A stretch of DNA of 7,178 bases, taken from contig JAUWXV010000193.1 of the NCBI GenBank assembly GCA_030616165.1, positions 1 through 7,178 on the forward strand, given 5' to 3'. The stretch is from a bacterium (GTDB lineage Bacteria > SM23-31 > JAUVVT01). Within the stretch, counting starts at the first letter, position 1; every line of letters starts with the position of its first letter. The translations under genes and the position numbers were made by a program. This document shows, piece after piece, positions 1-7,178 of this stretch. The notes beneath the pieces are model-generated. The model did not search any database. It was not told the origin of the DNA and saw nothing but the letters and a program-made list of their open reading frames with translations.

Positions 1-61
1 TTTACGAAATATTTTATACTTGACTATTTAAACAAAATAAATTAACTTTACTGAAAATTTT

Positions 62-90
62 TTGGAAATAAGTAAAAAATCAACTATAAT
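62..90 (+). promoter_or_regulatory. Sigma70-type promoter for the lytic transglycosylase gene
   Basis: The -35 box TTGGAA (62-67, 4/6 to consensus) is separated by exactly 17 nt from a perfect -10 box TATAAT (85-90). Transcription would start near 97, giving a leader of about 80 nt to the preferred start codon at 177. In AT-rich DNA chance matches are common, but a perfect -10 with ideal spacing directly upstream of a gene is fair support. No second promoter of similar quality was found in 1-116. Confidence 0.5.
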
Positions 91-164
91 ACCTTAAAAT
101 ACAATAAAATACATCCATGAGATTCCCCAAAGGCAAAATTATAATTTTATCATCTCATAACCTC

Positions 165-170
165 AAAGAG
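165..170 (+). promoter_or_regulatory. Ribosome binding site that decides the transglycosylase start
   Basis: AAAGAG lies 6 nt before the ATG at 177. The upstream in-frame ATG at 117 has no purine-rich Shine-Dalgarno-like stretch before it. The ATG at 177 also places the membrane segment close to the N-terminus. These two points favour 177. Confidence 0.5.
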
Positions 171-176
171 ATAAAT

Positions 177-1043
177 ATGTCTTCTAAAATCCTTTTAGAT
201 TATTTAATATTGTTCTTCGGTTTTCTAATATTTACTAGTGTGATATTAAGTTCTATCCTTGCATATTATAATAAGAAGAAGATTGAAAATGAAATATCGA
301 ATTTAAACCAGCAAAAAGAATTTATCTCTAATCAATATAATAAAGTAAGTAAAGAAATTTCCAATTTCATTAAAGAGAACAGAGAAAAAAATAATTTAAA
401 AAGAATAGTTAAAAAATTAAATCCAAATGTAGACCAAGAATTTTTAGACTTGTGGACTGATATAATTTATGAAAATAAGAACTCCATAGAAGAATATTTA
501 AATCCCTGGTCAAAAATAGAACTAACTTATGCAGAATCTCCATTTTCTTTAGAGCCTGGTTCTTCAATCGTCCTTGCAGTAGTCGCTATCGAAAGCAATT
601 TTAATACAGACTTAACAAGTAAAAAAGGGGCAATGGGAATCTTCCAGATAATTTCGGATACTGCCGATGAACTCGGACTGAAGAATCCGTGGAATCCTTC
701 CGAAAACACTTTAGGTGGAATTAAATATCTGACATATCTTTTGAAGAGATTCAATAAATATAATGACCAAATTCACCTTACATTTGCATCTTACAATGCC
801 GGTCCCACGAGGGTAACCAACGAATGGATGCCAACCTGGGGGGATTCCTGGAGCCTCATATTTGAGGGACTAAGCTCTGAAAAATCTTATCGTGAAACAA
901 GAGAATACTCAATTCTCGCATATCAATTGACAACATTATTTGCCTCTGGAAAATGGGCAAATAAGGATGAATACTTCTGGATAAATTACAAAAACAACAT
1001 ACTTGCCGAAAGCAAAGATAATTTTTTTTCATTGGCTTTTTAA
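177..1043 (+). CDS. Membrane-anchored lytic transglycosylase (SLT domain, GH23)
   Basis: Predicted peptidoglycan lytic transglycosylase, cleaving the MurNAc-GlcNAc bond to leave 1,6-anhydro-MurNAc in the periplasm. With the start at 177 it has 288 residues. A hydrophobic segment at about residues 8-30 has no obvious cleavage site, so it looks like a signal anchor. It is followed by a Lys/Glu/Asn-rich coiled-coil-like stretch (about 32-75), then the SLT domain (about 120-255). Family signatures are visible: AIESNF with the catalytic Glu at 139, GAMGIFQI (151-158), SYNAGP (205-210), and the YRETREY segment (about 238-244) that closes the fold in Slt70-like enzymes. An in-frame ATG at 117 would add 20 residues but lacks a ribosome binding site. 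The gene converges on the glycosylase gene across a 67-bp gap. Enzyme class is secure; which MltC/Slt-like subfamily is not. Confidence 0.9.
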   Translation: MSSKILLDYLILFFGFLIFTSVILSSILAYYNKKKIENEISNLNQQKEFISNQYNKVSKEISNFIKENREKNNLKRIVKKLNPNVDQEFLDLWTDIIYENKNSIEEYLNPWSKIELTYAESPFSLEPGSSIVLAVVAIESNFNTDLTSKKGAMGIFQIISDTADELGLKNPWNPSENTLGGIKYLTYLLKRFNKYNDQIHLTFASYNAGPTRVTNEWMPTWGDSWSLIFEGLSSEKSYRETREYSILAYQLTTLFASGKWANKDEYFWINYKNNILAESKDNFFSLAF

Positions 1044-1065
1044 ATCTTTTGAATTAGAAATATTA

Positions 1066-1108
1066 GTAGGGGCGACCCGTAGGGTGCGACCCGTCGGGTC
1101 GCCCTTAC
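1066..1108. repeat. GC-rich palindromic intergenic element (REP/MITE-like stem-loop)
   Basis: The arms 1066-1079 and 1095-1108 pair over 14 bp with one G-U pair (1069/1105), around a 15-nt loop. Inside lies a 14-bp unit duplicated in tandem (1072-1085 and 1086-1099, 13/14 identical), so ACCC and GGGT alternate four times. The element almost fills the gap between two convergent genes. It could act as a bidirectional transcription stop, but neither arm is followed by a clean T-run, so an intrinsic terminator is not shown. The ends TAGGG and CCTTACA recur in the element at 7026-7067. Its GC-richness stands out from the AT-rich surroundings. Confidence 0.75.
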
Positions 1109-1110
1109 AT

Positions 1111-1794
1111 TTAATCATTTTTACCGTCATTATAATAACAGCATTCATCATTTAAAACACATCTTTGGCATTCAGGTTTTTTCCTGCAAATAAAATGCGC
1201 AAGATAATCTATCAAGGCATGATATTCATTAAAGAGTGGAGCATCTTTTTTGAGGTGCTCGGTAAATAATCTCTGCAGGTCAGAATATCTAATCTTTTCA
1301 TTTATAAAACCAAGCCTGCTGAAAACTCTTTTTGTATATGCATCTATAACGAATACAGGTTTGTCAAGGGCATAAAGCAGGATACTATCCGCAGTCTCCT
1401 CTCCGATTCCATTAATTTTAATCAACTGTTCCCTCAGTTCCTCTAAATCCTTCTCAGACATTCTTCCAAAACTGAAATCAAAAAGTTTAAAATACTCAAG
1501 AAAGTTCTTGATTTTTTCTGCTTTCTGGTTATAATATCCTGAAGATTTTATAATTTCCGCAATAACTTTCGTATCAGTATTAAATAAAACCTGCGGTGAA
1601 AGTAAATTTTCTCTTTTAAGATTACTGAGAGCCTTTTTTACATTTTTCCAGGATGTATTTTGCGTTAATATAGCCCCGATTACTATTTCAAAAGCGCTTT
1701 CAGCGGGCCACCAGCCTCGGGGACCGATTGAAGAATATAGTTTTTGATATATATTTATTAAAATGTCTTCTGTTACTTTTTTATATTTTTCCAT
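1111..1794 (-). CDS. Endonuclease III-related HhH-GPD DNA glycosylase (COG2231/MagIII-like)
   Basis: Predicted base-excision repair glycosylase of the endonuclease III superfamily, 227 residues, close to the usual size. The N-terminal half carries the GWWPAESAFE and GAILTQNTSWKNV signatures (about 27-52). The helix-hairpin-helix is INGIGEETAD (127-136), and the catalytic Asp is D151 in FVIDAYTKRV. Four cysteines C203-x5-C209-x2-C212-x5-C218 form the C-terminal [4Fe-4S] motif. At the position of the Nth lyase lysine (K120 in E. coli) there is E133, so a monofunctional glycosylase without AP-lyase activity is expected. Helicobacter MagIII, a 3-methyladenine glycosylase of this family, also has Glu there, and as I recall its pocket includes a matching WWP. 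The substrate is therefore more likely an alkylated base than an oxidised pyrimidine, but this is inference. It is the last gene of the tgt operon, 23 bp after the zinc-ribbon gene, with only a weak GGTG ribosome site. Confidence 0.85.
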   Translation of the reverse strand: MEKYKKVTEDILINIYQKLYSSIGPRGWWPAESAFEIVIGAILTQNTSWKNVKKALSNLKRENLLSPQVLFNTDTKVIAEIIKSSGYYNQKAEKIKNFLEYFKLFDFSFGRMSEKDLEELREQLIKINGIGEETADSILLYALDKPVFVIDAYTKRVFSRLGFINEKIRYSDLQRLFTEHLKKDAPLFNEYHALIDYLAHFICRKKPECQRCVLNDECCYYNDGKND

Positions 1795-1817
1795 AATACA
1801 CCGGCGAAAACAGACTA

Positions 1818-3123
<1,306 letters not shown>

Positions 3124-3133
3124 TTATAAAGTT

Positions 3134-3153
3134 GGGTTCGACAAATCGAATCT
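3134..3153. repeat. TTCGA-CAAA-TCGAA hairpin in the tgt leader
   Basis: An 8-bp stem (3134-3141 with 3146-3153, two G-U pairs when read on the plus strand) is closed by a 4-nt loop CAAA. It lies between the predicted transcription start near 3165 and the tgt start codon, about 20 bp from the ATG, so it would form in the 5' leader. Its left half recurs at the right edge of the window (7165-7178, 13/14 identical), so it is probably a copy of a dispersed palindrome rather than a dedicated tgt control element. Confidence 0.5.
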
Positions 3154-3171
3154 CTACAATATTGTGTTATT

Positions 3172-3200
3172 ATCATAATTGCAGGGGCATGAATTATCAA
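3172..3200 (-). promoter_or_regulatory. Sigma70-type promoter of the tgt operon
   Basis: On the minus strand TTGATA (3200-3195, 5/6 to the -35 consensus) is followed after exactly 17 nt by TATGAT (3177-3172, 5/6 to the -10 consensus). The start would be near 3165, giving a leader of about 50 nt before the tgt ATG at 3114. The leader contains the hairpin at 3134-3153. No comparable promoter was seen closer to tgt, and none is needed in the 23-bp and overlapping junctions downstream. Confidence 0.55.
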
Positions 3201-3233
3201 TCCCTTTTTTAAAGATTTTATTAGATTCACATT

Positions 3234-3280
3234 AAAAAACCCAATTCGGCTAATATCGAATTAATCGAATCAGGTTTTTG
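3234..3280 (-). terminator. Probable intrinsic terminator of the protease-barrel gene
   Basis: Read on the minus strand, about 60 bp past the stop of the barrel gene, an outer AAAAACC/GGTTTTT stem encloses an inner AATTCG/CGAATT stem (3262-3257 with 3248-3243). A T6 run (3239-3234) follows the GGG. The inner stem alone plus GGG-T6 also resembles a weak terminator. The A-tract and T-tract at the two ends would let it work in either direction. The low-GC stem keeps confidence moderate. It lies upstream of the tgt promoter, so it would separate the two transcription units. Confidence 0.45.
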
Positions 3281-3319
3281 GAAACTTCTTAAATCATAGA
3301 ATCAATTGAATTGAGATTC

Positions 3320-3334
3320 TCCGATAAACTCGGA
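3320..3334. repeat. Small perfect hairpin just past the protease-barrel stop codon
   Basis: TCCGA (3320-3324) and TCGGA (3330-3334) pair perfectly around a 5-nt loop, 7 bp after the end of the barrel gene on the minus strand. GAATC (3299-3303) and GATTC (3315-3319) form a second, weaker hairpin beside it. No T-run follows, so this is not a terminator by itself. It may stabilise the mRNA 3' end or be a remnant of a dispersed palindrome. Confidence 0.35.
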
Positions 3335-3341
3335 CCGCTCT

Positions 3342-6300
3342 TTAAAAATCAAATCCTATCGAAAAGAGATAATTAGGAGAAGAGAATTTATTCCCGTTAT
3401 GCAGCCATGCTACATCAAACCTTGCGAGAAAAAATAAAAATACTCCTCTTGCCCCTATTCCAAAACTCGCTGCCATATCCTCGAAGTATGTTTTTCCATT
3501 TATCTTCTTAGTTGCTCTAAACCCTTTGTGCGTTTCATAATTTGGTCTAAAAGGGTCACCAATTACCCATCTCCCAGTAGCCATATTAAAATCTTCATAA
3601 GGGTCCCATGCGCCACCTATATCCAAGAAAAGTGACCCGCGGATATGCTGAAAACCTATGGGAAGAGGCCAGCCAAGTAGAAGATATTGAATCAAAGGGA
3701 ATCTAAACTCAATATTAGTAAGAAAATATTTACTCCCTACAAGGTGGTAATAATTTGCCCCTCTTAAAGGGGTTATAAATTGTGAGAAGAATATATCTTT
3801 CAGACTATCTCGAATCTCACCAGCAAATCTCCTATTAAGCCAATTATCAATTCCACCTAAATAAAAGTTTTCCGGGTCTCTACCGAAACTTGCTCCTCCA
3901 CTTGCTCTAAAAGCAAATCCATAATTATTGCCTATTTTAAGATATTTTCTCATATCGGCATTAACCGTGGTGAACGAAAGTGTCCCATTTGTATTCTGTG
4001 TGTCCCAAATATATGGACTGAAACTCCGATTTGAAAGAGGAGGACTGGTATAGATTAAAAAGTTATACCTCGTACCATCAAGAGGAACTATTGGGAAATA
4101 GTTCGGTCCCCAGAGAGAAGTATCCTTTGTGTAAGATAAAGATAATTGAACAGATTTAATTCCTCTTGTGGGAATAGTACCATATTCATCGAAATAAGTC
4201 TGGTCAAGGTTGGAATAAATTATACCAAAATCTATCCTCGAAAACTTGTTGAAAGGTCTTGAAGCAAAAGCCTGAATCCCAAAGTTCCTTAATCTGAAAG
4301 GCATAGAAGCAACTGGCATACTAAGAAAATAGCCCGTAAAATATCTCGCATCCTGAAATATACCTACACCATAATCTATTCTACGCGGGAGATAAATGTA
4401 TTGCAAAAGATAATTGCGGTTTCTTAAATCAAAGTATAAATCTGTTCCGATAAGAATTTGGTGGTTGCCAAGAATATCTGTTATCTGAATAATACTCGTT
4501 CCCTGGATTCCAAAAAATGTGTCATATCCTGCACTGCCTGTAATTATATCGGGAGAAAACTTCAATTTATATTTCTTTATTTGATATTTATTCTTCTCAT
4601 CTCCTATCTCTTTTTTTACTGGAAGTTTTTCCTTTTCTTCTCGTTTTGGAAAAATAGATGCGTTTTTATCCCTGAGCGACCTATCAAAAATATATTTGGA
4701 CAAATTTGGAGCCTGCGGTTTGGTTTCACTCCCAAAAGCAATCAAATCTTCAACCGGCTTTTCTGTTTTCTTTTTATCCTTTTCTAATTCATCAAAATAT
4801 ACTGTATTTTTTAGTTGTATCTTTTTGGAATCAATGTTCTGGGGATTTTTTATCATATATATATCATACCCCATATTTGAAAATGAAACAAAAACCAGTT
4901 TAGAACCATCTTTGGACAAACTCAACTGCTCGCAACCTGTTAATGTATTGGTGATGGGTCTTGATTCTTTGGTTTCAAGGTCAATAAGAAAAATATTTGA
5001 AATTCCATTTTTTAAAGCAGTATAAACAATCACTTTGCCATCAGGTAACCAAACGGGATAATCCTCATCATATTCTGTATTGGTTATCCTCTCCATATCT
5101 GTTCCATCTCCATTTACAACATAAACGTCCCATTGATTGTAATTAAATTCATGTATCCTGTAATCATCGTTAATCATTTCCTTTCTGGTATAATCTCTCC
5201 TGTCAGAAATAAAAGCAATCTTTTTCCCATCTGGAGACCAGGATGGTTGTTTGTCAGAAAAAATATCGTCAGTTATTTTTCTTAATTTTTTAGTAGAGAT
5301 ATTGTAAGAATAAATATCCGAAAAACCATCTTTATTACCAATAAAAGCAATTTCATCGCCGTTTGGAGACCATTCTGCACCAAAAACTCCATCCAGTCCA
5401 AACTTAAACTGTCTTGTGCTCTGACTTTTTACATTTACAATATAAAGAGCATCCTCCTCACCACTTTTAGCTGAAAGTGCAATATTTTCCCCATCGGGAG
5501 ACCAACTCATACCGGGAGCAAGTACGTGCATTTCTTCAAAGTCCGCATTTTTCTGTCCTCTTATTACATCGCTTAAAATCTTCCCATCTATCGCAGACAT
5601 CACATATACATCAAAATAACCGCCTTTATCAGAAATGAAAGCGATTTTATCACCTCCCGGAGACAAAGCAGGGCTCATATTATAAAAATTTTCCATCTCT
5701 TTATGGTCAGTGAGTCTGTTTGAAAATTCTTCAGGTTTCTTTCGGTCTGCAATATCCGGCCAGTATCTCCTGCGTGCATACAAAGCCCATTGTTCCATCA
5801 GTTCTTCGTAATCCATCCCGAATGCAGATTTCAATCCCCTGTCAACACTGCTTGTCTGTTTTAATCTTTGAACAAATTCACCGACCTTTTCCTTTCCATA
5901 TTTATCCGCAATATAGTGAAAAATCAAATTCCCTCCCCAGTAGGGATTGTAAACTTCTCCACCATACTCAAGATATCCATTTATGGTAGCATCTCTGTTA
6001 AACATATCTGTTTCGGTGTTCCATCCTGTAGATTCATATTCAGCGAGCCCTTCTGCAATCCATAAAGGAATCTGAAATACTGAGGCAGTGTATATCGAAC
6101 TGGGAAACATTCCGCCATAAAACATATCAAACATAACTGCATGAGTTAATTCATGATGAATCACATGCCTGAACTGACTATACGAACCTTCGTAAGGTAT
6201 TACGACCCGGTTCTTGAATGCCTCCGTGACACCTCCAACTCCCTCTTCTAAATACTCTGCTATAACATTGGTCTGTTGAAAATCATTATGAGAGTTGTAA

Positions 6301-6572
6301 ACTATTATCGGGACTCTACCTTTTAATTTATATCTCCAACCATTTTCAATTTGAACTAATGCTGCCTCTGCTACCTCTGCAACAAATTCTGCAATTCTTT
6401 CCCCACCTTTATAAAAATGTACATCAAAATGAGAAGATTGAATATAATACCACTCAAAGCTTTTATATTGAACCTTATTCTTACCAAAATACTGTGCAGA
6501 TATATCTTCATTTGATAATAAAAACATTAATATCGACACAAATACAAAAAAATAATTTTTAACATATCTCAT
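3342..6572 (-). CDS. Outer-membrane fusion: MA-clan metallopeptidase, PD40 beta-propeller, BamA/D15-like barrel
   Basis: A 1076-residue exported protein. Residues 1-26 form a signal peptide (basic start, hydrophobic 8-20, ISA-Q cleavage site). Residues about 38-275 are a gluzincin peptidase domain: H140-E-L-T-H144 plus E174 in AEGLAEY as likely third zinc ligand. Residues about 295-575 hold six TolB/PD40-type propeller repeats with the SPDG-x-x-IAF-x-SD pattern, clearest near 301, 357, 401, 445, 508 and 552. The fourth carries an extra loop (about 458-480). Residues 576-668 form a Lys/Glu-rich linker. From about 670 alternating aromatic strands resemble the bacterial surface antigen (D15/BamA) barrel, ending in Phe as outer-membrane barrels do. 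The likely topology is peptidase and propeller in the periplasm with the barrel in the outer membrane, or the soluble part displayed outside. Substrate is unknown. No POTRA domain is seen, so it is not BamA itself. GGAGG precedes the ATG. Confidence 0.88.
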   Translation of the reverse strand: MRYVKNYFFVFVSILMFLLSNEDISAQYFGKNKVQYKSFEWYYIQSSHFDVHFYKGGERIAEFVAEVAEAALVQIENGWRYKLKGRVPIIVYNSHNDFQQTNVIAEYLEEGVGGVTEAFKNRVVIPYEGSYSQFRHVIHHELTHAVMFDMFYGGMFPSSIYTASVFQIPLWIAEGLAEYESTGWNTETDMFNRDATINGYLEYGGEVYNPYWGGNLIFHYIADKYGKEKVGEFVQRLKQTSSVDRGLKSAFGMDYEELMEQWALYARRRYWPDIADRKKPEEFSNRLTDHKEMENFYNMSPALSPGGDKIAFISDKGGYFDVYVMSAIDGKILSDVIRGQKNADFEEMHVLAPGMSWSPDGENIALSAKSGEEDALYIVNVKSQSTRQFKFGLDGVFGAEWSPNGDEIAFIGNKDGFSDIYSYNISTKKLRKITDDIFSDKQPSWSPDGKKIAFISDRRDYTRKEMINDDYRIHEFNYNQWDVYVVNGDGTDMERITNTEYDEDYPVWLPDGKVIVYTALKNGISNIFLIDLETKESRPITNTLTGCEQLSLSKDGSKLVFVSFSNMGYDIYMIKNPQNIDSKKIQLKNTVYFDELEKDKKKTEKPVEDLIAFGSETKPQAPNLSKYIFDRSLRDKNASIFPKREEKEKLPVKKEIGDEKNKYQIKKYKLKFSPDIITGSAGYDTFFGIQGTSIIQITDILGNHQILIGTDLYFDLRNRNYLLQYIYLPRRIDYGVGIFQDARYFTGYFLSMPVASMPFRLRNFGIQAFASRPFNKFSRIDFGIIYSNLDQTYFDEYGTIPTRGIKSVQLSLSYTKDTSLWGPNYFPIVPLDGTRYNFLIYTSPPLSNRSFSPYIWDTQNTNGTLSFTTVNADMRKYLKIGNNYGFAFRASGGASFGRDPENFYLGGIDNWLNRRFAGEIRDSLKDIFFSQFITPLRGANYYHLVGSKYFLTNIEFRFPLIQYLLLGWPLPIGFQHIRGSLFLDIGGAWDPYEDFNMATGRWVIGDPFRPNYETHKGFRATKKINGKTYFEDMAASFGIGARGVFLFFLARFDVAWLHNGNKFSSPNYLFSIGFDF

Positions 6573-6749
6573 ATATCCTCCAAAAGATTAATTTCTATAA
6601 CTTAAAACCAAACTTTCTAATCAATAGTTCCTCTAATAAGACAATATAACCTTAAAAATTTAAATATAATTATAATTAAAATCAATATAAATATTGCACC
6701 TTAAACGAAAAGCAATAACAGTTTTATCTATATTTAAGAATTCGAAAAT

Positions 6750-6834
6750 GAGATTACCACGTCCCGATTACTCGGGACTCGCAATAACAATAAACTCACA
6801 TATCATTACGAAGAATGCAGCAACCCGTTAATCT
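6750..6834. repeat. Eroded ~85-bp palindromic dispersed element
   Basis: The outer ends AGATTA (6751-6756) and TAATCT (6829-6834) are inverted. A perfect GTCCCGA-TTAC-TCGGGAC hairpin sits at 6761-6778. The inner CTCGCAATAACA (6778-6789) faces ATCATTACGAAG (6802-6813) with scattered mismatches. The pattern GAGATT-x-CCACGTC ... CTCGCAAT ... CATTACGA ... AATCT resembles the widespread GAGATTGC/CTCGCAATGA family of bacterial palindromes, with several transitions. It looks like a decayed copy. No coding role is likely. Confidence 0.55.
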
Positions 6835-6975
6835 AATTTTTCATCAATCTCTAAAACTAAAATAATATTTCCATTACATTTATACTAATATACTAAAAAT
6901 TTATTCCAAATATAATGATTTTTAGGAAAAAGACATAAAAATTCAAACTGTAAAATATCCAAAAAATTCATATAA

Positions 6976-6990
6976 TTTATCCCGAAAATA
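6976..6990 (+). repeat. 15-bp direct repeat, left copy
   Basis: TTTATCCCGAAAATA occurs here and again at 7107-7121, identical over 15 bp and 131 bp apart. The two copies bracket a 116-bp segment holding the stem-loop at 7026-7066. This could be a duplicated insertion target, a pair of repeat units, or a tandem-duplication scar. Confidence 0.6.
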
Positions 6991-7025
6991 TAACCACAAG
7001 TTTCACAGATTTAAGAGATTAGATA

Positions 7026-7066
7026 TAGGGACAGAACAGTGCTTGCCCTGTGGGTTCTGTCCTTAC
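7026..7066. repeat. Palindromic intergenic element with the same ends as the one at 1066-1108
   Basis: The arms 7026-7037 and 7054-7065 pair over 12 bp with one G-U pair (7028/7063). A smaller ACAG/CTGT stem (7036-7039, 7048-7051) is possible inside as an alternative. It starts TAGGG and ends CCTTACA, as does the element at 1066-1108, with the G-U mispair at the same distance from the end and almost equal length, but the arm cores differ (ACAGAAC versus CGACCCG). Confidence 0.7.
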
Positions 7067-7076
7067 AATTATTTTC

Positions 7077-7107
7077 ACGTTTCGTAGCTCTGAAAGAGCA
7101 TGAACGT
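7077..7107. repeat. Two-part hairpin repeat unit
   Basis: An outer stem ACGTTT/GAACGT (7077-7082 with 7102-7107, one G-U) and an inner perfect stem GCTCT/AGAGC (7087-7091 with 7095-7099) around a GAA loop are separated by an asymmetric internal loop. It directly precedes the second copy of the 15-bp direct repeat. Function is unknown; no T-run follows and it does not resemble a tRNA. Confidence 0.45.
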
Positions 7108-7121
7108 TTATCCCGAAAATA
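7107..7121 (+). repeat. 15-bp direct repeat, right copy
   Basis: An identical copy of TTTATCCCGAAAATA at 6976-6990. It overlaps the last base of the two-part hairpin at 7077-7107. The following bases diverge from those after the left copy. Confidence 0.6.
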
Positions 7122-7164
7122 GAATATATTTTTAAATTAAATGAATATGAATATTTTAATTATC

Positions 7165-7178
7165 GGGTTCGATAAATC
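7165..7178. repeat. Truncated copy of the TTCGA palindrome at the window edge
   Basis: GGGTTCGATAAATC matches 3134-3147 at 13 of 14 positions. The window ends at what would be the middle of the palindrome, so the right arm cannot be seen. If the family holds, TCGAA should follow just outside. Confidence 0.35.

Follow-up and report, generated by a model that had tools for sequence, protein, structure and literature searches.

Organization of the locus and sequence features of the gene

We analysed a stretch of 7,178 nucleotides (the window), whose genes and features are collected in Table 1. An earlier note on this DNA had placed an open reading frame at positions 3342-6572. This proved right, with the gene on the minus strand and with a residue numbering in which E141 is the glutamate of HExxH. 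The frame is intact, with an ATG start, a GGAGG ribosome-binding site just 5' of it and no internal stops. Scanning for promoters and terminators gave promoters at chance level and no useful sites.

Table 1. Positions of genes, domains and motifs in the window (residue numbers refer to the window protein)
Feature	Position	Strand	Basis or remark
Whole open reading frame, type A member: peptidase, TolB-like propeller and Omp85 barrel	3342..6572	(-)	1076 aa
Signal peptide, residues 1-26, MRYVKNYFFVFVSILMFLLSNEDISA, Q27 next	6495..6572	(-)	Read from the sequence
Conserved segment FGKNKVQYK, residues 29-37, right after the signal peptide	6462..6488	(-)	Alignment
Predicted gluzincin metallopeptidase domain, residues 26-292	5697..6497	(-)	PF13485 and fold
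HELTH zinc motif, residues 140-144	6141..6155	(-)	H140, E141, L142 and H144 invariant, 79/79
EGLAE, residues 174-178	6039..6053	(-)	E174, G175 and E178 invariant, 79/79
Predicted six-bladed TolB-like propeller, residues 298-581	4830..5681	(-)	PD40 and TolB fold
Linker, residues 591-665, poorly conserved, partly disordered	4578..4802	(-)	Mean identity of 0.14 to homologues
Predicted 16-stranded Omp85 barrel, residues 672-1076, C-terminus SIGFDF	3345..4559	(-)	Model, BamA match, PF01103 in homologues
L6-type motif P935-L936-R937-G938, equivalent of Omp85 VRGF/LRGY	3759..3770	(-)	Between strands 11 and 12
tgt, tRNA-guanine transglycosylase, 227 bp downstream of the window gene, same strand	1972..3114	(-)	Neighbour
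SLT-type lytic transglycosylase	117..1043	(+)	Other gene in the window
HhH-GPD DNA glycosylase, endonuclease III group	1111..1794	(-)	Other gene in the window

The signal peptide claimed in the earlier note could be read directly from the sequence. Its region appeared in the AlphaFold2 model as a helix of low pLDDT (residues 2-15) and varies among homologues. In at least 40 of 77 homologues, Ala-Gln immediately precedes the FG motif at the cleavage site (residue 27), and this resembles the Gln after signal peptide cleavage that is reported as typical of Bacteroidetes (PMC5837995).

Homologues numbering 79 align to the window protein over its whole length with 38-48% identity. Because H140, E141, H144, E174, G175 and E178 are invariant in all of them, chance is excluded. 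Among the three folded modules, conservation is highest in the peptidase, which averages 0.51 identity to the window protein, compared with 0.44 and 0.40 for the other two. Within the linker, the pLDDT of the model falls below 50 at residues 606-649.

Predicted structure of the three modules

The whole chain was modelled by AlphaFold2 on the alignment of the 79 full-length homologues, and structural comparison of the modules was done with VIA-align. The model reached a mean pLDDT of 84.6 and a pTM of 0.85. It contained the peptidase, the propeller and the barrel in a single chain, as the earlier note had proposed, and counting gave six blades and 16 strands. From the model, the fold matches and the Pfam results, all three modules are taken to be real. 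Their order and the likely activity are likewise supported by predicted fold and by conservation.

Pfam placed PF13485 (Peptidase_MA_2) on residues 68-264 (45.0 bits, cut-off 32.4), while the M48 family PF01435 had no match in the window protein at E 0.1. Both PF13485 and PD40 were matched in all 40 homologues scanned. The HELTH and AEGLAEY core, described earlier as intact, is so indeed, and E174 is presumed to be the third zinc ligand. The spacing from H144 to E174 is 30 residues in 73 of the 79 sequences and 29 in the other 6. Folded alone, the peptidase domain gave a pLDDT of 81.9. A gluzincin fold was found around HELTH, with a Z of 16.3 to the M9 collagenase 8jt1_A (226 residues aligned, rmsd 3.9) and of about 13 to M1 aminopeptidases. 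The M9 and M1 enzymes thus have the fold and the HExxH...EG motif in common with the window peptidase at about 12% identity, although they carry other accessory domains and, unlike the window protein, no outer-membrane barrel. Since every homologue of the alignment keeps the HExxH and EGxxE residues, loss of activity is very unlikely, and from these motifs the domain would be expected to bind zinc and to act as a peptidase.

The propeller was matched by PD40 with an E value of 2.7e-30. Six repeats of the PD40 type had been claimed; six blades are present in the model, whereas Pfam recognises 3-4 repeats. Comparison with TolB gave a Z of 28.8 and an rmsd of 2.1 over 244 aligned residues, and S9 peptidase structures matched the propeller as well. 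TolB of the Tol-Pal system is likewise a six-bladed propeller, 25% identical over the aligned residues, but it has neither the peptidase in front of the propeller nor the barrel behind it. A TolB orthologue was ruled out by this architecture and by the NCBIfam score (140.7 bits, equivalog cut-off 343.15).

As for the barrel, its 16 strands span residues 672-1072 in the model, in line with the claim of a C-terminal barrel ending in Phe and with its expected start after residue 670. It matched BamA of D. radiodurans with a Z of 25.0 (316 residues aligned, rmsd 4.2). The Pfam matches anticipated in the earlier note were obtained for the peptidase and the propeller, but the Omp85 family PF01103 was not matched in the window protein; it was matched in 8 of the 40 full-length homologues (best E value 3.2e-15) and in a type B paralogue (36.9 bits, cut-off 24). 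POTRA had no Pfam match in the window protein or in the 40 homologues. In the L6-type motif, R937 and G938 were invariant in a 40-row alignment, and BamA of F. johnsoniae has LRGY at the L6 position (PMC12611786).

Distribution and lineages of the family

The earlier note had called for a survey of the architecture across phyla. At least 581 relatives were found in a scan with one genome per species; the best 80 belong to Ignavibacteria, Calditrichota, KSB1, Marinimicrobia, Zixibacteria, Kryptonia and related groups. In a profile search, strong matches (E <=1e-60) were obtained in 45 of 145 sampled bacterial genomes, nearly all of which come from different families.

The genome of the window holds three family members, namely the window gene (C196), C216 and C79. 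In a FastTree tree of 85 proteins, in which long branches are present, a branch with support 100 sets off the C79-like proteins (type C), and a clade with the same support unites 11 proteins similar to C216 (core type B). The window protein grouped with its type A kin. As the labels A and B were assigned by which search had found a locus, and some divergent B-labelled rows fall among A, only the core clades are reliable. At least three old lineages make up the family, and their conserved neighbours differ. This uncharacterised architecture is both ancient and widespread.

The segment that follows the signal peptide differs between the lineages, as FGKNKVQY is nearly invariant in type A, occurs in type B and is missing from type C. 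G30 and N32 are invariant in the 77 alignment rows covering the segment, for which a role in binding a partner or the active site is possible.

Gene neighbourhood of type A

The tgt gene next to the window gene also adjoins the type A gene in locus L140, and in Marinimicrobia it lies nearby on the downstream side, after RadA. Because the window shows tgt and is cut upstream by the contig end, an envelope link of type A rests on relatives and paralogues. Ignavibacteria-type loci have the order HldE kinase, HldE nucleotidyltransferase, AsmA/TamB-like gene, RNase R and type A, with RNase R at its exact position in 25 loci and the AsmA/TamB-like gene, two upstream of type A, in 23. In 18 members, the AsmA/TamB-like gene was identified by DUF748 (14), AsmA (8) and TamB (2). 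Type A is followed by MlaE and an ABC ATPase (MlaF) in Calditrichota-type loci and preceded by MurA in Zixibacteria-type loci. For some lineages the association of type A with envelope genes is real, but it is not uniform. Its neighbours differ by lineage, and general housekeeping clusters, in which RNase R, HldE and prs are present, may explain them.

Several smaller observations were made at these loci. A small conserved gene of 180-240 aa occupies +1 or +2 of type A in 16 Ignavibacteria-type loci (L052, L055, L075, L078, L107, L113 and others); some of its products are lipoprotein-like with a C-terminal helix, and one member had no Pfam match. In several KSB1-type loci (L041, L059, L163, L166), type A is followed by a protein about 430 aa long with a GWxTD domain. 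On one contig titled Caldisericaceae (L044), the type A gene is followed by MlaE and the ABC ATPase in exactly the Calditrichota order, and this contig is probably misbinned.

The AsmA/TamB-like gene upstream in Ignavibacteria-type loci had prompted the idea of a TamA substitute. This was not adopted because the genome of the window has other Omp85 proteins and encodes TamB on a different contig, from which the window gene is absent. Further Omp85 proteins of this genome are C170, C328, C339 and C296; judged by eye only, C328 resembles the patatin type (PlpD-like), and C170 and C339 resemble POTRA-bearing ones.

Gene neighbourhoods of types B and C

At 9 loci a gene for a BamB-related PQQ-type lipoprotein adjoins type B or lies one gene off, whereas no such neighbour occurs at any of 49 type A or C loci. 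The lipoprotein reached up to 269.6 bits with TIGR03300 (cut-off 285) and exceeded the cut-off of PF13360. Of these nine loci, eight have a protein in the tree, each of them within the core clade of 11 rows. The loci with the lipoprotein gene, immediately downstream or separated by one gene, are L133-L136, L142-L145 and L147. The lipoprotein gene is often followed by one for a protein of 220-270 aa, of which the L133 copy had no NCBIfam match.

Genes for PorV and an M6-like protein lie directly upstream of type C at 11 loci, which come from the class of the window and from further bacterial families; at several of these loci the gene before the two encodes PorU. The genes usually next downstream of type C are DUF5683-like, a reading of the sequences made by eye alone. 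NCBIfam scores at one such locus were 823 bits for PorU (cut-off 420), 261 for PorV (cut-off 250) and 630 for the T9SS-dependent M6-like protein (cut-off 600). In the tree, a single clade of 14 rows contains all 11 of the type C loci with PorV. The array (PorU)-PorV-M6-like-type C-DUF5683-like was seen with C79 itself (L126, 6019-15986) and in L128, L130, L182-L184, L186-L189 and L191, which cover several families.

PorU scored above the cut-off in 25 of 45 family-bearing genomes compared with 2 of 100 others, one of these two carrying type C, and the Fisher values for this co-occurrence are not independent evidence because shared ancestry explains part of it. Outside classical Bacteroidota, the type C protein may be an accessory of type IX secretion that has so far gone unrecognised. 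Taken together, the gene neighbours indicate a link with biogenesis of the outer membrane and with type IX secretion, which the earlier note had not proposed.

Proposed function and alternative explanations

We consider it moderately probable that the window protein is a zinc endopeptidase of the outer membrane that faces the periplasm, carries its own Omp85 barrel and serves in assembly, quality control or maturation. The analysis shows the architecture, the predicted folds, the conserved catalytic residues, the wide distribution and the neighbours of the paralogues; zinc binding, activity, periplasmic side, clients and biological role are what we infer from them. The chain would be exported by Sec, after which a separate BamA would probably insert its C-terminal barrel into the outer membrane. 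Both ends of an even-stranded Omp85 barrel are in the periplasm. The N-terminal protease and the propeller would then be left in the periplasm beneath the barrel, where the propeller might dock clients or partner machinery as a binding or gating platform. Zinc would be held by H140, H144 and E174, with E141 as the general base, and the gluzincin site would cut proteins that arrive at the outer membrane or are stuck in it, for quality control or maturation. The barrel would tether the protease where assembly takes place, and its seam may serve to engage clients. In favour of this reading are the conserved catalytic residues, the folds of the three modules, the envelope genes beside many relatives, and the precedents of PlpD and BepA.

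The genome of the window encodes elsewhere a BamA-like Omp85 protein, TamB and two M48 peptidases. The niche of quality control could therefore be filled, and because the genome has those proteins too, the window protein is not a simple replacement of any of them.

A bolder form of this proposal, which we hold only tentatively, is a new family of outer-membrane assembly proteases that would unite an active Omp85 insertase or translocon with a zinc endopeptidase in one molecule. Such a family would have split early, with B belonging to BAM with a BamB-like partner, C to the type IX system and A to lipid or TAM-like transport.

Among the alternatives, a translocase with a built-in processing protease is unlikely but fares best. 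Here the barrel would export or insert a dedicated substrate and the peptidase would trim it en route, in a two-partner-like manner or as part of a secretion machine. Characterised Omp85 barrels do translocate or insert proteins (PMC4104836, PMC11116518), and type C sits within the PorU-PorV-M6-type C-DUF5683-like array. A dedicated substrate gene, however, is not constant beside type A; moreover, POTRA is absent, so that a guide for the client is missing, and the pore is putative.

Somewhat less likely again is a general periplasmic or nutritional peptidase with the barrel as an anchor only. The predicted peptidase fold is collagenase-like, and PD40 propellers gate the active site in S9 peptidases, whose structures the propeller matches. 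Yet the many invariant positions of the barrel, including the RG of the L6 motif, exceed the needs of a plain anchor, and the deep conservation together with the old paralogues linked to BamB and PorV is unlike a nutritional enzyme.

It is improbable that the barrel carries the peptidase and the propeller to the cell surface, as in a type Vd-like autosecreted protease. Such was the first model for PlpD, but that model was overturned and the PlpD enzyme domain stays in the periplasm (reviewed in PMC11116518); in the window protein, the peptidase and a folded propeller some 280 residues long would have to cross a 16-stranded barrel. Topology and the PlpD precedent favour a periplasmic over a secreted protease. 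Finally, a catalytically dead scaffold that uses the peptidase fold for binding only was rejected as extremely unlikely on catalytic-residue conservation, as HExxH and EG are kept in 85 of 86 members across the three lineages, the 86th being cut at a contig end.

For proteins annotated as "Tol transporter", the preferred reading of a periplasm-facing endopeptidase offers testable hypotheses on how many diderm phyla might police or mature their outer-membrane proteins.

Comparison with known systems

Heinz and Lithgow (2014) distinguished ten Omp85/TpsB subfamilies, among them WD40-Omp85, whose propeller is most like TolB and for which a scaffold role as a BamA-BamB-like fusion was proposed (PMC4104836). 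As in the window protein, a TolB-like propeller lies N-terminal to an Omp85 barrel and POTRA is absent. The fusion of propeller and barrel has thus been known since 2014 and matches WD40-Omp85 by architecture. The earlier note, by treating the two as usually separate partners, understated this. The window protein differs by its N-terminal peptidase, of which the main text on WD40-Omp85 describes none (PMC4104836).

The 'Metallo' Omp85 subfamily suggests by its name a metalloprotease joined to an Omp85 barrel, as in the window protein, and is defined by PF00149 (PMC4104836). As Pfam describes PF00149 as a calcineurin-like phosphoesterase, this subfamily does not have the window architecture, and PF00149 had no Pfam match in the window protein. 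The 2024 PlpD paper lists the WD40-like and metalloprotease Omp85 subfamilies as still uncharacterised (PMC11116518). In the open-licence main texts searched, we found no described function and no account of the exact three-part architecture or of the three linked lineages, which agrees with the earlier note.

PlpD, a patatin-like Omp85 protein, also has an enzyme domain N-terminal to the barrel, but combines a patatin lipase with POTRA where the window protein has a metallopeptidase and a propeller (PMC11116518); the patatin domain had no Pfam match in the window protein, which has the predicted gluzincin fold instead. BepA, an M48 protein of E. coli, is a periplasmic HExxH peptidase that works with an Omp85 machine and degrades stalled clients at BAM (PMC8423444, PMC13067283). 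It offers a functional parallel only, since it belongs to another peptidase family, has a TPR domain and is a separate polypeptide.

Several Omp85 subfamilies of 2014 are still without known function, and an apparently active protease is now added to the WD40-like architecture, with gene order linking two lineages, one to BamB-like genes and the other to those of type IX secretion. Compared with these known systems, what appears new is the N-terminal peptidase on a WD40-like architecture, its wide distribution and the three lineages with neighbours of their own.
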